A stretch of DNA of 64,000 bases, from contig NZ_OY762656.1 in NCBI RefSeq assembly GCF_963666255.1, forward strand, positions 1,240,001-1,304,000, written 5' to 3'. Source of the stretch: an uncultured Propionivibrio sp. (GTDB taxonomy: Bacteria; Pseudomonadota; Gammaproteobacteria; Burkholderiales; Rhodocyclaceae). The position numbers and the translations under genes are program-made. Of this stretch, positions 1 through 64,000 are shown piece by piece. The notes beneath the pieces are model-generated. The model was given only the letters and a program-made list of their open reading frames with translations. It did not search any database and was not told where the DNA came from. How positions within the stretch are numbered: position 1 is the first letter of the stretch; each line of letters begins with the position of its first letter.

Positions 1-302
1 GCTACATCGGCTCGGATGCCGACTATGTCGATTACATTACGGAGCTGATGGGCGGCTTTGCCGTGCCGCCGTTCGTCAAGGCCCTGCGCCGGGAGAAACG
101 GTATCTGCTGCTCGGCATGCGTCTCAACCGCGATACCGAACGCATGGTGCTTTCCGATCTGATCCATGGCGCGGGGTCGCCCGCCGGCTGGGCGATGATC
201 GCCGACCCGACGGTCAAGGAGCGGCGTTTCCTCGAACGCATCGGCATCGCGCTGATCGAGGACAGTTGGTTGGCGCTGCTACAGGCGGAGACGCTTACGT
301 AG
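1..302 (+). CDS. C-terminal part of a probable SIR2-like protein (truncated by the window edge)
   Basis: An open reading frame enters from the left edge in frame 3 and stops at 300-302, giving about 99 residues with no start inside the window that I trust. The stretch YLLLGMRLNRDTERMVLSDL resembles the C-terminal end of SIR2-like NAD-binding domains, where a 'LLLG' strand precedes a variable helix. I recall SIR2-like genes lying near draT/draG in some betaproteobacterial nif clusters, but that is memory and not something the fragment proves. The last eight bases overlap the end of draG, which is convergent. The function is uncertain because the NAD-binding core would lie outside the window. 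Confidence 0.45.
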   Translation, partial: YIGSDADYVDYITELMGGFAVPPFVKALRREKRYLLLGMRLNRDTERMVLSDLIHGAGSPAGWAMIADPTVKERRFLERIGIALIEDSWLALLQAETLT

Positions 303-1200
303 CGCCGGTCGCCTTGTCGGCGCACGCCATCAGGGCTCGCGCCTGCTTGCGGCAGGCGAGGTTCACCGCCGGATCGAGCGCCCTGATCCAGCGCGGCGGA
401 ATCGCCTCGATCCCGTAACAAGCGCCGGCGAGCATGCCGACGATGGCTCCGGTCGTATCGGCGTCGCCGCCGCGATTGACGGCATCGACGAGACAGCTCT
501 CGAAGCTGTCGGTCTGCATCAGCGATTGCAGTACTACCTGCATCGTCTCGACGATCCAGCCGCTCGGATTTTCGCGCCGCCGCGTGCGATAGGAGCACTC
601 GGGATTGGCGCTCACGTAGGGCAGGATGCAGCGGCGATAGACCGCGCTCAAGGGGGCGCCACGCAGGAACTGCTGCACGGCCAGCACGATGCACTCGCAG
701 GCGGCGTCGGATGCCGGGTTGTGGTGCGTCACATGTGCCTGGGCGCGGACGCCGGCGCGGATCGTCGCTTCATCGCGGCCGAACAGCGCCAGTGCCACCG
801 GCAGTACGCGCATCGCCGCGCCATTGCCGGCGTCGAATTCCGAGGACTTCGCCTCGGGATCGCCGCTGCGCCGGAAGGCAACCAGATTGCGCCGCACGGT
901 GTTACCGATGTCGACCGGTTTGCCGCGCATCCAGGCGTCGAAGGCGCGCGCGCAGGACAGCGGCCTGACTTCGCCGTCGTCGTCGAGGATCGCCTTGCCC
1001 AGCGCCAATGCCATCGTCGTGTCGTCGGTGACCTGGCCGGGTTTGATGTTCAGCCAGCCGCCACCGCGGATCTCGTTGTGCACGCCGTAACGTTGCGCGA
1101 TCTCGCGCGGCATCATGAATTCGACCGTCGCGCCGAGCGCGTCGCCAAGCGCGAGTCCGAGATAGGCGGCTTCGGCGCGGGCGACGAGCGCGCTGTTCAT
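295..1200 (-). CDS. draG: ADP-ribosyl-[dinitrogen reductase] glycohydrolase DraG
   Basis: 301 residues. DraG removes ADP-ribose from an arginine of the nitrogenase Fe protein and so reactivates it after ammonium or energy shock; the modifying enzyme is DraT. The metal-binding signatures of the ADP-ribosylglycohydrolase family are visible: GQVTDDTTMALAL near the N-terminus and NRGGDADTTGAIVG near the C-terminus. I chose the ATG at 1200 because it begins the conserved segment (ALVARAEAAYLGLALGDALG); the longer open frame upstream is only shadow sequence. An AGGT-like ribosome site precedes it. It is the last gene of the minus-strand nifB operon, 77 bases after the FeSII gene. No draT is inside the window, so DraT must be encoded elsewhere if the system is complete. 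Confidence 0.93.
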   Translation of the reverse strand: MNSALVARAEAAYLGLALGDALGATVEFMMPREIAQRYGVHNEIRGGGWLNIKPGQVTDDTTMALALGKAILDDDGEVRPLSCARAFDAWMRGKPVDIGNTVRRNLVAFRRSGDPEAKSSEFDAGNGAAMRVLPVALALFGRDEATIRAGVRAQAHVTHHNPASDAACECIVLAVQQFLRGAPLSAVYRRCILPYVSANPECSYRTRRRENPSGWIVETMQVVLQSLMQTDSFESCLVDAVNRGGDADTTGAIVGMLAGACYGIEAIPPRWIRALDPAVNLACRKQARALMACADKATGAT

Positions 1201-1277
1201 GTCGGCACCTGGTTCGCCGTTGGGTTGCCGGTCATTCGTCGGGGCGGGGCGCGCCACAGGACGTGCCCCCGTCATCC

Positions 1278-1637
1278 TCAGCGGCTCGGATACTCGACGA
1301 TCATGTCCTCGTCGCGCAGCACCATCTGGCAGGCCAGTCGCCATTCGTTCGGCATGAAATCGTCGACCAGCATCTTGTCGACCTCGTCCTGCGTCACCTT
1401 GCCCATGTCCTTGAGGATCGCGATTTCGTGATCGGTCAGCGGATGCGCCATGCGCTTCTTGCGATCGAGCGGGAAGACCTTGACCAGGCAGTTGCCGCAT
1501 TCGCCATCGCCGCAACTGAAATCGATGGGAACGTGATTCTCCTTGGCGATGTCGAGAATCGTCTTCTTGTGGCTGCCGGTGACGGCATAGACGGTCTTGT
1601 CCTTGTGCAGCCGGCTGCTGAAAGTGATCGTGGGCAT
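1278..1637 (-). CDS. Shethna FeSII-type [2Fe-2S] protective ferredoxin
   Basis: 119 residues. The sequence follows the Azotobacter FeSII (Shethna protein II) pattern throughout: an N-terminal TITFSSRLHKDK strand, the cluster motif CGDGECGNCLVKV, the segment LTDHEIAILKDMGKVT and a final RLACQ...DEDMIVEY. FeSII is known to bind the oxidised MoFe and Fe proteins of nitrogenase and form an inactive complex that is protected from oxygen. The start at 1637 has an AGAGGAG ribosome site at good distance. It lies between a second [2Fe-2S] ferredoxin and draG in the nifB operon, so it should be made together with FeMo-co precursor enzymes. Assignment to FeSII rather than a generic plant-type ferredoxin rests on remembered sequence similarity over the whole length. 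Confidence 0.85.
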   Translation of the reverse strand: MPTITFSSRLHKDKTVYAVTGSHKKTILDIAKENHVPIDFSCGDGECGNCLVKVFPLDRKKRMAHPLTDHEIAILKDMGKVTQDEVDKMLVDDFMPNEWRLACQMVLRDEDMIVEYPSR

Positions 1638-1683
1638 GTCTGACTCCTCTGTGGTGAATGGACGACGAAGAAAGCGCCGGCGC

Positions 1684-1971
1684 TCAGGCCGGTTTGACGA
1701 TGACATCGCCTTTGAGCACCTGGGCCTGACAGGCCAGGCGGTGATGGCGCGGTGCCAGGTTGTCCTTCAACACCTGGTCTTCGATTACCGACGGAGCGGC
1801 GAGGTAGTCGTGGCCGGAGACGATCTCGGTCAGACAGGTGCAGCATTCGCCTTCGCGGCAGCCGTAGATGATGCCGGCGCCGATTTTTTCCGATACCTCG
1901 ATGAGGCGCGTTCCGGCAGGCACCGAGACGGTGATGCCGACGTCCTGGAATGTGACATTCGCTTTGGGCAT
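1684..1971 (-). CDS. [2Fe-2S] ferredoxin of the nifB operon
   Basis: 95 residues, the length of a plant/adrenodoxin-type ferredoxin. It has the motif CREGECCTCLTEI and a distal RLACQAQVLKGDVIV, which supplies the fourth cysteine. An additional Cys lies inside the loop (ECCTC), which is a little unusual. An AAGGAG ribosome site precedes the ATG at 1971. It starts ten bases after the flavodiiron protein gene ends and is followed 46 bases later by the FeSII gene. It probably passes electrons to nitrogenase, to the flavodiiron protein or to NifB chemistry; the sequence alone does not say which. Confidence 0.85.
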   Translation of the reverse strand: MPKANVTFQDVGITVSVPAGTRLIEVSEKIGAGIIYGCREGECCTCLTEIVSGHDYLAAPSVIEDQVLKDNLAPRHHRLACQAQVLKGDVIVKPA

Positions 1972-1981
1972 GCTTCTCCTT

Positions 1982-3259
1982 TCAGGCCAGCGTGGCCATG
2001 TCGATGACTCGGTGATCGGCTTGGCCGGTCAGATGCTTTGCCAGCTCGACGCCAAGGCGGCGGCAGTTGGCCAGTTCCTCGGGGGTTGGAATCAGGCGCG
2101 CGCGCACGCCCGGCAGGGGCACGCGCAGCTTGAGGCCTCGCAGGCGTTCTTCGATCAGGGGGACCGCTTCGCCGCTCCAGCCGAAAGCGCCGAAGGCCGC
2201 GCCGAACTTGCCGCGCAGTTCGATGGCGTTGAGCGAGGACAGCAGGTCCCAGACCGGTTTGACGGCGTCGCCGTTGATCGTCGGGCTGCCGACGGCGATG
2301 GCGTCGGCCTCCTCGACAAGATCGATGAGCAGGTCGGGTGTGCAGGTTTCCAGGTCGTGCAGCGACACGTGCAGGCCTGACGATTCGGCGCCGGCCGCCA
2401 GCACGCCGGCCATCGCCCGCGTGCTGCCGTAGGCCGAGAGGTAGAAGACGTGCAGGCGCTTGAGCCTGCCTTCGGGGTGTCCCGCCGGACCGGCCAACTG
2501 TCGGTAGCGGCGCAGGTAGTACTGCGGTGTTTCCCGCAGTACCGGACCGTGGGCCGGCGCCAGCGTGCGGATCGGCAGCGGATCGATCAGATCGAGCGCC
2601 TCGCGCACATGGGCCTTGAATGGACGCATCAGGTGGGCGAAGTAATAGTCGAAGTCGCGGCGGAAATCGCCGACCGCGTCGTCGAACAGGCGTGCATCGC
2701 ACACGTGGCTGCCGAAGGCGTCGCCCGAGAACAGCACGCCGGCATCCTCAAGCCAGGTGCACTGCGTGTCCGGCCAGTGCAGGCAGGACGTGGTCAGGAA
2801 GGACAGTGTGCGGCCGCCGAGATCGACGAGGTCGCCGGTGATCACCGGCGTGACCGGCAGGCTGTCGGCATGCAGCAGTCCCTTAAGCATGGGCTTGGCG
2901 CGTGCCGAGAGGTAGAGTCGTGCGTTCGGCGCCCGGCGGAGCAGTTCCGGCAAGGCGCCGGTATGGTCGGGTTCGAGGTGATTGAGCACGACCGCCTGGA
3001 TTTCATCGTACTGCGCGACGGATTCGAGGCGACGGAAGAACTCGTCCGAAAAACTGGCCTTGACCGTGTCGATGACCGCCACGCCGCGATTGCCGCGAAC
3101 GACATAGGCATTGTACGAAGTACCCCGTTCGGTCCTCAGCACGAGGTCGAAATTGCGCAGCCACGGATCGAAGGCGCCGATCCAGTGCACCCGCTCGGCG
3201 ATCTCGACGGCGCCGCCGCGACCCGAGTCCGGCGAGAGATCCATGTCGGCCGGTTTCAT
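1982..3259 (-). CDS. Flavodiiron protein (FprA family, A-type)
   Basis: 425 residues, the usual size of a two-domain flavodiiron protein that reduces O2 to water or NO to N2O. The metallo-beta-lactamase-like half has the full set of diiron ligands: His94-x-Glu96-x-Asp98-His99 in NHLEPDH, His161 in CLHWPD, Asp180 in FSGDAFGSH and His237 in APAHGP. From about residue 275 a flavodoxin domain follows, with an FMN-binding loop YLSAYGSTRAMA and later GSPTINGDAVKP. The start at 3259 shares ATGA with the stop of nifO, which indicates translational coupling. Position in the nifB operon next to FeSII suggests oxygen removal for nitrogenase under nitrogen-fixing conditions. An NO-reducing role is possible as well. 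Confidence 0.9.
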   Translation of the reverse strand: MKPADMDLSPDSGRGGAVEIAERVHWIGAFDPWLRNFDLVLRTERGTSYNAYVVRGNRGVAVIDTVKASFSDEFFRRLESVAQYDEIQAVVLNHLEPDHTGALPELLRRAPNARLYLSARAKPMLKGLLHADSLPVTPVITGDLVDLGGRTLSFLTTSCLHWPDTQCTWLEDAGVLFSGDAFGSHVCDARLFDDAVGDFRRDFDYYFAHLMRPFKAHVREALDLIDPLPIRTLAPAHGPVLRETPQYYLRRYRQLAGPAGHPEGRLKRLHVFYLSAYGSTRAMAGVLAAGAESSGLHVSLHDLETCTPDLLIDLVEEADAIAVGSPTINGDAVKPVWDLLSSLNAIELRGKFGAAFGAFGWSGEAVPLIEERLRGLKLRVPLPGVRARLIPTPEELANCRRLGVELAKHLTGQADHRVIDMATLA

Positions 3260-3702
3260 TCGCGCACCGGACAGGTCGTTCCGTTCGCATCGTGCCGGCA
3301 GACCTCGGGATTGCCGATTACCGGCGAGCCTTCGAAGGCGGCGGAAAGACCGATCCACGCATGAATCGTCCGGATGTCGAAGCCGGCCTGGCAGATGCCA
3401 TCGACGTCGAGCAGCGGACGGCGGATCAGCAGCGGATGTTCGACCAGCAGGTCGAGCACCGTCGTCACGTCGGCGGCATCGAAGGCATCCGGATTGATCG
3501 CGCCACTCTGGATCAGCGGCGCGTTTCGGTTGAACCATTGCGACACCGGCAGCGACTTGAGGAACGGCAATAGTTGCAGGCGCCGCCAGTCGGCATGCAG
3601 GATGTCGCGCGCCACGACGGTATGGCCGGAGGCTTCCAGCAGACGCTTCTGCCAGGCGTTGCCGGCGCATCCCGGCTTTTCGTAGAACACCACGGTGGCC
3701 AT
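3256..3702 (-). CDS. nifO: Nitrogenase-associated ArsC/thioredoxin-fold protein NifO
   Basis: 148 residues. The opening TVVFYEKPGCAGNAWQKRLL is the thioredoxin/ArsC-like fold with a single active-site-type cysteine, and the later RRPLLDVDG segment is typical of this family. Such proteins occur in the nifB operons of Azotobacter and relatives; NifO is reported to affect the distribution of molybdenum between nitrogenase and nitrate metabolism. The ATG at 3702 is preceded by AGGAG. It sits 10 bases after the ferredoxin gene and overlaps the flavodiiron gene by four bases. Biochemical function in this organism is inferred from context. Confidence 0.85.
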   Translation of the reverse strand: MATVVFYEKPGCAGNAWQKRLLEASGHTVVARDILHADWRRLQLLPFLKSLPVSQWFNRNAPLIQSGAINPDAFDAADVTTVLDLLVEHPLLIRRPLLDVDGICQAGFDIRTIHAWIGLSAAFEGSPVIGNPEVCRHDANGTTCPVRE

Positions 3703-3712
3703 CGTCGTTCTC

Positions 3713-3991
3713 CTAGGGGGCGCCTGATGCCGGGCGCATCGCCGCCCACAGTTCGGGCGGCAGGTTCGTCAGCGAGCCGAGCGGATTGAGCGGCTCATTC
3801 AATGCATTGACGATCGCGCCCTCGATCGGGCAGATCGAGGCGCATTGCGGATCGGCGTAGTCGCCGAGGCACTCGCTACAGGCCGACGCGTCGATCAGGA
3901 AATGCGGCTTCGCCGCCCGGATCGCCCCGCTCGGGCACAGCGGCTCGCAGGCACAGCAATTGACGCAGGCTTCTCCAATTCGCAACGCCAT
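3713..3991 (-). CDS. fdxN: NifB-associated 2[4Fe-4S] ferredoxin (FdxN type)
   Basis: 92 residues. The first cluster motif is CVNCCACEPLCPSGAI and the second is CSECLGDYADPQCASICP, the latter with the eight-residue spacer characteristic of 2[4Fe-4S] ferredoxins that follow nifB. These proteins donate electrons to nitrogenase and to the radical SAM reaction of NifB. The ATG at 3991 overlaps the TGA stop of nifB in an ATGA arrangement, which points to coupled translation. The C-terminal tail after residue 65 has no clear motif. Confidence 0.9.
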   Translation of the reverse strand: MALRIGEACVNCCACEPLCPSGAIRAAKPHFLIDASACSECLGDYADPQCASICPIEGAIVNALNEPLNPLGSLTNLPPELWAAMRPASGAP

Positions 3992-5484
3992 CACGCACGC
4001 TGCCTTTCCGGCGCGGCACCGGCGAGCTCGCCTTTTTCCAGCATTGCGCGCCACACCGCCGCCACGGCCTCCTCGATCGCCGTCATGGCGTGTTCGGTAT
4101 CCGGGCGGATGCCGGCCGCTTCCAGCCGGCCCCACGGTTCGATGCCGATACGCGCGCAGAGCACTGCTTCGCAGCCTTCCAGCGCGCGGACGATGCGGTC
4201 GATCCTCGACTCGCCGTCGCCGCAGGTGTCGCTGCCGCCACAGTATTTTTCCGTCTTGCGGTGGCCGATCAGGCGAACGCCGGCTTCGCTCGCTTCATAC
4301 ACCAGGAATTCACGCGCGTAGCCGAAATGCTCGTTGATTATGCCGTTGCCTTTGGTCGCGACGGCCATCAGCACCGGTCGTCCGAGCGGCTTGCGCGGCG
4401 GCCGGTGCAGGGCGATCACCTGCGTCGCGGCCAGGGCGCGTTTTGCCTCCAGTTCGGCGCGCACCTGTTCGCGGAATGCCAGTCGACGCGCCAGCGCGGC
4501 CTCGTGGTCGATTTTCATCGCTGCCACCTTCTCCAGCGTGAACTCGGCGCCGCGATCCTCGCCGAGCAGGCCGACCGCATCGGCGCGGCACTGGCGGCAA
4601 TGGCGCATCATCGTCATGTCGCCGGCGCAGGCGTCCTGCACGGCTTTCAGCTCGGCCGCCGTCGGGCCGCGCTGACCGGTCAGTCCGTAGAAGGTGCCGT
4701 GTTCCGGCGCGGCGATCAGCGGCATGACGTTGTGCAGGAACGCCCCCTTGGCCTTGACGATGCGCGAGACCTCTTCGAGGTGGCCGTCATTGACGCCAGG
4801 AATCAGCACCGAATTGACCTTGACCAGGATGCCGCGTGCCACCAGCATTTCCAGTCCCTTCTGTTGCTGCGCGATGAGGATCTCGGCCGCGGCGCGACCG
4901 CGTACGCGGCGGTGCTGCCAGAAGATCCACGGGTATATCTTCGCGCCGATGTCGGGATCGACGCAGTTGATGGTGATCGTCACGTGTTCGATGGCGTGCT
5001 GGCTCAGTTCCTCGACGCACTCGGGCAAGGCCAGACCGTTGGTCGACACGCACAGCTTGATGTCCGGCGCCTTCTCGGCGAGCAGGCGGAAGGTCGCGAA
5101 AGTGCGCTCGCGATTGGCCAGCGGGTCGCCCGGGCCGGCGATGCCGAGCACCGACATCTGCGGAATCGCTGCCGCTACGGCCAGCGTCCGTTGCACGGCC
5201 TGCTCGGGCGTCAGCAGTTCGGAAACCACGCCGGGGCGCGATTCGTTGGCGCAGTCGTACTTGCGGTTGCAGTAATTGCACTGGATGTTGCACGCCGGTG
5301 CGACGGCCGCGTGCATGCGCGCGAAATAATGATGCGCCTGCTCCGAATAGCACGGATGCGCTTCGACCTTGCGACGGACCGCCTCCGGCAACCCGCCCAT
5401 CTGCCGCGCAGACGCGCCGCATGCGCTGGCGCTGCAGCCGCCCGAAGCCGGTACGACCGGAATGATGATGTCTGGATGCTCCAC
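3991..5484 (-). CDS. nifB: FeMo-cofactor biosynthesis radical SAM protein NifB
   Basis: 497 residues. NifB fuses two [4Fe-4S] units with carbide insertion to form NifB-co, the core of FeMo-co. The radical SAM motif CNIQCNYCNRKYDC lies near residues 65-78. The SAM domain continues with IAGPGDPLAN, CVSTNGLALP and TITINCVDP. A C-terminal NifX/NafY-like domain runs from about residue 375 (VLMAVATKGNGIINEHFGYA) to near the end. The start is GTG at 5484, preceded by GGAG at seven bases. It heads a seven-gene operon down to draG. A sigma-54 promoter and two NifA sites stand directly upstream. Confidence 0.97.
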   Translation of the reverse strand: MEHPDIIIPVVPASGGCSASACGASARQMGGLPEAVRRKVEAHPCYSEQAHHYFARMHAAVAPACNIQCNYCNRKYDCANESRPGVVSELLTPEQAVQRTLAVAAAIPQMSVLGIAGPGDPLANRERTFATFRLLAEKAPDIKLCVSTNGLALPECVEELSQHAIEHVTITINCVDPDIGAKIYPWIFWQHRRVRGRAAAEILIAQQQKGLEMLVARGILVKVNSVLIPGVNDGHLEEVSRIVKAKGAFLHNVMPLIAAPEHGTFYGLTGQRGPTAAELKAVQDACAGDMTMMRHCRQCRADAVGLLGEDRGAEFTLEKVAAMKIDHEAALARRLAFREQVRAELEAKRALAATQVIALHRPPRKPLGRPVLMAVATKGNGIINEHFGYAREFLVYEASEAGVRLIGHRKTEKYCGGSDTCGDGESRIDRIVRALEGCEAVLCARIGIEPWGRLEAAGIRPDTEHAMTAIEEAVAAVWRAMLEKGELAGAAPERQRA

Positions 5485-5518
5485 GATAGTCTCCGCACGC
5501 TGTGTCCATGTGCTTTGA

Positions 5519-5533
5519 GCAATCGACGTGCCA
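5519..5533 (-). promoter_or_regulatory. Sigma-54 promoter of the nifB operon
   Basis: Read on the minus strand the element is TGGCAC-N5-TTGC, an exact match to the -24/-12 consensus. It ends about 35 bases before the nifB GTG start. Confidence 0.93.
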
Positions 5534-5589
5534 AACGTCGATGTCGGCGCAAGCCGCTGTTATTGCGGCGTTTTATTCAATGTGGCTTA

Positions 5590-5605
5590 TGTAGCAAGAC
5601 AAACA
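5590..5605. promoter_or_regulatory. NifA upstream activator site (proximal) for nifB
   Basis: Perfect TGT-N10-ACA. It lies about 57 bases upstream of the nifB -24 element and 31 bases, close to three helical turns, from the second site. Confidence 0.85.
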
Positions 5606-5620
5606 AAGCGGCAGGCTGCG

Positions 5621-5636
5621 TGTCACAAAGGCCACA
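5621..5636. promoter_or_regulatory. NifA upstream activator site (distal) for nifB
   Basis: Perfect TGT-N10-ACA, about 88 bases upstream of the nifB -24 element, a usual distance for NifA binding. Together with the proximal site it could bind two NifA dimers on the same helix face. Confidence 0.88.
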
Positions 5637-5727
5637 CGGGAAGGCGCGTGACCGGCGGTGCGACGCCGGCAGCCGCGGATCGCACGGAGATGACGATCCG
5701 GCTCACGAACCGTCGTGTCCGTGTCGT

Positions 5728-7292
<1,565 letters not shown>

Positions 7293-7302
<10 letters not shown>

Positions 7303-8828
7303 GACGGGCTTCCCTTGCGCAAGGCCGGCAATGTCACATGCATGGCGCAACCGCCGGAATCGCCGGCTTCAATCCTGATGACGCCTTCATGGACGGCGGC
7401 GACCTGCTGCGCCGATGACAATCCGGTGCCAAGATGCTGCCCGCCGGACTTGCGTGTCGAGTAGAACGGTTCAAAGACCTTCAGGCGCAGGGCGATCGGG
7501 ATGCCGGGTCCGCTGTCCTCGATGACGACGCTGATGTTGCCGCTGGCGGCGCGCGTCGTCACGCGCAGTTCGCGCCACGTCCAGCCCTTGGCATTCATCG
7601 CGTCGATGGCGTTGTCGACGATCGCCTTGAACATCGTGCGCAAGCGCTTGGCATAGCCCAGTACGGGCGGCATGACCGCCTGCGGCTGCCAGTGTACGGT
7701 GATTCCGGCCGCCAGCATGCGTTCGGTGCTGAGGTCGAGCACGTCGCGCATCACTTCGTTGATGTTGACGGTCGTCTGCGATTCTGGCCGGTGTTCGGGG
7801 ATGACGGCGCGCAGGGTTTCCACCGTCTCGCGACAGGCGGCAAGCGCCTCGCGCAGCGCGGCGGCGGCAGGATCGAGGCCGGAGCGGCGCTCGATCGTGG
7901 CCATCACCGAAGCCATCACATTGACCGGCCCCTCGATCTTGTACACCGCCGCCGACAGCGATTCCTGCAAGGTATCGATGCGGCTTTCCTCGGCCATCAT
8001 CGCCTGCAGCAGGGCCATGCGGGTCTTCTCCTGCTCGGCGCGCTGGCGTGTCGTCTCGCGTGCGATGAGCAGGAGATAGCAGTCGTCGCGCCGGTGGAAA
8101 AAGCCGTCGGCATCGCCGGGCTGGCGCTGCACCCAGAGGCCCGAACAGGAAAACCAGCGCGGTCCGGCCGGCGATTCGAGGCGCAGTTCGTGTTCGCTGA
8201 ACGCCGGGTCGCCGATGCGCGCCGACGGGCGCAGCACGGTGCCGTCGGCGCGCACCGCGTCGAGGATCAGGCGCGCCGGTTCGACCATGCGCAGGTCGCC
8301 CATCAGCTTCTTGTATTCGTGGTTGTCGAGCACGACCTTGTCATGACGATCGACGAGCGCGATGACGAGCGGCGCCGAATCGACGACCGTTTCGATCAGC
8401 GCCTTCTGGCCGGCGACTTCGCATTCGAGTCGGTGCAGCGGCGTGACGTCGCGCTGCAGGGCGAGATAGTGGCTGATCTCGCCGTCGCCATCGACGACCG
8501 GCGTGATAAGGAGGTCGGCGAGATACTTGCTGCCGTCCTTGCGCCGGTTCACGAGGCGGCCGTTCCATGCCAGTCCGCGCGAGATGACCGCCCACAATTC
8601 TTCATACACCGCCACCGGCGTCGATTTGTTCGAGAGAATCGACTGGTTGGCGCCGATCAGTTCGTCCGGCGCATAGCCGGTCATCCGCACGAAGGCCGGA
8701 TTGACATAGAGGATCGTCGCGTTCACGTCGGAAATCGAGATCGCGATGTCCGCCTGCTCGACCGCCTGCTCGAAAATCTGCGGCACGATGGTCGTCGGCG
8801 ATCCGGGTGTCGACTGCGGAGTGTTCAT
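7293..8828 (-). CDS. nifL: Nitrogen fixation negative regulator NifL
   Basis: 511 residues, close to Azotobacter NifL. A first PAS domain (about 20-130, with YVNPAFVRMTGY and NRRKDGSKY), expected to hold FAD and sense redox state, is followed by a second PAS domain (about 145-270), a helical region and a GHKL ATPase domain (VIEDSGPGIP, GTGLSSAQQV). The position where histidine kinases carry the phospho-acceptor His reads YKIEGPVN, so no acceptor is seen; NifL works by protein-protein contact with NifA. I chose the ATG at 8828 because AGGAA lies seven bases upstream; an in-frame ATG at 8846 is possible. Translationally coupled to nifA. Confidence 0.95.
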
Positions 8829-8860
8829 GATCGATTCCTGTGTCATGTGTCGACGCCGAT

Positions 8861-8875
8861 GCAGGTTCCGTGCCA
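8861..8875 (-). promoter_or_regulatory. Probable sigma-54 promoter of nifLA
   Basis: On the minus strand it reads TGGCAC-N5-CTGC. The -24 part is perfect and the invariant GC of the -12 part is present, with C in place of the first T. It lies 33 bases before the nifL start and suggests that NifA activates its own operon. Confidence 0.72.
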
Positions 8876-8980
8876 TTGGCCGTTCCTTGCGATGCCGGGC
8901 ATGGTCGGAAAATTGGCGGTTTTCAAGCTTGTCCCTCATGCCGACAGGGACATCGCCCGTCTGTCGGCTTTGTCGCAGCT

Positions 8981-8996
8981 TGTCGGACTTGCGACA
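8981..8996. promoter_or_regulatory. NifA upstream activator site between nifL and rnfA
   Basis: Perfect TGT-N10-ACA, 106 bases upstream of the nifL -24 element. The motif is palindromic and also lies about 200 bases before rnfA, so it may serve both directions. Confidence 0.78.
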
Positions 8997-9192
8997 TTCC
9001 TGAGGCAATTCCGACGACGCGCCGTTCGTTCGGACGCCGGCCGAAAACACCGTAACGGTGCGGTTTCTGGCGCGGCCGCACATTTTCGGGGAGGCGGCGA
9101 GCGCGCTTGGCACGATTCGTGAATCAGGACTGGCGAAGGACTATTCCGGCCTTGCGCCTTTCCACACTTTCACGCGATTCAATCGAGCCATC

Positions 9193-9774
9193 ATGGGTGA
9201 ATACATTGCGCTGCTGATTACGACCGCCTTCGTCAACAACGTCGTGATGGTCAAGTTTCTCGGGCTCTGCCCGTTCCTCGGCGTGTCGAAGCGCATCGAC
9301 GGCGCGCTCGGCATGGGCATGGCGACGACCTTCGTCATCGTCCTGGCCGGGTCGGTGTGCTGGAACATTGAACATTGGCTGCTCGCGCCGCTCGGGCTCG
9401 GCTATCTGCGCATCATTTCCTTCATCCTCGTCATCGCCGCCATCGTCCAATTTACCGAGATGGTGATTCACAAGATGGCGCCCTCGCTCTACCAGACGCT
9501 CGGTATCTACCTGCCCTTGATCGCCACCAACTGCGCGGTGCTTGGCCTGGCCCTGATCAACACGCAGGAAGGCCAGAGTTTCGTCACCGCCGTCATCTAC
9601 GACTTCGGCGCCTCGACCGGTTTCAGCATCGCCATGGTGATGTTCGCCGGGATGCGCGAACGACTCGCGCTCGCCCGCATCCCGGCTGCATTTTCCGGGG
9701 CGCCGATCGCCTTCATCCTCGCCAGTTTGATGTCATTGGCATTCATGGGATTTTCCGGACTCAACCTCAGCTAG
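9193..9774 (+). CDS. rnfA: Rnf electron transport complex subunit A
   Basis: 193 residues, an integral membrane protein of about six segments. The opening [26 protein letters not shown] and the later [15 protein letters not shown] are family signatures; the paired Cys residues of RnfA and RnfE form a [2Fe-2S] cluster within the membrane in the solved complexes. Rnf uses the ion gradient to push electrons from NADH to ferredoxin or flavodoxin, here probably for nitrogenase. The ATG at 9193 begins the conserved N-terminus; the open frame runs further upstream without conserved sequence. It is the first gene of rnfABCDGEH. Confidence 0.95.
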
Positions 9775-9787
9775 GAGATCGATCGCG

Positions 9788-10321
9788 ATGTTTGCCGCTG
9801 TCATCAGCCTGACCCTTCTCGGCGCCCTTCTCGGCCTTGGCCTCGGTGTCGCCGCCACGCGCTTCGCCGTCGAGGGCGATCCGCTCGTCGACGAACTGAT
9901 TGCCTTGATGCCCGGCTCCAACTGCGGGCAATGCGGCATGGCCGGCTGTGCCGCCGCCGCCCAGGCGATTGCCGAAGGTAGTGCCACCGTCACCGTTTGC
10001 CCGGCGGGTGGCAAGGCCCTGGCAACGATGCTCGGCGAGAAACTCGGCATCAGCGTTGATCTCGGCGATGTTGTTGATGAGGGTCCCAAGCTCGCCGTCA
10101 TTGCCGAGGAAATCTGCATCGGTTGCTGCCGCTGCCTGAAGGTCTGCCCGACCGACGCGATGATCGGCGCGCCCAAACAGATCCATAACGTCATCCGCGA
10201 AGCCTGTACCGGCTGCGGCAACTGCATCGAGCGCTGTCCGACCGGCGCGGCGACGCTGCAGCCCGTTCCCGTCACGCTGCCGCATTGGGTCTGGCCGAAG
10301 CCGGCGCCCGCACTTGCCTGA
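9788..10321 (+). CDS. rnfB: Rnf complex iron-sulfur subunit B
   Basis: 177 residues. One N-terminal membrane segment is followed by the RnfB motif CGQCGMAGCAAAA...CPAGG and two ferredoxin-type [4Fe-4S] motifs, CIGCCRCLKVCP and CTGCGNCIERCP. The protein passes electrons on towards soluble ferredoxin. It starts 13 bases after rnfA. The region is shorter than in Clostridium RnfB and similar to the proteobacterial form. Confidence 0.95.
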   Translation: MFAAVISLTLLGALLGLGLGVAATRFAVEGDPLVDELIALMPGSNCGQCGMAGCAAAAQAIAEGSATVTVCPAGGKALATMLGEKLGISVDLGDVVDEGPKLAVIAEEICIGCCRCLKVCPTDAMIGAPKQIHNVIREACTGCGNCIERCPTGAATLQPVPVTLPHWVWPKPAPALA

Positions 10322-10341
10322 ACCCGCCTGAGGATATTGTC

Positions 10342-11853
10342 ATGGGCCTGATCGAAACTTTTCTGCACCGGTTTGCCACACCGCGTTGGGGCGTCCATCC
10401 CGACGACCACAAGCGGCCGGCCGCCGATGCGCCCTTGCGCCAACTGCCACTGCCGGAACGTCTCTACCTGCCGCTTCAGCAGCACGTCGGACAGCCGGCG
10501 CGGCCGATCGTGCTGCCCGGACAGAAAGTGCGCAAGGGACAATTGGTCGCCGAAGCGCAGGGCCGTATTTCGGCGCCGGTGCATGCCTCGACCTCGGGGA
10601 CCATTGCCGCGATCGGCGAGATCACGGCGCCGCATCCCTCGGGGCTGCCCTTCTCCGCCATCACGCTCATCCCCGACGGCAACGACAGTGCCGACGACAT
10701 CGACATCGTCGTCGACCCCTTCGCGCTGGCGCCCGACGAGATCGCCGAGCGCGTCGCCGCCGCCGGCATCGTCGGGCTCGGCGGCGCTACCTTCCCCTCG
10801 GCGGCAAAGCTGGCGCTTGGCAAGCGCTCGAAGGTGACGACGCTGATCGTCAACGGCGGCGAGTGCGAACCCTATCTCTCCTGCGATGACCGCATCATGC
10901 GCGACCACGCCGCCGACGTCGTCGATGGCATCCGGCTGATGATGCACGCGATCGGTGCACGCGAGGCGCTGGTCGGCATCGAAGACAACAAGCCCGAAGC
11001 GATCGCCGCCATGCGCCGCGCCGCCGCCGGTTTCGCCGAGGTCAAAGTGCGACCGGTGCCGGCGCGCTATCCGATGGGCTCAGACCGCCAGCTGATCCAG
11101 ACGCTGACCGGCAAGGAAGTGCCGTCCGATTGCCGCGCCGCCGATGTCGGTGTCATTGTTAACAACGTCAGCACGGCCAACGCCGTGCATCGCGCCTTGC
11201 GTCTGGGCGAGCCGCTGATCCGCCGTATCGTCACGGTCAATGGCGGCGCCGTCTGGCAGCCGGGCAACCTCATGGTGCCGGTCGGCGCGCTGGTGTCCGA
11301 CCTGCTCGACTTTGCCGGTCTCAAGAGCGAGCCGGCGCGGCTCGTCATGGGCGGCCCGATGATGGGCAACGTGCTGCCGCATGCGCAGGTCCCGATCGTC
11401 AAGGGAACCGCCGGCGTTCTCGCCTTCAACGAGGTCGATATCGCCACACCACCGCCGAGCCCCTGCATCCGCTGCGGTAGTTGCTCGCAGGCTTGTCCGG
11501 TCGGCCTGTTGCCGCTGGAGATGGCGGCGCTGATCCGCAACGACCGTCTCAAGGATGCCGCCGTGCTCGGTCTCCCGGACTGCATCGCCTGTGGCTGCTG
11601 CGCCTATATCTGCCCTTCGCACCTGCCGCTGGTGCAGTACTTCAGCCACGCAAAGAGCGAACTCTGGGCGCAGGAACGCAGCACGCTGCGCATGGAAGCG
11701 ACCCGGAAGCTGGCCGCCGAGCGCGCGGTCCGGCTCGAACGCGACGCGCGGGAGAAGGCAGAAACGGCCGCGCGCCGCAAGGCCGAACGGGCCGCGCAGA
11801 AAGCGGCGCAGGCCGCTGCCGAGGCCGCCTTGTCCACGGAGGATGCCGCATGA
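10342..11853 (+). CDS. rnfC: Rnf complex NADH-binding subunit C
   Basis: 503 residues. The N-terminal barrel-sandwich part is followed by the NADH/FMN-binding domain (GIVGLGGATFPSAAKL, NGGECEPYLSCDD). Two [4Fe-4S] motifs follow, CIRCGSCSQACPVGLLP and CIACGCCAYICPSHLPL. The C-terminus, after about residue 440, is an Ala/Lys/Glu/Arg-rich helical tail typical of proteobacterial RnfC. The start at 10342 has GAGGAT upstream. The stop overlaps the rnfD start (ATGA). Confidence 0.95.
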   Translation: MGLIETFLHRFATPRWGVHPDDHKRPAADAPLRQLPLPERLYLPLQQHVGQPARPIVLPGQKVRKGQLVAEAQGRISAPVHASTSGTIAAIGEITAPHPSGLPFSAITLIPDGNDSADDIDIVVDPFALAPDEIAERVAAAGIVGLGGATFPSAAKLALGKRSKVTTLIVNGGECEPYLSCDDRIMRDHAADVVDGIRLMMHAIGAREALVGIEDNKPEAIAAMRRAAAGFAEVKVRPVPARYPMGSDRQLIQTLTGKEVPSDCRAADVGVIVNNVSTANAVHRALRLGEPLIRRIVTVNGGAVWQPGNLMVPVGALVSDLLDFAGLKSEPARLVMGGPMMGNVLPHAQVPIVKGTAGVLAFNEVDIATPPPSPCIRCGSCSQACPVGLLPLEMAALIRNDRLKDAAVLGLPDCIACGCCAYICPSHLPLVQYFSHAKSELWAQERSTLRMEATRKLAAERAVRLERDAREKAETAARRKAERAAQKAAQAAAEAALSTEDAA

Positions 11854-12947
11854 ACCCGTCATCGATCACTCTGCCGCCTGTGGCCTCGCCGCATCATCTG
11901 ACCGGCAACAGTATTTCACGCATCATGCTGACGGTCTGTGCCGCGCTGATGCCGGCGACATTGTTCGCCTTCTGGCTCTACGGCTGGCCGGCGATCTTCC
12001 TCTGGCTCGTCACCATCCTCTCGGCGCTCGTCGGCGAGGCGCTCTGCGTGCGTCTTGCAGAGCGCCCCGTCGCCGCGGTTCTTGGCGACGGTTCCGCCTT
12101 GCTGACCGGCTGGCTGCTGGCGATGTCGCTGCCGCCGTGGGCGCCCTGGTGGATCGGCGCGCTCGGCGGCCTGTTTGCCACGGTCATCGCCAAACAGGTC
12201 TTTGGCGGACTCGGCTGCAATCTGTTCAATCCGGCCATGGTGGCGCGCGTTTTCCTGCTCATCTCGTTCCCGGTGCCGATGACGGCCTGGGTCGCGCCGC
12301 TGCCGATCACGGCCGCTACCGCGCCCGGGCTGCATGATGGATTGATGATCCTGATCAACGGGGTGCCATCGCTCGACGCCATCGCCAGCGCCTCGCTGCT
12401 GAGCTTCGCCAAGACCGAGCTGTCGCGCGGCGTCGATCTTGTCCATGCGCTTTCGGGCGCCGCCGCGCCGGCCAGTTCGCTGATCGGCGCGCGCGCCGGC
12501 AGCCTCGGTGAGACGGCGTCGCTGCTGATCGCCGGCGGCGGCGTGCTGCTGCTGATTACCGGCATCATCCGCTGGCATATTCCGGCGGCGATGGCGGCCG
12601 GCCTCGTCGTTCCCGCCGCCATCGCCCACGCCGTCGATCCGGCCCGATACCTCGATGCCGCCACTCACCTGCTGTCGGGTGGCGCAACGCTCGGCCTGTT
12701 CTTCATCGCCACCGATTACGTCACGTCGCCGAACACCAAAGCAGGACAGCTCGTTTTCGGCGCCGGCTGCGGCCTGCTCACTTTCATCATCCGCACCTGG
12801 GGCGGTTATCCCGAGGGCGTCGCCTTCGCCGTGTTGCTGATGAATGCGCTGACGCCGGTGATCGACCGCTACCTGCGCCCGCGCATCCTCGGTCGCGATT
12901 GGCGCGGCGCCCCGCTCAACCCGGAGACAGAAAGAGCCAAATCATGA
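11850..12947 (+). CDS. rnfD: Rnf complex membrane subunit D
   Basis: 365 residues, about ten membrane segments. GDGSALLTGWLLAMSLPP and GGLGCNLFNPAMVARVFLL identify the NqrB/RnfD family. In characterised RnfD a threonine in an SGAT-like motif carries covalent FMN; here the likely position reads S202-G-A-A-A-P, with no Thr. Either the attachment site has moved to a nearby Ser or the subunit lacks the covalent flavin. RnfG, next in the operon, keeps its motif. Four-base overlaps on both sides indicate coupled translation. Confidence 0.94.
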   Translation: MNPSSITLPPVASPHHLTGNSISRIMLTVCAALMPATLFAFWLYGWPAIFLWLVTILSALVGEALCVRLAERPVAAVLGDGSALLTGWLLAMSLPPWAPWWIGALGGLFATVIAKQVFGGLGCNLFNPAMVARVFLLISFPVPMTAWVAPLPITAATAPGLHDGLMILINGVPSLDAIASASLLSFAKTELSRGVDLVHALSGAAAPASSLIGARAGSLGETASLLIAGGGVLLLITGIIRWHIPAAMAAGLVVPAAIAHAVDPARYLDAATHLLSGGATLGLFFIATDYVTSPNTKAGQLVFGAGCGLLTFIIRTWGGYPEGVAFAVLLMNALTPVIDRYLRPRILGRDWRGAPLNPETERAKS

Positions 12948-13582
12948 GCACGCTTGCCCTGTGGCGCGACAAACTCGCCTATCAGCCGGTCTCGCTCGGC
13001 ATCGTCGCGATGCTCAGCGGCCTCGCCCTCGTCATCGCCAATACCGCCACGCTGCCGGGGATCGCCGCCGCCGAACAGCGCGATCTCCAGACTTCGCTCG
13101 AACAGGTGCTGCCCGCCGGCTTCGCCAGCAACGATCTCGTCCGGGACACGATCCTCGTCAGTGGCGGCGACGGGCCACCGCGCACCGTCTATCGCGCCCG
13201 CACGGCTGGCGGCGCCATCTGCGGCACGGTCTTCCAGGTCAGCGGCCGTGGCTATGCCGGCGACATCAACATCCTGATCGGACTTGACCGCGACGGCCGC
13301 CTGCTGGGCGCCCGCGTCATCAAACATCAGGAGACGCCGGGACTTGGCGACAAGATCGAAAGCGCGAAAAGCCGCTGGATCGACGATTTCGCCGGCAAGT
13401 CGCTGTCTTCGCCGCCGCCGGCGCAATGGGCCGTGAAAAAGGATGGCGGCGTCTTCGACCAGTTCGCCGGCGCCACCATCACGCCGCGCGCGGTCGTCAA
13501 GGCGGTCCGTCAGGGGCTCGAGTTCTACGCCGCGCATCGCGCTGAAATTCTCAACGATTCGACGAAGGAGCCCACGCGATGA
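12944..13582 (+). CDS. rnfG: Rnf complex flavoprotein subunit G
   Basis: 212 residues. It has an N-terminal membrane anchor (about 17-42) and a periplasmic FMN-binding domain. The flavinylation motif is visible as AGATIT, with Thr178 as the expected FMN attachment residue, preceded by DGGVFDQF. The segment VIKHQETPGLGDKIE is conserved in RnfG/NqrC. Its stop overlaps the rnfE start by four bases. Confidence 0.94.
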   Translation: MSTLALWRDKLAYQPVSLGIVAMLSGLALVIANTATLPGIAAAEQRDLQTSLEQVLPAGFASNDLVRDTILVSGGDGPPRTVYRARTAGGAICGTVFQVSGRGYAGDINILIGLDRDGRLLGARVIKHQETPGLGDKIESAKSRWIDDFAGKSLSSPPPAQWAVKKDGGVFDQFAGATITPRAVVKAVRQGLEFYAAHRAEILNDSTKEPTR

Positions 13583-14262
13583 ATTTCCGTGAAATTTCCC
13601 GCAACGGTCTCTGGGACCAGAACATCGTCCTTTCCCAGATTCTCGGCATGTGTCCGACGATGGCCGTCACCACCAGCGGAACCAACGGACTCGGCATGGG
13701 CCTGGCGACGACGGCCGTGCTCGTCTGCTCGAACATGCTGATTTCCTCGGTGCGGGCATTTGTCTCGCCGCAGGTGCGCATCCCGGTCTATATCGTCCTG
13801 ATCGCGACGCTGGTCACGCTGGTCGACATGAGCCTCAACGCCTGGATGCACGATCTCTATCGCGTGCTCGGCCTGTTCATCGCGCTGATCGTCGTCAACT
13901 GCGCCGTGCTCGGCCGCGCCGAAGCCTTTGCCTCGCGTTCGGGTGTGCTCGCTTCGGCGCTCGATGGCCTGTTCATGGGCCTCGGCTTTACCGCGTCGTT
14001 GACGGTGATCGGCCTGATCCGCGAACTGATCGGTGCCGGGACGCTGTTTGCCCAGGCCAGCCTGCTGCTCGGCCCGGCGTTCGCGTTCCTTGAAATCAAG
14101 GTCCTTCCCAATTACGGTGGCATGCTGATGATGATCCTGCCGCCGGCCGGTTTCCTTGTCCTTGGCCTGCTGCTGGCGTTACGTCGCCTGTTCGAGTTGC
14201 GGGCCGCAGCCCGCACGACGACGGCGTCGGTCGTTCCCGACGCCGTCGCCGGCTGTCACTGA
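13579..14262 (+). CDS. rnfE: Rnf complex membrane subunit E
   Basis: 227 residues, about six membrane segments and a pair with RnfA. NGLWDQNIVLSQILGMCPTMAVT and LFIALIVVNCAVLGRAEAFA are typical. The Cys residues in these two stretches correspond to those of RnfA. The tail after residue 200 is variable. It lies 26 bases before rnfH. Confidence 0.94.
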   Translation: MNFREISRNGLWDQNIVLSQILGMCPTMAVTTSGTNGLGMGLATTAVLVCSNMLISSVRAFVSPQVRIPVYIVLIATLVTLVDMSLNAWMHDLYRVLGLFIALIVVNCAVLGRAEAFASRSGVLASALDGLFMGLGFTASLTVIGLIRELIGAGTLFAQASLLLGPAFAFLEIKVLPNYGGMLMMILPPAGFLVLGLLLALRRLFELRAAARTTTASVVPDAVAGCH

Positions 14263-14288
14263 CTGATTGCCCCGCAAAGGAGAACGCC

Positions 14289-14570
14289 ATGCAAATCGGT
14301 GTCGCTTATTCCGAACACGCCCAGCAGGTTTGGATGACGATCGACGTTCCGGAGGCGACGACGGTGCGCGAGGCGATCGACCGATCGGGCATCCTGCAGC
14401 AGTTTCCGACGATCGATCTTGACGCGCAAAAAGTCGGCATCTTCGGCAAGGTCGTCAAGCCCGACGCCGTGCTGCGTCCCGGCGATCGCATCGAGATCTA
14501 CCGTCCGATCGTCTGCGACCCGCAGACGGTGCCGCGCCGCGACGGCGTCGGCAGCGATGATGACGAGTGA
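14289..14570 (+). CDS. rnfH: RnfH/UPF0125 ubiquitin-like protein
   Basis: 93 residues. The sequence IGVAYSEHAQQVWMTIDVPE followed by VGIFGKVVKPDAVLRPGDRIEIYRPI is that of RnfH (UPF0125), a small beta-grasp protein often found at the end of rnf operons. Its exact task is not established; a role in complex assembly or in RnfH/toxin-antitoxin-like pairs has been discussed. An AAAGGAG ribosome site lies just upstream. It is the last gene of the operon. Confidence 0.92.
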   Translation: MQIGVAYSEHAQQVWMTIDVPEATTVREAIDRSGILQQFPTIDLDAQKVGIFGKVVKPDAVLRPGDRIEIYRPIVCDPQTVPRRDGVGSDDDE

Positions 14571-14596
14571 AAATAAGGCGTAGGCCCTTGCCTTTG

Positions 14597-14627
14597 GGCC
14601 GCGCGGCAGGCTGACCGTCGCGCGGCC
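14597..14627. terminator. Perfect 9-bp hairpin between rnfH and nifM
   Basis: GGCCGCGCG pairs with CGCGCGGCC around a 13-base loop, between two convergent operons. No T tract follows on either strand, so it may act as a 3'-end barrier or a Rho-assisted stop and not a classical intrinsic terminator. Confidence 0.4.
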
Positions 14628-14691
14628 GTAAAAAGGGCGCCAGCATCGACTGCCGCCCGCGCTCCTCCTGCGCAGAAAATACGAAGCGGCG

Positions 14692-15570
14692 CTACGCCGC
14701 CCGCGCCGATGTCTGATCGTCGGCGAACAACTGCCGGATCCAGGCCTTTTGCGCGCGGGCGCGCTGCGATTCGGCCAGCGCCGTGCGGATCTTCTCGCGT
14801 ACTGCCACGAAGGGAATCACGCTGTCATCCTCGATGGCGACGCAATGAAGAATGTGAAATCCCATTGGCGATTCGACGATGTCCGACACCTCGCCGAGCG
14901 GCAAGGCGAACGCCGTCGGTTCCAGTTCGGCGAACAGCTGGCCGCGCCGCACGGTACCGAGCAGGCCGCCTTCGACGGCGCTCGGGCATTGCGAATAACG
15001 TAGCGCCTCGTCGGCGAAGCGGGACGGCGTTGCGATGACGCGGGCGCGGATCGCCGCGATCGTGCGGTACGCTGCCGTGCGTTCGCTGCCCGGTGCCGTA
15101 TCGTCGATGGTGATCAGGATGTGGCGCAGCGTGCGGTTCTCCGGGCGGTGGAAGCGATCGCGGTGCATCAGGTAAAAGATCTCGGCGTCGATGTCGCTAG
15201 GCGTCGGCGTGCGGGCGGAGACGCGCTCCAGCACCGCCTCGAAACGCAGGTCGCGTTCGATCGAGGCGCGCAAGGAGATCAGGTCGAGCCCGGCCGCGTC
15301 GAGCGCGGCGGCGAGTTCCTCGCGGCTGGCATAACGCGAACGAATATCGGCGAGCGCCGTGTCGACCGACGCCGACGGCAGATGCACACCGGCCGCCTCG
15401 GGCGTTGCGAGGATGCGACGCTCGATCTCGCGCTGGCGTCGCGCCACCTGGTCGACGCGCGCACGTTCCTCGGCCGTCAGCGCCGTCGGCGATTTGCGGA
15501 ACAGTTCCTGCGCCAGCTTCAGCACGAGGTAGGCGTGGGTGTCGGAGTTGTTTCGTTCAGGCGATTTCAT
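14692..15570 (-). CDS. nifM: Nitrogenase maturation peptidyl-prolyl isomerase NifM
   Basis: 292 residues. The N-terminal half is a helical NifM-specific domain. The C-terminal half is a parvulin domain (LRHILITIDD, GGLLGTVRRGQLFAELEP, SPMGFHILHC). NifM is needed for folding and dimerisation of the Fe protein NifH. The ATG at 15570 overlaps the nifZ stop by 14 bases. It is the last gene of nifVWZM and converges with rnfH. Confidence 0.93.
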   Translation of the reverse strand: MKSPERNNSDTHAYLVLKLAQELFRKSPTALTAEERARVDQVARRQREIERRILATPEAAGVHLPSASVDTALADIRSRYASREELAAALDAAGLDLISLRASIERDLRFEAVLERVSARTPTPSDIDAEIFYLMHRDRFHRPENRTLRHILITIDDTAPGSERTAAYRTIAAIRARVIATPSRFADEALRYSQCPSAVEGGLLGTVRRGQLFAELEPTAFALPLGEVSDIVESPMGFHILHCVAIEDDSVIPFVAVREKIRTALAESQRARAQKAWIRQLFADDQTSARAA

Positions 15571-16030
15571 GACGCTTCTCCAATCTTTCCTCCAACGCAC
15601 GCAGCGCCGACTCCGGCACCGCGAAGACGCGGCCGCGATGGCTATCGAAATGGACGTGATAGACGGGGGCGGTGCCGTCGCGCAACACGCGCAGCACCTC
15701 GCCGACCGTCCCCGGTGCGATCGTGAGTTCGGCGCCGAGCTTGAGCCGCTGCGCCGACGCGACGCGTTCGCGCGAACCGAAGCGGCTTGGCAGCCAGGGC
15801 GCGTCGATGTCGTCCAGCTCTTCTTCGCGACAGCCGACCATGCGATCGTCATCGAGGAAGTGGACGGTGTAGATGACCTGATCGATCAGGAAGGTGCCGA
15901 CGTCGACGATCGTGCCGGTGCTGCCGGCGCGGATCAGCAGTTCGCCGACGGCGGTGCCGGCAAAGGTGCCGTCGTTGCGCAGGTTGCGCAGGACGCGGAC
16001 CGACTCGCCAATATCCCAGCGCGTCTGCAT
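15557..16030 (-). CDS. nifZ: Nitrogenase maturation protein NifZ
   Basis: 157 residues. Two NifZ-type segments are seen: GTFAGTAVGELLIRAGSTGTI...VGTFLIDQVIYTVHFLDDDRMVGCREEEL and, in the second half, GAELTIAPGTVGEVLRVL...YHVHFDSHRGRVFAVPESAL. NifZ helps form the second P-cluster of the MoFe protein. I chose the ATG at 16030 because it shares ATGA with the nifW stop. The second half repeats the same fold, so this is a NifZ with two tandem units. Confidence 0.9.
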   Translation of the reverse strand: MQTRWDIGESVRVLRNLRNDGTFAGTAVGELLIRAGSTGTIVDVGTFLIDQVIYTVHFLDDDRMVGCREEELDDIDAPWLPSRFGSRERVASAQRLKLGAELTIAPGTVGEVLRVLRDGTAPVYHVHFDSHRGRVFAVPESALRALEERLEKRHEIA

Positions 16031-16338
16031 CACGACCTCGCCCGACGGATCGACGACAGCGGCACCGTGGCGATACCGGCGGCGCGCTTGAAGACGCGAA
16101 AGACCTTCTCGGTCTGCGCATCCGAATGCACGAAGTCCTCGTAGGCGCGCGCCAGGCAATCGCGATACTGGTCGCGGGTCGGATCGCCGGCGTCGGTCCG
16201 GTATTTCAGGTAGTCGTGGAAGCGCTGCAGGATGTGCAGCCGGCAGACCTGGATGACACCCGGATCGTAGGCGATGCCGAAGTAGGTCAGGAAGTCCTCG
16301 GCCGATTCCAGTTCGGCCATTTCAAGTTCGATGCTCAT
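16030..16338 (-). CDS. nifW: Nitrogenase-stabilising protein NifW
   Basis: 102 residues. ELESAEDFLTYFGIAYDPGVIQVCRLHILQRFHDYL is a clear NifW signature. NifW protects or assists the MoFe protein during maturation, with NifZ. I chose the ATG at 16338 because GAGGA lies seven bases before it; upstream in-frame ATGs at 16356 and 16365 lack such a site. It is coupled to nifZ and follows nifV after 30 bases. Confidence 0.92.
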   Translation of the reverse strand: MSIELEMAELESAEDFLTYFGIAYDPGVIQVCRLHILQRFHDYLKYRTDAGDPTRDQYRDCLARAYEDFVHSDAQTEKVFRVFKRAAGIATVPLSSIRRARS

Positions 16339-16368
16339 CGCAATATCCTCGCTCATGTCTCGCAACGC

Positions 16369-17502
16369 TTAGTGCCGCGCGTCTTCCAGCAGCGCCAGCA
16401 ACTCCTGTGAGGAGGGCGGCCGCTTCGCCGCATTGACGAAATCGCGGACGCTGTCCAGAATCCGTGCCGCCTCGGCGTCGGCGATCCGCTCGCCGAGCGA
16501 CGCGTACACGGCCTGAACGCCGACTTTTCCCGAATGCTTGCCGAGCACGAAACGGTGCTGGCGCCCGACGAGACTCGGGTCGAAACCCTGGTAGTTGTCG
16601 GGGTTCTTGATCAGTCCGTCGATATGCACGCCGGATTCGTGCGCGAACGCGCCTTCGCCGACGACGCTCTTCTGCCAGGGCACCGGTCGCCCGGAGGCGC
16701 TGGCCACGAGGTCCGACACGCGCGGGAATCCCTTCAGGTCGATGCCCGCGTCGATGCCGTGGCACTGGAACAGGCCGAGCACGACTTCTTCGAGCGGCGC
16801 GTTGCCGGCGCGTTCGCCGAGGCCGTTCACCGTCGTGTTGACGTGCGTCGCGCCGGCCCGCACCGCGGCCAGCGTGTTGGCCGTCGCCATGCCGAGATCG
16901 TCGTGCGCGTGAATCTCTATTTCGAGATCGGTGCGGCGGCGCAGGTCGGCAATCCGTTCGGCCATCGAGAACGGATCGAGCACGCCGAGCGTATCGGCGA
17001 AGCGGATGCGACGTGCGCCGGCTTTCTGGGCAACGTCGGCGATCTGCGCGAGAAAATCGGGATCGGAACGTGACGCGTCTTCCGCACCGACGGCGACTTC
17101 GAAGCCGGCGTCGAGCGCGTAGGCGATATGCGCCGGCAACTGTTCGAGCAGCCAGGCGCGTTCCTTGCGCAGTTTGTAGGCGAGATGCTGGTCGGAGGCC
17201 GGGACGGAAATATCGACAAGATGAATCCCCAGTCCCGCACAGGCGTCGATATCGGCGCGCAGCATCCGCGTCCAGACCATCAGGCGCGCGGCGAGGCCGA
17301 GATCGGCGACGGCCCGGATGCTCTCTTGTTCGAGCGCGCCCATCGCCGGAATGCCGACCTCCAGTTCGGGAATGCCGATGGCATCGAGCTGGCGGGCGAT
17401 CGCGAGTTTTTCGTCGAGGCTGAAAGCGACGCCGGCCGATTGTTCGCCGTCGCGCAGTGTGGTGTCGTTGATCACCGGGATGGTAGTGCGTGTCATGGCC
17501 AT
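16369..17502 (-). CDS. nifV: Homocitrate synthase NifV
   Basis: 377 residues. NifV condenses acetyl-CoA with 2-oxoglutarate to give homocitrate, the organic ligand of FeMo-co. The HMG-CoA lyase-like TIM barrel shows [17 protein letters not shown] at the start, the second signature [22 protein letters not shown], and metal-binding HAHDDLGMA. The start at 17502 has a perfect AGGAGG ribosome site. A sigma-54 promoter stands 22 bases upstream of the start, so nifVWZM can be transcribed separately from nifS. Confidence 0.96.
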
Positions 17503-17524
17503 GTTACCTCCTGGAGATACAACA

Positions 17525-17539
17525 GCAATTCCGGTGCCA
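17525..17539 (-). promoter_or_regulatory. Sigma-54 promoter of nifVWZM
   Basis: On the minus strand TGGCAC-N5-TTGC, an exact consensus, in the 124-base gap between nifS and nifV. The predicted transcription start lies within a few bases of the ribosome site, giving a very short leader. Confidence 0.93.
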
Positions 17540-17601
17540 GAATGATTTGTCACGCCTTTTCAATCGCTTGCGAATCGGCGCCGGGACAGCGCAGCGCCTT
17601 T

Positions 17602-17617
17602 TGTCGCAAAGCCGACA
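17602..17617. promoter_or_regulatory. NifA upstream activator site for nifV
   Basis: Perfect TGT-N10-ACA, 62 bases upstream of the nifV -24 element and ten bases downstream of the nifS stop. Confidence 0.85.
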
Positions 17618-17626
17618 CGGTGTGGA

Positions 17627-18844
17627 TCACGCGTACGCGGGTGCGAATGTGACCGCCCCGGCGGCCGTTCCGTCGACCGGCCCGTTATCGTTCCAGTACG
17701 GTGAGAGCTTGCGCAGTTGCGCGATGATCGGCGGTACCGCGGCGATGACGCGGTCGATTTCTTCCTCGCGGTTGTAACGCGACAGCGAGAAGCGGATGGT
17801 GCCGTGCGCGGCCGTATACGGGATGCCCATGGCGCGCATCACATGCGAGGGTTCGAGCGATCCCGAGGTGCAGGCCGAGCCGCTCGACGCCGCGATGCCC
17901 TGCTGGTTGAGCAGGAGCAGGATCGCTTCGCCCTCGACGTACTCGAAGGCGATGCTCGACGTGTTCGGCAGGCGGTTGGCCGGATCGCCGGTGACGAAGG
18001 CATGCGGCACCTGCGCCAGGATGCCGGCTTCGAGCTTGTCGCGCAGGCGCTTCACTTCGGTGTTCTCGAACGTCATATGGTCGAGAGCGAGTTCCGCCGC
18101 CTTGCCAAGCCCGACGATCGACGCCGAGTTCTCGGTGCCGGCGCGCCGGCCGCGTTCCTGATGGCCGCCGCGCAGGAGCGGACGGAAGCGCGTGTTGCGG
18201 CGCAGGTAGAGCACGCCGATGCCCTTGGGCGCATGCAGTTTGTGTCCGGACAGCGAGAGCATGTCGATCTTGCTCGACTTGAGATCGATCGGGACCTTGC
18301 CGACCGCCTGCACCGCGTCGGTGTGGAACATCGCGCCGACGGAGCGCGCCATCGCCGCCATTTGTTCGACCGGGAACAGCGTACCGGTCTCGTTGTTGGC
18401 CCACATCGCCGAGACGATCGCCGTGCGCGGCGAGAGCACGGATTTGTATTCGTCGAGATCGAGTCGTCCCCGCTTATCGACCTTGAGGCGATGGACGACC
18501 ACGCCTTCCTTCTCCAGATGCTCGCACAGCGCCAGAATCGCCGGGTGCTCGACCACCGTGGTGATGATCTGCTTGCGTTCTGGTTGCGCCCGCAGCGCCG
18601 AGAGGATCGCCGTCGAATCGGACTCGGTGCCGCAGGAGGTGAAGATGATCTCGGAATCGAATTCGGCGCCGAGCAACTGCTGCACCGCCCCGCGCGCTTC
18701 CTTCAGGCGCTGCGCTACCTGGTTGCCGAAGCTGTGCATCGACGAGGCGTTGCCGAACTGCTCGGTGAAGTACGGCAGCATCGCCGCGACCACCGCCGGA
18801 TCGCAGGCCGTCGTCGCGTTGTTGTCGAGATAGATCGGGGTCAT
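17627..18844 (-). CDS. nifS: Nitrogenase cysteine desulfurase NifS
   Basis: 405 residues. A PLP enzyme that draws sulfur from cysteine for Fe-S cluster assembly on NifU. The PLP lysine is in LSGHKLHAPKGIG and the active-site cysteine in SSGSACTSGSLEPSHV. The N-terminus IYLDNNATTACDP is typical. It begins three bases after nifU ends, so the two are co-translated. The C-terminal tail beyond about residue 385 is not conserved. Confidence 0.96.
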   Translation of the reverse strand: MTPIYLDNNATTACDPAVVAAMLPYFTEQFGNASSMHSFGNQVAQRLKEARGAVQQLLGAEFDSEIIFTSCGTESDSTAILSALRAQPERKQIITTVVEHPAILALCEHLEKEGVVVHRLKVDKRGRLDLDEYKSVLSPRTAIVSAMWANNETGTLFPVEQMAAMARSVGAMFHTDAVQAVGKVPIDLKSSKIDMLSLSGHKLHAPKGIGVLYLRRNTRFRPLLRGGHQERGRRAGTENSASIVGLGKAAELALDHMTFENTEVKRLRDKLEAGILAQVPHAFVTGDPANRLPNTSSIAFEYVEGEAILLLLNQQGIAASSGSACTSGSLEPSHVMRAMGIPYTAAHGTIRFSLSRYNREEEIDRVIAAVPPIIAQLRKLSPYWNDNGPVDGTAAGAVTFAPAYA

Positions 18845-18847
18845 CGT

Positions 18848-19771
18848 TTACCTCCGCGCTTGCGCGAGCAAAGCCGCCGGCAGCAACTGCACGAATTCGC
18901 CGAGCGCCTCGACGAGTTGCGCCTGAATGCCGGAGAGCGTCGCCTGTTCCATCATGCAGCCCTGGCAGGCGCCTTTGAGATTGACGTAGATGTTCTTGCC
19001 GTTGATCTCGACGACTTCGATGTCGCCGTGATCGCGTTGCAGCATCGGACGGATGGCTTCGATCGTTTCCTCGATCTTGCGCATGCGCTGATAATTGGTG
19101 AGGCGCGGTTTGCTCTCGGCCTCGGCAACCGGCGCGGGCTGCGGCTCGATCGTCGAGGGGGAAGGCATTTCAGTCAATGCCGGGGGCATTGGCGCCGTGC
19201 AGTGCTCGGCCGATGTCCTGGCCAGGACTTCCTCGATGCCTTCATGACAGCTGCAACAGCCGCCGCCAGCCTTGGTGTACTGCGTCACCTGTTCGACGGT
19301 GGTCAGCTTGTTGGCGCGCACGACATCCTCGATCAGCACCGAATCGACGGCGAAGCACTTGCAGACCATCGCGCCTTCCTCGTGATCGTCGGACCAGGCT
19401 TCGCCGCGGTAGTTGGCCACCGCCGCCTGCAGCGCCTCGCGCCCCATGACCGAGCAGTGCATCTTCTCGGGCGGCAATCCGTCGAGATAATCGGCGATCT
19501 GCTGGTTCGACACCTGCAAGGCTTCGTCGAGCGTCATACCCTTGACGATTTCGGTCAGCGCCGACGACGAGGCGATCGCCGAGCCGCAACCGAAGGTCTG
19601 GAAGTGGGCGTCGACAATGCGCTCGTTCTGCGGATCGACCTTGAGCATCAGACGCAGCGCGTCGCCGCACTGGATCGAACCGACGTCGCCGACGGCGTTG
19701 GCATCGGCCATCGGACCGGCATTGCGCGGATTGAAAAAATGCTCACGAACTTTCTCGGAATAGTCCCACAT
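18848..19771 (-). CDS. nifU: Fe-S cluster scaffold NifU
   Basis: 307 residues with the three NifU parts. The IscU-like domain has cysteines in [18 protein letters not shown] and MHCSVMG. The central part holds a stable [2Fe-2S] cluster (MVCKCF and [10 protein letters not shown]). The C-terminal Nfu domain has CQGCMMEQ. A Pro/Ala-rich linker separates the last two. No sigma-54 element was seen in the 100 bases upstream, so it is probably expressed from the nifE promoter. Confidence 0.96.
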
Positions 19772-19875
19772 GGCGCGTCTCCTGATGTTTGAGAAATGCA
19801 GCAGCCAACTTCAATGTCATTACAGCGAATGAACGCGATCAGGAAGCGGGCGTTGCGCTGGTTCCGGCTAAGACA

Positions 19876-20175
19876 TCACGCCATCACCGGGCTGGCCGAG
19901 TAGCTGTAACAGCCCTTCGGACAGACGCGGCTGCAGGCGCCGCAGCCGATGCAGTCCTTGGCGTTCTTGATCGTCATGACCGAGGCGGTGTCGTCCTCGT
20001 CGTAATCCTCGTCGTCGATGTCCATGTCCTCACCGCGATCCATGAGGTCGAGCACATCGCGCGAGCAGACCTTGTAGCAGCGGCCGCAGCCGATGCATTT
20101 CTTGGGATTGATTTCAGTGACGAACTCCGGTGTCCAGGAAGTGCCGCCGAGGGTCAGGCCAGTGATGTTTTCCAT
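19876..20175 (-). CDS. fdxB: Nif-specific ferredoxin III (FdxB type)
   Basis: 99 residues with two [4Fe-4S] motifs of CX2CX2CX3C form: [16 protein letters not shown] and [15 protein letters not shown]. Between them is an Asp/Glu-rich insert ([14 protein letters not shown]), as in nif-cluster ferredoxin III. The start at 20175 has a GAGGAAA ribosome site. It probably feeds electrons to cofactor or cluster assembly. It lies between the DUF269 gene and nifU. Confidence 0.92.
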
Positions 20176-20217
20176 GTCAGTTTCCTCAATCAAAAAGGGT
20201 GGGGCAGAAAAGGGGGG

Positions 20218-20682
20218 CTACAGCCCGGCAACTTCGGGGTACTTGCCAACGATCTCCAGCGCCACCGCCAGGTACTTGTCGGCCTCGTTCTTCATCCTCG
20301 ACAGGCTCTCGAAGCCGAAGCGATGCACGTCGCGCAGGGTGCGGTCGAGCACGACCAACTTGCCGACCGTGATCAGCACGCGTCCGAAACCTTCGTAGGA
20401 GAGATGCACCAGCGGCACGGCCATCAGTCCGCATTCCTTCTCGATCATCACCGAGATCGCGTTGTAGAAGGCGCGCACGCAGGCAATCGTTGTTTCGTCG
20501 GGGTCGCCGATGAGCGGGATCTCGGCCTTGCGCTCCTTGGTCAGGACGAAGGGATCGAGCAGGCGTTCGGCGGGTTGCCCGTCGAATTGTCCGTAGCTGT
20601 CGAGGGCGCGCATCTGGCGCACCATTTCCTTGATGAAGTCGGTCTCGCGCAGCGTGTCGAACGGGCTGGTAATCGTGGTCAT
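20218..20682 (-). CDS. NifX-associated nitrogen fixation protein (DUF269)
   Basis: 154 residues. FIKEMVRQMRALDSYGQFDG and RVLITVGKLVVLDRTLRDVHRFGF are signatures of the DUF269 family that follows nifX in many diazotrophs. Its biochemical role is not established. The ATG at 20682 overlaps the preceding gene by four bases, so the order nifX, rseC-like and DUF269 is translationally linked. Confidence 0.9.
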   Translation of the reverse strand: MTTITSPFDTLRETDFIKEMVRQMRALDSYGQFDGQPAERLLDPFVLTKERKAEIPLIGDPDETTIACVRAFYNAISVMIEKECGLMAVPLVHLSYEGFGRVLITVGKLVVLDRTLRDVHRFGFESLSRMKNEADKYLAVALEIVGKYPEVAGL

Positions 20683-21131
20683 GAGGGTGCTCCGGGGTGA
20701 AAAGTGTGGCGGCAGTGATCCGGCAAAGCGCACGGTGCCAGGGTGGTGCCGAGCGCCGCTGGCGCCACCGCGCGCGCGATCAGCAGGCCGACGACGAAGC
20801 CGAGCGCGGCGCCGGCGATCGTGGCCACATCGCCGCCGACATACAGTTCGGCAAGGATCGCGCCGAGCAGCAGGCTAACCGCTGGCAGCGCGTAGCCGAG
20901 CAATGCCGCGACGACGACCGACGCCGAGGAAGTCGATACGGTCACTTCGTCGCCGACACGCATCGGTGTCGACAGGCGCAGGCGGACGAGCTGTTCCGTG
21001 GCTTTGCCGGACCCGCAGGTGCCGCGACTGCCGCACTGGCCGCAGGCTGACTCACGCTCAAGCCGTACCTGCGCCAGGCCATCGTCATCGAAGCGGATCA
21101 CTTCGCCGCGCCGTTCAACGGTCTCGTTCAT
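20679..21131 (-). CDS. RseC/SoxR-reducing-system family membrane protein
   Basis: 150 residues. The cytoplasmic N-terminus has a Cys cluster, CGQCGSRGTCGSG, followed by two membrane segments (about 70-95 and 103-127) and a tail with two more Cys and His. This is the RseC family, whose members are usually encoded with Rnf/Rsx complexes or with rpoE. Here it is placed inside the nifENX operon, with four-base overlaps to both nifX and the DUF269 gene. It may connect the Rnf complex of this cluster with electron delivery or with cluster assembly at the membrane; this is inference. I chose the ATG at 21131, which shares ATGA with the nifX stop. Confidence 0.85.
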   Translation of the reverse strand: MNETVERRGEVIRFDDDGLAQVRLERESACGQCGSRGTCGSGKATEQLVRLRLSTPMRVGDEVTVSTSSASVVVAALLGYALPAVSLLLGAILAELYVGGDVATIAGAALGFVVGLLIARAVAPAALGTTLAPCALPDHCRHTFHPGAPS

Positions 21132-21649
21132 TCCTGCCATCCTTCCTCGGCCATACGCTCGAAGCGGTCGGCATCGGCCTCGCGCCGCACAATGCGGTCG
21201 ATCCAGGCAACGCCGCCGTCATGCACCGCGCGACGCAGTTCGTCGAGCAGACTGTCGATGCTGCGTTCGTCATCGAGGCGGAACGGCTGAATGCCCGCCG
21301 CCAGCAACTGGCGGACTGCCGAACCGCCGACTGCCAGACAATAGACGGCGGCGCATCCGGCCAACGCGGAAATCTTCTGCGCCAGCTTGTCCTCGTTGCC
21401 GTCCATCGATTCCTCGGGAAACTCCGCGACTTCGACCAGCCGCGTCCGCTCGCCGTCGATCGCGTGGATGGCGAAGCCGAGCGACGCGCCGAAATGCTGA
21501 TCGACTGTTGCGCGGTCCGACGTGGCGAAGGCGACCTTGAGCATCGCGGGCACCGTCTCAGTGGTGGACCAGGCCAGCGCCAGCTTGCGTCCGCTCGGCG
21601 GCGGGCACGGCGTCGGTTCGGTAGATGGATCGGTAGGCAGGAAGCTCAT
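21128..21649 (-). CDS. nifX: FeMo-co carrier protein NifX
   Basis: 173 residues. NifX binds NifB-co and the VK-cluster and passes precursors to NifEN. The core [18 protein letters not shown]...[10 protein letters not shown]...[16 protein letters not shown] matches Azotobacter NifX. The first 35 residues, including [17 protein letters not shown], align with the Azotobacter N-terminus, so I keep the ATG at 21649 even though it makes the gene overlap the end of nifN by 92 bases. An internal ATG at 21544 would give 138 residues but has no ribosome site. Confidence 0.88.
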
Positions 21650-22952
21650 GGTGCTGCCCCAGGAAAAGGTTGGCGATATCGAACAGGGCTTGCCGCGACT
21701 GGCGGTAGCCCACCCATCCGCGCGCGTAGCCGCCGACGCAGTCGTACAAGGGAAAGCCGGCGCGCAACAACGGAATGCCCAGACGCCGGGCGAGCGTGTC
21801 GCCGTGCGAATTGCCGACCAGCAGTTGCGCGCCGGATGCGGCGGCCGCCTGCTCGCAATCCTCGAGGTCGCCGATCTGCACGGCCTGGCAGGAAACGCTT
21901 CCGAGCACCTCGGCGCGGGCCGGCGTTACCGCCGTCACGACCTCGGCGCCCATGCCGGCGAACAGGTCGGCGAAGCCCTTGAGCAGATCGGGTTCGAGCG
22001 CCAGCGCGACGCGCAGGAAACCGGTCATGAAATGCGTATCGACCATCGCATCGAGCAACTGCGCGCGCTGCCGCTCGATCTTCGCCGGCACTGCTGTGCC
22101 GGAAATTTCGGACAGGGCGTGCGTGAAGGCATCGCTGGCGTCGAGTCCCATCAGGTGGTCGAAGCGGAAGGTCGGCACGCCGGTGCGCGCTTCGAGCCGG
22201 TCGGCCGCCGCGCCGATCGAACGGCCAATCGCCAGCGTGGCAATCGACTCGCCCATCGCGGCAATCTCGGCAAGCGGCGCGCCGCCAAGCGTCAGCGGCG
22301 TGTATTGCTTCTCGATCAGGTGGCCGTCCATCGAATCGCCGAGGTCCGGCAGGACGACCGGACGCAGGCCGAAGGCTTCAATCCATTCCTTGATCGCCTC
22401 GATGTCGCCCGGCGAAAGCATTGACGACGCGAGCACGTTGACCTGGCGATGGCGTCGCCGGGCCCGACGTGTTTCCGGCACCAACGTTTCGACGATGGCG
22501 TCGAGCGCCAGCGCGAAGCCGCTCTCGAAACAGCCGTTGAAGTCCGGCGTATTGACCGGAACCACCGCGACATCGGCATATTCCGGATGCTTGGCGCGGA
22601 ACTCGCGCACCAGGCGGTGAATGTCGGTTCCCTGTGTTTCGGATAGCCCTGTCGTCGGCAGGCCGATGACGTCGGGATGACTCTTGTCGCAGATCGTCTT
22701 GAGGCCGACGAGTACGTTCTCGTCGGCATTCATCACCGTGGCGATCTGGTCCATCGCCGTCGTCTGCAGCGGGATCGGCTCGCGGAAATGACGCACGAGA
22801 AAGACCTTGCCGAAGGCCGTGCAGCCTTGCGCGCCGTGCAGCATCGGCAGGCAGTTACGCAGTCCGAGGAAGGCCAGCGCGGCGCCGACCGGCTGGCTCG
22901 CCTTGAGCGGGCTGACCGTCAGCGCCTTGGCGCGGCGAATGATTTCAGCCAT
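21558..22952 (-). CDS. nifN: FeMo-co scaffold subunit NifN
   Basis: 464 residues. NifN pairs with NifE as the scaffold on which NifB-co matures to FeMo-co. [45 protein letters not shown] and [21 protein letters not shown] are typical. The ATG at 22952 has an AGGAG ribosome site and overlaps nifE by eight bases; the open frame continues upstream only as overlap. Confidence 0.95.
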
Positions 22953-24378
22953 GACGCGCTCCTGTTTCCGCAACGCCGACGGGCAGACCGGCGAATTTTC
23001 CATGCGCCCACGGCGACGGCCTGCGTACGGCCTGCCAGACCGGGTTCTCGATGGTCAGCGCCAGTTGGCGCGCCATCTCGACCATGCCGGTGTAGCCGGC
23101 ATAGGCATGTTCGCGCTCCTGGTTGATGTCGAGGAAGGGCACGCGTGCCTTCATCGCCGTATAGAGATTGCGACCGCCGGCGATCAGCACATCGGCGCCT
23201 TTCTCGTTGTAGATCTTGAGCAGGCCGGCCGGGTTGCCGTCTTCAATCATGTGCGTGTCCTCGCCCATCAGTGCGCGGATGCGTTCCTTGTCTTCCTCGG
23301 TCGATTTGCGCACGCCGGTCGCCACGACTTCCATGCCCAGATCCTGCAGAGCGGAAATGATCGACCACGACTTGACGCCGCCGGTATAGAGCAGGGCGCG
23401 CCTGCCCTTCAGCCGCGCGCGCCAGGGGGCGAGCAGCGCGTCGACCCTGGCCTCCTCGCGTGCGATCAACGCTTCGGTGCGCGCCGTGAGGTCGTCATCG
23501 TCGAGTAGCGCGGCGAATTCGCGCAGGACTTTCGACGTGTCGGAAATGCCGTAGAAGCTGCCTTCGAAATACGGCACACCCCAGCGTTCCTTCATTTTGC
23601 GCGCGACGTTGAGCAAGGCGTTGGAGCAGACGACCATCGACGCTTCGGCGCGGTGCATCGTCTGCACTTCGCGGAAGCGCGCATCGCCCGAGAGCGCCCC
23701 GAGGATGCGCAGGCCGAGTTCATCGAACAGCGGCGCCACATGCCAGAATTCACCGCAGATGTTGTATTCGGCGATCAGCGCGATGTCATGAACGCGGATG
23801 CCGGGGCGTTGCACCGAATCGGGCACCGGGTCGGGCTCGCGCGTGCCGATGACGTACTCGAACATCGTCTCGCCGGCGATGCGGTCGCCGAGTTTTTTGG
23901 AACCGTAGAAGCCGGCCGCGTCGACCGGCACCACCGGCACGCCCCAGCGCGCCTCTGCCGCCTTGCAGATCGCCGGCAGGTCGTCGCCGATCATTGCCGT
24001 AACACAGGTGGCATAGACGAAGACGGCGGCCGGCGCGTGCGTGTCGATCGCCTGCTTGATCGCGTGGAACAGTCGCTTTTCGCTGCGGCCCATGACGATA
24101 TCCTGCTCGGAGAGGTCGGTCGCCATGCCGATCCGGTAAAGCGCCGGCCCGCTCGTGCGCGTGCCCCGGTTGTCCCAGGAGTCGCCGGCGCAGGCGATTG
24201 GGCCGTGCACGATGTGGGCGACGTCGGCGATCGGAAACAAGGTGATCTGCGCGCCGTCGAAGGTGCAGCCGCCGGCCGTCGCGCCGGGTTTCGGTCGCGT
24301 GCAGCCGCCCTTGGCCTTGTTCGCGTTATTCGAACAGGCGGGCTCGTTGATCAGCAGGGCGATGTCGCTCGTCTTCAT
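22945..24378 (-). CDS. nifE: FeMo-co scaffold subunit NifE
   Basis: 477 residues. The cysteine-bearing motifs [39 protein letters not shown] and [12 protein letters not shown] resemble NifD, from which NifE is derived. The start at 24378 has AGGAT upstream. It is the first gene of nifE-N-X-rseC-DUF269-fdxB-nifU-nifS, behind a consensus sigma-54 promoter. Confidence 0.96.
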
Positions 24379-24404
24379 GGCGGAATCCTTTCGGGCCTCG
24401 TCTT

Positions 24405-24419
24405 GCAAGCTGTGTGCCA
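24405..24419 (-). promoter_or_regulatory. Sigma-54 promoter of the nifE operon
   Basis: On the minus strand TGGCAC-N5-TTGC, an exact consensus, 26 bases before the nifE start. Confidence 0.93.
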
Positions 24420-24566
24420 CGGGGGCGAACCAGCCCGGATCGGCGCGACGGACGGCGGCGTGAAACTGCCGGCCGGGCCGCCCCTGTCGGGGCTCGCCGC
24501 GCATTTCGATATGTTCGGGGCGAAGGCGTCGCGTACATCGACGGTCGCTGTGACGCCGGCTGGCTT

Positions 24567-24582
24567 TGTGGCGATCGCGACA
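24567..24582. promoter_or_regulatory. NifA upstream activator site, nifE/nifQ divergent region
   Basis: Perfect TGT-N10-ACA. It lies 147 bases from the nifE -24 element and 73 bases from the nifQ -24 element, so it can serve both. Confidence 0.85.
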
Positions 24583-24608
24583 GAGCGCGATACCGGGACG
24601 CGGCGTCT

Positions 24609-24624
24609 TGTCGTGAACGCGACA
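24609..24624. promoter_or_regulatory. Second NifA upstream activator site, nifE/nifQ divergent region
   Basis: Perfect TGT-N10-ACA, 42 bases (four helical turns) from the first site. Its sequence TGTCGTGAACGCGACA is itself largely palindromic. Confidence 0.85.
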
Positions 24625-24655
24625 TTCGCGCAACGAAATCACAGGCTTCGCGGCA

Positions 24656-24670
24656 TGGAAAGACTTTTGC
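24656..24670 (+). promoter_or_regulatory. Probable sigma-54 promoter of nifQ
   Basis: TGGAAAG-N4-TTGC keeps the invariant GG-N10-GC and the -12 TTGCT, while CAC of the -24 element is AAA. It is 91 bases before the nifQ start, with two NifA sites upstream. Confidence 0.7.
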
Positions 24671-24760
24671 TAGGACCTTAGAGCCTATTCCGGTAGGACT
24701 CGTGGGCCGCGCCGGCAGCCCTGCCGAAATAGGCGCTTAACCAGCAAAGGAGGTATCACG

Positions 24761-25306
24761 ATGACACAACCCCTGTTCCTCGCCCGCCATCCCGAACGCC
24801 CCGACACGCTGGCATTTGCCGGCGTCATTGCGATGTCCCTGCGCGCCGGACGTGCGCCGCTGATTCGCGGCCTGAGTGAAGACGGTTTCAGCCGCCTGAT
24901 CGATGAGTATTTTCCCGGCCTCGACTGCCGCAACGGGGCGTCTCCCGCCGGCGACGGGCCTGGACGTCCGTTCGATCTCGACGAGTTTGACGACCTCGTG
25001 GACTTGTTGCTCGAACACGGGACCGGTGAGCGTGATCACGATACGTGGTTGGCACATGCCATCGCCACCGCTGCCATGGGCGAGAACCATCTCTGGCAGG
25101 ACTTGGGGCTGCCGTCCCGCAAGGTCCTCTCGGAGCTCATGAGGACGCACTTTCCGACGCTGGCCGCGAAGAATGTCGGTGACATGAAATGGAAAAAATT
25201 CTTCTACCGGCAACTGTGCGAACGATCGGGGATTCCGATCTGCAAGTCGCCGCATTGCGCCGACTGCTGCGATTTCCGGATCTGTTTCGGTCGGGAAGAA
25301 AACTGA
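24761..25306 (+). CDS. nifQ: Molybdenum donor NifQ
   Basis: 181 residues. NifQ carries a [MoFe3S4]3+ cluster and hands molybdenum to NifEN/NifH for FeMo-co completion. The cysteine motif CX4CX2CX5C (Cys161, 166, 169, 175) is intact in CKSPHCADCCDFRIC. The start at 24761 has a strong AAGGAGG ribosome site. It is divergent from nifE and followed 83 bases later by a molbindin gene, which agrees with its role in molybdenum handling. Confidence 0.94.
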   Translation: MTQPLFLARHPERPDTLAFAGVIAMSLRAGRAPLIRGLSEDGFSRLIDEYFPGLDCRNGASPAGDGPGRPFDLDEFDDLVDLLLEHGTGERDHDTWLAHAIATAAMGENHLWQDLGLPSRKVLSELMRTHFPTLAAKNVGDMKWKKFFYRQLCERSGIPICKSPHCADCCDFRICFGREEN

Positions 25307-25389
25307 TTGTCCGCGCCGCGCTATCGAAACAGAAGCCCATATCGCTGGCGGTGTGCACTCTTACCGATCAACCCATCAGGAAATACGAC

Positions 25390-25815
25390 ATGAAAACCAG
25401 CGCCCGCAATCAGTTTCTCGGCCGCGTCAAATCGCTCAGAAAAGGCGCCGTTAACGCCGAAGTGGTCCTCGACATCGGCGGCGGCGATGAACTCGCCGCG
25501 GTTATCACCAACGACAGCGTCGATCAGCTCGCACTCAGGCCCGGCATTGAGGCCTATGCCCTGATCAAAGCACCGTGGGTCATCGTGACGACCGATACCT
25601 CGTTCAGGACCAGCGCCCGCAACCGCCTGTGCGGCACTGTCATGCGCTGCCAGGAAGGCGCGGTCAATGGCGAGGTGATCATCGAACTGCCGGGCGGCAA
25701 GTGCGTCGTCGCAATGGTCACCAACGAGAGCATCCGCGAGCTGGGTCTCGCCAAAGGCACGCCTGCCTGCGCACTGATCAAGGCCTCGCACGTCATATTG
25801 GCGGTGCCGTCGTGA
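25390..25815 (+). CDS. Di-Mop molbindin (molybdate-binding, ModG type)
   Basis: 141 residues made of two Mop/TOBE units. Each begins with TSARN(Q/R)LxG and ends with ALIKAxxVI. Such proteins assemble into trimers that hold several molybdate ions and act as a buffer or carrier. AGGAAA precedes the ATG at 25390. Position after nifQ suggests supply of molybdate for FeMo-co. A related gene is at 29273-29701. Confidence 0.92.
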   Translation: MKTSARNQFLGRVKSLRKGAVNAEVVLDIGGGDELAAVITNDSVDQLALRPGIEAYALIKAPWVIVTTDTSFRTSARNRLCGTVMRCQEGAVNGEVIIELPGGKCVVAMVTNESIRELGLAKGTPACALIKASHVILAVPS

Positions 25816-25832
25816 GCACGAGGCACTGAGGC

Positions 25833-26015
25833 ATGATCGGCAAAGTCCTGGCGCTTGCCGTGGCGCTTGCCGCGTTCTCCTCGCCCGCAGACGAACTGAG
25901 GCTTGCCATCGATGCGTGGGTGACAGGGGCTGCCAGACCCGGCATCGTCGTCTGTCAGAACGACGCCCTCAGCGCCGCCCTGCCGGGAATGCGACGCGCC
26001 CGGGACCGGCGCTGA
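25833..26015 (+). CDS. Small hypothetical protein with hydrophobic N-terminus
   Basis: 60 residues from ATG at 25833, 17 bases after the molbindin stop. The first 20 residues (MIGKVLALAVALAAFSSPAD) look like a signal peptide or anchor, and the rest has one Cys and a basic end (RRARDRR). I do not recognise it. It fills the space between the molbindin and the NifX-like gene in the same direction, but codon evidence is thin and it could be a chance frame. Confidence 0.35.
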   Translation: MIGKVLALAVALAAFSSPADELRLAIDAWVTGAARPGIVVCQNDALSAALPGMRRARDRR

Positions 26016-26033
26016 GCATTAAGGGAGCATGGG

Positions 26034-26423
26034 TTGAAAATTGCCGTTGGTACCCGAAATTTCGTCACGATCGCGGGACATGCCGGTCGGACGCGTGACT
26101 GGCTGATGTTCAACTCAGCGAATGGCACGTCGATTTCCGGGGCGCGGCGAATCGTGCTGGAGAAAATGCAGCTGATCCATTATTTCGGCGATCACGGCGA
26201 AGGCCCGCATCCGCTCGATGGCGCCGACGTGGTGATCTCCGGCAGCGCCGGCGAAGGATTCTTCCGCCACATGGCGGCGCGCGGCGCACAGGTGATCCTC
26301 ACCGGCGAGATCGATCCGCGCGAAGCCGTGCGCAAGGTACTTGCCGGCGAGCCGCTCGCCGCAACCCGCTTCGACATCACGACGATGTTATGTAAGGTGC
26401 ACGATCTGCTCGGCAAGCACTGA
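26034..26423 (+). CDS. NifX/NafY-like FeMo-cluster-binding domain protein
   Basis: 129 residues. KIAVGTRNFVTIAGHAGRTRDWLMFN and GADVVISGSAGEGFFRHMAARGAQVILTGE match the dinitrogenase iron-molybdenum cofactor-binding fold shared by NifX, NafY and the NifB tail. The start is TTG at 26034; an ATG five bases earlier is followed at once by a stop in its frame, and AGGGAG lies upstream. It may bind or shuttle a cofactor precursor or Mo-Fe cluster. It lies in the nifQ-molbindin direction and could be co-transcribed. Confidence 0.8.
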   Translation: MKIAVGTRNFVTIAGHAGRTRDWLMFNSANGTSISGARRIVLEKMQLIHYFGDHGEGPHPLDGADVVISGSAGEGFFRHMAARGAQVILTGEIDPREAVRKVLAGEPLAATRFDITTMLCKVHDLLGKH

Positions 26424-26487
26424 ATGACAAGGGCAAGGGGCGGCATTGTCGTATGCCGTCCGGGGCCGATGGATTGATTGGATTGAC

Positions 26488-26961
26488 ATGGAAATGCGTA
26501 TCGACTTCGCGACCGACGACGACCTGGAGCCCATGGCCGATTTGCTGGCCGAGCTCTTCACGCTCGAAAGCGATTTCACGCCGGACCGCGACAAGCAACT
26601 CGCCGGGCTGTATCTCATCCTCGACAATCCAGCGGTTGGACAGCTCTTCGTGCTGCGTATCGACGGAAAAGTCGCCGGCATGGCCAATGCGCTGTTCACC
26701 ATCAGCACCGCCGAGGGCCGGCGCGTCGTGTTGCTCGAGGACGTGGTCGTCAGCCGGCCCTGGCGTGGACGCGGATTCGGTCGCCAACTTGTTGAGCATG
26801 TGCTGGCGTGGGTCGCCGCCAACGGCATGCCGCGCATCACCCTGCTCACCGACAAGGACAACGCGACCGCCCAGGCTTTCTACAAAAAACTTGGCTTCGA
26901 GCGTTCGGCGATGCAGGTGTTGAGAACCCGGACATTGAAGGAACCCGGCCCGGGGAAATAG
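26488..26961 (+). CDS. GNAT-family N-acetyltransferase
   Basis: 157 residues. The acetyl-CoA-binding loop is VVSRPWRGRGFGRQLVEHVL, followed by ITLLTDKDNATAQAFYKKLGFE, the classical GNAT end. The ATG at 26488 begins the conserved part; a TTG further upstream at 26446 is in frame but not needed. The substrate is unknown. It is downstream of the NifX-like gene and may only be a neighbour. Confidence 0.85.
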   Translation: MEMRIDFATDDDLEPMADLLAELFTLESDFTPDRDKQLAGLYLILDNPAVGQLFVLRIDGKVAGMANALFTISTAEGRRVVLLEDVVVSRPWRGRGFGRQLVEHVLAWVAANGMPRITLLTDKDNATAQAFYKKLGFERSAMQVLRTRTLKEPGPGK

Positions 26962-27058
26962 CCCGCGTCCGGCAAGCTTGCGCCACGCCCCCTGCCATTC
27001 GGGGTCGAGGCTGGCGAAAGACGGGCTGGCTACCGGAGGGTGTTCGCTGCCGCGCACG

Positions 27059-27457
27059 TCATCTGGGGCGATCCTCCGAGAAACTGTAGAACCCCCGATG
27101 GTTGTCGAGGTCGTTGTCGGTGTGCACGACTCGCCAGGTCAGCCAGCGTCCGTCACGCAGTCGCCACGAACGGACTTCCTCGCCGTAGATGACCGTCGCG
27201 TAGAACGCCTCATCATCGTCGGAACACAGCGATGACTGAATGTAGCGATGATGGTGGAAGCATGGGGTCTCCTCTTCATCGAAACCATGCGTCCGGAACG
27301 CGTCGATCTCATACTCCCGATGCGTTTCAAAGCAGAGCGGCTCGATCACCATGAATCGCCATTCTCGCGGCAGGTCCTTCGACCAGTCGGGGTCCCGGTC
27401 ACGATGACGCGTGCCGGGACGGCGTGCCGGAGTTTCATATTGGGATAACGTTGTCAT
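27059..27457 (-). CDS. Hypothetical protein downstream of modA
   Basis: 132 residues. I do not recognise a family. The sequence is rich in charged and aromatic residues, with WSKDLPREWRFMVIEP near residue 25, a CFHHHRY stretch near residue 66 and two Cys. There are no membrane segments or signal peptide, so it is likely a soluble cytoplasmic protein. It begins 33 bases after the modA stop in the same direction, so it may be the third gene of a modE-modA operon and have some link with molybdate or metal handling. Confidence 0.6.
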   Translation of the reverse strand: MTTLSQYETPARRPGTRHRDRDPDWSKDLPREWRFMVIEPLCFETHREYEIDAFRTHGFDEEETPCFHHHRYIQSSLCSDDDEAFYATVIYGEEVRSWRLRDGRWLTWRVVHTDNDLDNHRGFYSFSEDRPR

Positions 27458-27490
27458 GACAAGAAATCTGTCTATATGCCGGTGTATTCG

Positions 27491-29076
<1,586 letters not shown>

Positions 29077-29081
29077 GATTG

Positions 29082-29107
29082 TCGCAATATTGTCGTGAAT
29101 ATAACGA
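29082..29107. promoter_or_regulatory. Candidate ModE operator 1
   Basis: Imperfect inverted repeat TCGCAATAT-N8-ATATAACGA immediately before modE. It fits the general ModE form (CG..TATAT and its complement about one helical turn apart). Confidence 0.65.
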
Positions 29108-29201
29108 AACGGGCGCCATCGATACGCGTCGGGATATCCGCACGCACTGGCCTGAATAGCGCGGCTGGCTGGCCAGTGTTGCCATGCGTGCAACCAAACA
29201 G

Positions 29202-29225
29202 CGCTATATTGGTTATGATATAGCG
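29202..29225. promoter_or_regulatory. Candidate ModE operator 2
   Basis: Perfect inverted repeat CGCTATAT-N8-ATATAGCG, 48 bases before the second molbindin gene and 126 bases upstream of modE. It has the same spacing as operator 1. Confidence 0.75.
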
Positions 29226-29272
29226 AAAACCGGGCCAGGTCCTTGGTGACGTCCGTAAAGGGGAGCAGGTAA

Positions 29273-29701
29273 ATGCCAGTCAGCGCACGCAATGTTTTCG
29301 AAGGCAGGATCACGTCGCTCGTCGATGGCCCGGTCAATGCCGAGGTCGAACTGACGACGGCGGGCAACGACAGGATTGTCGCCATCGTGACGGAAGGCAG
29401 CGTCCAGTCGCTAGGCCTCGCGGTCGGCAAGGAGGTCGTGGCGCTGGTCAAGGCGCCGTGGGTCATGCTGATGGCCGGAGCGCCGGACCTGCGTTGCTCG
29501 GCGCGCAATCAACTGGCCGGCAAGGTCCGGCGGCTGACCAAAGGGGGGGTCAATTGCGAAGTCGAGCTGGCATTGCCCGGCGGAACGATTGTCCATTCTG
29601 TCGTGACGAACGAGGCCGTTCTGGATCTCGGACTCAAGGTCGGCAGCGAAGCGACCGCCCTGATCAAGGCAAGCCACGTAGTGCTTGGCGTGCCCGCGTA
29701 A
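29273..29701 (+). CDS. Second di-Mop molbindin
   Basis: 142 residues with two Mop units (SARNVFEGRITSL and SARNQLAGKVRRL; the units end ALVKAPWVML and ALIKASHVVL). It resembles the protein at 25390 but clearly differs, so it is not a recent copy. It is divergent from modE and lies just after the perfect ModE palindrome, so it is probably under molybdate control. Role: binding and storage of molybdate in the cytoplasm. Confidence 0.9.
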   Translation: MPVSARNVFEGRITSLVDGPVNAEVELTTAGNDRIVAIVTEGSVQSLGLAVGKEVVALVKAPWVMLMAGAPDLRCSARNQLAGKVRRLTKGGVNCEVELALPGGTIVHSVVTNEAVLDLGLKVGSEATALIKASHVVLGVPA

Positions 29702-29763
29702 GGGCGTTTGCCCGCCAAGGCGAAGATTATCGCGTCATAGGGCGCGCCTGAGCATCGGGCGGA

Positions 29764-30705
29764 TCACCCCCTGACCCGCTGGCGACTGTAAAGCGCTACT
29801 GCGCGGTCGCCGAATTCGTGTGCGACAAAATCAATCAACGCACGGCTTGTAGCGGGATGATACCGACGCGGCGGCGTCAGGGCGAACACACTCATTTCGA
29901 CGGGTTTGAACGCAGGCAGGACGGTCACCAGCAGGCCGATATCGAGAAGATCTTTCACGACATACAGGGGAAGCGCAGCGATGCCACGGCCACGAAGCGC
30001 AGCCGTCACCAGAATGTCCGTGTCATTGGTCCGGAGGTTTCCGCTGGTCTGCACGATCGCGAGATCGGTGTCATCGCGCTTGCGTCCATCCTGTTGTGAG
30101 ATGAAGCGCCATCGTCCATTGAACCGGTAGTGATCGAGACAATTGTGCCGTAACAGATCTTCCGGGCGGGCTGGGTGGCCATGCTCGCGCAGATAGTCGG
30201 GACTTGCGCAAAGTACGCAGGGACATGCCGCCAGTCTTCTCGCGATGACCTTTGGTTCCGGTTGGTCGGCGATAAGAAAGGAGACATCGATCCTCTCTTC
30301 TGCCAGATTGCATTGCTGGTCTGTCAGGGAGAGTTCAACCGAAATCCTGGGATGGCGCTGCAAAAATCGGTCGATGGCATCGGACAGGTAGCAGCGCGCA
30401 AATGACGTGCTGCAACTGATCCGCAAGGCGCCCGCAGGATCCTCGGTCTTGTCTGCGGCCAAGGCGTACATCTCGTCGGCAAGATCAAGCATCTGCCGAC
30501 AGTACGAAAGAATATCGCGCCCGCTGTCCGTTGCTCCAAGGCTGCGATTTGTCCGGTGTAAAAGCGTTGTGTTCAATTCCCGTTCGAGGAAGGCGATATA
30601 GCGTGTGGCCATTGCCCTGGAAATCTGCAGCTTGCGTGCCGCGGCGGCGAGACTGCCCGTGTCGATGACATCGACAAATGCCTGCATTGCTCTAAAACGA
30701 TCCAT
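29764..30705 (-). CDS. LysR-family transcriptional regulator
   Basis: 313 residues. The helix-turn-helix is in FVDVIDTGSLAAAARKLQISRAMATRYIAFLE, and the rest is a periplasmic-binding-protein-like effector domain. It resembles the CrgA-like branch of LysR. It is divergent from the chemoreceptor at 30877; the effector and target are unknown. Its GC content is lower than that of the nif genes. Confidence 0.88.
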   Translation of the reverse strand: MDRFRAMQAFVDVIDTGSLAAAARKLQISRAMATRYIAFLERELNTTLLHRTNRSLGATDSGRDILSYCRQMLDLADEMYALAADKTEDPAGALRISCSTSFARCYLSDAIDRFLQRHPRISVELSLTDQQCNLAEERIDVSFLIADQPEPKVIARRLAACPCVLCASPDYLREHGHPARPEDLLRHNCLDHYRFNGRWRFISQQDGRKRDDTDLAIVQTSGNLRTNDTDILVTAALRGRGIAALPLYVVKDLLDIGLLVTVLPAFKPVEMSVFALTPPRRYHPATSRALIDFVAHEFGDRAVALYSRQRVRG

Positions 30706-30876
30706 CGAAGCTCCAAATGACCGATTCGCGCAACATGGCGGTGCATATGACGCGAATTTTATTTTGCAGCATTCAAACAGATAATCTGTTTTTCATACTG
30801 GTTCGGCATATATAGCCATGGTTGTAAATCAATAGTCATAACCACGGCTCGCATAAATCGTACAGGCAGAGGATAT

Positions 30877-32502
30877 ATGGGAAATCTGAGTATCGGTAGA
30901 CGGCTTCAAATCATGGCGGGAGTGGCGATGGCCTCTCTCTTGATTCTCGCGGCGTCGGGCGTCAATGTGGCGTACAACCTGCGGTCCTCGGTAAGCTACG
31001 TCTACCGGGATACGCTTCCAAGCGTCGAGCTGATCGACGCGATCAATGAAGATTTTCTGCGCTTGAGGTTGACGGTCCTCTACCACTTCCTGACGAAAGA
31101 GACGGAAAAGAAGGATGCCCTCGAAGGACAGATGAAGGGGCTTAAGGAAAAGCTGAGAAGCAAGTTGGCGGAATACGAGCAGAAGTTCGTGACCGGTTCG
31201 AAGGGAAGAGAGATATTCGAGAAGGAAAAGAAGCTGTTCGAGACCTATTTCATCGAGATCCAACCGGCGATCGACAGTTCTCGCGCAAAAAATGAAGATG
31301 CGTTATGGGCGAGCGTGAAGCAGGCGACCGGGAGCATGCAGTTGTTGTCCGAAACACTCGCCGAGCATAAGAAGTACCGTGAAGATCTCGCCTCTGAAAG
31401 AATTGCAGAGGCAAAGGCAGTGGATGACCGGTCGATGATCGTTTCGTTGATCCTGGTGGTCGCATCGCTGGCGTCGGTCGGGCTGATCAGCTATTTCGTG
31501 ACGCGTGAAATCCGGACCAGAATGGGGCGCTTGTCTGATCTGATGAATCAGGTGAATGAAACGCTCGATTTCACTGCACGGGTCAAAGTCACCCGAATGG
31601 ACGAGTTGGGGACGTCCGGCGACGCATTCAACAAGCTTCTCGATAAACTCCAGGCAAGCCTGAAGGCGATCAGTACGAACACCGAATCGGTTGCGAACGC
31701 CGCCACCGACATGGCGACAACGTCGAAGCAAGTGGCGACCTCCTCGCATCTGCAAGCCGAAGCCGCGTCGAATATGGCCGCCACCATCGAAGAGATGACG
31801 GTGAGCATTAACCACGTCGCTGACCGAGCTCTCGAAACCAGTCGCTTGGCCAACGAGTCGGGCAAATTGGCGAGTGAGGGTGAGCACGTCATCGAGGATA
31901 CGACCCAGGAAATACAGAATATCGCCGCGACGGTTAACCAGGCCGCCACCCTGATTCACGGTCTGGAAAATCACAGTCAGCAGATTTCGAATGTCGTTCA
32001 GGTCATCAAGGACGTCGCCGAGCAAACCAACCTGCTTGCGCTCAATGCGGCGATCGAAGCGGCGCGTGCTGGTGAGCAAGGGCGTGGATTCGCCGTGGTT
32101 GCGGATGAAGTTCGCAAGCTGGCGGAACGGACCTCTGCGTCGACCCAGGAAATTGCAGAAACGATTCAGGCAATGCGCGATGGCGCGAGCAATGCCGTGG
32201 TCAGCATGGAATCGGTGGTCAGCCAGGTAAAAATCGGGGTCGAGAAGTCGAAATCGGCCAACGCGTCAATGCGCCAGATCGGAGAAGGGGCGCGGGGATC
32301 GTTCGGGATGGTGGAGGAAATCACGGAAGCCATTCGCGAGCAGGGAGCGGCGACGAACAACATCGCGGCGCAGGTTGAGCGGATTGCCCAAATGTCCGAA
32401 GAAAGCAGCGCGGCGGCGGGTAATAGCGCCAACTCGGCGTCCAATCTCGATACCCTGGCAAAAGAGATGCACCAGATTGTGAGCCAGTACAAGCTCGCTT
32501 GA
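30877..32502 (+). CDS. Methyl-accepting chemotaxis protein (4HB type)
   Basis: 541 residues. A first membrane segment (about 11-32) is followed by a periplasmic four-helix-bundle domain (about 35-185), a second segment (about 188-212), a HAMP domain and the cytoplasmic signalling domain. The highly conserved tip is [20 protein letters not shown] followed by [21 protein letters not shown]. The protein ends in QYKLA without a CheR pentapeptide. The ligand is unknown. An AGAGGA site lies just before the ATG. It is divergent from a LysR gene. Confidence 0.93.
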
Positions 32503-32863
32503 TGTCAGAGGCGATGCGTCAGCATGCGAGGCCCGGTTGATCCGATTGTCATGGATGTCAGATCGGTTTCGGCGGATCTCGCGCGTGGCGCGACAGGGCG
32601 GCCTGTCCGGCGGGAATCCTTCGGCCGGGGCCGAGAGGGCGTCGAACGGACGTTGCCGAACGTCCATGCCGGAGCGTGACCGGGAGACCATTCCTGTTCC
32701 GTTCGCGTGCTCATGGAATCGGGGATGCCGGCTGCCCTTGCACTCGGGCCGGCATGTCACTTCGGCCAGGGAATTCTTGCTAATATGAGCAAAACATATC
32801 ATGTGATTGCAGATTTTCGACGATAAAGATCCCTGAATCAATGTTCCGGGTTCCCCGCCCAAT
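32503..32863. other. Intergenic stretch of 361 bases without a recognised gene
   Basis: The short frames here do not look like genes. The last 100 bases are AT-rich and probably hold the promoter of the next gene, but I cannot assign -35/-10 elements with confidence. Confidence 0.5.
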
Positions 32864-35800
32864 ATGACTTTGCGAACGAACAAACTGCCCTTGTTGGCGC
32901 TATTGGGCGCAGTCCTCATCCTCAACCTCGTCATCGTCCTGGTGGCTCATGTCGGCCTCGACAAGTTGCGCATGCGACATGTCCGGGAAGCGGAAATCCG
33001 CAGCCAGAATATTGCGCAGGCGCTGGACATGACATTGAGCGAAACCATTCGCAAGATTGATCTGTCGCTTGAAACCGTCGTCGCAGAACTTGATCAGCAT
33101 GCGTCTCTTTCCGACGCCGATTCCTTGCGTCGCATAAGATCGCTGCTGCATCAGCAAAAGACACAGCTTCCGGAAACGGAAGCGTGGTCCATCGTTGATG
33201 CCAAAGGGCAGGTGGACTTTCATAGCAGCACCGCCGGGCCTGCCAATTTTACCGTCGAGGATCGCGAGTACTTTCGCCGCCTCAAATCCGACAGCCAGGA
33301 TCGGCTGTATATCTCGAAGCCCATTCTCAGCCGGGTGAGCAACGAGCGGATCGTCGTGTTTGTCCGTCGATTCAATTATCCGGGCGGCGATTTTCGCGGA
33401 ATCGTGGTCATTCCGCTTGGAATCAGCCACTTCAACCGCATGCTGAGCAAATATGATCTTGGCGTTAACGGAACGGCGGCCTTGTATTTTGGCGATTTCG
33501 ACCCGCTCACGCGGATTGTGCGGTCTGTCGACGGTGACGTCAGCGCTCGGCTTGATCCGCCAAATCATGCGGCCATCGGCGAGACCGTGAGGCGATTGGG
33601 GCAGGCCGGAACGTATCAAGCGCCTTCCTTGTTTGACGGAATTGACCGGATCAGCAGTTACCGTCAATTGAATGACATCGATCTGTATGTTGTCGCGGGG
33701 GTTTCTTCCAACGAGTTCCTGGAGGAGTGGCGCGCGTTTGCATACAAGCTGTGGTTCGTCGTCGGCGTCTTCCTGTTGGCGATGAATGGCCTCGTCTATT
33801 TCCTGGCCGTGCTATGGCTGCGACAGCAGCGGCATGCCGAGCGCCTGGTTGCGAGCCTGAAGGATCTGGAGCAAAGAGATCATGCGCTTCTGGCGGCGCA
33901 GGAGGCCGGCAATCTGGGCACGTATACGATCGATCTCTCGGATGGCTCGTGGATCGGGTCAGACAAGCTGCATGAGATTTTCGCGATCGACAGGTCGTAT
34001 CCCCATACGCTCGAAGGATGGTCCGCTCGTATTCACCCGGATGACCGCCCCGGGATTGATCACCATTTCTATGAGGAGGTGATCAAGGGCGGCGCGAAAT
34101 TTGATCACGAATACAGAATTGTCATTTCAACCTCGGAACCGGTACGCTGGGTCCATGGGCTTGGCGTCATTAAACTCGACGCAAACGGGCAACCGGCTTC
34201 GATAAGCGGCACGATTACGGACATCACCGTCCGCAAGAACGCCGAAGAGCGCCTCAAGCTTGCTCAGGAGGTTTTCCTCAGTGCGACCGAGGGTATCCTG
34301 GTCACCGACAAAAACGGAATCATCCTCGAGACCAATCCGGCATTTACCGAAATAACCGGATATGCCAATGAAGAGGCGAAGGGGAATGCCCCGATAATTC
34401 TTCATCCACGCAATCAGGATATGGCTGACTACGATCTCGTCTGGCAATCCGTTCAGGAAAAGGGGCGTTGGGAAGGCGACGTGATCAACCAGCGCAAGGA
34501 TGGGAGCCTCTACACTCTTCATGCCCGCATTTTTGCAATCTACGACTCGACCGGCGCTGTGTCGCGATATTGTGGGGTCATATCCGACATTACTACCCTG
34601 AAGGAAACCCAGGAGCGTCTCAAGTTTGTGGCTCTTCACGATGAACTGACGGGCCTGGCAAACCGTACGCTGCTTACGGATCGCATGTTCCGCGCGCTAT
34701 CCGACGCCAAGCATCGTGATGCCGAATTGCTCGCGGTATGTCATCTGGACATAGACCGTTTCGCGGATATCAATGACGCCTGGGGAGCCGAGGTTGGCGA
34801 CCGCTTGTTGATCGAGGTGGCACGTCGCCTGACGTTCAGCCTGCGAACCGGCGATACGGTTGCACGTTTGGGTGGCGATGAGTTTGTGGTGGTTCTCAGC
34901 GGATTGAAAACCGAAGCCAGCGTCAAGTCAGCGATTTCGCGGATGATCCATAACGCAACCAGGCGTCTCCAGATAGGGGAGGCGGAGATTGCATTGACGA
35001 TAAGCGCCGGCGTAACGATTTATCCCTACGACCCGGCCAACGAGCCGGATGTCCTGATACGACATGCGGATCAGGCGCTGTATGAAGCGAAGCGGGGCGG
35101 CAAGAATGCCATGCGCTTTTTCGATCCGGGCGTCGAAGAGCGCCTGCGCGCTAACCAGGAGATCCACGATTGTCTTCTGGAAGCGCTTGTCCGGGACGAG
35201 CTCTGCGTCCACTTTCAGCCCAAGGTCAATCTCAGGACCGGAGAAATATCGGGCATGGAAGCGCTGGTTCGATGGAATCATCCGGAGAAAGGGCTTCTTT
35301 CGCCCGGCGAATTCCTGCCTGCCATCGAGGCCACGGACCTGACGCTGCCGTTCGGCGAGTGGATCTTGCATCACTCGATACGACAGCGGCAGCGCTGGCT
35401 TGCCGCCGGGTTCGACATCCCGATCAGCGTCAACATCTTCAGTCGGCATCTCCAGCGCCCGGATTTCGTCGAACGGCTCGGCATCATCCTCGATGCATAT
35501 CCCGATTTCAACCCGGAAAGGCTGGAGCTGGAGATTGTTGAAACGACCGCGCTGGAGGATATACAACGCGCTTCGAAATGTATCGAAGGTTGCAAGAAAT
35601 ACGGCGTTCAGTTTGCGCTCGACGATTTCGGAACCGGATTCTCTTCATTGACCTATTTGCGGCAACTGGCGGCGGCGACCGTCAAGATCGACCGCTCTTT
35701 CGTCCGGGACATCCTGGATAACAGTGCCGATCACGCGCTCGTGCGGGGAATTATCGGCATGGCGCATTCGATGGGGCGCGGCGTGGTTGCAGAGGGCGTT

Positions 35801-35974
35801 GAATCGATCGAGCACGGGAATGTCCTGCGGCGTTATGGATGCAACCATGCCCAGGGTTACGGTATCGCCCGTCCCATGCCGGGCGATGCGGTGGTTACGT
35901 GGGTCGGAAACTGGAAATGCCCCGTGGATTGGCTGGAAGAGACGACGTCAGTTGAATCGACGCCGTCAGGCTGA
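32864..35974 (+). CDS. Membrane-bound cyclic di-GMP protein with Cache, PAS, PAS, GGDEF and EAL domains
   Basis: 1036 residues. Two membrane segments (about 8-30 and 293-318) enclose a periplasmic Cache-type sensor with YFRRLKSDSQDRLYISKPI. Two PAS domains follow (about 340-460 and 465-585). The GGDEF domain has an intact GGDEF (about residues 670-674) with an RxxD inhibitory site (RTGD) five residues before it. The EAL domain keeps EALVRWNHP (about 798) and DDFGTGFSSLTYL. Both synthesis and breakdown of c-di-GMP are therefore possible from the residues seen; which dominates cannot be told. It probably governs motility or biofilm in response to an external signal. Confidence 0.93.
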   Translation: MTLRTNKLPLLALLGAVLILNLVIVLVAHVGLDKLRMRHVREAEIRSQNIAQALDMTLSETIRKIDLSLETVVAELDQHASLSDADSLRRIRSLLHQQKTQLPETEAWSIVDAKGQVDFHSSTAGPANFTVEDREYFRRLKSDSQDRLYISKPILSRVSNERIVVFVRRFNYPGGDFRGIVVIPLGISHFNRMLSKYDLGVNGTAALYFGDFDPLTRIVRSVDGDVSARLDPPNHAAIGETVRRLGQAGTYQAPSLFDGIDRISSYRQLNDIDLYVVAGVSSNEFLEEWRAFAYKLWFVVGVFLLAMNGLVYFLAVLWLRQQRHAERLVASLKDLEQRDHALLAAQEAGNLGTYTIDLSDGSWIGSDKLHEIFAIDRSYPHTLEGWSARIHPDDRPGIDHHFYEEVIKGGAKFDHEYRIVISTSEPVRWVHGLGVIKLDANGQPASISGTITDITVRKNAEERLKLAQEVFLSATEGILVTDKNGIILETNPAFTEITGYANEEAKGNAPIILHPRNQDMADYDLVWQSVQEKGRWEGDVINQRKDGSLYTLHARIFAIYDSTGAVSRYCGVISDITTLKETQERLKFVALHDELTGLANRTLLTDRMFRALSDAKHRDAELLAVCHLDIDRFADINDAWGAEVGDRLLIEVARRLTFSLRTGDTVARLGGDEFVVVLSGLKTEASVKSAISRMIHNATRRLQIGEAEIALTISAGVTIYPYDPANEPDVLIRHADQALYEAKRGGKNAMRFFDPGVEERLRANQEIHDCLLEALVRDELCVHFQPKVNLRTGEISGMEALVRWNHPEKGLLSPGEFLPAIEATDLTLPFGEWILHHSIRQRQRWLAAGFDIPISVNIFSRHLQRPDFVERLGIILDAYPDFNPERLELEIVETTALEDIQRASKCIEGCKKYGVQFALDDFGTGFSSLTYLRQLAAATVKIDRSFVRDILDNSADHALVRGIIGMAHSMGRGVVAEGVESIEHGNVLRRYGCNHAQGYGIARPMPGDAVVTWVGNWKCPVDWLEETTSVESTPSG

Positions 35975-36071
35975 CGGACAATGACGTCGACTGCGGCGCC
36001 TTTGCGCCGACAGCATCGACTCGGCCGTCGCTGGCGGAACCCCGTCAGGAACATCGTCATGCGTACCGGCG

Positions 36072-36854
36072 TCAGTTTATCGGCAGCACGCCTTTGGCTT
36101 TCAGCGCATCCTTGGCGAGCCGGATGCGCATCGGCAGGTCTGCGGCATCACGGGTTACGATATTCAGCGCGAAAAGCCAGGTGTCGCCGGAGGTTTCCAC
36201 ATACCCGACATACCAGCCGACCGAGGGTGTGGTGCGGGTGGCCCAGCCCGTTTTTGCATAAAGCCGATACTGCCCGGTCTCTTCCGTCAGCATGATTTTC
36301 TTCAGCGTGTCATAGCTGCTCGTCTTGAACGGCAATTCACGCCCGACGATCCGGCGGAGAAAGGCGACCTGTTGTGCCGCGCTGATCGTCAGGGCGCCAT
36401 CCAGCCAGAATTCGGTTTCATTGAAGGGCTGGCGCAACTGGCCGTAACGCGATTGCTCGATATAAGCCGGATACTTCCGCGCGCCCACCCGGCGGGCAAG
36501 CTGCTGGTAGCACCAGACGCAACTCACCCTGAAAGCGCTTGCCAGCGTCTGGTCGCGGTTCCAGTCGGCAATTTCGTACCGGGTGCCATCCCAATGGAAA
36601 ACTGCGTCGGCGCCGGCGATCGCCCCCTCCTCAAGCGCGATCAACGTATTGAGCATCTTGAACGTCGACGCGGCGGGGTAGGCCTGGCTTGCCCGGCGAT
36701 CGTCATGGACGAGGCGCTGACCGGTGCCGACGGATTCGATCACCAGGGTGCCGTCAATGCCGGCGTTGCGGAACAGCGATTCGATCGCCGCGTCTTCGGC
36801 GCGCACGAAAAACGAGATGCAGAGACAGCAGGCCAGAAGAATGCGTTTGGGCAT
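36072..36854 (-). CDS. Class D (OXA-type) beta-lactamase
   Basis: 260 residues with a signal peptide (about 1-19). Class D motifs: Ser63-Thr-Phe-Lys66 (nucleophile and carboxylatable Lys), Ser111-Cys-Val113, and Lys201-Thr-Gly203. The usual Tyr-Gly-Asn motif reads Tyr137-Gly-Gln139, a departure. [18 protein letters not shown] after it is typical. I chose the ATG at 36854 because it starts directly with the signal peptide; one further upstream at 36905 would add a Pro-rich extension. It is a chromosomal, non-mobile-looking gene beside c-di-GMP genes. The spectrum of activity cannot be predicted. Confidence 0.9.
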
Positions 36855-36956
36855 GGCGCAAGCAGGTGCGGGCGATTGGGGATGCGGGAATCTTAGAGGG
36901 TTCAAAGGCGGCTGTCACCGCTGGCAAGCGGCCGTCGGGATGGGGGCAGGTGGCTG

Positions 36957-38108
36957 CTACGCTTCGACCCGATTCCGCCCGCGCTCCTTCGCCTGATAAA
37001 GCTTTTCGTCGGCCAGCGCCAGCAGGGCTTCGATATTTTCCGGGCTTCCCGAGCCGGCCTGAGCCACCGCCACGCCAAGGCTGACCGTGTACGTCGGCAG
37101 GCGCTTGTCACGCTGCTTCGCAATTTCCTTCCGGATCCGTTCCGCGACCTGCTTCGCTTCGGCAAGCCCGGTATCGGGCAGCAGGATCACGAACTCCTCG
37201 CCGCCGAAGCGGGACAGTACATCGGGAATGCGCAGCATCTGCCCGGTACGCTGGCAATAATCCTTGATCACCAGATCGCCAACGTGATGGCCGTGGGTGT
37301 CATTCACATTCTTGAAGAAGTCGATGTCGGACGTCACGGCCGCGAGCGGTTGGCGCGTGCGCTGGCTGCGCGACCATTCGACCTTGGCCCGCGCGAAGAA
37401 TGCGCGGCGATTGAGTGCGCCGGTCATCGGGTCGCGGGTCGCCATGAATTCGAGATCGACCCGGAGCCGCTCATTGGCCAGCAGGATAAAGCCGATCGAC
37501 AGCCCCAGGACGCCCAGCGAGAAAAAACCCAGGTAGAGTTGCTGGATCATCCCCTGGTCGAACAGATCGTCCATCCGGTCGGTAACGGAGGGCAGCGTGG
37601 CGATGCGGTAGATTGCGACGAGCAGGCCCAGCACGAAGAAACAGCCCAGGAAACGACTGCCAAATCCTCTGGGTTGGGCCTGCCAGGCCAGGTAGGCTCC
37701 GAAGGCCGAGAAGGCGATATGCGCCAGCGACATCAGGAACAATCGTCCCTGGTAATGTTGGCTGCCATAGGTCAGGCCAACGATGACGATAAGCAGCGCG
37801 CCGATGATGTCCAGGGCGGGGCGCCAGACGACCGGGCGCCCGCAATAACGCTGCAGGCCGACGATGACCCACTGCTGGCCGAAGAGAAACAGGGCGCTCG
37901 ACACCACCACCGTCAGCAGGCTCGGCAATATCCCGCGCAGCCCGCTGAGACCGGAAGCGAAGGCAATCAGCCCGACGGCCTTGGCCCAGTCCCTCAGCCC
38001 CTTGATCTCCTCGGGGAAGCTTCGCGCCTGAACCCAGAGCACCAGGGCGCAGAGTACGCCGAGCAGATTGGTGACCAACAAATACGTCCGCGGATCGAAG
38101 AGTTCCAT
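36957..38108 (-). CDS. Membrane-anchored diguanylate cyclase
   Basis: 383 residues. Six to seven membrane helices fill residues 7-212. A GGDEF domain follows, with the active site GGEEF (about 301-305) and an RxxD inhibitory site (RIPD) five residues before it, so product inhibition is likely. The core DIDFFKNVNDTHGHHVGD is intact. The N-terminal sensor resembles no named domain that I can place. It is convergent with nothing and ends shortly before the beta-lactamase gene, which reads in the same direction. Confidence 0.93.
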   Translation of the reverse strand: MELFDPRTYLLVTNLLGVLCALVLWVQARSFPEEIKGLRDWAKAVGLIAFASGLSGLRGILPSLLTVVVSSALFLFGQQWVIVGLQRYCGRPVVWRPALDIIGALLIVIVGLTYGSQHYQGRLFLMSLAHIAFSAFGAYLAWQAQPRGFGSRFLGCFFVLGLLVAIYRIATLPSVTDRMDDLFDQGMIQQLYLGFFSLGVLGLSIGFILLANERLRVDLEFMATRDPMTGALNRRAFFARAKVEWSRSQRTRQPLAAVTSDIDFFKNVNDTHGHHVGDLVIKDYCQRTGQMLRIPDVLSRFGGEEFVILLPDTGLAEAKQVAERIRKEIAKQRDKRLPTYTVSLGVAVAQAGSGSPENIEALLALADEKLYQAKERGRNRVEA

Positions 38109-38810
38109 AGGGGGGGTTCAAGGTGCTGGCGATGACGCCGTTCTATTGCGTTTCGCCGAACGCCGGATTGGTCGGCCGGTGGGAGCGCTTGGGGTAGTTT
38201 TATCGGTGGTCGGGGAACTCGTGTTGGCGATCTGGCGGACAATCAACGCCAGCGTCGGCCGAATTGTACGCATTCGGCATCTTGCGGAAAAGCTGTCAGG
38301 GGCAGAAACTGCATGCGGTTGGAAAGAGCGGGGTTGGGGGGCTGCTCTCGGCCAGTTGCGGAAATTCATCCTTGCCGGAGAGTGGCCATTCAGATAGCCG
38401 ATTCACTCTGGAACCTGCCTTAAGCCAAATTCGAGCTACTTGGCCAAAGCTGACATTGAATCTTCTGCTCACCTAAGTCGCATATGTATCCGTAAGCCGT
38501 CCTTGTGGCCAGAAGCACTAGATATCCACCATAAATATCAAGATGCAATGATGCACCATTAGTGGTTCATTTATTCTCAGGCGAGTTTGACGTCATTTTT
38601 GATCTGTACTATACGTAATTTCCGCATTAATTTGCGGGAATTACGCATGTTGCGTTCCGGACTTATTTGTCACAATGGTCCGTCGCAGGAGGTGGAAAGA
38701 ATTGTGACTGTCTTTCTCCAACTGCCAGTCCACCTAAATCTGGTGACGTGTTTATAGAACCGAGTTTTGATAAAAAAGCAGGGAGTTTGCGGCTGTTTCT
38801 CTAATGAGGA
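38109..38810. other. Gene-poor 700-base stretch with low-GC half
   Basis: No frame in this region resembles a known protein. The left half is GC-rich and the right half (from about 38400) is AT-rich, with a long inverted repeat at 38614-38645. It has the look of a decayed insertion, and probably carries the promoter of the chemoreceptor that follows. Confidence 0.5.
38614..38645. repeat. 13-bp inverted repeat with 6-base loop
   Basis: CGTAATTTCCGCA and TGCGGGAATTACG are complementary except for one T-G pair, around the loop TTAATT. No T tract follows, so it is not an obvious terminator. It could be an operator, an element end or a structured RNA. Confidence 0.6.
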
Positions 38811-40409
38811 ATGAGTATGCGTGTAAATTTGCCGGTCACCGGAGTCGAGAGAAAACTCTCGCCGGGAAAGCCCATTGTGACCAAAACAGACCTCAAGGGT
38901 CTGGTCACCTACTGCAATCAATCCTTCCTTGATATTTCGGGATTTACGCGCGATGAAATCATCGGCGCACCCCAGAATATCGTCCGCCATCCGGACGTGC
39001 CGCCGGTCGTCTTCGAAGACTTGTGGCGAGTACTGCACGCTGGTCTGCCGTGGCGGGGAACAGTCAAGAACCGGTGCAAGAACGGCGATCATTACTGGGT
39101 GGATGCCTTCGTCACCCCGATCACTGAAAATGGTCAAGTCGTCGGTTACATGTCGGTGCGTACCGTACCAGACGCAATGGCAGTCAGCGCCGCTGAAGCG
39201 TTGTTCAAGGCGATCAACGCGAAGAAGGAAACATACCGGCCGACGCCAATCAAGCGTACCAAGACGCGGACCAAAATCGTTCTGCTCGCGCTCGCGGTGT
39301 TGGGTGCAATGCTGTCGATTCTGGCCGGTGTTTTCACCGGTTGGCCGGGCATTACCCTCGGCGCGATAGCAGCTGTCATCGCGCTGTCCACCGCCGCTTA
39401 CGCGATTACTCGCCTGATCAATCCCTTGGACCGTATCGCTAAAGCCATCGAGCAAGTCGACGAGGGCAAGGTCGACCGCTCAATCCCGTCGCGACGCGGT
39501 GCGACCGAGGAGGTTTCAGCGAAGCTCGAAGCCTTGCGCATTCATCTGCGAGCAATGTTTGCCGATGTTTTGCTTACAGCACACGACGTCGCCGAACAGA
39601 GCGACCGTCTTGACGCGCTGATGTGCTCTATACAGGGTGCCGCCGATCTGCAAAGCGAAACCGTCATGAAGATATCTGCGGCGATGCAGCAGATGAGTGT
39701 GGCCATTGCTGAAATCTCGCGGAGCACCGAGGAAGCTCTCGGCACGGCGCGTCAGACGCGACTCGTTGCCGATAGTGGCATCGAAACGGTGTCGTCGATT
39801 GTCTCCGCCAACAAAGATACGGTCGGCGTCGTCTCGGCGTCGGCAAGCCAGATCAATGAAGTCAATGCCTCGATCAGAAAAATATCGGGAATCTCTCAAA
39901 TTATTCGCGAGATTGCCGATCAGACCAACCTGCTCGCGCTGAATGCGGCCATTGAAGCGGCCAGGGCCGGGGAACAGGGACGGGGCTTCGCCGTTGTCGC
40001 CGACGAGGTCAGAAAACTTGCCGAGCGCACTTCGACCAGTACCGTCGAAATTGCCACGGCGGTTCAGTCCGTCGTTTCCGAGGCGAACCAGGCTGTGACG
40101 ACGATGGATAAGGCCAAGGAACAGGTTGTCGAAGGAACCCAGCGAATCGAGGAAAGCAGCGAAGGTCTGCATCAAATCCGCGTCGCCAGCGAGCAAGCCG
40201 TCGAGGCCAATCAAAATATTACCGACATGCTCAAACAGCAGAGCGCCGCATCGCATGAGATTGCCGAAAATATGGATCAGGTTTCAGTTTCGGCCGAAAC
40301 GGCGAAGCAGTCAGTCGACGGCGCGTCTGGCGCGACGATCCAGTTGCGGCGTTCGGCGAAAGAGCTACGCAGCTTGCTCAAGCATATGGAGTCGGCGATC
40401 CATTGTTGA
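38811..40409 (+). CDS. Aer-like PAS-containing methyl-accepting chemotaxis protein
   Basis: 532 residues. A cytoplasmic N-terminal PAS domain (about 20-125, with [20 protein letters not shown] and [18 protein letters not shown]) matches the Aer redox-sensing type, which binds FAD. A hydrophobic hairpin (about 150-200) anchors the protein, then HAMP and the signalling domain with [20 protein letters not shown]. It likely senses the internal redox or energy state for aerotaxis. The start is the ATG at 38811; a second ATG is two codons later. Confidence 0.93.
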
Positions 40410-40410
40410 T

Positions 40411-40728
40411 ATGAACAAAATGAAACTGACGTTTTCAGGGCTCGACCAATGGCCCTACAAGCATGGCGTTCAGCTCAAAGTAATCCAGGCGGGAAAACCA
40501 ACTCAGAACGTGTTCATTGAGAGTTTCAATGGGCGCTTCCGGGATGAGTGACTTAATGACCACTGGTTTGCGGCGCTGGGCGAAGCTCGTATCCTAATTG
40601 CCGCTAGGCGTCAGGAGTACAACCAATGGCGACCTCACCGCTTGTTGAGCTATCAACCGCCAGCAGAGTTTGCGGCGAATCACCGGGTAATTACGGCGGC
40701 ATCACCGATAGAGAAAGAGAATTCTTAG
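40411..40728 (+). pseudogene. IS3-family transposase (OrfB) C-terminal remnant
   Basis: In a single frame the translation reads LDQWPYKHGVQL...GKPTQN, then FIESFNGRFRDE, a stop (TGA at 40549-40551), and LNDHWFAALGEAR...YNQWRPHRLLSYQPPAEFA. This is the end of the DDE integrase core of IS3-family transposases, where the stop position normally holds Cys. The rest of the element is missing; the sequence from about 40752 (accggtactgaattggggac) resembles an IS right end. Confidence 0.85.
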
Positions 40729-40789
40729 TAGCGCAACACGACGAAATTTTCACATTAGACCGGTACTGAATTGGGGACGGCCTCACTAC

Positions 40790-43700
40790 ATGACCAAACT
40801 ACAACTCCTGCCGAGCCTGATGCGGCACTCTCAGGGGCACAATTCACTACGAATCAGGCTCAAAGTTGCGGTTTGGCTCGGGGTTGTTTCTGTTGCCTGT
40901 GTCGTGGCGATAACTTTCATCGTTGCTGTAATACAGTTTGAAAGGGTTCAAGAGCGCGTCGGACAAAATTTGCTGCTCACGACAAGGGCAATGTCTCGTA
41001 CAGTTAATCAGGAGCTCGAGAACGTAGTGCGTTTCACGCTCGGGCTTGGTGGAGCTCTTGGCCGTGACTTCGGAGAAAAAAATTACCGCCGCGCCCATGA
41101 CATGGCGTTGCAAGCACAGATTACATCCGGCCTTGTACACCACATTGTCCTCAGCGATGAATCCGGACAGCAGTTGTTCAATACCCTCGTCGATTTCGGT
41201 ACGGCGTTACCGGTTACCAAGAATCTGAATCGGCTCAAGGAAGTCTTCAGAACCGGGGAACCTCGGATATCCAATCTTAGTATCGGCACCATCTCTGGCC
41301 GATACGAGATTTATGTCGATATACCGATAAAGCGTGGCGGCGAGGTTGTCCATGTCCTGACCAGCGTGCTTACCGTTGATCAACTGCGCGGCATTCTCAG
41401 TAACCAGCGCCTGCCGGTGGATTGGGTTGCCAACGTCTTCGATGCCAATGGCTCAATCATTGCGCGTACTCGCGAACATGATAAGTTCATTGGAAAAAAA
41501 GTGTCTGACCGACTGCAGTCACAAATCCGTCACTCGGAGTCTGGTGTGTTTGAAAACGTTAATCTCGACGGCCAGACAACGATTTCTGCCTACGACCGCG
41601 ATCCGAGTACCGGTTTCGGAGTCAATATGGGCATTCCCAAACCTTTGGTTATGAAAGAGACACTCGGCTATCTACCCGCTCCTGCCATAGCAATATTAGT
41701 CGCAGTTTTGGGTTTGCTGTCCGCTTGGTATTTTTCTCTCCGCCTACGACAGCGCAGTGAAAGCGAGAACCAGCTTCGGCAACTCATCGCCAATGCTCCC
41801 GTCGCACTGGCTATGTTCGACCGGGACGGCCAATACATGGCAGTCAGCCGGCGCTGGATGGATGAATTGTCGGCCATGGATATGGAGCCTAACGAACCTG
41901 ACCAAACAACGGGAGCGCGCTCAAAGATACCTGCATGGTGGAACACAGCACTTGCTCTTGCACTTGAGGGCAGGGGAAGTGGTGCGGAAGAAGATTCAGT
42001 TGGTGACAACCGCTGGCTAAGATGGGAAATGCTACCTTGGCAAAGGCCAGATGAAAGAGTCGGTGGCGCTGTCCTCTTTGCCGAGAATATCACTGAACGC
42101 AAGAGGCAGGCGATAGCTTTGGAAAAAGCGAACCAGCGTCTTCACGACAACGACCTCGCCTTGGATGCAGTCGGAATCGGCGTTGCCTGGGTGGACGAGC
42201 AAACCGGTCGATTCATCTATTCCAATAGCACTATGCAGAAACGCTTGGGTTATTCGGCCGAGGAGATGGCCAATCTCTATACGTGGGATGTCAATCCGTA
42301 TTACACGAAAGAGATGCTGCGCGGTGATACTGAAGCTATTGACGATCATGGCTTTATTTCCCGTGAGACCTTTCACCGCAGCAGTGATGGTCGCGTTATT
42401 CCAGTCGAAGTCTTCGTTTATCGACAGCCCGCAATAGAGGGCGTTCCGGCGCGGCGCATTGTCTTTTCAACCGATATTACTGAGAAGAAGCTTCAAGCCG
42501 ACGAACTAAGCAAGCACCGTGAGCATCTGGAGCAATTGGTAGAGGAACGCACTTCAGCCTTGACCGAAGCGAAACGACAAGCCGAAGCTGCGAACGTGGC
42601 CAAGAGTGCCTTTCTCGCCAACATGAGTCACGAAATCCGCACGCCGTTGAATGCCATAACGGGCCTTAGTCACCTGCTCCGCCGAGGCAATCCTACTCCG
42701 CAGCAAATTGACCGATTGACCAAGATTGATGTCGCCGGAAAACACCTCCTTGCACTCATTAATGACATTCTTGATCTCTCGAAAATCGAGGCAGGGAAGT
42801 TGTCTTTGGATGAGCAAAACTTCACGCTTGATCAAGTACTCGACCATATTGCATCACTAGTTTCCGCATCAGCCCAATCAAAAGGACTTACTGTCTCCAT
42901 TGATCCAGACCACGTGCCTCAATGGTTGCGTGGTGACTTGCTACGCCTGCGGCAGTGTCTTCTCAATTTTGCTGGCAATGCTATTAAGTTTACAGAGAAG
43001 GGCGGGATAACCTTGAGTGCAGAGCTCTTGGAAGATCACGGCGAACGCTTCAAGGTGCGTTTCTCGGTTAAGGATACGGGCATAGGTATCCCCTTGGATG
43101 TAAAAGCCAAATTATTCAACGAGTTTGAGCAAGCTGACAACAGCACAACACGAAAATATGGTGGCACGGGCCTTGGACTTGCCATTACGAACCGTTTGGC
43201 CAATTTGATGGAAGGTGAAGTTGGTTGCGAGAGTGTTGAAGGCCAGGGTAGCTGCTTCTGGTTTACGGCCTGGCTTCAACGCGGCCACGGGGCAATGCCG
43301 ACTAACGAGAGGCCTCCAGCTTCAGCCGAAGAAGACCTGCGAGCCCTACACCAAGGAGCACGGTTATTGCTCGCTGAAGACAACCAGATCAATGTCGAGG
43401 TCGCGCTCGAATTGCTCAATGGAGTGGGCTTATGGGTCGATGTTGCGGAGAACGGAAAAGTTGCTATCGAGAAGGCTCGGAGTGGAAAATATGATTTGAT
43501 CCTGATGGATATGCAGATGCCAGAGATGGGTGGAGTAGAGGCAACTCGCGTCATTCGTGCTTTACCTGACTGGGCATCAAAACCAATTCTTGCCATGACG
43601 GCCAATGCCTTCGAGGAGGATCGCGCTGCATGTTTGGCCTCAGGCATGAATGATTTCATTGCTAAGCCCATCAATCCCAACTCGCTGTATGCCACACTAT

Positions 43701-44161
43701 TAAATTGGCTTCGCCACCGTGATTCGCCGGAGCCTGCATCGATTTTACATACAGAATCCATTACACCTTCGCCGACAATGAACGAGATCACCCTAACTCG
43801 TTTGGCTGCAACAGTAGGCGTTGACTTAAAGCGTGGTCTTTCGATGGTGCGTAATCGAGAGGAAAAGTATCTGAACCTACTGCAGGCTCAAATCGGCGGG
43901 AATTTCGAGTCCGTGAAGTCGCTCAGGAGGTTTATGGCGCATAGGGATTGGCCAAACGCCCTGCTGATCTTGCACACCATAAAAAGCACCACTGGTAATC
44001 TTGGCTTGATGGCGATGTGCGGAATCGCCAAACAGTTGGACGATTTGCTACGGTCATCTAGCATAGACATCGGGCGCGCGACATCATTGCTTTCCGAATT
44101 CTCTGCGGCCAATGATGAGCTTGCTGAAGTATTTCAAAGCAGGTCAGACGAGCGAAAATAA
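40790..44161 (+). CDS. Hybrid sensor histidine kinase with receiver and Hpt domains
   Basis: 1123 residues. Two membrane segments (about 28-50 and 296-318) flank a periplasmic Cache/CHASE-like sensor. Two PAS domains follow (about 335-445 and 455-570). The HisKA domain has the phospho-acceptor in [10 protein letters not shown] (about His614), followed by an HATPase domain ([20 protein letters not shown]). The receiver domain has Asp907 in [13 protein letters not shown], and the C-terminal Hpt has its His near 1063 in [10 protein letters not shown]. This is a complete phosphorelay of the BarA/EvgS type without a cognate output regulator nearby. Codon use and GC content are clearly lower than those of the nif, pst or tct genes, and an IS3 remnant is immediately upstream, so transfer is likely. 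Confidence 0.92.
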
Positions 44162-44629
44162 ACCTGTCTGCGGCAGTAACTCTCCTGAGGCTAGTGCTGT
44201 AATCAGTTACCGGACATTGAACCACCGAAATGTCGTATGGCTGCAAAGGGTCGGGTCCGGCTTAAGCGAAGATGCAAGAGAGGCCGTTCCGGGGCACTTG
44301 TGCCTGAAAGGCGGCTTACCGCCGGTTGCCGCCCGATACCGAGCTACCGTCAACGTCCGGATTGGCCGAGCACTTGCCTGTGAGCCGCCGCATTGAACGT
44401 CGGCTGTACTTCGTGAGCTGCCGAATGACCCAACTCCGAATGAAGGGCGGCTTTGGGTCGAATCCGGCCATTGTCTTAACTCATAACCGGCCCCCGACCC
44501 GCTTCCTCAATTGAACGCAGCTGCCCGGGGCACTGCAGGCCGAGTCAGCGTGCCGCCCCGGAGTCCTCTGTGGCCGGTAGGTGACTGTTTTTGTGTTGAA
44601 CATCCTGTTACAAGAAACCTTTCGAGCGT
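44162..44629. other. Non-coding stretch with imperfect short repeats
   Basis: No credible gene. Related blocks such as TGAAAGGCGGCTT (about 44304) and TGAAGGGCGGCTT (about 44440), with a weaker copy near 44393, recur in the same direction. This suggests a decayed repeat tract. The rpoH promoter probably lies at the right end, overlapping the CIRCE element. Confidence 0.4.
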
Positions 44630-44656
44630 TTAGCACTCTTACGCAACGAGTGCTAA
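44630..44656. promoter_or_regulatory. CIRCE element (HrcA operator) before rpoH
   Basis: Perfect TTAGCACTC-N9-GAGTGCTAA, 45 bases upstream of the rpoH start. HrcA binding here would repress rpoH until heat shock draws GroEL away from HrcA, an arrangement known from betaproteobacteria. Confidence 0.95.
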
Positions 44657-44701
44657 AATGGCTCTGAGTAATCTTAGCAACAACAGGAGGTGTGATTCCA
44701 A

Positions 44702-45553
44702 ATGACGCAAGCACTGGCGTTCCCGACGATCTCTGCGGTAGGCAATATCGACGCCTACATTCAGGCAGCGAAACAATTTCCGATTCTGACCGAGGAGGAA
44801 GAGTTCCGGCTGGCAACGCGCCTTCGTGAGGAAAACGATCTGGAAGCGGCGCGTCAGCTGGTTCTCTCGCACCTGCGTCTGGTCATCTCGATTGCGCGCG
44901 GCTATCTGGGCTATGGCCTGCCGCATGCCGACCTGATCCAGGAAGGCAATATCGGCCTGATGAAGGCAGTCAAGCGCTTCGACCCGTCGCAGGGCGTGCG
45001 CCTGGTTTCCTTCGCCATCCACTGGATCAAGGCCGAGATCCACGAATATGTGTTGCGCAACTGGCGCCTCGTCAAGGTCGCGACGACCAAGGCGCAGCGC
45101 AAGCTGTTCTTCAATCTCCGCAGCATGAAGGAGGGCAGCGAAGCGCTGACACCGGCGCAGATCGACGCGATCTCCGAACAGCTCAAGGTCAAGCCGGAAG
45201 ACGTGGCCGAGATGGAGACCCGGCTGAGCGGTCACGATGTGGCGCTCGAACCCGGTAACGATGAGGACGAGGCTTTCGCGCCGATCGCCTACCTGCAGGA
45301 CAACCGCTCGGAACCGGTCCGCGTTCTGGAGAACCGGGCGGCGGATCATCTGCAAGGCGAAGGCCTGCAGATGGCGCTGGGCGAGCTGGATGAGCGCAGC
45401 CGGCGCATCGTCGAGTCGCGTTGGTTGGCCGAGGAGCCGGCAACCTTGCATGAACTCGCTGCGGAATTCGGCGTGTCGGCCGAGCGTATCCGGCAGATCG
45501 AGGTCAAGGCGATGCAGAAGATGCGTGCCAGTCTGGCGCCCCTGGTCGCCTGA
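44702..45553 (+). CDS. rpoH: Heat-shock sigma factor RpoH (sigma-32)
   Basis: 283 residues. Region 2 is seen in LVLSHLRLVISIARGYLGYGLPHADLIQEGNIGLMKAVKRFDP (in parts), the RpoH box in TKAQRKLFFNLR, and region 4 in LHELAAEFGVSAERIRQIEVKAMQKMR. The gene has AGGAGG seven bases before the ATG. It is monocistronic: an intrinsic terminator follows within 60 bases. Expression is probably controlled by HrcA through the CIRCE element upstream. Confidence 0.97.
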   Translation: MTQALAFPTISAVGNIDAYIQAAKQFPILTEEEEFRLATRLREENDLEAARQLVLSHLRLVISIARGYLGYGLPHADLIQEGNIGLMKAVKRFDPSQGVRLVSFAIHWIKAEIHEYVLRNWRLVKVATTKAQRKLFFNLRSMKEGSEALTPAQIDAISEQLKVKPEDVAEMETRLSGHDVALEPGNDEDEAFAPIAYLQDNRSEPVRVLENRAADHLQGEGLQMALGELDERSRRIVESRWLAEEPATLHELAAEFGVSAERIRQIEVKAMQKMRASLAPLVA

Positions 45554-45578
45554 TCCGGCGCTTGACACCGCTGCCAAA

Positions 45579-45610
45579 ACCGTCCGCCATTTGCGGGCGG
45601 TTTTTCTTTT
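45579..45610 (+). terminator. Intrinsic terminator after rpoH
   Basis: Stem ACCGTCCGC / GCGGGCGGT with a five-base loop, followed by TTTTTCTTTT. Confidence 0.92.
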
Positions 45611-45674
45611 CCGAGCGCGATTCCTGAGATAATCGAGGCTTCGCGTCATCGCCCGTTTCACCAGGAAAACCGGT

Positions 45675-46682
45675 ATGTCAAAAACCGTCGAAGAAATTGC
45701 CAAGGCTACCGGCTTTTCGATTACCACCGTCCGTTTCGTCATCAACGGGCAGACCGATCGCTACCGCATCAGTGCCAAGACCCGCCAGGCGATCGAGGAC
45801 TACATCGCCATCCACGGATATTCGATCAACCATGCCGCGCGCAGCCTCAAGCTCGCCCGCACGGAGACGATCGGCTTCGTCGTGCCCGATCTCGCCAACG
45901 CCTATTTCGCGCGCCTGATGGCGGCGCTGGAAGCCCGCTGCAACGAACGCAACCTGTTGTTGCTGACGCTCGCTTCGCACGAGAGCCCGGAACTCGAGAA
46001 CCGCGCGATCACGAGCCTGCTCGAACGCGATGTCGATGGTCTGGCGATCGCCCCCTGTCAGTCGCTTGTCCTGCCGCAACTGCGCAGCAACAAGACGCGC
46101 GCGTCGATCGTCGCCTTCGACCGCGGCTACCCTTCCTGGCCGTTTCCCGCCGTCGTCAGCGACAACTACCAGGGCGGGCTGGAAATGGCGCGCCGCATGC
46201 TGCAGGAATCCGCCGGCGGCGAATGCTTCTTCCTGTGCGCGCACGCCGATTCGCCGAGTATTCAGGATCGCATCCGCGGCTTCGAGAAGGCCTGTGCCGA
46301 GTCTGGCGTCGATGACGTCGCATCGCGAATCTGGACGGATGCCAACGACAGTCCCGACGCCGGCCGGCATCTGATGCGCATCCTCATCGACGAGTTGCGC
46401 CGACCGCCGGCTGCCTTCATGTGTTCGTCATTGCTCGTGCTCGAAGGGGCCTTGCTGCAGTTGCGCGAGCAGATGGGCAGCATCGATCCGTCGCTGCTGA
46501 TCGGCACCTTCGACGATCACGCCATGCTGGATCTCCTGCCCAACCGGATCGTTGCCGTCCGCCAGAACGAGAAGGCCATCGCCGAACGCCTGTTCGAGCG
46601 CTTGCTGGCGCCGCGTGATCCGGCCGGCCTGCCGGGCGAAACCGACACGGTTCCCTGCGAAGTCATTTGCCGGAACTTCTGA
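45675..46682 (+). CDS. LacI-family transcriptional regulator
   Basis: 335 residues. The N-terminal helix-turn-helix and hinge (VEEIAKATGFSITTVRFVINGQ...YSINHAARSLKLARTETIGFVVPDL) resemble the FruR/Cra and related branch. The rest is a sugar-binding periplasmic-protein-like domain. It is the first gene of the tct/sugar locus, and AGGAAA precedes the ATG. It probably controls tctBA and the opposed sugar operon. A GCTAA...TTAGC palindrome before the FGGY kinase gene (53907-53922), and a weaker related one at 46718, are candidate operators. Confidence 0.92.
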   Translation: MSKTVEEIAKATGFSITTVRFVINGQTDRYRISAKTRQAIEDYIAIHGYSINHAARSLKLARTETIGFVVPDLANAYFARLMAALEARCNERNLLLLTLASHESPELENRAITSLLERDVDGLAIAPCQSLVLPQLRSNKTRASIVAFDRGYPSWPFPAVVSDNYQGGLEMARRMLQESAGGECFFLCAHADSPSIQDRIRGFEKACAESGVDDVASRIWTDANDSPDAGRHLMRILIDELRRPPAAFMCSSLLVLEGALLQLREQMGSIDPSLLIGTFDDHAMLDLLPNRIVAVRQNEKAIAERLFERLLAPRDPAGLPGETDTVPCEVICRNF

Positions 46683-46717
46683 GCCGCCGCTTTTCCCCGG
46701 CCTTTCCAATGGCTGCG

Positions 46718-46733
46718 GCTAAATCGTAACAGC
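46718..46733. promoter_or_regulatory. Weak candidate operator before tctB
   Basis: GCTAAATCGTAACAGC shares 11 of 16 bases with the palindrome at 53907-53922. It lies in the 379-base gap between the LacI gene and tctB. The remainder of the gap shows no gene. Confidence 0.3.
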
Positions 46734-47061
46734 GTGAGTCGCCATAAGCGTTTGCTGCCAGTAGACATTCGCCTTTGAGGCGTATAGATTGCGGGCTTGG
46801 GGACGCGTGAGTCATGGCTTCACAAAGCGCTGTCGCGGCTTGCTCCGGCGTGTCGGGCGTGCGCAGGAAAGTCGATCGGCATGGCGCCGGCAGTGGTGGG
46901 GTGATGTGTGTGTGGCCTGGAATCCGCCGGCGCTTTTGCGCAGGGGGGATTGGCTCAAGAACGTCCGGCAGTCTGTTCAATAGCGACAGGGGTCTGTTCT
47001 CCCGCGGCGAGATGATGCGGCGGAGACGGATTTTTGGGCTTTGATTAGAAAGGGTGTGCGC

Positions 47062-47550
47062 ATGGAAGAGATGACCGCCGCTGACCAGCCAAAAACGTTT
47101 TCGGCGTGGGTCAAGAAGCAGAATGCCGGCCTGTGGTTCGGTCTTGGCTATCTGGCGTTTTCGGTCCTGTTTTTTGTCGTGTCCTTCGATCTCCTGTACA
47201 AGTCGCGCCTGATCGGCGCCGGGCCGGGCATGTATCCGCGCTGGCTGACCGGGTTGTCGATTGTCGTGGCGATTGCCTACATCTGGCAGTCCTGCCACGG
47301 TCAGGTGTTCCGTGTCGGCGAGTGCTTCCCCGGACGCAAAGAACTCGCCAATGTCGCGACGGTGTTTTTGTCCTGCATGGTCTTCGTGCTGCTGCTCAAT
47401 CACACCGGTTTCATCATCGCCGGCACGCTGCTGTTGCTGATCATGTTCGTGCCGCACTACAAGCTGTGGCAGGCGGTGCTGCTGTCGATCGGGATTACGC
47501 TGGTCTGCTACGGCATCTTCAAGATCTGTTTTTCCGTTCCCCTGCCCTGA
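47062..47550 (+). CDS. tctB: Tripartite tricarboxylate transporter small membrane subunit TctB
   Basis: 162 residues with about four membrane segments (residues 25-50, 68-85, 104-121, 130-160). The arrangement and RLIGAGPGMYPRWL fit the TctB family. TctB pairs with TctA to import carboxylates or related compounds delivered by a TctC-type binding protein. I chose the ATG at 47062 with AGGGTG upstream. It precedes tctA by 18 bases. No tctC lies nearby. Confidence 0.88.
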   Translation: MEEMTAADQPKTFSAWVKKQNAGLWFGLGYLAFSVLFFVVSFDLLYKSRLIGAGPGMYPRWLTGLSIVVAIAYIWQSCHGQVFRVGECFPGRKELANVATVFLSCMVFVLLLNHTGFIIAGTLLLLIMFVPHYKLWQAVLLSIGITLVCYGIFKICFSVPLP

Positions 47551-47568
47551 TCGCCGGAGCGCCGCACT

Positions 47569-49071
47569 ATGGAATCATTGATGGGTTTGTTGTCGGGTTT
47601 TGGCGTGGCGATGACATGGCAGAACCTCCTGTATTGCCTGATCGGCGTCACCGTCGGCCAGTTGGTCGGCGTGCTGCCGGGGATCGGCCCGACCACCGCG
47701 ACGGCGCTGCTGATCCCGCTGACCTACGGCATGTCGCCGGTCTCGGCGATCATCATGCTGTCCGGGATTTATTATGGCGGCATGTACGGCGGCACGATCA
47801 CCTCGGTGCTGATCAACACGCCGGGCGAGGCCGCGTCGGTGATTACCTGCCTAGATGGGCACGAGATGGCCAAGCAAGGGCGTGCCGGGGTCGCGCTTGG
47901 GGTGGCCGCCTTGGGCTCCTTCGTCGGCGGTGTTGCGTCGGTGCTGGGCCTCGCGCTGATCGGTCCGCCGCTCGCTGACTTTGCGCTGCGCTTCGGTCCC
48001 TCGGAGATGTTCTCGCTGATGCTCTTCGGCATGACGATGGTGGTTGGCCTGATGGGCAGTTCGATCGTGCGCGGCCTGGTTGCCATGTTCATCGGCCTGA
48101 TGCTCTCGGTGATCGGCATGGACTCGATCACCGGCACGCTGCGCTTCACCTTCGGGCAGCCCTTCCTGGTCAACGGTCTCGATCTGGTGACGATCGCGAT
48201 GGGCTTGTTCGGCCTGTCGGAAATTTTCCTCGGCATGGAAAATCTCAATGCCGTTGGCAAGCCCGAGAAGCTCTCAAGCCTGCTGCCCGAGAAGAAGGAA
48301 ATGAAGACGACGACCAACGCGATCCTGCGCGGGACCGGTCTCGGCTTCTTCATCGGCCTGATTCCGGGAACCAATTCGGCGATTCCGGCGCTGCTGTCGT
48401 ATTCGATGGAGAAGAAGCTGTCGAAGACGCCGGAGAAATTCGGCAAGGGCGCCATCGAAGGCGTCGCCGGTCCGGAAACCGCGAACAACTCGTATTGCGG
48501 CGGCGCGATGATCCCGTTGCTGACGCTGGGCATCCCGAGTTCGCCGACCATCGCCATCCTGCTCGGTGCTTTCGTCATGCACGGGCTGACGCCGGGACCG
48601 ATCCTGTTCACGCAGAATCCGACCTTTGTCTGGGGCGTGATCGCCAGCATGTTCATCGGCAATGCCATGCTGCTGCTCATGAATCTGCCGCTGGCCGGCT
48701 GGTGGGCGCGGATCGCGCTGGTACCGGCCAGGCTGCTCTATCCCATTGTGCTAATCATCTCGATCATCGGCGCCTACACCGTTTCCAACGATCTGTGGGA
48801 TGTTGGCGTCATGCTGGTGTTCGGTGTGCTCGGCTACATCATGAAGAAGATCGACATCCCGATGGCGCCGATCGTGCTCACTTATGTGCTGGGCACGATG
48901 ATGGAGAAGGCCTTGCTGCAGTCGGTCAAGATTAACGGCGGCAGCCTGATCGGCCTCGTGGAAAGCCCGATCTCGCTGGTCATGCTGATCCTTGCCGCGA
49001 TCGTGTTCTCCGGTAGCGTCTATGCCGAGATCAAGAACAAGAAGGCGATGATCGCCGGCGAGATCGACTGA
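47569..49071 (+). CDS. tctA: Tripartite tricarboxylate transporter large subunit TctA
   Basis: 500 residues, about twelve membrane segments. The signature GVLPGIGPTTATALLIPLTYG and IYYGGMYGGTITSVLINTPGE is unmistakable. A second inverted-repeat half has GLIPGTNSAIPALLSY and ETANNSYCGGAMIPLLTLGIP. Substrate is not deducible; the surrounding sugar genes suggest a sugar acid or related compound. A strong intrinsic terminator follows the stop. Confidence 0.95.
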   Translation: MESLMGLLSGFGVAMTWQNLLYCLIGVTVGQLVGVLPGIGPTTATALLIPLTYGMSPVSAIIMLSGIYYGGMYGGTITSVLINTPGEAASVITCLDGHEMAKQGRAGVALGVAALGSFVGGVASVLGLALIGPPLADFALRFGPSEMFSLMLFGMTMVVGLMGSSIVRGLVAMFIGLMLSVIGMDSITGTLRFTFGQPFLVNGLDLVTIAMGLFGLSEIFLGMENLNAVGKPEKLSSLLPEKKEMKTTTNAILRGTGLGFFIGLIPGTNSAIPALLSYSMEKKLSKTPEKFGKGAIEGVAGPETANNSYCGGAMIPLLTLGIPSSPTIAILLGAFVMHGLTPGPILFTQNPTFVWGVIASMFIGNAMLLLMNLPLAGWWARIALVPARLLYPIVLIISIIGAYTVSNDLWDVGVMLVFGVLGYIMKKIDIPMAPIVLTYVLGTMMEKALLQSVKINGGSLIGLVESPISLVMLILAAIVFSGSVYAEIKNKKAMIAGEID

Positions 49072-49095
49072 AACTCGCCGGGGTTGCGCAGGCAA

Positions 49096-49137
49096 TAAAA
49101 AAGCCGACGGCAGCAAGCGCTGCGTCGGCTGTTTTTT
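49096..49137. terminator. Bidirectional terminator between tctA and the DUF3579 gene
   Basis: A-rich run, stem AGCCGACG(G)CAGC / GCTGCGTCGGCT with a short loop and one bulged G, then GTTTTTT. T tracts are available on both strands. Confidence 0.93.
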
Positions 49138-49174
49138 GTCGATCGTCTGGCGATCGACGTGCCCGCGAACCGCG

Positions 49175-49492
49175 TCAGGCGGTTGGTTCGGCGGCGGCCG
49201 GCTCCGGCAGGATGCAGACTTCCGGCCATTCGATCATCAGGTCGTTGTCCTTGGCGAAGCCGACGACGAAGTCCCAGAGTTCCGGGTCTTCCTTTTTCAA
49301 CTCGGCGGCGATGAATACGCCTTTGTCCTTGTCCTTGTGGATGGGCCGGACATACTTCGAGTAGGTCAGGCGTCCGTCCTCGAATTTCGACACGGAACAG
49401 CACAGACGCTGATCCCAGTCGCTCGGGCGGAAGACGCGGCCGGAGTTGGTGCGGCCGATGATGACCAGGCACCCGGATTCCAGAATTTCCAT
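49175..49492 (-). CDS. DUF3579 protein
   Basis: 105 residues. LVIIGRTNSGRVFRPSDWDQRLC, YSKYVRPIHKDKDKGVFI and DFVVGFAKDNDLMIEWPE match DUF3579, a betaproteobacterial family of unknown function. The ATG at 49492 begins the conserved region; a TTG at 49513 is also in frame. It stands between the two arms of the sugar locus and has no evident tie with it. Confidence 0.85.
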   Translation of the reverse strand: MEILESGCLVIIGRTNSGRVFRPSDWDQRLCCSVSKFEDGRLTYSKYVRPIHKDKDKGVFIAAELKKEDPELWDFVVGFAKDNDLMIEWPEVCILPEPAAAEPTA

Positions 49493-49624
49493 AATATCGA
49501 TCTCAACACGCAATAAGAAACGTCAGAGCGCCCGCTTGCCGGCGCCATCCTCAGGCCATTTTCCCATACGTTCGCACCGGCCGTCCAACGAAAAGCGGGA
49601 GACCTGCCCGACCGGGTAGGCGGT

Positions 49625-50554
49625 TCAGAGCGCCAGCAGTGTTTTCAGCGTTTCGCCCAGTCGCACCATCTGCAGGGTGTTGGTCGCGAAATGAGCGCTG
49701 TAGTACTGCGCGGGATCGCGCGTCCGGCTCGTCGCCGTGCGGAAATTGCCGATCGACACCTGATAGTCCTTGGCGCAGATCGGGTAATCGAGCGATTCGG
49801 CGAGCGAGGCCGTGGCGAGATAGTCGGAAACGATCCGGGCCTTTTCCGGCGCGTCTTGCCAGTGCTTGCAGAGCCAGACGTACAACTCCGGATGGAAGTT
49901 GGCCATGACGCCGCTATAGCCGTGCGCCCCGGCCTGCAGGGAGGTGAGCAGGGTCTGGCCGTTGGCATTGGCGAGGTGGACGCGGCTGCCGCGGATCAAC
50001 TCAAGCCGCCGCTTGATCGTGTCGATCTGGCAGCAGGTGTCCTTGATGAAGGTGTAACGGCCGCTCGCCGCGCACCAGCGCACGATGTCGTCGGAGAGCA
50101 GGCGCTTGTAGGGATGCGGACATTCGTAGATGCCGAGTCCGACCCGGTCGTCGAGCGCGGCGGTGATGCGCTGCAGGCTGTTCAGTACGGTGTCATCGCC
50201 CTCGCTGGCCGCCGCCAGCCGGTTGCTGATCAGGATCAGGCTGTCGACGCCGGTTTCGGCCATTTTGCCGAGTTGGTCGATCTGTTGCGACAGGGCGCAG
50301 GCGGTGTGGCCGGAGGCAACGACCGGGACGCGCCCATCAACGCGTTCGAGCACGAAGCGGACAAGCTGTAACGATTCAGCTTCCGACAAAAAAAACATCT
50401 CGCTCGACTGGCAGTTGGCGAACAGGCCGGAGACGCCGGCGCGCAGATACCATTCGATCAGTTTTTCCAGCGACGCCCAATCGATCTCGCGGTGTTCGTC
50501 GAAGGGCGTCAGCATGACGGGCCAGACACCGCAGTATTGGCTAGCAGTTTGCAT
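49625..50554 (-). CDS. Dihydrodipicolinate synthase/N-acetylneuraminate lyase family aldolase
   Basis: 309 residues. A class I aldolase TIM barrel: the Schiff-base Lys is in YTFIKDTCCQ, and WPVMLTPFDEHREIDWASLEKLIEWYL is the typical start. Family members cleave or dehydrate 2-oxo-3-deoxy sugar acids. In place of the usual GTTGE, this protein has FANCQSSEMFFLS, so substrate recognition is shifted. It is the last gene of the minus-strand kinase-isomerase-aldolase operon, 58 bases after the isomerase. Confidence 0.87.
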   Translation of the reverse strand: MQTASQYCGVWPVMLTPFDEHREIDWASLEKLIEWYLRAGVSGLFANCQSSEMFFLSEAESLQLVRFVLERVDGRVPVVASGHTACALSQQIDQLGKMAETGVDSLILISNRLAAASEGDDTVLNSLQRITAALDDRVGLGIYECPHPYKRLLSDDIVRWCAASGRYTFIKDTCCQIDTIKRRLELIRGSRVHLANANGQTLLTSLQAGAHGYSGVMANFHPELYVWLCKHWQDAPEKARIVSDYLATASLAESLDYPICAKDYQVSIGNFRTATSRTRDPAQYYSAHFATNTLQMVRLGETLKTLLAL

Positions 50555-50612
50555 CGAGACTCATTTCCTGAAAAAACGGGGCGACCCATGCCAAGGCCGC
50601 CCCATGGAGAAA

Positions 50613-52262
50613 TTACAGAAGGGCGTAGGCGTCGCCGGCCACGCTGACCCGGATGTTCTGCGTCAGCGCCTGGGCGACGAAGGCGCGCAGCACGTCGGCG
50701 AGCTTGTCGTCATCGACATAGGCGACTGTGATGTGATTGCTCTGGTGACCCGCCATCAGGTCGTCGCGGCCGACACCGTCGAGCACGCAGTTGAGCAGCG
50801 GCCATTCGTAGGTCGTCGCCTTGCGCCGCCGTTCGAATTCCTCGGCCGGTAGTTCGACCGCCGTGCCGGTGCCGATGTGCATGAAGACCTGCGTGCCTTC
50901 GTAGTGCGCCCGCGCCCAGATCAGGCGACCAGCCTTGCCCTGGCCGTGGATCGAGGAGCCGCCCTTGGGGAAGTACATCGCCGGCTGACGATAGCCGGTG
51001 GCGCCGGCGATGCCGCCCTTGAGGTGCTCGAAGGGGACCGATCCGGAGATCTCGAAATCCCAGTAGAAGGTGCCCTGATAGTCGCTGCCCCAGCGGATGT
51101 CGTGCAGCGTCGTTTCCGACGGCAGTCCGAAGGCGTCGAGCAGGCGCCAGAGCATCGTCTGGGGAATCGCCGTGCCCATGTCGACCTCGTTGATGCAGGG
51201 AATCGGCTTGCCGGCGCGAATGATGTTGCCATTTTCGTCGGGGATCGGGAAGCGCGCGGTCGAACCAATCGCGCCTTCGGCGAAGTCGGAGGCGGCGCAC
51301 GAGTGGGCGAGGCCCTGCTGGTACTGGACGCCGACCGAAGTGAGGCCGAAGCGCTGGGTGAAGCGGGCCATGGCGATCATCATCGCGCACTGTTCGAGCA
51401 CCTGGTCGCGCGTGAGTTCTTTCGCCGGATCGCTGCCGAAATTGAACTTCATGCCACGCGCTTCATACCACTGCAGGCATTCCTCGCGCAGCGCCTGCGG
51501 CACTTTCGCCATTTCGACGAGCAGGGCCGATTGCGACAGGCTTTCCATCGGCATGCCAATGTCAACGAGCGCCTTCTGCGGGAAGACACCGTTGATCATG
51601 CCCATGCAGAAGCTGTCGAACAGCCCCATGATTTCCTTGTGGCGCAGGACGAACTCGCCGACCCGGCGACCGGCCTGCCAGGCGTCGGTCTTGGCGGCCG
51701 GATGCGTGGTATCGACCGTGTGCAGATAGGAGACGTCGTGGTCGATCTTGCCGGTCTTGAGCCAGGCGCCCAGCCCCTGATAGAAGAAGGCGTCGTCGAA
51801 GTCCGCAGACCACAGGCGCGCGTACTGCTTGCCCAGGCTGTTGAGCGTGCCGGCCATGCACAGCATGCCGACGAGACCCGGCCAGGTGCCGTCGAAATTG
51901 GCCAGCAGCAGGACCGGTCCGCGATGCTTGGCGAGACTCGGCGCCAGATGGTGCGAGTACTGCCAGGCGGTCAGCAGCACGATGACGGGAGCATCGGGGT
52001 CGATGCTCGCGAAGAGGTCGCTGCCTTCGCGTTGGCTGCTGATGAAACCGTGTCCCTTGTCGTTCTTGTAGAGGTGAGCGCGCTTGGCGGCGATGCCGAA
52101 ACGGTCGGCCAGGGCTTTTTCCAGCTTCGCCTCGAACTTGTTCTGGACCGGCCAGCATTCGACGTTGGCCGATTCACGCAGGTCGGCGTTGGTGACGACC
52201 AGCACTTCCTTGGCGCCGGCCGAGATCTGCGGCTTGTTCTCGGGCAGGGTGAGCTTGAGCAT
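50613..52262 (-). CDS. L-fucose/D-arabinose isomerase-like protein
   Basis: 549 residues. The sequence belongs to the L-fucose/L-arabinose isomerase superfamily. YSHHLAPSLAKHRGPVLLLANFDGTWPGLVGML and later INEVDMGTAIPQTMLWRL are the most telling stretches. These enzymes turn aldoses such as L-fucose or D-arabinose into ketoses. I chose the ATG at 52262 because AAAGGA is eight bases away; an ATG nine bases further upstream is possible. With the FGGY kinase just upstream it would form a route such as D-arabinose to D-ribulose to D-ribulose 5-phosphate. Confidence 0.8.
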   Translation of the reverse strand: MLKLTLPENKPQISAGAKEVLVVTNADLRESANVECWPVQNKFEAKLEKALADRFGIAAKRAHLYKNDKGHGFISSQREGSDLFASIDPDAPVIVLLTAWQYSHHLAPSLAKHRGPVLLLANFDGTWPGLVGMLCMAGTLNSLGKQYARLWSADFDDAFFYQGLGAWLKTGKIDHDVSYLHTVDTTHPAAKTDAWQAGRRVGEFVLRHKEIMGLFDSFCMGMINGVFPQKALVDIGMPMESLSQSALLVEMAKVPQALREECLQWYEARGMKFNFGSDPAKELTRDQVLEQCAMMIAMARFTQRFGLTSVGVQYQQGLAHSCAASDFAEGAIGSTARFPIPDENGNIIRAGKPIPCINEVDMGTAIPQTMLWRLLDAFGLPSETTLHDIRWGSDYQGTFYWDFEISGSVPFEHLKGGIAGATGYRQPAMYFPKGGSSIHGQGKAGRLIWARAHYEGTQVFMHIGTGTAVELPAEEFERRRKATTYEWPLLNCVLDGVGRDDLMAGHQSNHITVAYVDDDKLADVLRAFVAQALTQNIRVSVAGDAYALL

Positions 52263-52297
52263 GTGAGACATCCTTTCGACAGAGGAGCGGGCGCGGC

Positions 52298-53899
52298 TCA
52301 GTGCCAGGCCTGCATGGCGGAACGGCAACGTTCCATCGTTTCGTAAAGTTGCAGATAGACGGCGTATTTGGCGTCGTGGAAAGCCTTGGTGTCGGGGCGC
52401 GCCTTGACGCTGCCGCCGGGACGGACCATCCGGGCCGCCGCGTCAGGCAGGGTCGGAAAAGCGCCGCCGGCGACGGCACCGAGCAGGGCGGCGCCCAGCG
52501 TCACGGCGTCTTCCTCGCTGACGAGATGGATCTCGCAGCCGGTCGCGTCGGCGTTTTCACGCAGCCAGTACGGGTTCTTCGTGCCGCCCCCACACATGAT
52601 GATGCGTTCGATCTTGTGCCCGGCCGCGTTCATGCTTTCGATGATGTGGCGCGTGCCGTAGGCCAGCGCCTGCAGCGTGGCGAGGTACAGGCGTGCGAGC
52701 GCGTCCTTGCCGGTTTCGAGCGTGAGTCCGACGACGGCGCCGCGGGCATGCGGGTTGGCGCGCGGCGAGCGGTTGCCGTGGTGGTCGGAGAGCACATGCA
52801 GGTCGCGCGCGGGGTAGGCTTCGCGGCGTTCGAGATCCGCCGTCCAGTCGTTGAGTACGGCGTAGAGGTTGCGATTCTCGTCTTTCGCCGTCGCTTCGAG
52901 CAGCGGCCAGGCGTCGCTCTGGCGCAGCGTCCAGTCGAGCAGGGCGCCGGCAGCGCTCTGTCCGCCTTCGCCGAGCCACCAGCCGGGCAGCATGGCGCCG
53001 TAATACGGTCCCCAGACGCCGGGGACCATCACCGGGTCGGGATTGACGACCATGTGGCAGTTCGAGGTGCCGCCGATGATCGCCAGGCTGCCGAGCGGCG
53101 CCGTGCTGACCAGCGCCAGCCCGCCGGCATGCGCGTCGATGATGCCGGTGGCGACGGTGATGCCGGCCGATAGTCCGAGTTCGGCCGCCGCCGCCTGGCT
53201 CAGACCGCCGGCGGCCGAACCGAGGGGCAATACCTTCGCCGGTACCTTGCCGAGCAGGTCGTCGAGGCCGACCGCCGCGAGCAGCGTTGCGCTGAAACGG
53301 TTCTCGTGCGCGAGATAGTTCCACTTGCAGGTGAGTGTGCACACGCTCGCCGTGTCAGCCGCGGCGAGGCGCCAGGTCAGGTAGTCGGCGAGGTCGAAGA
53401 AGCGCCAGGTCCGGGCGTAGCGCTCGGGGAAACGCTGCTTCAGCCACAGCACCTTGGGCAATTCCATTTCGATGCTGACTTCGCCGCCGACGTACGCCAG
53501 CGCCGGGTCTTTCGTGGCGTTGATCGCGGCGGTCTGGTCGCCGGCGCGGTGGTCCATCCACATGATGATGTCGCGCTCGGCTTCGCCGCCTTCGGCGACC
53601 GACACCGGTGCGCCATTGGCGCCGACGGCGACGAGCGAACAGGTGGCGTCGACGCCGATCGAGACGACTTGCGCCGGATCGATCGCGGCGGTGGCGACGG
53701 CCTCGCGCACGGCGGCGACGGTTTGCGCCCAGATGTCGGCCGAGGATTGCTCGACGTGCAGCGGCTTGGCGTGGAACTGCTGGATCGGTCGCACGACAAA
53801 GGCCAGGCGATGGCCTTCACGGTCAAAAAGACCGGCGCGCACGCTCGCCGAGCCGACGTCGATTCCGAGATGAACGGGGTTTCCCAAGACACCCTCCAT
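52298..53899 (-). CDS. FGGY-family pentulose kinase (D-ribulokinase-like)
   Basis: 533 residues. The N-terminal ATPase fold has LGIDVGSASVRAGLFD, and the middle has WMDHRAGDQT, GGEVSIEMELPKVLWLK, IIGGTSNCHMVV and IIMCGGGTKNPYWL. The pattern fits the 5-carbon FGGY kinases (TIGR01315-like), often D-ribulokinase. The ATG at 53899 has no ribosome site; a TTG at 53887, four codons in, lies after GGAGGG and may be the true start. A palindrome that may be the LacI-type operator lies eight bases upstream of the ATG. First gene of the operon. Confidence 0.88.
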   Translation of the reverse strand: MEGVLGNPVHLGIDVGSASVRAGLFDREGHRLAFVVRPIQQFHAKPLHVEQSSADIWAQTVAAVREAVATAAIDPAQVVSIGVDATCSLVAVGANGAPVSVAEGGEAERDIIMWMDHRAGDQTAAINATKDPALAYVGGEVSIEMELPKVLWLKQRFPERYARTWRFFDLADYLTWRLAAADTASVCTLTCKWNYLAHENRFSATLLAAVGLDDLLGKVPAKVLPLGSAAGGLSQAAAAELGLSAGITVATGIIDAHAGGLALVSTAPLGSLAIIGGTSNCHMVVNPDPVMVPGVWGPYYGAMLPGWWLGEGGQSAAGALLDWTLRQSDAWPLLEATAKDENRNLYAVLNDWTADLERREAYPARDLHVLSDHHGNRSPRANPHARGAVVGLTLETGKDALARLYLATLQALAYGTRHIIESMNAAGHKIERIIMCGGGTKNPYWLRENADATGCEIHLVSEEDAVTLGAALLGAVAGGAFPTLPDAAARMVRPGGSVKARPDTKAFHDAKYAVYLQLYETMERCRSAMQAWH

Positions 53900-53906
53900 T
53901 GTTATA

Positions 53907-53922
53907 GCTAATTCGAGTTAGC
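53907..53922. promoter_or_regulatory. Candidate LacI-type operator before the FGGY kinase
   Basis: The perfect palindrome GCTAATTCGAG-TTAGC type (GCTAA-N6-TTAGC with a symmetric centre) lies directly before the operon start, where a repressor would block transcription. LacI proteins favour such short palindromes. Confidence 0.55.
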
Positions 53923-53962
53923 AATATAGTGAATGGCGGCGCTTTTATCAAGCTGCGGACAT

Positions 53963-53990
53963 GAAAAAAGCCTCCGCGAACGGAGGCTTT
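53963..53990 (-). terminator. Intrinsic terminator of the YhcH gene
   Basis: Stem GCCTCCG / CGGAGGC with a four-base loop. On the minus strand CTTTTTTC follows the stem, so the YhcH transcript ends here, before the kinase promoter. Confidence 0.9.
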
Positions 53991-54037
53991 CGGGGGCTGC
54001 GGCGCGCGTGCCCGGCGACGTGCTGGGCGGCGGCGGA

Positions 54038-54514
54038 TCAGAGGCCGAGCAGGCTGCTATGCACCTTCATGACGACCTTGCGGATCATCTTCTTTTCGTT
54101 GACGACGACGCAGGGGCGATGCAGTTCCTGCGGCAGGAAGACCAGGAAAGCGCCGGGATTGACGTCGATGAAGGCTTCGGCGGCCGGCGTCGGGAAGAAG
54201 GCGAGGTCCTTGTCCTTGAGCTGGTCGTCGGCGATCGGCAGTTCCGGTTGTGGCAGAGCGAAGCCATAGCGCTCGGCGGTCGAGTAGGGCAACTGGATGT
54301 CGGCGTATTGCTTGTGCGCTTCGGCGCGGCTTTCGGCCAGCGTGCGCAGTTCGACGTCCTGGACGAGATAGAAGAGCTTGTCGCCTTCGACTTCGTACTT
54401 GCCTGGCGCCAATTCCAGCGGGTTCACCTTCTGGATGGCTTCGAGCGCACGCACGACGGCGGCGGGCAGAACGGATTTCTGGTGGGCGACATCGGATACC
54501 AGACCGACGATCAT
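54038..54514 (-). CDS. YhcH/YjgK/YiaL family protein
   Basis: 158 residues. PLELAPGKYEVEGDKLFYLVQDVELR, AHKQYADIQLPY and LAFFPTPAAEAFIDVNPGAFLVFLPQELHRPCV define this cupin-like family (DUF386; related to EbgC and YiaL). Members are found in sugar and sialic-acid operons and may act as anomerases or sugar isomerases. AAGGAG precedes the ATG at 54514. It has its own terminator, so it is a separate unit in the sugar locus. It is divergent from pstS. Confidence 0.9.
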   Translation of the reverse strand: MIVGLVSDVAHQKSVLPAAVVRALEAIQKVNPLELAPGKYEVEGDKLFYLVQDVELRTLAESRAEAHKQYADIQLPYSTAERYGFALPQPELPIADDQLKDKDLAFFPTPAAEAFIDVNPGAFLVFLPQELHRPCVVVNEKKMIRKVVMKVHSSLLGL

Positions 54515-54593
54515 GGCGATTCTCCTTTTAAAAAAGGCGATCATACCCGCCTCGCCGGCCAAGGCAAAATGGCCAGACCACTTTTGTGACGCG

Positions 54594-54611
54594 CTGTCAT
54601 CGCGTTGTCAC
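54594..54611 (+). promoter_or_regulatory. Pho box (PhoB operator) before pstS
   Basis: CTGTCAT-N4-TTGTCAC: two direct 7-base half-sites with a 4-base spacer, as PhoB needs, 58 bases before the pstS start. Confidence 0.88.
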
Positions 54612-54669
54612 AATCGCCGCGTAAGGTGCGCCCTGAACTCACTGACAACCGTTCAAAAGGAGCGCAGCA

Positions 54670-55665
54670 ATGATGAAACACAGAATTCTTTCCGCCCTGG
54701 CCCTGGCCGGGTTTGCCGTCGTCGGCGCGCAACCGGTGCTGGCCCAGGTCGTCAAGGTCGATGGTTCGTCGACGGTCTATCCGATCACCGAGGCCGTTGC
54801 CGAGGACTTCCAGAAAGCCAAGAAGAACGCGGTCAAGGTGACCGTCGGTATCTCGGGCACAGGCGGTGGCTTCAAGAAGTTCTGCCGCGGCGAGATCGAC
54901 GTGTCCGACGCGTCGCGCCCGATCCTCAAGGCCGAGATGGAAGCCTGCAAGCAGGCCGGCATCCAGTATTACGAACTGCCGGTGGCGTTCGACGCGATCA
55001 CCGTCGTCGTCAATCCGAAGAGCTTCCTCAAGGACATCAGCGTCGAGCAGTTGAAGGCGATGTGGGAGCCGGCGGCGCAGGGCAAGGTCAGCAAGTGGAA
55101 CCAGATCAACCCGGCCTGGCCGGACGCGCCGATCAAGCTCTTCGGGCCGGGCGCCGATTCGGGTACCTTCGATTACTTCACCGAGGCCGTCGTCGGCAAG
55201 GCCAAGTCCTCGCGCGGCGACTACACCGCGTCCGAAGATGACAACGTTCTGGTTCAGGGCATCTCGCGCGACGTCAATGCGATCGGCTATTTCGGCTACG
55301 CCTACTACGCCGAGAACACCAGCAAGCTGAAGGCGCTGGCGGTGGTCGAGAAGGCCGGCAAAGCCGGTGTCGCCCCGTCGGAAAAGACGGTGCTGGATGG
55401 CTCTTACCAGCCGCTGTCGCGCCCGATCTTCATCTATGTCAATGCCAAGTCGTACGAGAAACCCGAAGTGAAGGAATTCGTCGAGTACTACATGAAGGAA
55501 GGCGCCAAGTTGTCGAAGGAAGTGAAGTACGTGCCGCTGCCCGCCAAGGCCTACACGGTCAATCTTGAACACATCGCCAAGAAGAAGCTCGGTACGGTGT
55601 TCGGCGGCAACGCCGAGGTCGGTGTGACGATCGAAGCGCTGCAGAAGCGCGAGGGTTCGCTCTAA
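54670..55665 (+). CDS. pstS: Phosphate ABC transporter binding protein PstS
   Basis: 331 residues. A signal peptide (about 1-26, ending PVLAQ) is followed by KVDGSSTVYPITEAVAEDF and VGISGTGGGFKKFCRGEIDVSDASR, the phosphate-binding loops of the PstS/SphX type. FGPGADSGTFDYFTEAV is a third binding loop. It is the first gene of pstSCAB-phoU-phoB-phoR, with AGGAG upstream and a Pho box in the promoter. An 80-base gap with a strong stem-loop separates it from pstC. Confidence 0.96.
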   Translation: MMKHRILSALALAGFAVVGAQPVLAQVVKVDGSSTVYPITEAVAEDFQKAKKNAVKVTVGISGTGGGFKKFCRGEIDVSDASRPILKAEMEACKQAGIQYYELPVAFDAITVVVNPKSFLKDISVEQLKAMWEPAAQGKVSKWNQINPAWPDAPIKLFGPGADSGTFDYFTEAVVGKAKSSRGDYTASEDDNVLVQGISRDVNAIGYFGYAYYAENTSKLKALAVVEKAGKAGVAPSEKTVLDGSYQPLSRPIFIYVNAKSYEKPEVKEFVEYYMKEGAKLSKEVKYVPLPAKAYTVNLEHIAKKKLGTVFGGNAEVGVTIEALQKREGSL

Positions 55666-55673
55666 GCGCTCGG

Positions 55674-55701
55674 GCGCGACGCCGCGACAGCGGTGTCGCG
55701 C
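55674..55701 (+). other. 12-bp stem-loop between pstS and pstC
   Basis: Twelve paired positions (one G-T) around a GACA tetraloop. No T tract follows. Such structures commonly protect the pstS message from 3' decay, so that the binding protein is made in excess over the permease. Confidence 0.75.
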
Positions 55702-55745
55702 TTGGGGCGTGCAGCGCCATCCGCTCAATTTTCAGGGTCAATTAC

Positions 55746-56702
55746 GTGAGCCTATCCTTGTCTGATCGCACTCCTCCCGGCGCAATGACGCCCGGTCGGG
55801 TGAGCCCGCGTTTGTCGCACAACGCGATGCGCCACTGGAACGAGCGCCTGATCGAAGCCGTCCTGTTCCTGGCCGCCGCGCTCTCTGTGCTGACGACGCT
55901 CGGTATCGTCTATATCCTCGTTTCCGAATCGATTCATTTCTTCGCGCGTATTTCGATCGTCGATTTCCTGACCGACACGCAATGGACGCCGCTCTTCGAC
56001 GACGCCCACTTCGGCATCATGGTGCTGGTGTCCGGTACGCTGGTGTCATCACTCGTCGCCTTGCTCGTGGCGATTCCGGTCGGCACGACGATCGCCATCT
56101 ACCTCTCCGAATTCGCCGGCAGCCGCGTGCGCGAAATCGCCAAGCCGATCCTCGAACTGCTCGGTGGCATCCCGACGATCGTGTATGGTTATTTCGCCCT
56201 GCTCGTCGTCACGCCGATCCTGCAGGTGCTGCTTCCCAATCTGCCCGGCTTCTCGCTGCTTTCGGCCGGCTTCGTCATGGGCATCATGATCGTTCCCTAC
56301 ATCGCCTCACTCTCCGAGGATGCCATGCGCGCCGTGCCGATGAGCCTGCGCGAGGGCGCCTATGCGATGGGCTCGTCGCGGCTCTACACGGCGATCCACG
56401 TTGTAATACCAGCGGCATTGTCCGGGCTGGCCGCGTCGTATGTGCTGGCAGTGTCGCGCGCCGTTGGCGAGACGATGATTCTCGCCGTTGCCGCCGGCAT
56501 GCAGCCGAACCTGACCTGGAACCCGATGGAACCGGCCGCGACGATCACGTCCTACATCGTCCAGGTTGCGCTTGGCGATCTGCCGCACGGATCGATCGGT
56601 TATCAGACGATCTTCGCCGCCGGCCTCACGCTGCTGCTGATCACCTTGATGTTCAACATCGTTGGCCAGTGGCTGCGGGCCAAATACAAGGAAAATTATT
56701 GA
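55746..56702 (+). CDS. pstC: Phosphate ABC transporter permease PstC
   Basis: 318 residues with about six membrane segments. The permease signature EFAGSRVREIAKPILELLGGIPTIVYGYFALL and the cytoplasmic EAA-like loop AMRAVPMSLREGAYAMGSSR are clear. The start is GTG at 55746. It overlaps pstA by one base. Works with PstA as the membrane channel. Confidence 0.95.
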   Translation: MSLSLSDRTPPGAMTPGRVSPRLSHNAMRHWNERLIEAVLFLAAALSVLTTLGIVYILVSESIHFFARISIVDFLTDTQWTPLFDDAHFGIMVLVSGTLVSSLVALLVAIPVGTTIAIYLSEFAGSRVREIAKPILELLGGIPTIVYGYFALLVVTPILQVLLPNLPGFSLLSAGFVMGIMIVPYIASLSEDAMRAVPMSLREGAYAMGSSRLYTAIHVVIPAALSGLAASYVLAVSRAVGETMILAVAAGMQPNLTWNPMEPAATITSYIVQVALGDLPHGSIGYQTIFAAGLTLLLITLMFNIVGQWLRAKYKENY

Positions 56703-57634
56703 TGAAACCGCTGACGACCGAAGAAATCCGCGCCGTCATCGCGCGCGGAAAACTCAAGGATACGCTCTTCAAGGCGCTTGGCATCCTGTGCCTGGCGTTC
56801 GGCTTGTTCGTCATCGTCGCGCTGATCCTCGACATGGCGATCAAGGGGTCCGAGCGCTTCACGCTCGATTTCTTCCTCAACTTCGCTTCGCGCCGGGCGG
56901 CGCAGGCGGGCATCCTCTCGGCCTGGGTCGGCTCGCTGCTCGTCATGTTCGTCACCGCGCTGGCGGCCGTGCCGCTTGGCGTCGCGGCCGGCGTCTATCT
57001 TGAGGAGTACGCGCCGCGCAACTGGATGACGCAGGTGATCGAGATCAACATCGCCAACCTCGCCGCCGTCCCGTCGATCGTCTATGGCCTGCTGGCGCTT
57101 GGCATCTTCGTCTATCAGTTCGGCTTCGGCCAGAGCATCCTGTCGGCCGGTCTGACGCTGGCCCTGCTGATCCTGCCGATCATCATTGTCGCGACGCGCG
57201 AGGCGATCCGGGCGATTCCGGCAATGATCCGCGAGGGCTCGATGGCGGTCGGTGCAACGCGCTGGCAGACCTGCCGCTATCACATCATTCCCTATGCGAT
57301 GCCGGGTATCCTGACCGGCGTCATCATCGGCCTCGCCCGTGCCATCGGCGAGACGGCGCCGATCATCACGATCGGCGCGCTGACCTTCATCGCCTTCCTG
57401 CCGCCGGCGCCGCTGACGGCATTGCCGGACGGCGGAACGGCGGGGCTGTTCGACTGGGTCATGGCGCCCTTTACGGTGATGCCGATCCAGATTTTCAACT
57501 GGACCTCGCGCCCCGATCCGGCTTTCGAGATCAATGCCGCCGCCGCCGGCTTCGTGTTGATGGCGATGGTGCTGGCGATGAATGCGCTGGCGATCTGGCT
57601 GCGCTACCGGATGCGCAAGAACATCAAGTGGTAA
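56702..57634 (+). CDS. pstA: Phosphate ABC transporter permease PstA
   Basis: 310 residues, about six membrane segments. [25 protein letters not shown] and [25 protein letters not shown] are the PstA signatures. The start at 56702 overlaps the pstC stop. An N-terminal cytoplasmic segment of about 25 residues precedes the first helix. Confidence 0.95.
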
Positions 57635-57654
57635 TCAACTCATTGGAGCCCTTT

Positions 57655-58437
57655 GTGCCGAACACGACGCAAGAACGCCTCAAGGCGGAAGCCCGCGGCC
57701 TGAATTTTTTCTACAACGGCGGAATTCAGGCGCTCAAGAACATCAACATGCCGATCTATGACAATCGCGTCACCGCGCTGATCGGCCCGTCGGGCTGTGG
57801 CAAGTCCACGTATCTGCGCAGTTTCAACCGCATGCACGACCTTTATCCGGGCAACCGCTACGAAGGCGAAATCCGCTTCTATCCGGACGACACCAACCTG
57901 TTGGCGCCGGAGGTCGATCCGATCGAGGTGCGCATGCGCGTCGGCATGGTCTTCCAGAAGCCGAATCCGTTTCCGAAGTCGATTTACGAAAACGTCGCCT
58001 ACGGCCTGCGCGTGCGCGGCGAGCGCAATCGCCGCATGCTCGACGACAAGGTCGAACATGCACTGCGTGGCGCCGCCCTGTGGGACGAGGTCAAGGACCG
58101 CCTGCAGGATCTGGCGTCGAATCTCTCCGGCGGACAGCAGCAGCGCCTGTGCATCGCCCGCGCGCTGGCGACCGATCCGGAACTGCTGCTCTTCGACGAG
58201 CCGACCTCGGCGCTCGATCCGATCGCCACCGGCGCGATCGAGGAACTCGTGCATGAGCTGAAAAAGCGTGTCACCATCCTGATCGTGACTCATAACATGC
58301 AGCAGGCGGCCCGCGTCTCGGACTATACCGCCTACATGTTTCTCGGCGAGATGATCGAGTTCGGCAAGACCGACGAAATCTTCATCAAGCCGAAGGACCG
58401 GCGCACCGAAGACTACATTACCGGCCGGATGGGCTGA
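57655..58437 (+). CDS. pstB: Phosphate ABC transporter ATPase PstB
   Basis: 260 residues. Walker A GPSGCGKS, the Q-loop in [21 protein letters not shown], the signature [17 protein letters not shown], Walker [16 protein letters not shown] and the switch [14 protein letters not shown] are all present. I prefer the GTG at 57655, which has GGAG seven bases upstream and gives the usual PstB length; an in-frame GTG at 57628 overlaps the pstA end. Confidence 0.95.
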
Positions 58438-58450
58438 GGAGAACACCGCG

Positions 58451-59155
58451 ATGGAAGACATTCTGCATCATCAATCGAGCCAGTTCGACGAGGAACTCGG
58501 ACGTCTGCGCAGCGACGTGCTGCGCATGGGCGGGCTCGTCGAGAATCAAGTGGCGACGGCGATCGAGGCCTATGGCGCCTGCGATCCGCGCGCTATCGAA
58601 GAGACGATCGCGCGCGATCAGGACATCAACGCGCTGGAAAAGCAGATCGACGACGAGAGCACGCAACTGATCGCGCGGCGCCAGCCGACGGCGGTCGATC
58701 TGCGCCTCGTCTTCGGCATCATCAAGATCGTCACCGATCTTGAACGCATCGGTGACGAGGCTAAGAAGATCGCCAAGGGCGTGCGCCGGATCTGCGCCGC
58801 CGGCAGTCAGCCGACCCAGTTTGCGCCGGCCATCCTGCATCTCGCCGAAACCGTTCTGGTGATGGTGCGCGAGTCGCTCGACGCCTTCGCCCGTCTTGAT
58901 TCCGGTCTTGCGCAGAAAGTCATCGTCGATGACAATGGCGTTGATGCGGAATTCAAGTCGATCGTTCGCCAATTGATTACTCACATGACGGAAGCGCCCG
59001 ATACCATCAGCATGGTAATGGACGTCATCTGGATCGCCCGCTCGGTCGAGCGCATCGGCGATCATGCCAAGAACGTCGGGGAGCACGTAATTTTCATCGT
59101 CGAAGGGCAGGACGTGCGCCATCGGCGATTGTCAGCCAACGGAGGTGCTGTGTGA
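58451..59155 (+). CDS. phoU: Phosphate transport regulator PhoU
   Basis: 234 residues, all helical, with two PhoU repeats: VENQVATAIEAYGACDPRAIEETIARDQDIN...LEKQIDDE and, later, DSGLAQKVIVDD...EAPDTISMVMDVIWIARSVERIGDHAKN. The metal-binding motif (D/E)xxxD is visible in ERIGDEAKKI and ERIGDHAKN. PhoU links PstSCAB transport state to PhoR. AGGAG precedes the ATG at 58451. It overlaps phoB by four bases. Confidence 0.94.
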   Translation: MEDILHHQSSQFDEELGRLRSDVLRMGGLVENQVATAIEAYGACDPRAIEETIARDQDINALEKQIDDESTQLIARRQPTAVDLRLVFGIIKIVTDLERIGDEAKKIAKGVRRICAAGSQPTQFAPAILHLAETVLVMVRESLDAFARLDSGLAQKVIVDDNGVDAEFKSIVRQLITHMTEAPDTISMVMDVIWIARSVERIGDHAKNVGEHVIFIVEGQDVRHRRLSANGGAV

Positions 59156-59838
59156 CGACGTCTGTCCTGGTCGTCGAGGATGAGCCGGCGATTCTCGAAC
59201 TTGTCGCAATCAACCTGCGCCATGCCGGTTTTCAGGTGATTCGCGCCACCAGCGCTGAGGAAGCGGATGCCGTCATCCGCAACGAATTACCCGATCTGCT
59301 GGTGCTCGACTGGATGCTGCCCGGACAGTCCGGGGTCAGTTTTGCGCAGAAGCTGCGGGGCGACGAGCGCACGCGCGAACTGCCGATCATCATGCTGACC
59401 GCCCGCGTGCATGAGGAAGACAAGATTCAGGGACTCGAAGCCGGCGCCGACGACTATGTCACCAAGCCCTTCTCGCCCAAGGAACTCGTCGCGCGTGTCC
59501 GCGCGCTCCTGCGCCGCCGTGCGCCGCACCTCGCCGGCGAGGCCGTCGAGGTCGGTTCGCTCAGCCTCAATCCGGCGACGCACCGCGTCCTCGCCGGCGG
59601 CCAGCCGGTCGAACTCGGACCGACCGAATTCCGCCTGCTCTTTTTCTTCATGACCCACCCCGAGCGCGTCTATAGCCGTGCCCAGTTGCTGGACGAGGTC
59701 TGGGGCGATCACGTCTTCATCGAGGAACGCACCGTCGACGTTCATATTCGACGCCTGCGCGCGGCGCTCGAACCGTCCGGACATCACGAGCGCGTCGAAA
59801 CGGTACGCGGCACCGGCTATCGCTTTAGCGGAGCCTGA
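59152..59838 (+). CDS. phoB: Phosphate regulon response regulator PhoB
   Basis: 228 residues. The receiver has VVEDEPAILELVAINL, the phospho-acceptor Asp in LLVLDWMLPGQSG and the Lys in YVTKPFSPKEL. The OmpR-type winged helix follows (LGPTEFRLLFFFMTHPERVYSRAQLLDEVWG...VDVHIRRLRAAL). The start is GTG at 59152. It should bind the Pho box at 54594. Confidence 0.96.
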   Translation: MTTSVLVVEDEPAILELVAINLRHAGFQVIRATSAEEADAVIRNELPDLLVLDWMLPGQSGVSFAQKLRGDERTRELPIIMLTARVHEEDKIQGLEAGADDYVTKPFSPKELVARVRALLRRRAPHLAGEAVEVGSLSLNPATHRVLAGGQPVELGPTEFRLLFFFMTHPERVYSRAQLLDEVWGDHVFIEERTVDVHIRRLRAALEPSGHHERVETVRGTGYRFSGA

Positions 59839-59843
59839 GCGCC

Positions 59844-61136
59844 TTGCGACAGGAACTTGTCCGGACGCTGCTGCTGACGACGCTGGCGGGCTGTGTCGCC
59901 CTGCTCGCCGCGCTGGTGTTTTCGGCGACCGTCGGCTGGCTGGTTTTCTGCGCCGGGCTGATGCTGCAGATGCTTGCGCATTTCCGCAACTTCGCCCTGC
60001 TCGACCGCTGGTCGCGCGCGCCGGAAGTCGATATCGCGCTGGAAGGGCGCGGTGCCTGGGACGGCGTCTTCGGCCGTCTTTATCGCCACGAGAAAGACCT
60101 GCGCGCCTTGGTCGAACGGCGCAATCGCCGCATCGACATGCTGCTGGCGGCGATCCAGGCGCTTAATGACGGTGTCGTGCTGCTCGATCGCAATGACGAG
60201 ATCGTTTTCTGCAATGCGACCTCCGAAGCGCTGCTCGGATTGCGCGCCCGGACCGACATCGGTCAGTCGGTCGCCAATATCGTCCGCCAGCCCGAATTCG
60301 TCGCCTATCTGGCAGCGCGCGACCTGAGTCGTCCGTTGACCTTGCGCTCGGAGCGCAATCCCGGACAGGTGCTGTCGATCCAGCTGATTTCCTATGCCGA
60401 CCAGCGCACGCTGATGCAGATCAAGGACGTCACGCAGACCGATCGCCTCGACCGCATGCGGCGTGATTTCGTTGCTAACGTCTCGCATGAATTACGCACG
60501 CCGCTGACCGTCCTGTCCGGCTTCCTCGAAACCTTGCGCGAGATCGAACTGACGCCCGACGAGCAGCAACACTATCTCGCCCTGATGTCGGAGCAGTCCG
60601 CACGCATGCTCTCGGTCGTTCAGGATCTTTTGACATTGTCATCGATCGAGGCGGCGCCGCCACCCGAAGACGGGCTGATCGACATGGCGCGGATACTCGA
60701 CAAGCTGCGGCGCGATGCCGAGTCGCTGTCGGCCGGGCGTCACCGCATTGTCGTCGATGCCGACGATGCTTGTGATCTCGTCGGTGGCGAGCACGAACTC
60801 GTCAGCGCCTTCTCCAATCTGGTGTCGAACGCCATTCGCTACACCCCGGCCGGCGGCACGGTGACGATCCGCTGGCATGCGAATGCGCAGGGCGGCGTCT
60901 TCGCCGTCGAGGACACTGGCATCGGCATCGAGGCGCAGCATATTCCGCGGCTGACCGAGCGTTTCTATCGCGTCGATCGCGGGCGTTCGCGCGAGGCCGG
61001 CGGTACCGGACTCGGACTGGCGATCGTCAAGCATTCACTCAACCGTCATCAGGCCTTGCTCGATATCAGCAGCACGCCAGGCGTCGGCAGCCGTTTCGCG
61101 GCGCGTTTTCCCGGCATCCGCGTCGTCACTCACTGA
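59844..61136 (+). CDS. phoR: Phosphate regulon sensor kinase PhoR
   Basis: 430 residues. Two N-terminal membrane segments (about 7-50) are followed by a PAS domain (about 90-200), HisKA with His215 in ANVSHELRTPLTVL, and HATPase ([49 protein letters not shown]). The start is TTG at 59844, with GGAG upstream. Its stop overlaps that of the convergent LysR gene by seven bases. Confidence 0.95.
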   Translation: MRQELVRTLLLTTLAGCVALLAALVFSATVGWLVFCAGLMLQMLAHFRNFALLDRWSRAPEVDIALEGRGAWDGVFGRLYRHEKDLRALVERRNRRIDMLLAAIQALNDGVVLLDRNDEIVFCNATSEALLGLRARTDIGQSVANIVRQPEFVAYLAARDLSRPLTLRSERNPGQVLSIQLISYADQRTLMQIKDVTQTDRLDRMRRDFVANVSHELRTPLTVLSGFLETLREIELTPDEQQHYLALMSEQSARMLSVVQDLLTLSSIEAAPPPEDGLIDMARILDKLRRDAESLSAGRHRIVVDADDACDLVGGEHELVSAFSNLVSNAIRYTPAGGTVTIRWHANAQGGVFAVEDTGIGIEAQHIPRLTERFYRVDRGRSREAGGTGLGLAIVKHSLNRHQALLDISSTPGVGSRFAARFPGIRVVTH

Positions 61137-62050
61137 GCGCGCGCAGTTGGCGCGCCCCATGGCGTGTGCGCGAACCAGTCGGTCAGGAAGGCCGTCATCG
61201 CCTGCACCTTGGCCGAGAGGTGGCGCCGGGTCGGATAGACAACCTGAATCGGCAGTGTGCGCAAGTGCCAGTCGGGCAGGACGCGCTGCAGCGCCCCTCG
61301 GTCGATCAGCGGTTGCAGGATGAAGCAGGGCGCGAACACGATGCCGGCATCTGCGACCGCCATTTCCGTCAGCAGCATGCCGTTGTTTGAATGGAACGGA
61401 CCCGTGTAGCGCACGCTGGCGACGCTGCCGTCGGCCTGCGAGAACTCGGCCTGATTGCCGCCGGCCGCATAGTGATAAGTGAGACAGACATGCCGGGCGA
61501 GATCGCCGGGATGCTGCGGCAGGCCGACGCGTGCCAGATAAGCCGGCGAGGCGGCAGCGAGCACCACGGTTTCGGCAACGCGGCGGGCAACGAGATTGTC
61601 GCTGCCGACGCGGCCGACGCGGATCGCCATGTCGAGACCTTCTTCGGCAAAGTCGGCGACGTTGTCGGAAAGCACCAGATCGAGCGTCACCTCGGGAAAG
61701 CGGCGCGAGAAGGCGACGAAGGCCGGTGCCAGCCGTAGCGTCGCCAAGGCGATCGGCGCGGTCAGGCGCAGGCGTCCGCGCGGCCGCTGCGCCTGTCCCG
61801 AGACGCTGGCCTCGGTTTCCTCGAGGTCGGCGAGCAATTGCGTGCTGCGTTCGAAATAGGCATAGCCTTCGTCGGTCGGTCGCATCCGCCGCGTCGTGCG
61901 GTTGAGCAGGCGCACGCCGAGCAGCGTCTCGAGTTGAGCCACATGCCGCGATACCGCCGTTGTTGATAGGCCCAGCTGGTTGGCAGCCGCGGCGAAACTG
62001 CCGGCTTCGATGACCGCGCAGAAGACCCGCATCGCTTCGAATCGATCCAT
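61130..62050 (-). CDS. LysR-family transcriptional regulator (divergent from doxX-gst)
   Basis: 306 residues. MDRFEAMRVFCAVIEAGSFAAAANQLGLSTTAVSRHVAQLE is the helix-turn-helix of the CrgA/DsdC-like branch; the remainder is the effector domain. I chose the ATG at 62050, where the conserved MDRFEAM begins. It is divergent from doxX, gst and a DODA-type gene, and regulators in that arrangement often respond to quinones or electrophiles. Confidence 0.9.
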   Translation of the reverse strand: MDRFEAMRVFCAVIEAGSFAAAANQLGLSTTAVSRHVAQLETLLGVRLLNRTTRRMRPTDEGYAYFERSTQLLADLEETEASVSGQAQRPRGRLRLTAPIALATLRLAPAFVAFSRRFPEVTLDLVLSDNVADFAEEGLDMAIRVGRVGSDNLVARRVAETVVLAAASPAYLARVGLPQHPGDLARHVCLTYHYAAGGNQAEFSQADGSVASVRYTGPFHSNNGMLLTEMAVADAGIVFAPCFILQPLIDRGALQRVLPDWHLRTLPIQVVYPTRRHLSAKVQAMTAFLTDWFAHTPWGAPTARAQ

Positions 62051-62187
62051 CTGATTATCCCGAATTTCGCAACAGAGATTCAATCTTACGCCTGTTTATC
62101 CCGGCTATCGTGTTCTGTACAGTTCAACCCATGCGCCGGGCCACCTTGGTCTGGACCGAATTCACCGAATTTCTTCAGGAGACTGTC

Positions 62188-62658
62188 ATGACTGCGATCA
62201 CCGCCACCCTTACCCCCTCGAATGCCGCGAGCGCCTCGGTCGCCCGTCCGGAAGCGACGACGCGTGCCGCCGACTATGGCATCGCGCTGTTGCGCATCGC
62301 CTTGTCGGCGATGTTCCTCTCGCACGGCCTGCTCAAGTTGCTCGTCTTCACCCTGCCGGGCACGGCGGGATTCTTCGCGTCGGTCGGTTTTCCGGCCTGG
62401 ACCGCCTACATCGTCGTGCCGGCCGAGATCCTCGCCGGCGTCGCCCTGCTCGTCGGTTTCAAGACGCGCTGGGTTGCGCTCGCCACCTTGCCGCTCCTGA
62501 TCGGCGCCCTTTCCGTGCATCTCGGGAACGGATGGCTTTTCAGCGCGCCTAAAGGAGGCTGGGAATACCCGCTCTATCTCGTCGTGCTGGCCGCAGCCCA
62601 GTCCTTGCTCGGCAGCGGCGCCTTCGCGCTCGACAACGTTCGCCGCACGACCGTCTGA
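62188..62658 (+). CDS. DoxX-family membrane protein
   Basis: 156 residues with four membrane segments. GIALLRIALSAMFLSHGLLKLLVFTLPGTAGFFASVGFPAW is typical of DoxX/YphA, a family linked with thiol and quinone redox stress. I chose the ATG at 62188, with AGGAG upstream. It is divergent from the LysR gene and 38 bases before the gst gene. Confidence 0.9.
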   Translation: MTAITATLTPSNAASASVARPEATTRAADYGIALLRIALSAMFLSHGLLKLLVFTLPGTAGFFASVGFPAWTAYIVVPAEILAGVALLVGFKTRWVALATLPLLIGALSVHLGNGWLFSAPKGGWEYPLYLVVLAAAQSLLGSGAFALDNVRRTTV

Positions 62659-62696
62659 GCTTCTCTTGTTGCGCTTTCCACACGAAAGGAAATGTC

Positions 62697-63305
62697 ATGA
62701 AACTGTACTTTTCGCCGATGGCCTGCTCGCTTTCTCCGCATATCGCCTTGCGCGAGGCCGGTCTTGATGTCGAACTCGTTCGCGTCGATCTCAAATCGCA
62801 TACGCTGGCGACGGACGGCAGCGACTTCGCCGGCATCAATCCCAAGGGCTATGTGCCCGTGCTCGAACTCGACGACGGCACCCGCCTGACCGAGGGGCCG
62901 GCGATCGTGCAGTACATCGCCGACCTCAAGCCGGCGGCCGGCCTTGCGCCGCAAAACGGGACGCTTCCGCGCTATCGCCTGCAGGAATGGCTGACCTTCA
63001 TCAACTCCGAAATCCACAAGGGCTTCGGTCCGCTCTTCCGGCCGACGACGCCGGACGACGTCAAGGCGGCGGCGCGCGAGACCCTGGCGAAACGCCTCGA
63101 TTTCGTCGCGGCGCAACTCAAGGATCACGATTACCTGCTCGGTGATCGCTTCAGCGTTGCCGACGGGTATCTGTTCACGGTGCTCAACTGGGGGCAATGG
63201 ACCGGTGTCGATATTGCCCGCTGGCCGGCCTTGCAGGCCTTCCAGCAGCGTATCGGCAGTCGTCCTGCGGTACAGGCGGCGCTGGCTGCCGAAGCCGCTA
63301 CCTGA
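62697..63305 (+). CDS. Glutathione S-transferase
   Basis: 202 residues. The thioredoxin-fold N-terminus KLYFSPMACSLSPHIALREAGLDVELVRVDL has the catalytic-type Cys/Ser pair of beta-class GSTs, and INPKGYVPVLELDDGTRLTEGPAIVQYIAD binds glutathione. The C-terminal helical domain has LLGDRFSVADGYLF. AAAGGAA lies upstream. It resembles GstA of E. coli and relatives. Confidence 0.92.
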   Translation: MKLYFSPMACSLSPHIALREAGLDVELVRVDLKSHTLATDGSDFAGINPKGYVPVLELDDGTRLTEGPAIVQYIADLKPAAGLAPQNGTLPRYRLQEWLTFINSEIHKGFGPLFRPTTPDDVKAAARETLAKRLDFVAAQLKDHDYLLGDRFSVADGYLFTVLNWGQWTGVDIARWPALQAFQQRIGSRPAVQAALAAEAAT

Positions 63306-63364
63306 GTCTTGTCATCGGCGGAGGCGTCGTCGCGCGATGCCCCGCCACTTATGAGTCGTTTGTC

Positions 63365-64000
63365 ATGGAAAAACAGCCCGTCCTCTTCCTGTCGCACGGA
63401 TCCCCGATGTCCGCCCTCGGCGGTGACGACCTCGCCGGTGTCTGGTCGGCGCTCGCGTCACGCCTGGTGAAACCGGCGGCCATTCTGGCGGTGTCCGCCC
63501 ACTGGACGACGCGGCTGCCTATGGTCTCGGGGGCGGCGCGTCCGGAAACCATCCACGATTTCGGCGGCTTCCCGGCCGAACTCTACCGCTTGCGTTATCC
63601 GGCCCCCGGAGATCCGGCGTTGGCGCAGCGCCTGAAGCAGCGCCTGTCCGATGCCGGCATTGCCGCCGGCATCGATGCCGGTCGCGGTCTCGACCACGGC
63701 GCCTGGGTGCCGCTGCGCGCCCTCTTTCCTGCTGCCGATGTGCCGGTGGTGTCGGTGTCGGTCCAGCCGGAACGCTGTGCGCGTCATCATCTCGCGCTGG
63801 GTGCGGCGCTGGCGCCGCTGCGCGACGAGAATGTGCTGATCGTCGCTTCCGGTCACATGACGCATAACCTGGGTGAATACATGCGGAGCAACGGCGAGGG
63901 GCCGTCGCCGGACTCGCTCGCCTTCCGCGACCATGTCCATGCCAGAATCATGGGCGGTGACATCGAGTCGCTGCTCGACTGGCCGCATACCGCACCGGGC
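63365..64000 (+). CDS. DODA-type (YgiD/LigB) extradiol dioxygenase, truncated at the window end
   Basis: 212 codons to the end of the window without a stop. VLFLSHGSPMSAL, AILAVSAHWTTRLP, GLDHGAWVPLRALFP and LIVASGHMTHNLGEY are the signatures of the 4,5-DOPA dioxygenase/LigB family, with the metal-binding histidines in place. The C-terminal part lies outside. It is the fourth gene of the LysR-divergent doxX-gst cluster, 60 bases after gst. Its substrate in bacteria is not settled; catechol- or quinol-type compounds are likely. Confidence 0.9.
   Translation, partial: MEKQPVLFLSHGSPMSALGGDDLAGVWSALASRLVKPAAILAVSAHWTTRLPMVSGAARPETIHDFGGFPAELYRLRYPAPGDPALAQRLKQRLSDAGIAAGIDAGRGLDHGAWVPLRALFPAADVPVVSVSVQPERCARHHLALGAALAPLRDENVLIVASGHMTHNLGEYMRSNGEGPSPDSLAFRDHVHARIMGGDIESLLDWPHTAPG

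Follow-up and report, generated by a model that had tools for sequence, protein, structure and literature searches.

Does the nifB operon of an uncultured Propionivibrio sp. carry, beside its genes for cofactor synthesis, a built-in defence of nitrogenase against oxygen? A sequence-only reading of a 64,000-nucleotide stretch of its genome (the window) had proposed this because a flavodiiron protein (FDP) and an FeSII homologue are encoded there together.

Organization and control of the operon

Profile matches bear out the gene content first proposed: nifB, a ferredoxin gene, nifO, the FDP gene, two [2Fe-2S] ferredoxin genes and draG lie in one minus-strand string (Table 1). The FDP gene start and nifO overlap by 4 bases, and the longest intergenic gaps in the nifB-draG string are 46 and 77 bases. 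We take the ArsC-like gene to be nifO. draG does belong to the operon, but it falls outside positions 1278-5484, within which it had originally been placed; its identification rests on a TIGR02662 score above the cut-off and on the presence of draT in the same genome. One of the [2Fe-2S] ferredoxins is an FeSII homologue, as had been said, and the other, which adjoins the FDP, can now be specified as FdC/FdIV-like, since it matches Rhodobacter capsulatus FdC (9i2a) with E 4.1e-32.

Table 1. Features of the nifB operon region (window positions, except draT)
Feature	Position	Strand	Evidence or remark
draG	295..1200	-	TIGR02662 372 bits, cut-off 337
FeSII (Shethna protein II)-like [2Fe-2S] protein, 119 aa	1278..1637	-	PDB 5ffi E 1.2e-24, 9iey 9.9e-25
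[2Fe-2S] ferredoxin FdxC (FdC/FdIV-like), 95 aa	1684..1971	-	PDB 9i2a E 4.1e-32
Flavodiiron protein (FDP, FprA-type), 425 aa	1982..3259	-	ODP/MBL and Flavodoxin_1 domains; seven ligands
nifO / nitrogenase-associated ArsC-like protein, 148 aa	3256..3702	-	TIGR01616 138 bits, cut-off 109
4Fe-4S dicluster-type ferredoxin, 92 aa	3713..3991	-	YfhL-family model, below its cut-off
nifB, GTG start	3991..5484	-	TIGR01290 644 bits, cut-off 343.65
Putative sigma-54 -24/-12 box TGGCACGTCGATTGCT	5518..5533	-	0 mismatches
Putative NifA-type upstream activator site (UAS), proximal, TGT-N10-ACA	5590..5605	-	identical in P. dicarboxylicus L054 (alignment)
Putative NifA-type UAS, distal, TGT-N10-ACA	5621..5636	-	identical in P. 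dicarboxylicus L054 (alignment)
draT	G000:C2:1238522-1239280		own genome, adjoins nifH

The -24/-12 box and the TGT-N10-ACA sites that precede the operon place it, at the level of sequence, in the NifA/sigma-54 regulon. Among 67 related loci, 65 have a box with at most two mismatches 5' of nifB, and a UAS is found in 65 of 65 loci versus 4.3% of shuffles, so that the single NifA/sigma-54-controlled unit proposed at the outset is a prediction backed by comparison. A scan of positions 1-9200 of the window gave 13 terminator-like sites, where shuffled sequence would yield 6.7, and the sole one on the operon strand within the operon is a hairpin of 5 pairs where fdxC stops. Its fold, on a par with shuffled sequence (z 0.00), does not support this hairpin as a terminator; a terminator splitting the genes would have spoken against a single unit.

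The flavodiiron protein

The diiron ligands, which had been described as complete, are all there (H94, E96, D98, H99, H161, D180 and H237), and the seven are kept in 56 of 56 rows of nif-type FDPs, including two rows that a loose ligand regular expression missed. The C-terminal flavodoxin domain is recognized by PF00258 (3.5e-12), and the top PDB match of a structure model (pLDDT 78.5) is 1ycf at E 1.1e-34 with a TM of only 0.57. Solved FDPs nearest to the window protein include Moorella FprA (deposited as a nitric oxide reductase) and E. coli flavorubredoxin (FlRd); most FDP homologues align with it only from residue 15-18 on. It shares the two-domain flavodiiron core and the seven ligands with E. 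coli NorV, Moorella FprA and D. gigas ROO, but differs from them in that a profile search finds no match to any rubredoxin family and in having T-Q-C, not S-M-x, after the HWPD motif. T-Q-C is present in 23 of 23 nif-type rows, a count limited to rows found without the seed that contained it. The scores fall far short of those for flavorubredoxin NorV (260 bits against a cut-off of 635, and 229 against 711), and in a quick tree the nif-type FDPs cluster apart from NorV-like FDPs.

Lys67 and Tyr277 occur in all 56 nif-type rows, 54 of which are distinct. Their counterparts in FlRd are positions 52 and 262, where E. coli flavorubredoxin has Asp and Ser and NorV-like FDPs have D/S (8 proteins, from other orders of the window's class) or W/W (6 proteins, from its own order). 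A Lys/Tyr pair at these positions is presumably a mark of O2 selectivity, as in the Entamoeba histolytica FDP. The two positions were set by the mutant chains of FlRd D52K and S262Y, whose structures have been solved according to the titles of the entries.

The dN/dS of the FDP gene in Propionivibrio (0.111) is similar to that of nifB (0.097), indicating purifying selection. Propionivibrio dicarboxylicus is a strict anaerobe, a point against an oxygen function.

The FeSII-like protein

Homology to Azotobacter vinelandii FeSII spans residues 1-117 of the 119 (5ffi) and includes the four cysteines and the N-loop; the cluster cysteines are present in 77 of 77 FeSII-like proteins, and the loop is 39 residues long versus 38 in Azotobacter. 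The nitrogenase-contact residues of FeSII are Lys14, Lys15 (and His55) (PMC3045800). Lys14 is conserved in 77 of 77 FeSII-like proteins, but Thr replaces Lys15 in all 77 and His55 is retained in just two; the window protein has Thr and lacks His55. The missing Lys15 and His55 count against an oxygen role. FeSII is known for O2 protection of Mo-nitrogenase, and FdxD has been linked to the same role as a proposal (PMC6925177, PMC11301756). Unlike the genes for those proteins, which lie beside nifHDK or behind nifK, the window gene lies in the nifB operon. We keep the name FeSII-like because formation of an O2-stable complex with nitrogenase is a matter for biochemistry.

Conservation of the gene set

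Of 80 loci retained in a neighbourhood search, a check suggested by the sequence-only reading, 77 have FDP, FdxC and FeSII together; they come from beta- and gammaproteobacteria, and the association is not chance. FdxC adjoins the FDP gene in 78 loci, FeSII is its most constant neighbour after FdxC (77), a 4Fe-4S ferredoxin gene neighbours it in 73, and the cofactor genes nifB, nifO and nifQ are also among the neighbours. Median gaps are 16 bases between FDP and FdxC (n=78) and 68 between FdxC and FeSII (n=77). The trio is also present in all three genomes examined from another class, probably Zetaproteobacteria, and at 13 of 20 nif-type FDPs in a survey of the order (window included); at the other 7 loci, two of them on contigs of merely 3.0 and 5.9 kb, FeSII was not seen beside the FDP gene. 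In a 240-genome draw all 13 genomes with a nif-type FDP carry nifB, and such an FDP is absent at E 1e-40 from 23 of the 36 nifB-bearing genomes. In two genomes with a nif-type FDP (G344 and G030) no gene scores above the nifH cut-off. These three observations, the 7 loci, the 23 genomes and the two without nifH, are points against an oxygen function.

Among 398 genomes of the phylum an FdxC search (E 1e-12) gave five positives, every one of which also has an FDP. A survey for an R. capsulatus-type FprA covered 385 genomes of a class other than the window's that includes a phototroph (presumably Alphaproteobacteria); 15 have an FDP, none of them close (best E 3.7e-80). A plasmid collection yielded 37 records with an FDP, all below 60% identity (best 39.3% among the 30 listed), and one FeSII-like gene, 3' of nifHDK in Methylococcus sp. 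EFPC2.

A second arrangement is found at locus L045, where the FDP-FdxC pair is preceded by nifV, which scores above its cut-off, and by genes resembling nifW, ETF-alpha, FixC and FixX, none of which reaches its cut-off. At another locus, L106, an orphan FDP gene carries a sigma-54 box and a UAS of its own, and NifA-type control can therefore accompany an FDP gene that leaves the operon. We dropped a non-nif function for the FDP that occurs without nifB in genus g41, because the L045 pair follows nifV and five of six g41 genomes have nifH above the cut-off. Ammonia oxidation in this genus is unsupported (none of 7 genomes has an AMO match, and the control gave no match anywhere either), and its 118-aa ferredoxin is FdxC-like, not FeSII.

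Relation to known systems

The fprA-fdxC-fdxN operon of R. capsulatus likewise joins an A-type flavoprotein to an FdC-type [2Fe-2S] ferredoxin, has NifA and RpoN sites 5' and is expressed far less strongly without NifA (PMC6925177). It differs from the window operon in adjoining rnf and in lacking nifB and a Shethna-type gene; fdxD there adjoins nifHDK. FdC has been proposed as the electron donor of FprA (PMC10936413, PMC12223475, PMC12929197). Deletion of fdxC slows photoheterotrophic growth on N2 (43.7 vs 10.3 h; PMC10936413), FprA goes up in the mutant (PMC10936413, PMC12223475) and the role of FdC is given as anaerobic (PMC12223475); these papers of 2024-2025 state that the part played by the two proteins in nitrogen fixation is unknown (PMC10936413, PMC12223475). 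O2 removal would not account for the fdxC effect or for an anaerobic role of FdC. An fprA deletion described by Jouanneau in 2000 reportedly cut nitrogenase activity and left nitrogen fixation itself unaffected, even microaerobically. The anaerobic FdC role and this mild phenotype also speak against an oxygen function.

The nif cluster of Dechloromonas aromatica RCB has the window's gene order and similar sizes (PMC2907700, Table 4, 2009): NifB 500, 4Fe-4S ferredoxin 92, nitrogenase-associated protein 159, "flavodoxin" 423, "ferredoxin, nitric oxide synthase" 95, 2Fe-2S ferredoxin 120, NifQ 190 and DraG 326. That table uses other names, with no FDP or FeSII label and no oxygen role proposed (PMC2907700). 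The window differs in having no nifQ between FeSII and draG.

To our knowledge Flv3B, an FDP of Anabaena heterocysts, is not encoded in any nif operon. It is tied to diazotrophy in air, judging by the title of a reference, but it is a cyanobacterial three-domain FDP (PMC4390876). The original suggestion that the set is not a described unit thus survives for FDP plus FeSII, which we did not find named as a protective unit in open-licence literature, but not for an FDP-type flavoprotein with a [2Fe-2S] ferredoxin under NifA (PMC6925177), nor for the full gene order (PMC2907700).

Function of the unit

We see an even chance that the nifB-operon set is a conserved nitrogen-fixation accessory unit in which the FDP acts as an O2 sink and the FeSII-like protein as a second layer. 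To judge from the sites, NifA and sigma-54 would turn it on jointly with FeMo-co synthesis. FdxC, reduced by the low-potential electron supply of the cell, would pass electrons to the FDP by analogy with the homologous FdC and FprA of R. capsulatus, and the FDP would most likely turn trace O2 into water in the cytosol, the compartment in which nitrogenase, NifB and the intermediates of the cofactor meet oxygen. If O2 broke through, the FeSII-like protein, like its homologue, would lock nitrogenase in an O2-stable complex. DraG is in the same operon, yet would be part of the DraT/DraG switch, which responds to ammonium and energy, and none of our results ties it to oxygen defence. Oxygen defence is plausible, favoured by the adjoining FeSII and the Lys/Tyr pair. 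The recurrence and short spacing of FDP, FdxC and FeSII, the conserved sigma-54 boxes and UASs, the presence of nifB in all 13 FDP-bearing genomes of the draw, the intact diiron ligands, a dN/dS like that of nifB, the proposed FdC-to-FprA electron transfer and the precedent of heterocyst Flv3B also speak for this reading.

It is rather unlikely that the FDP-FdxC pair performs an O2-independent redox job, such as a FeMo-co assembly step or the disposal of surplus low-potential electrons. Such a job would fit a site by nifB, nifO and nifQ, the position of the L045 pair after nifV and the nifW-, ETF-, FixC- and FixX-like genes, the need for fdxC in normal anaerobic growth of R. capsulatus on N2 with the rise of FprA in the mutant (PMC10936413, PMC12223475), and the purifying selection on the FDP of Propionivibrio, a strict anaerobe. 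Against it, the complete diiron site with the Lys/Tyr pair suggests O2 chemistry, the most constant neighbour after FdxC is FeSII, an O2-protection protein (PMC11301756), and such an FDP is missing from 23 of the 36 genomes that carry nifB and is therefore not a general cofactor-assembly step.

We regard as distinctly unlikely an FDP that, as an NO reductase, shields nitrogenase and NifB from NO arising in nitrate respiration or from denitrifying neighbours. Moorella FprA and E. coli flavorubredoxin, among the nearest solved FDPs, fit that activity, records bearing the names Thiobacillus denitrificans and Denitromonas are among the hosts, and the single match in the window's own genome to PF00115, which we take to cover NorB, is the cbb3 subunit CcoN, so a NorB-type reductase is not seen there; but the K/Y pair in place of D/S or W/W, the unmatched rubredoxin family, the low flavorubredoxin scores and the separate position in the tree all argue against it, and we know of no FeSII role against NO. 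Lastly, nif clusters are transferred as blocks, and related nifB operons have this gene order in common, so the genes might share a promoter with no joint function. This is improbable: the order extends over beta- and gammaproteobacteria and into one further class, FDP and FdxC recur in the second nif arrangement, and the orphan FDP gene keeps its own sigma-54 box and UAS.

A wider form of the oxygen-defence reading is somewhat less likely than not: beta-, gamma- and probably zetaproteobacterial diazotrophs might possess a NifA-timed, two-layer O2 defence in the nifB operon, with an O2-selective FDP that draws its electrons from FdC as the catalytic sink and the FeSII-like protein as the conformational lock, which would also explain the function of FprA and FdC in nitrogen fixation.

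Parts were already known, from the R. capsulatus operon and the D. aromatica gene order; for FDP plus FeSII as a unit we found no naming paper in open-licence literature. In this group of diazotrophs the cofactor operon combines a probable O2-removing enzyme with an electron carrier for it and a protein related to a known nitrogenase shield, which suggests built-in oxygen protection. The conserved unit, where an FprA/FdC-type pair adjoins an FeSII homologue and the Lys/Tyr pair is invariant, permits a direct test of whether the FDP reduces O2 or NO, and the same unit lets one ask whether joint loss of FDP and FeSII exposes nitrogenase. If oxygen protection is its function, FDP-FdxC-FeSII would be a small ready cassette for nitrogenase work in O2-exposed hosts.

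Organization and control of the nifB operon

The minus strand of the window carries, in this order, nifL, nifA, nifB, a 4Fe-4S ferredoxin gene, nifO, a flavodiiron protein (FDP) gene, two [2Fe-2S] ferredoxin genes (fdxC and a gene for an FeSII-like protein) and draG. All genes of the string from nifB to draG that the sequence-only reading had named are present, and draG lies outside the segment 1278..5484 to which that string had been assigned. The nifB and 4Fe-4S ferredoxin genes have 1 base in common, nifO and the FDP gene overlap by 4 bases, and the remaining intergenic gaps are 10, 10, 46 and 77 bases.

Features of the nifB region (window coordinates; UAS, NifA-type site)
Feature	Position	Strand	Remark
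nifL	7293-9113	-	ORF
nifA	5728-7350	-	ORF, upstream of nifB
UAS TGT-N10-ACA	5621-5636	-	motif match
UAS TGT-N10-ACA	5590-5605	-	motif match
sigma-54 box	5533-5518	-	perfect match
FDP	1982-3259	-	two-domain flavodiiron gene after nifO
draG	1200-295	-	last gene of nifB string

The consensus sigma-54 promoter proposed before nifB is indeed there, a perfect box with two UAS. A search of window 1-9200 found no sigma-70-like promoter and 13 terminator-like sites (6.7 expected); the only such site inside the operon on its own strand is at the fdxC stop, where the hairpin folds no better than shuffled sequence. Among the 67 related loci with enough sequence, 65 have a sigma-54 box with at most two mismatches within 450 bases before nifB (54 with at most one), and each of the 65 has a UAS in the 250 bases preceding the box, as against 4.3% of base shuffles. 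Apart from the orphan locus L106 (see below), a box with at most one mismatch is found inside the operon only in locus L058.

Left of the window are ORFs, recognized by eye, that we take to be nifH, nifD and nifK; draT (PF07357) is divergent from nifH, and next come an untyped ORF and draG. This 303-aa ORF (L053:9391-10302, its end being window 1-302) has no NCBIfam match at 1e-10. Searches of the genome with the window proteins found one FDP gene and one FeSII-like gene, and the single heme-copper oxidase subunit I gene that a further search recovered is cbb3 CcoN. Among named records the nearest by FDP is that of Propionivibrio dicarboxylicus DSM 5885 (96% identity), which places the window in or very near Propionivibrio. 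Between the window and this species dN/dS is 0.111 for FDP, 0.097 for nifB, 0.099 for fdxC and 0.096 for FeSII.

Distribution of the unit

A one-genome-per-species scan with an alignment of 20 FDPs gave 519 related stretches, of which the best 80 loci were examined. The proposed neighbourhood search places FeSII no more than 9.5 kb from FDP, on its strand, in 77 of these 80; the corresponding counts are 78 for FdxC, 74 for nifO, 73 for the 4Fe-4S ferredoxin, 71 for nifB, 65 for draG and 58 for nifQ, some missing neighbours being contig ends. Hosts include Azonexus, Dechloromonas, Zoogloea, Thiobacillus, Gallionella, Methylomonas, Methylotuvimicrobium and Beggiatoa. The exceptions are L130 (Rhodocyclus gracilis), without FeSII, L108, without FdxC or FeSII, and L106, a Nitrosomonadales MAG where an FDP of the window's kind ("nif-type"; L106:938-2319) stands alone and has a perfect sigma-54 box and UAS of its own, the query genes being absent from its 12 kb save a 38% NifA-like stretch. 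Locus L113 holds a group II intron maturase gene and further ORFs, most of them untyped (L113:2600-9500), which split nifB-ferredoxin from nifO-FDP-FdxC-FeSII-nifQ-draG, and a UAS is found at 9388.

A survey of 399 genomes of the order gave 26 with an FDP at 1e-40. Twenty of these FDPs are nif-type (the window counted), and the other 6, found at 33–35% identity, are NorV-like (NorV, E. coli flavorubredoxin). Thirteen of the 20 are beside FdxC and FeSII, and seven have FdxC-like genes without FeSII. In a second arrangement (L040, L042, L045; also L021, L041, L043, L044) the genes for a 118-aa FdxC-like protein and FdxC come, in that order, after the nif-type FDP; in L045 this set is preceded by nifV and nifW-, ETF-, FixC- and FixX-like genes, and downstream is a 2Fe-2S ferredoxin with a match to NF041613 below the cut-off of that model, which presumably resembles Shethna protein I. 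Three genomes of family f79, of another class that is probably Zetaproteobacteria, have the full unit with nifQ; an internal TGA in FDP of one f79 locus (L136 / G473:C29) reflects either gene disruption or an error in sequencing. In the nif cluster of a Methylococcus sp. EFPC2 plasmid (L157) nifHDK is immediately followed by an FeSII-like gene, and the 24 kb stretch has no annotated FDP.

In a draw of 240 genomes of the order nifB is present in 36, which include all 13 with a nif-type FDP (hypergeometric 2.3e-12, with kinship ignored and shared handles taken as shared genomes); the other 23 nifB genomes have none. Six of eight FDP-bearing genomes tested have nifH over the cut-off; G344 and G030 do not.

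The flavodiiron protein

Alignment to 1ycf shows all seven diiron ligands kept, as the sequence-only reading held. The top matches of an AlphaFold model (20 sequences; pLDDT 78.5, pTM 0.64) are flavodiiron structures (1ycf, E 1.1e-34, TM 0.57), and because this TM is only 0.57 the predicted domain packing is uncertain. In a quick tree built from 80 FDPs, the 56 nif-type rows, a sample that used 33 of the best 80 scan loci, all fall in one group apart from the NorV-like proteins (SH-aLRT 98, from a quick search with long outgroup branches); FDPs of the second arrangement are nested within it. The window and P. dicarboxylicus FDPs share a long branch (0.57), with ligands intact and low mutual dN/dS.

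Residues K67 and Y277, which align with flavorubredoxin (E. coli chains) 52 and 262, are present in all 56 rows (54 distinct). The equivalents are D/S in all eight NorV-like proteins that belong to the remaining orders of the window's class, W/W in the six of the window's own order, and K/W in five FDPs from a survey of another class (presumably Alphaproteobacteria); one of five further FDPs, from a Subdoligranulum plasmid and adjoining the nif-type group in the tree, has K/Y. In Entamoeba histolytica FDP, O2 preference is reportedly set by Lys53 and Tyr271. D52K and S262Y flavorubredoxin mutants are named in PDB titles. Judged by residue identity, the K67/Y277 pair favours O2 over NO as the probable substrate of nif-type FDP.

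The two [2Fe-2S] ferredoxins

PDB hits include R. capsulatus Ferredoxin-4 (FdC, 9i2a; E 4.1e-32) for the 95-aa ferredoxin and Azotobacter FeSII (E about 1e-24) for the 119-aa ferredoxin. From 77 loci, 76 FeSII-like proteins passed a length and stop filter, and with the window's protein 77 were aligned (numbering without Met). They resemble Azotobacter FeSII in the four Cys and Lys14, invariant in 77/77, but differ in having Thr for Lys15 in 77/77 and in keeping His55 in only 2/77; the N-loop has 39 residues in the window protein and 38 in FeSII. Roles of Lys14, Lys15 and His55 are described in part of PMC3045800.

Relation to described systems

In R. capsulatus, according to sections of the cited papers, the fprA-fdxCN operon is NifA-dependent and FdxD is a proposed protective ferredoxin (PMC6925177); FdC is a suggested donor of FprA, whose role is given as unknown, and fdxC deletion slows growth on N2 (PMC10936413). 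Excerpts elsewhere connect FdC with anaerobic nitrogen fixation and FprA with a possible oxidase or NO role (PMC12223475), consider nitrogenase reduction by FdC unlikely (PMC12929197), and confine demonstrated FeSII activity to Azotobacter (PMC11301756). No FDP is mentioned in the examined sections of the Azoarcus BH72 and P. stutzeri papers. The sequence-only reading did not know FDP plus FeSII as a described unit; this stands in that searches of open-licence literature yielded no description, but the gene order is already listed, with different names, for Dechloromonas aromatica in Table 4 of PMC2907700. This nif accessory unit is both real and conserved, each of its two halves is known on its own, and a putative role in relation to oxygen is its likeliest reading.
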